NCBI GenBank assembly: GCA_019894735.1
Contig: JAGXOB010000091.1
Span: forward strand, 1 to 6,407
Source: Promethearchaeota archaeon
GTDB lineage: Archaea > Asgardarchaeota > Lokiarchaeia > Sigynarchaeales > SOKP01
Direction: 5' to 3'
DNA length: 6,407 nt
In this document: piece after piece, positions 1-6,407 of the stretch
Layout of the letters: each line of letters starts with the position of its first letter
Numbering within the stretch: the stretch's first letter is position 1
Made by a program: the position numbers and the translations under genes
Notes under the pieces: generated by a model
Told to the model about the DNA's origin: nothing
Database searches by the model: none
Seen by the model: the letters and a program-made list of their open reading frames with translations, nothing else

Positions 1-1408
1 ATGTGAAACTCCGTAATTCTTTTAGCTCAACTGGGTCCCCTTTGCTCACTGTATGGTCTTTTGTTTCAATTCCTACAATTACTAATCCTTTCGTTCCAAA
101 AGTACCAATAATTTTAGTAAAGGGGGGCTCTAATTGACGACCTATTAGTTTCTTAGCTCCTTCAAAGCTTTGGGCTAAATTACTACAAATTATTCCTTGA
201 GCGTGTTCTAAACTTTGAACATATCCCTTCTTTAATTTATACTTATACAGCTTTGGAGGTTCTTTAGATATATTGATCAACTCAGCTGCACCAAGTATTC
301 TTAGAGTCGTTGGCGGAAGATCCAATCGACTTATAAGCATCGTGGTTCTTTCCTTATTAATAAAGACTTTTTCATTTAACCATAAATAAGCATTGTATGT
401 GTTTAAATCGCCCGAGCTTTCTAATTGAATCTTTTTTCCATTCTTTTGAATATACGGAAATAAATATCCAGTAGCTGTAAACATCCCTATTGTAACATGC
501 ACTTGAGTTCCAAAATGCGTTTTAGGTTTGAATAGTTTATTTTGCTTTACTTGGATATCGATTAGATCACATAAATCGAATGCATTCTTATCAGAAGTAG
601 CATAACAACCACGGTACACCTTTTTAATATCTATCCCTTTAATATTTACTCCAACTCTATCCCCTGCTTTAGCTTCACTAACATTTTGATGGAAAATCTG
701 AATACTTTTGACTTTACCTGAAGTATTAACGGGGATCACATCGAGTTCCTGATTTAGATTTAATTTTCCTTTAAGTATTGTGCCCGTAATTACTGCTCCT
801 CTTCCCTTTATTGAAAAATGGTGATCAATTGGGATAACAACACTTCCTTCGGAATTTCTTTGAATATCCAATGTTTTAACTTTCTCTAAAATTCCTTCCT
901 TCAAATCTTCAAAACCAGTTTGGTCTTTTGCGGAAACCGAAAAAATGGATATTTTTGAGCCATAAGAGGTCGATCCAAAAAAATCCCTAATTTTTTTAAC
1001 TTCTGCATCTAAATTTCCTTTAAATAAATCAATTTTATTGAGAATTACTATGATATCGTTTATGTTGAGCGACTCTATCATTATTATATGTTCTCCAGTT
1101 TGTATTTGAGGCCCTTTAGTAATATCAATTACGATTAGAGCACAATCAATAATTTCCACTGAAGAGGCACTAATTTTGATCAAATCGGCGTGACCGGGGC
1201 CATCTACTAATGTGATCAAATATTCGTCTAGAACAAAACTTGTAAAACCTAAATCTATAGTAATTCCCCTTTCCTTGCTCTGAGGATGAGCGTCATTTCC
1301 CGCAGTTGAAATAAACTCGCTTAAAACAGCGGCTACTGCCGTTTTACCCGAATCTATATGACCAAAAAGACCTAGATGGACGGGTGTTTTCTTCTCAATC
1401 TCTACCAT
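1..1408 (-). CDS. selB: Selenocysteine-specific translation elongation factor SelB (aSelB/eEFSec), C-terminus cut by window edge
   Basis: This GTPase carries Sec-tRNA(Sec) to the ribosome at recoded UGA codons. The minus strand reads open from ATG at 1408 for 469 codons to the window edge without a stop. Seen: G1 loop GHIDSGKT (residues 16-23), switch I ERGITID (46-52), G3 DGPGH (69-73), G4 NKID (124-127), G5 SAK (159-161), then beta-barrel domains 2 and 3 with GAVITGT near 195-210. The archaeal SelB signatures RLDLPPTTLR (361-370) and GTFGTKGL (435-442) lie in domains 3-4. Methanococcal SelB is about 468 residues and ends soon after GTFGTKGL, so only a few residues should be missing. The long C-terminal winged-helix region of bacterial SelB is absent. 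The GTPase domain has several eEFSec-like residues, including Ser20 where methanogens have His. It is divergent from the zinc-ribbon gene. EF-Tu/EF-1A or aIF2-gamma are ruled out by the domain 3-4 motifs. Confidence 0.95.
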   Translation of the reverse strand, partial: MVEIEKKTPVHLGLFGHIDSGKTAVAAVLSEFISTAGNDAHPQSKERGITIDLGFTSFVLDEYLITLVDGPGHADLIKISASSVEIIDCALIVIDITKGPQIQTGEHIIMIESLNINDIIVILNKIDLFKGNLDAEVKKIRDFFGSTSYGSKISIFSVSAKDQTGFEDLKEGILEKVKTLDIQRNSEGSVVIPIDHHFSIKGRGAVITGTILKGKLNLNQELDVIPVNTSGKVKSIQIFHQNVSEAKAGDRVGVNIKGIDIKKVYRGCYATSDKNAFDLCDLIDIQVKQNKLFKPKTHFGTQVHVTIGMFTATGYLFPYIQKNGKKIQLESSGDLNTYNAYLWLNEKVFINKERTTMLISRLDLPPTTLRILGAAELINISKEPPKLYKYKLKKGYVQSLEHAQGIICSNLAQSFEGAKKLIGRQLEPPFTKIIGTFGTKGLVIVGIETKDHTVSKGDPVELKELRSFT

Positions 1409-1619
1409 TGAAATATTAAGGGAAAATGAATTAAATCTATAATGTGATTTAATAATTATTTAAAATTAATATTTTTTAATATAAAAAATACTATAATTAA
1501 TAATTTATAATAAATTAGAGAAATAACTGTAATTATTGGACTCCAATAAAATTTAATTACAAATACAATATCATTTTATTATATCTTATTTTAAAAATAT
1601 TTAAGAAGTGAACAGATGA
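1409..1619. other. AT-rich divergent intergenic region (selB / zinc-ribbon gene)
   Basis: This 211-nt stretch should hold both divergent promoters. I see no coding potential. On the plus strand TTAAAAATAT at 1591-1600 is centred about 25 nt before the ATG at 1620, the expected TATA-to-start distance for a leaderless archaeal mRNA. For selB the minus strand has several A/T runs and no single clear TATA box. The only G/C-containing island is the palindrome at 1533-1549, listed separately. Confidence 0.5.
1533..1549. promoter_or_regulatory. 17-bp palindrome, candidate operator
   Basis: TTATTGGA, a central C, then TCCAATAA: two perfectly complementary 8-nt arms around one base. It sits in the middle of the divergent intergenic region, about 71 nt before the zinc-ribbon start and 125 nt before the selB start. 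Dyad sites of this size are typical of dimeric helix-turn-helix regulators. No regulator gene is visible here. The arms are mostly A/T but contain GG/CC, rare in this spacer, so chance is less likely than for an A/T-only palindrome. Confidence 0.4.
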
Positions 1620-2495
1620 ATGGCTAAATATTGTGTTTATTGCGGAAATCCTCTAAAAGCGGAGGACAAATTCTGTATAATATGTGGGAAACCCGTTTTA
1701 GCAGGCATTAAAAAGCCAGAAAAAACAGGAGTTGAAAAAGCCAAAGAAATTATTAAGGATAAGAGAACACCCAAAGAGAGAATCGTGCAAGAAAGCATAA
1801 TAGAGGAAAATTTCGAAGATGTAGCTGAAATACCGGATAAAAAAGATAAAAAGAAGAAGGATAAAAAAGGCACACCGGATGTTGTAGAAAAACCTCTCCC
1901 TTTTGAAGTTAAAGAACAAATGATATTGAATATTGAATATAACGATATTAAATTAAATAAACAAATCTTAGTAGATAAATTAAAAGCCATTCAAACTGCG
2001 ATAAAAGATCCAAGATACGATGTTGATGAGGATTATAATAGATCTATTAATATAAAAGTTACCGCAATTAAAACATTGATAGCAGAACTCAAGCAAAAAG
2101 AAACCGATCTAGAAGACAAAATGGAAAAACCGTTTATAGTCCAAAGAATTCAGGAAGACATCGACACGAAGATATTTCAATTAAAGAATTTATCTCAGCA
2201 ACATAAACTACATAAAGTCGATAAAGACTCTTTTGAAAGCTTGCGAGAAAAATATAAAAACGAAAAACAAATCCTTGAAACGGAGAGAGAAGATCTGACT
2301 ACTGGAATGAAATTATGGATTAAAGAACTCAAAATGGAAAAAGCAGAGCTTCAAACGAAAAAAAACCTATATAAAGGAAGGTTTTCAGCAAAAGAACTCT
2401 CAGAAGAAGACTACGAAGCGAAAAATAAAGATTTCGAGATAAAACTTAAAAAAATCGATCTTAAAATCAAGACTTTAGAAGATCTTACTAAATGA
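1620..2495 (+). CDS. Zinc-ribbon coiled-coil protein, function unknown
   Basis: A 291-residue soluble protein. The N-terminus is a zinc ribbon with C5-X2-C8 and C19-X2-C22, each pair followed by G-(N/K)-P. Residues 30-95 form a charged, probably disordered linker with a lysine-rich run (about 74-83). From about residue 98 to the end it is Lys/Glu-rich with heptad-like hydrophobic spacing, suggesting coiled coil (about 98-130, 143-165, 205-250, 262-290). Two short similar stretches, near 199-217 and 259-277, share a pattern of acidic residues, Phe/Tyr-Glu, then charged helix. There is no signal peptide or membrane span. ATG at 1620 is chosen because the Cys motif follows at once; an ATG at 1616 in another frame hits a stop after three codons. 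A TATA-like box at 1591-1600 fits leaderless transcription. Such zinc ribbons usually mediate protein or nucleic-acid contacts; the partner is not evident. Confidence 0.85.
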   Translation: MAKYCVYCGNPLKAEDKFCIICGKPVLAGIKKPEKTGVEKAKEIIKDKRTPKERIVQESIIEENFEDVAEIPDKKDKKKKDKKGTPDVVEKPLPFEVKEQMILNIEYNDIKLNKQILVDKLKAIQTAIKDPRYDVDEDYNRSINIKVTAIKTLIAELKQKETDLEDKMEKPFIVQRIQEDIDTKIFQLKNLSQQHKLHKVDKDSFESLREKYKNEKQILETEREDLTTGMKLWIKELKMEKAELQTKKNLYKGRFSAKELSEEDYEAKNKDFEIKLKKIDLKIKTLEDLTK

Positions 2496-2543
2496 GTAAC
2501 CTAAATTTTTAATTTATATCAAATATTATATTATTTGATAAAC

Positions 2544-2669
2544 ATGAGGAAAAAACTAGTTGGTTTTATCGTGTTGGTTGTGGCACTCTCCCTTCTGGCT
2601 ATTGGTTTAATGAATGGCGAATTTTTGGAAATTAACGCCCTTTACGATCAGATGAATTTTCTCCCTTAA
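2544..2669 (+). CDS. Small single-span membrane protein (41 aa), unknown function
   Basis: ATG at 2544 to TAA at 2667-2669. The peptide begins MRKK, continues with an unbroken hydrophobic stretch (residues 5-23, roughly one membrane span), then an acidic/polar tail containing NGEFLE (24-29) and ending at Pro41. The lysine/arginine start followed by the hydrophobic segment suggests an N-in, C-out membrane peptide or an uncleaved signal anchor. A TATA-like element (TTTATAT, 2513-2519) is centred about 28 nt before the ATG, the leaderless spacing seen at other genes here. There is no Shine-Dalgarno site. In overall shape it recalls small bacterial proteins with one span, a Gly-Glu turn and a C-terminal CXXC, but it has no cysteine, so I do not assign it to that group. 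It is convergent with the next gene (12-nt gap). Confidence 0.55.
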   Translation: MRKKLVGFIVLVVALSLLAIGLMNGEFLEINALYDQMNFLP

Positions 2670-2681
2670 ATTATAGTTGCC

Positions 2682-2984
2682 TTAATCCCACCGTTTTCCT
2701 TTAGCTGCAGTACTAGAATTTTCTAAAAAGCCTTTCTTCTGATATAACTTCTCTTGGGATTTTCTATACTTATTGGCTTCTTTATAATGTACCTTACAAA
2801 GATATATTTTATGTTGCTTATTTTCATAATATTTTAAATCCGCTTTCTCAACATAAGACTTCCAGCTATTTTCTGAGAGGGATCTAACGGCCGTATCTCC
2901 ACAACCTTTTATAGAGCATCTTTTTTCCTTATTTACTGTAGCGCTGAGATCACCTTTCTCTCTGAGTTCTTTAGGGAGCTTCAC
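2682..2984 (-). CDS. Small Cys/His protein, probable zinc-binding, unknown function
   Basis: A 100-residue basic protein. It has C23-X4-C28 in CSIKGC, then AVRSLSE (32-38), Trp41, and after a short variable stretch YLCKVHYKE (61-69) giving C63-X2-H66. Four such ligands fit one zinc site of treble-clef or ribbon type; this is inferred from spacing only. The C-terminal third is Lys/Gln-rich. The start is GTG at 2984 (minus strand): the codon just upstream is an in-frame TAA, and no ATG occurs within the first residues. An A/T-rich element on the minus strand near 3001-3012 could be its TATA box. It is divergent from the first Nudix gene and convergent with the 41-residue peptide. The arrangement resembles small archaeal proteins of unknown role with an RS-(I/L)-S and LCxxHYKE pattern (from memory). 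Function not assignable. Confidence 0.8.
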   Translation of the reverse strand: MKLPKELREKGDLSATVNKEKRCSIKGCGDTAVRSLSENSWKSYVEKADLKYYENKQHKIYLCKVHYKEANKYRKSQEKLYQKKGFLENSSTAAKGKRWD

Positions 2985-3068
2985 TTATAACCACTTACTA
3001 AAAATTTTATTAGGATTGAATATTATAATCATAAAATATTTACCATCTTAAATTTTTTCCTAAAATAT
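2985..3068. promoter_or_regulatory. Divergent promoter region (small zinc protein / Nudix pair)
   Basis: An 84-nt A/T-rich spacer between two divergent starts. On the plus strand ATAAAATATT at 3031-3040 lies about 33 nt before the ATG at 3069, allowing a leader of a few nucleotides. On the minus strand the complement of 3001-3012 (AATAAAATTTT-like) lies about 22 nt before the GTG. No Shine-Dalgarno sequence is apparent for either gene. Boxes are assigned by spacing only. Confidence 0.4.
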
Positions 3069-3773
3069 ATGGATTCTTTAATCTTCGATGAAAGTTTTAT
3101 TAAGAGCAGACTTTTTAATTGTGAATCCCCTTCGAGAATCTCTCTTAAAGACAATTTCTTTACAAGTTCTGCTGTACTATTTTCTATTATTCCGTATAAA
3201 GATAAACCATTCGAATTAATTTTAATTCATCGCTCGAATTTAGGAACGAGACATAGAGGGGAAATGTCTTTCCCAGGTGGAAAGTTTGAAGACGATAAAG
3301 ACAAATCTTTAAAGGATACTGCTCTTAGAGAAACTGAAGAGGAAATTGGAGTTTCAAGGGATTTTATCAAGATTATTGGGTGTCTTGACGATTTTCCTAC
3401 TATGACCAAGTATATCATTACGCCTTATGTGGCAATTGTTGATAAAAATCAAAAATTGATCAGACAAAAGACAGAAGTTCAAAAAATAATAAAAATTCCT
3501 ATTGATTTTTTCACTTCTAAAACTCATTTTCGAGAACAAGCTATTGATGTTGATGGGCATAAATTTCCAGTTTTTTACTTCAATTACTTAGACCAAGAAA
3601 ATGGTCAATCCTATTTAGTATGGGGTGCAACCGCATATATGATTGTTACATTTATAGAAATGTTATACGGATTTACTCTTTCGAACTTAGGTTTAAAACG
3701 ATTTAAGCTCGAAAAAATAAAGGATTTGAAAGAATATATCAAATATAGGAACAACATTACTAAAAAGTTTTAA
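3069..3773 (+). CDS. Nudix hydrolase, CoA-pyrophosphatase type (NudL/NUDT7-8-like), copy 1
   Basis: A predicted Mg/Mn-dependent hydrolase of 234 residues. Characterised relatives split coenzyme A into 3',5'-ADP and 4'-phosphopantetheine. Seen: ILIHRS (51-56) then HRGEMSFPGGK (62-72), matching the region before the Nudix box that marks CoA pyrophosphatases, then TALRETEEEIG (84-94) with the catalytic RExxEE core. A following GCLDD...T...ITPYVA stretch (about 104-122) is also typical of the family. The Nudix helix loop has about one more residue than I recall for typical members, and the second copy has the same feature. It is longer than usual (family about 190-210) through a basic C-terminal tail. 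ATG at 3069 aligns with the start of copy 2. Copy 2 follows after 33 nt, probably in the same transcript. CoA as substrate is inferred from motifs; other nucleoside diphosphate derivatives are possible. Confidence 0.88.
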   Translation: MDSLIFDESFIKSRLFNCESPSRISLKDNFFTSSAVLFSIIPYKDKPFELILIHRSNLGTRHRGEMSFPGGKFEDDKDKSLKDTALRETEEEIGVSRDFIKIIGCLDDFPTMTKYIITPYVAIVDKNQKLIRQKTEVQKIIKIPIDFFTSKTHFREQAIDVDGHKFPVFYFNYLDQENGQSYLVWGATAYMIVTFIEMLYGFTLSNLGLKRFKLEKIKDLKEYIKYRNNITKKF

Positions 3774-3806
3774 TTTTTTAATCATACACATAAAAATTTG
3801 AGAATA

Positions 3807-4475
3807 ATGGAATTCGTTTTCAACGAGCAGTTAATACGAGATAAATTAAAAGATTTTGATTCTCCTGAACGGCTCTCTATGTCACACGAATATTTCACGA
3901 ATTCTGCTGTAGTTTTTCTAATAATTCCAAATGAAGATAAACCTTATGATTTGGTTCTGATTCGAAGAACCAAAAACAAAACTGATAAACATTCGGGTGA
4001 GATGTCATTCCCCGGGGGTAAATTTGATCCAAAGTTAGATAAATCTTATTTTGATACTGCATTTAGAGAACTCGAAGAAGAACTTGGCATTCCCTACGAT
4101 TATGTTACTTTTTTAGGGTGTATTGACGATCACCTTACTCCTAAAGGTTTCATTATTTCTTCATTTGTAGCCTTTATTACCCCAGATGTAAAAATGGCAA
4201 AACAGAAGAGCGAAGTGAACGAAATCGTAAAAATACCCATAACTTTTTTTGCGAATAAAGAGAATTTTAAGGAAAGGACTTATAAACTTAAAGAAGACTT
4301 AATTGGTGTAGGTAAATTTAATTACAAATCTCCAGATAATAAAAAATATGTCGTTTTTGGAGCAACTTCTCATATAATAGTTAAGTACATTGATACTGTC
4401 TATAATCTTGGATTAATGACACCAGGTTGTCGTCGAATTAATTGCGAAGATATTAAAGACAAAATTATCAAATAA
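3807..4475 (+). CDS. Nudix hydrolase, CoA-pyrophosphatase type, copy 2 (tandem paralogue)
   Basis: A 222-residue paralogue of the gene upstream, alignable along nearly its whole length at roughly two-fifths identity by eye. It keeps HSGEMSFPGGK (62-72), TAFRELEEELG (84-94), LGCIDD (near 103-108) followed by T-P-K-G-F-I, and FGATSHIIVKYID near the C-terminus. All catalytic Glu positions of RExxEE are present, so it should be active. I start it at ATG 3807, not the in-frame TTG at 3798. MEFVFNE then aligns with MDSLIFDE of copy 1, and GEMSFPGG falls at residues 64-71 in both. The C-terminus is shorter than in copy 1. Likely a tandem duplication followed by divergence; the two may prefer different CoA forms (free, acylated or oxidised), which the sequence cannot show. 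An 89-nt A/T-rich gap with the tRNA promoter follows. Confidence 0.88.
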   Translation: MEFVFNEQLIRDKLKDFDSPERLSMSHEYFTNSAVVFLIIPNEDKPYDLVLIRRTKNKTDKHSGEMSFPGGKFDPKLDKSYFDTAFRELEEELGIPYDYVTFLGCIDDHLTPKGFIISSFVAFITPDVKMAKQKSEVNEIVKIPITFFANKENFKERTYKLKEDLIGVGKFNYKSPDNKKYVVFGATSHIIVKYIDTVYNLGLMTPGCRRINCEDIKDKIIK

Positions 4476-4534
4476 GATTAATATTAAATATGTAAATAGT
4501 TAAAAAATAATAGTAAAATTCAATTAAAATAAAG

Positions 4535-4542
4535 TATAAAAT
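4535..4542 (+). promoter_or_regulatory. TATA box of the tRNA-Sec gene
   Basis: TATAAAAT preceded by a purine-rich AAATAAAG that could act as BRE. Its centre is about 26 nt before the first base of the tRNA at 4565, the expected archaeal distance, so transcription should begin at or within a few bases of the tRNA 5' end and leave almost no leader for RNase P. It is the best-placed TATA match in the 89-nt gap and may also drive the SepSecS gene downstream. Confidence 0.65.
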
Positions 4543-4605
4543 ACATCAAAGAAATAAGTTTTATGGCCCCCGGCGGTCGGGGTGGTCCCAGACGCTGGGC
4601 TTCAA

Positions 4606-4633
4606 AAATTTTATATCTGCTAAAAGTGAAGAT
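4606..4633 (+). other. tRNA-Sec intron 1 (28 nt, anticodon loop, position 37/38)
   Basis: The flanks form a canonical bulge-helix-bulge. The outer helix is the 5-bp anticodon stem. The central 4-bp helix is CTTC 4600-4603 with GAAG 4628-4631. There are 3-nt bulges AAA 4604-4606 and ATA 4632-4634. The inner helix is 4607-4612 with 4622-4627 (TTTT/AAAA plus one A-T, one mismatch) closed by a 9-nt loop. Cutting after the second base of each bulge leaves a 7-nt anticodon loop with UCA in place. This is the most common intron position in archaeal tRNAs. Confidence 0.88.
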
Positions 4634-4667
4634 ACCCAGTTATCCTGCGGAGGGATAGGGGTTCGAT

Positions 4668-4697
4668 ATGGATGAAGAATTGCTTTTTCCAAGAATA
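4668..4697 (+). other. tRNA-Sec intron 2 (30 nt, T loop, position 59/60)
   Basis: Between the T-stem strands GGGG and CCCC lie 37 nt instead of 7. They fold as a second bulge-helix-bulge: outer helix is the T stem; central helix TTCG 4662-4665 with AGAA 4692-4695 (three pairs plus a G-A); 3-nt bulges ATA 4666-4668 and TAT 4696-4698; inner helix TGGA 4669-4672 with TCCA 4688-4691, continuing through 4674-4677 with 4683-4686. Cutting after the second base of each bulge restores the loop UUCGAUU. The same geometry as intron 1 supports removal by the tRNA splicing endonuclease. Confidence 0.83.
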
Positions 4698-4716
4698 TCC
4701 CCCTGGGGGCCGCCAA

Positions 4717-4730
4717 ATTAAAATTTTAAT
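4717..4730. repeat. 14-bp A/T palindrome between tRNA-Sec and SepSecS
   Basis: ATTAAAA followed directly by TTTTAAT, a perfect inverted repeat without a spacer, starting two bases after the tRNA CCA. As a TATA-like element its centre is only about 16 nt before the GTG of SepSecS, too close for a normal start point. It lacks a loop and a following T-run, so it is not a convincing terminator. It may only reflect base composition. Confidence 0.3.
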
Positions 4731-4739
4731 GTAAGGTCT

Positions 4740-6116
4740 GTGAGCCTATTGGTTGATTTTAGTAAGTTTATTGAGTACTTTAAAAGTACGCCGATTCCAG
4801 AAAATATGCTAAATAGAGGGCAATTAGTCTTAAATAATTTCTTAAAACCTATCCAAAACTTGTTTGAACAGAAAAATGTTCCTCAAAATGCTTGGAGCGA
4901 TGATCAAATCGAGTTTTTGTTAAAAACTCTTTCTAATATGGATACTGATAAGGACGATAAAGCGTCTCGAGTAGGAGAGCGTGAAGCAAGAATAGCATCA
5001 CGTCTGCACTTAGAAACTTCCGCTGGATTTTGTCATGGGATAGGAAGGAGTGGTTTTTTAACGGCGCCACAACCCAAAGCTCCTGGAGGGTCGATAATGT
5101 ATGAGCTCAGTAATTATTTGGCTTTAAACTTTCTTAAAAAATTTGGCTTACCAAATGCTAAAAAAGCAATTGTTGTCCCTTTATGCACAGGTATGTCCTT
5201 AGCGTTATGTTTAGGTGCTCTTAAACCTGATTGGAATAACCCAAATTTAATTAATAAAAGAACTGTTATCGTTCCGCAAATTGATCACAATGCTCTAATC
5301 AAAGCATTTGATTTGATTGGCGTTAAAAGGAAAGTCGTAAAAGGTAAGATATTTGGTGACGCTGTTCGAATCCCAATTAAAGATATAGAACAAAGCTTAG
5401 ACGATTATTGTTTTGCCATTATCTCTTTAACAAGTTTTTTCCCTCCTCGAGAGCACGACGATATTAAAGAAATAAGCAAATTTGCTAAAAAACATGATTT
5501 GGTTCATATTGTTATTAACGCTTATGGTTTACAGAGTCCTGAATGGATGAAACTAATCCGAATTGGTATTGACGCCGGTAGAATAGACGCAATCATTCAA
5601 TCAACAGATAAAAATGTTCTCACTCCTGTCGGTGGAGCTATTATCGCTTCACCAATGGAAGATATTATTACTAAAATCAGTCAAGGCTACGCTGGTCGTG
5701 CATCTGCAACACCAGTTGTAAATTTTCTTATATCAATGCTTTCATTAGGAATTGAAGGATATCAACAACTATTAGAAGAACAACAAAAAAATCGAAAACT
5801 TCTGGAAGATAAACTGCAAGAAGTTGCTGAAAAAACTAATGAGAAAATTTTTGAAGTATTTAACCCTGTAGCTGTAGCGATGTCATTGAATAATCTAAAA
5901 AAAGAACAACTATTTGCTTTAGGGGGTGCACTGTATAATTTGAGAGTTACCGGTCCACGGGTATATAACCCAGAGGAAAGTACATTTGGAACATGTTGTG
6001 CTAATTACTCTACGCCTTATATCGTTTTAAACGCTGCAATAGGGGTTAAATCTCAAGATATCATTTCTGCCGTTGAGAGATTCGAGAAGGCTTACTCTCA
6101 AGTAGTTTCTAAATGA
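4740..6116 (+). CDS. spcS: O-phosphoseryl-tRNA(Sec):selenocysteinyl-tRNA synthase (SepSecS)
   Basis: This PLP enzyme converts Sep-tRNA(Sec), made by PSTK, to Sec-tRNA(Sec) with selenophosphate, the last step of archaeal and eukaryotic Sec synthesis; characterised homologues are tetramers. The 458 residues cover the whole family fold. Seen: VGEREAR (78-84), phosphate-binding region HGIGRSG (99-105) with PQPKA (110-114), TGMSLALCL (150-158), FFPPRE (233-238), QSTDKN (287-292) with Lys291 as the PLP Schiff-base lysine, TPVGGAIIA (295-303), GRASATP (319-325), LRVTGPR (401-407) and NAAIG (431-435). The start is GTG at 4740: an in-frame TAA lies at 4719-4721 with no other start between, and the N-terminus aligns with methanococcal SepSecS. 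AAGGT at 4733-4737 is unusually close to the start for a ribosome site. The tRNA-Sec ends 24 nt upstream. Several motifs resemble the human enzyme. The archaeal paralogue SepCysS is excluded by the HGIGRSG region. Confidence 0.97.
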   Translation: MSLLVDFSKFIEYFKSTPIPENMLNRGQLVLNNFLKPIQNLFEQKNVPQNAWSDDQIEFLLKTLSNMDTDKDDKASRVGEREARIASRLHLETSAGFCHGIGRSGFLTAPQPKAPGGSIMYELSNYLALNFLKKFGLPNAKKAIVVPLCTGMSLALCLGALKPDWNNPNLINKRTVIVPQIDHNALIKAFDLIGVKRKVVKGKIFGDAVRIPIKDIEQSLDDYCFAIISLTSFFPPREHDDIKEISKFAKKHDLVHIVINAYGLQSPEWMKLIRIGIDAGRIDAIIQSTDKNVLTPVGGAIIASPMEDIITKISQGYAGRASATPVVNFLISMLSLGIEGYQQLLEEQQKNRKLLEDKLQEVAEKTNEKIFEVFNPVAVAMSLNNLKKEQLFALGGALYNLRVTGPRVYNPEESTFGTCCANYSTPYIVLNAAIGVKSQDIISAVERFEKAYSQVVSK

Positions 6117-6216
6117 TTTTCTTATCTAATCCTAAAGATTTATTTTAGAATAAATAATAATAAATAAAAATCAATAGCACTATAATATAATAAATAAATA
6201 TCAAGGGTTTTAATAT
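6117..6216 (+). promoter_or_regulatory. Promoter region and ribosome site of the last gene
   Basis: A 100-nt A/T-rich spacer after SepSecS. A run of TATA-like sequence at 6181-6200 is centred about 26 nt before the ATG at 6217. AAGGG at 6203-6207, 9 nt before the ATG, is the clearest Shine-Dalgarno-like sequence in the window. Both suggest that the last gene has its own promoter or is at least translated independently. No clear stem-loop terminator follows SepSecS. Confidence 0.45.
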
Positions 6217-6407
6217 ATGGAGAATCTTCTTTTAAAACAATTTAATGAATTAATATCTACACAATGGCCTTTTACGCAAATTGACGAAAGTAATGATGAT
6301 TTAACTCCGCGAGAACTTTTCGAATTAGCGTATCATACATGTAATTCAGTAGCTAATAGAACTATTTTAATTAAACTGTCTCCTACAGAAAATAAGAGCG
6401 GATCAGG
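6217..6407 (+). CDS. N-terminal part of an unrecognised protein, cut by window edge
   Basis: Open from ATG 6217 for 63 codons to the window end. An in-frame TAA sits at 6211-6213, so this ATG is the first possible start. The visible part starts MENLLLKQ, is mixed charged/hydrophobic and probably helical up to about residue 15, has acidic DESNDD at 23-28 and a single cysteine (Cys42) in YHTCNS, then a likely strand TILIKLS (49-55) followed by a polar, Gly/Ser-rich stretch. There is no signal peptide, membrane span or P-loop at the N-terminus, so it does not look like the start of PSTK, which normally opens with a Walker A motif. I do not recognise the family. Confidence 0.7.
   Translation, partial: MENLLLKQFNELISTQWPFTQIDESNDDLTPRELFELAYHTCNSVANRTILIKLSPTENKSGS

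Follow-up and report, generated by a model that had tools for sequence, protein, structure and literature searches.

The 6,407-nt stretch of DNA analysed here (the window) carries a selenocysteine locus of a Lokiarchaeon, in which the tRNA-Sec gene is interrupted by two inserts. O-phosphoseryl-tRNA(Sec) selenium transferase (SepSecS) is encoded on the forward strand at 4740-6116 (TIGR03531, 475.5 bits against a cut-off of 224.85; PF05889), with a GTG start as mechanically listed, and shares 94% identity across 379 columns with the SepSecS of G013, whose locus (L013) belongs to Candidatus Lokiarchaeota. The archaeal SelB elongation factor (aSelB) lies on the reverse strand at 2-1408 (TIGR00475, 232.3 bits, cut-off 242.25; PF21440, aSelB_III) and is a fragment, its C-terminal end falling beyond the window. 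At the other edge, the start of a Sel_Asgard-like protein ('putative selenocysteine system protein') is found on the forward strand at 6217-6407, where it is cut by the end of the window (NF045535, 28 bits over residues 28-61, cut-off 132). Lokiarchaeota are known to have a selenocysteine system, as the initial annotation noted. Just upstream of the tRNA gene (3069-4475) are two neighbouring genes for NUDIX hydrolases, both with matches to the same families. A search of a phage collection for a phage origin of the locus gave no match.

The tRNA-Sec gene occupies 4565-4715 on the forward strand (151 nt including both inserts; coordinates and letters checked). Exon 1 (4565-4605), delimited by the RF01852 alignment and checked letter by letter, comprises the 5′ strand of the acceptor stem, the D arm and the anticodon arm up to position 37, with the anticodon TCA at 4602-4604. 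It is followed by a 28-nt intron in the anticodon loop at position 37/38 (4606-4633), which ends in GAAG-AT and whose junction forms the central helix CUUC/GAAG. Exon 2 (4634-4667) runs from A38 through the 3′ strand of the anticodon stem, the variable arm and the 5′ strand of the T stem to position 59 of the T loop, where a 30-nt intron is inserted at 59/60 (4668-4697; central helix UUCG/AGAA, with an inner helix UGGA/UCCA in the predicted fold). Exon 3 (4698-4715) contains T60, the 3′ strands of the T and acceptor stems, the discriminator G73 (4712) and an encoded CCA (4713-4715). CCA is also gene-encoded in 50 relative genes, in contrast to PMC9499178, which in the part of its text that concerns archaeal tRNA-Sec gives the CCA as not encoded; all gene ends were anchored on GCCGCCA, which is present in all 51 genes with complete ends. 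A putative TATA-like box, TATAAAATAC (4535-4544, forward strand), starts 30 nt before the tRNA, and A/T-rich boxes are found at an equal distance upstream in eight relatives. The end of the tRNA and the listed SepSecS start codon are only 24 nt apart (4716-4739), and the tRNA-Sec and SepSecS mRNA may be carried on a shared transcript. SepSecS is close behind the tRNA in many relatives, with L018 and L021 as exceptions.

The assignment of this region as tRNA-Sec with inserts of 28 and 30 nt, first made from the letters of the sequence, is confirmed. The Rfam tRNA-Sec model (RF01852) matches 4565-4711(+) over its full length (model positions 1-91 of 91; 35.3 bits, E=2.9e-4), and the alignment places one long insert in each of the anticodon and T loops. 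Once 4606-4633 and 4668-4697 are removed, the remaining 93 nt fold as a 9/4 tRNA-Sec cloverleaf with both 7-nt loops restored, as had been predicted for cuts at the standard sites, and ARAGORN calls this doubly spliced form tRNA-SeC(tca). No tRNA was called by ARAGORN on the unspliced form or on either half-spliced form, the ARAGORN scan of the window returned 0 tRNA genes, and the unspliced gene, at 35.3 bits, is below the curated RF01852 cut-off of 47 bits, so that the gene is missed by both of these plain scans, as the initial annotation had thought possible. The spliced form has the traits of an archaeal tRNA-Sec, namely a 9-bp acceptor stem and 4-bp T stem, a long variable arm, a UCA anticodon and G73. 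As for the 7-bp D stem of archaeal tRNA-Sec, the window gene has seven facing positions, but the pair 15-26 is G-A; it is G-A or A-A across the anticodon-intron genes, which counts against a functional tRNA.

For both junctions, with each cut set between the second and third base of a 3-nt bulge, the pairs formed in the 4-nt central helix were counted and compared with those of shuffled introns. The anticodon junction of the window has a true 4-bp central helix (CUUC/GAAG), and four pairs were reached in 0.4% of shuffled introns (P 0.004). The T junction (UUCG/AGAA) has three standard pairs and a G-A, and at least three pairs were reached in 22% of shuffles (P 0.22), so this junction is not proven by pairing in the window alone. 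The 3-nt bulge, 4-bp helix, 3-nt bulge geometry claimed in the initial annotation for both junctions therefore holds at the anticodon junction, whereas the T junction shows the bulge-helix-bulge (BHB) motif in a relaxed form (3 of 4 pairs plus G-A); cutting after the second bulge base restores a 7-nt loop in each case.

Relatives of the gene were sought throughout the phylum. A SepSecS scan gave 35 loci, all from Lokiarchaeota or Lokiarchaeia. A scan of 34 genomes with RF01852 at a loose E-value was discarded, as it returned many places of ordinary tRNA length and matches in all 14 control genomes; because of this lack of specificity, a core-sequence pattern spanning the D loop through the anticodon was used instead. 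This pattern, which genes with an altered core would escape, was found at 54 places in 51 of the 227 genomes of the phylum. After the two contig-end halves of the G034 gene were merged and one of two contig-end copies in G137 was dropped, 52 relative genes were retained in addition to the window.

Two introns are the commonest state (30/52 relative genes), usually in the D arm and T loop: 22 genes have this combination (that of G150 ends inside the T intron), and eight (nine with the window) have the anticodon and T introns. A D intron alone is present in six genes from five genomes (G030 having two copies) and a T intron alone in one (G034), while 14 genes are intronless and 93 nt long as they stand; the remaining gene, from G139, has a D intron and has lost its T site at a contig end. 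When the introns are taken out, each of the 37 intron-bearing genes whose ends are complete (that of the window among them) also comes to 93 nt, partly by construction as the D and T boundaries were set from the intronless form. The two tRNA-Sec genes of G030 (L030 and L035) are on one 3.34-Mb contig, each beside a SepSecS start, and both have a D-arm intron in an unusual register; the SepSecS at the second copy matches over only 87 residues.

Pairing at the junctions recurs across these genes, counts that are not independent since many of the introns are kin. All nine anticodon introns of the clade (window included) have 4/4 pairs and keep GAAG, and 3 or 4 of 4 pairs are formed in 29/29 distinct T introns (mean 3.45, compared with 1.74 for shuffled introns), the helix UUCG/NGAA being found in 29 of the 31 T-intron genes. 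For the D introns, 4/4 pairs are formed in 20 of 22 distinct introns (mean 3.64, compared with 1.71 for shuffled introns), a result flattered by a register that was picked by eye ahead of the test. The D helix of G137 is GUUG/CAAU in place of GUCG/CGAU, a change on both sides. The two D introns of G030 have 0/4 pairs in the register used for the other D introns; an alternative GGUU/AACC helix is visible by eye.

Exons and introns differ strongly in conservation. Six genes including the window have identical 93-nt exons, whereas the introns of the five relatives have diverged from those of the window (anticodon introns 68-96% identical, T introns 77-97%). Over the 36 pairs of the nine-gene clade, mean identity is 0.986 for exons, 0.728 for the anticodon intron and 0.800 for the T intron; in the eight full-length (151-nt) genes of the clade, 87/93 exon columns are invariant, compared with 9/28 in the anticodon intron and 19/30 in the T intron (G011, with a 27-nt anticodon intron, was excluded from the column count). 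In the 29 mature sequences that differ from one another, pairing is kept in 922 of the 928 stem cells, and two-sided changes are seen in pairs that span introns, for example G-C/A-U in the T stem among T-intron genes and in the D stem among D-intron genes.

The machinery that splicing would require is encoded in the genomes of the relatives. Two paralogues of the tRNA-splicing endonuclease EndA (PF01974) were found in 21 of 22 genomes, including all eight genomes of the clade, and RtcB was likewise found in 8/8 clade genomes; G018, with D and T introns, has only one detected EndA paralogue, which counts against the mechanism proposed below. In G003, the best alignment of one paralogue, L178, is with PDB 3p1z (named tRNA-splicing endonuclease), and its His and Lys region is conserved; the His is absent from the second paralogue, L190. 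His and Lys belong to the catalytic triad of EndA. As to the selenocysteine pathway, SepSecS in the window is above its cut-off and the aSelB fragment is just under its whole-protein cut-off, and full-length PSTK-like matches are present in 8/8 clade genomes (147-173 bits, all under the family cut-off of 290.5). PMC4090602 connects alpha2-beta2 enzymes to multiple and non-canonical introns and includes 59/60 among the known sites.

The location of the gene in a selenocysteine locus, the conservation of its exons, the pairing at its junctions and the existence of intronless 93-nt relatives all count for a functional, spliced gene. The window very probably contains a functional, apparently single-copy Lokiarchaeal tRNA-Sec (its copy number in its own genome being presumed) from which both introns are spliced by EndA and RtcB. 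The gene would be transcribed with both introns; EndA, with its two paralogues probably assembled as (alpha-beta)2, would cut at 37/38 and 59/60 after the second base of each bulge, and RtcB would join the three exons. The predicted product is a 93-nt UCA tRNA with a 9/4 fold, G73 and CCA, which would then be served by SerRS, PSTK, SepSecS and aSelB so that UGA is read as selenocysteine.

One variant of this scheme concerns the T insert, which could be cut one base earlier (58/59) to give the loop UUCGAAU rather than UUCGAUU. The T loop is plausible in either product, but UUCGAUU is found in all 14 intronless relatives and the 3-4-3 geometry, by our own reading, fits 59/60 better, making the earlier cut improbable. 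It is very unlikely that the mature RNA instead retains the inserts, as an unusual, unspliced tRNA-Sec with oversized anticodon and T loops: the precursor with its introns does take the same cloverleaf with long loops, but a 35-nt anticodon loop could hardly decode, 14/52 relative genes have no inserts, and the inserts vary freely yet keep EndA-type pairing at their 3′ ends. A decayed pseudogene with a working tRNA-Sec elsewhere is less credible still, as the exons are identical to those in five relatives, no second tRNA-Sec copy was found in any of the eight draft genomes of clade relatives, and the gene adjoins an intact SepSecS reading frame.

The history of the introns was followed on a SepSecS tree of 53 rows, from which G150 and the second G030 copy were excluded as too short. 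The anticodon intron changes once on this tree, its nine bearers forming one clade (support 100/99), and the D and T introns change 10 and 11 times, respectively, by parsimony, which gives no direction of change. The D and T introns occur together in the five-member sister clade (G005-G009) and in the rooting pair (G134 and G135), and this combination is therefore read as old, with repeated loss; that reading is less than certain, as the next branches, some of them long, are mixed (G132 has no intron, G034 T alone and G133 D alone). An early origin within the group is probable for the T intron, and the distribution of the anticodon intron suggests that it arose once, in the ancestor of the window's nine-member clade, which lacks the D-arm intron. 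No donor of the anticodon intron emerged from a search with an 18-nt pattern of its 3′ junction allowing up to 3 mismatches, which had 47 matches (seven being the gene itself) compared with 41 for the reversed-pattern control.

Particular exon bases accompany the presence of the introns. In six hand-picked pairs of genes, absence of the T intron coincides with a change of pair 68/78 from A-U to G-C in 5/5 pairs that differ in the T intron, and absence of the D intron coincides with a change of base 14 from C to T in 4/5 (the exception being G030b/G023). When independent pairs were drawn from supported branches, the T intron accompanied 68A in a mean of 7.3 out of 8 pairs (median p 0.016) and the D intron accompanied 14C in 5.9 out of 9 (median p 0.031), with no pair going against either association. 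A strict link between exon and intron is countered by 17/31 T-intron rows without A68 and three D-intron rows without C14, and the nine anticodon-intron rows keep C14 with no D intron. The linked bases could reflect either allele replacement or co-adaptation of exon and intron. G028 has a D intron exactly as in its sister G015 and a T arm of the intronless type. A possible reading, though rather less likely than not, is that allele replacement makes the tRNA-Sec of Lokiarchaea a hot spot for the turnover of introns: versions with and without introns, each carrying its linked exon bases (C14 for the D intron, the A68-U78 pair for the T intron), would pass between lineages and be swapped in place, sometimes partly as in G028, the anticodon intron being new in a clade without the D intron. 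A tRNA that is apparently single-copy, presumably essential and interrupted by introns at three different sites in about 50 genomes provides a compact natural experiment in the gain, loss and swapping of archaeal tRNA introns.

The introns also affect detection. RF01852 matches above its cut-off were found in 70 of the 227 genomes of the phylum, in a scan whose strict E-value and filters could hide matches just above the cut-off; 14 of these 70 are among the 51 genomes with the Lokiarchaeal tRNA-Sec core, and the other 37 of the 51 are missed. Looser RF01852 scans of these 37 genomes (27 in the 34-genome scan and 10 in the other intron-bearing set) gave none above the cut-off. Most of the 37 misses are due to introns, and contig ends additionally truncate three of the genes (those of G034, G139 and G150). 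As tRNA-Sec is a marker gene for the use of UGA as selenocysteine, selenocysteine use can be under-called as a result of Rfam misses. The suggestion that Asgard genomes may appear to lack tRNA-Sec applies to the Rfam cut-off, but a Secmarker-based study reported tRNA-Sec in Lokiarchaeia (PMC9723677). Of the 70 matches above the cut-off, 68 are 86-89 bases long; the outliers, G161 (119 bases; L202) and G117 (112 bases; L203), by our own reading have single anticodon-loop inserts of 30 and 23 nt with the helices CUUC/GAAG and CUUC/GGAG, respectively, and anticodon introns in tRNA-Sec are therefore probably not confined to the window's clade.

In the open-access literature searched, neither an anticodon-loop intron nor a D-arm intron was found described for any archaeal tRNA-Sec. 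According to PMC9723677, some tRNA-Sec of Lokiarchaeia have 'unusual insertions and deletions', which may include D-arm or anticodon introns, and the word intron is absent from the main text of PMC11227280 and PMC13188914. Introns in several places of one tRNA gene are familiar from Thermoproteales (PMC8450103, PMC4090602) and from Atabeyarchaeia and Freyarchaeia, in which many multi-intron tRNAs are described (PMC11291895); these introns, as in the window, occupy canonical and non-canonical sites, 59/60 included, with BHB or relaxed motifs, but the accounts, as excerpted, treat tRNA genes in general (PMC8450103 covering multi-intron archaeal tRNAs as a whole), whereas the window concerns tRNA-Sec. 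The tRNA-Sec of Daphnia pulex, as given in the relevant section of PMC5330540, resembles the window gene in having an intron one base 3′ of the anticodon, and differs in being eukaryotic with a single intron of 16 or 25 nt. The closest known system is the Lokiarchaeota tRNA-Sec of Mariotti et al. 2016, which, as summarised in parts of PMC5330540 and PMC9499178, has a T-arm intron (31 nt in the latter, and the only archaeal tRNA-Sec intron given in that part). It is the same tRNA, from the same group, with a T-arm intron of similar length and possibly the same 7-bp D-stem type; only one intron is reported for it, whereas the window adds the 28-nt anticodon-loop intron and 22/52 relative genes add a D-arm intron beside the T intron. 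On the question, left undecided by the initial annotation, of whether the intron pair had been described, the T-arm intron is already in print for Lokiarchaeota, but the anticodon intron and its co-occurrence with the T intron are apparently new in the open-access literature searched, as are the D-arm intron and the view of tRNA-Sec as a site of fast intron turnover.
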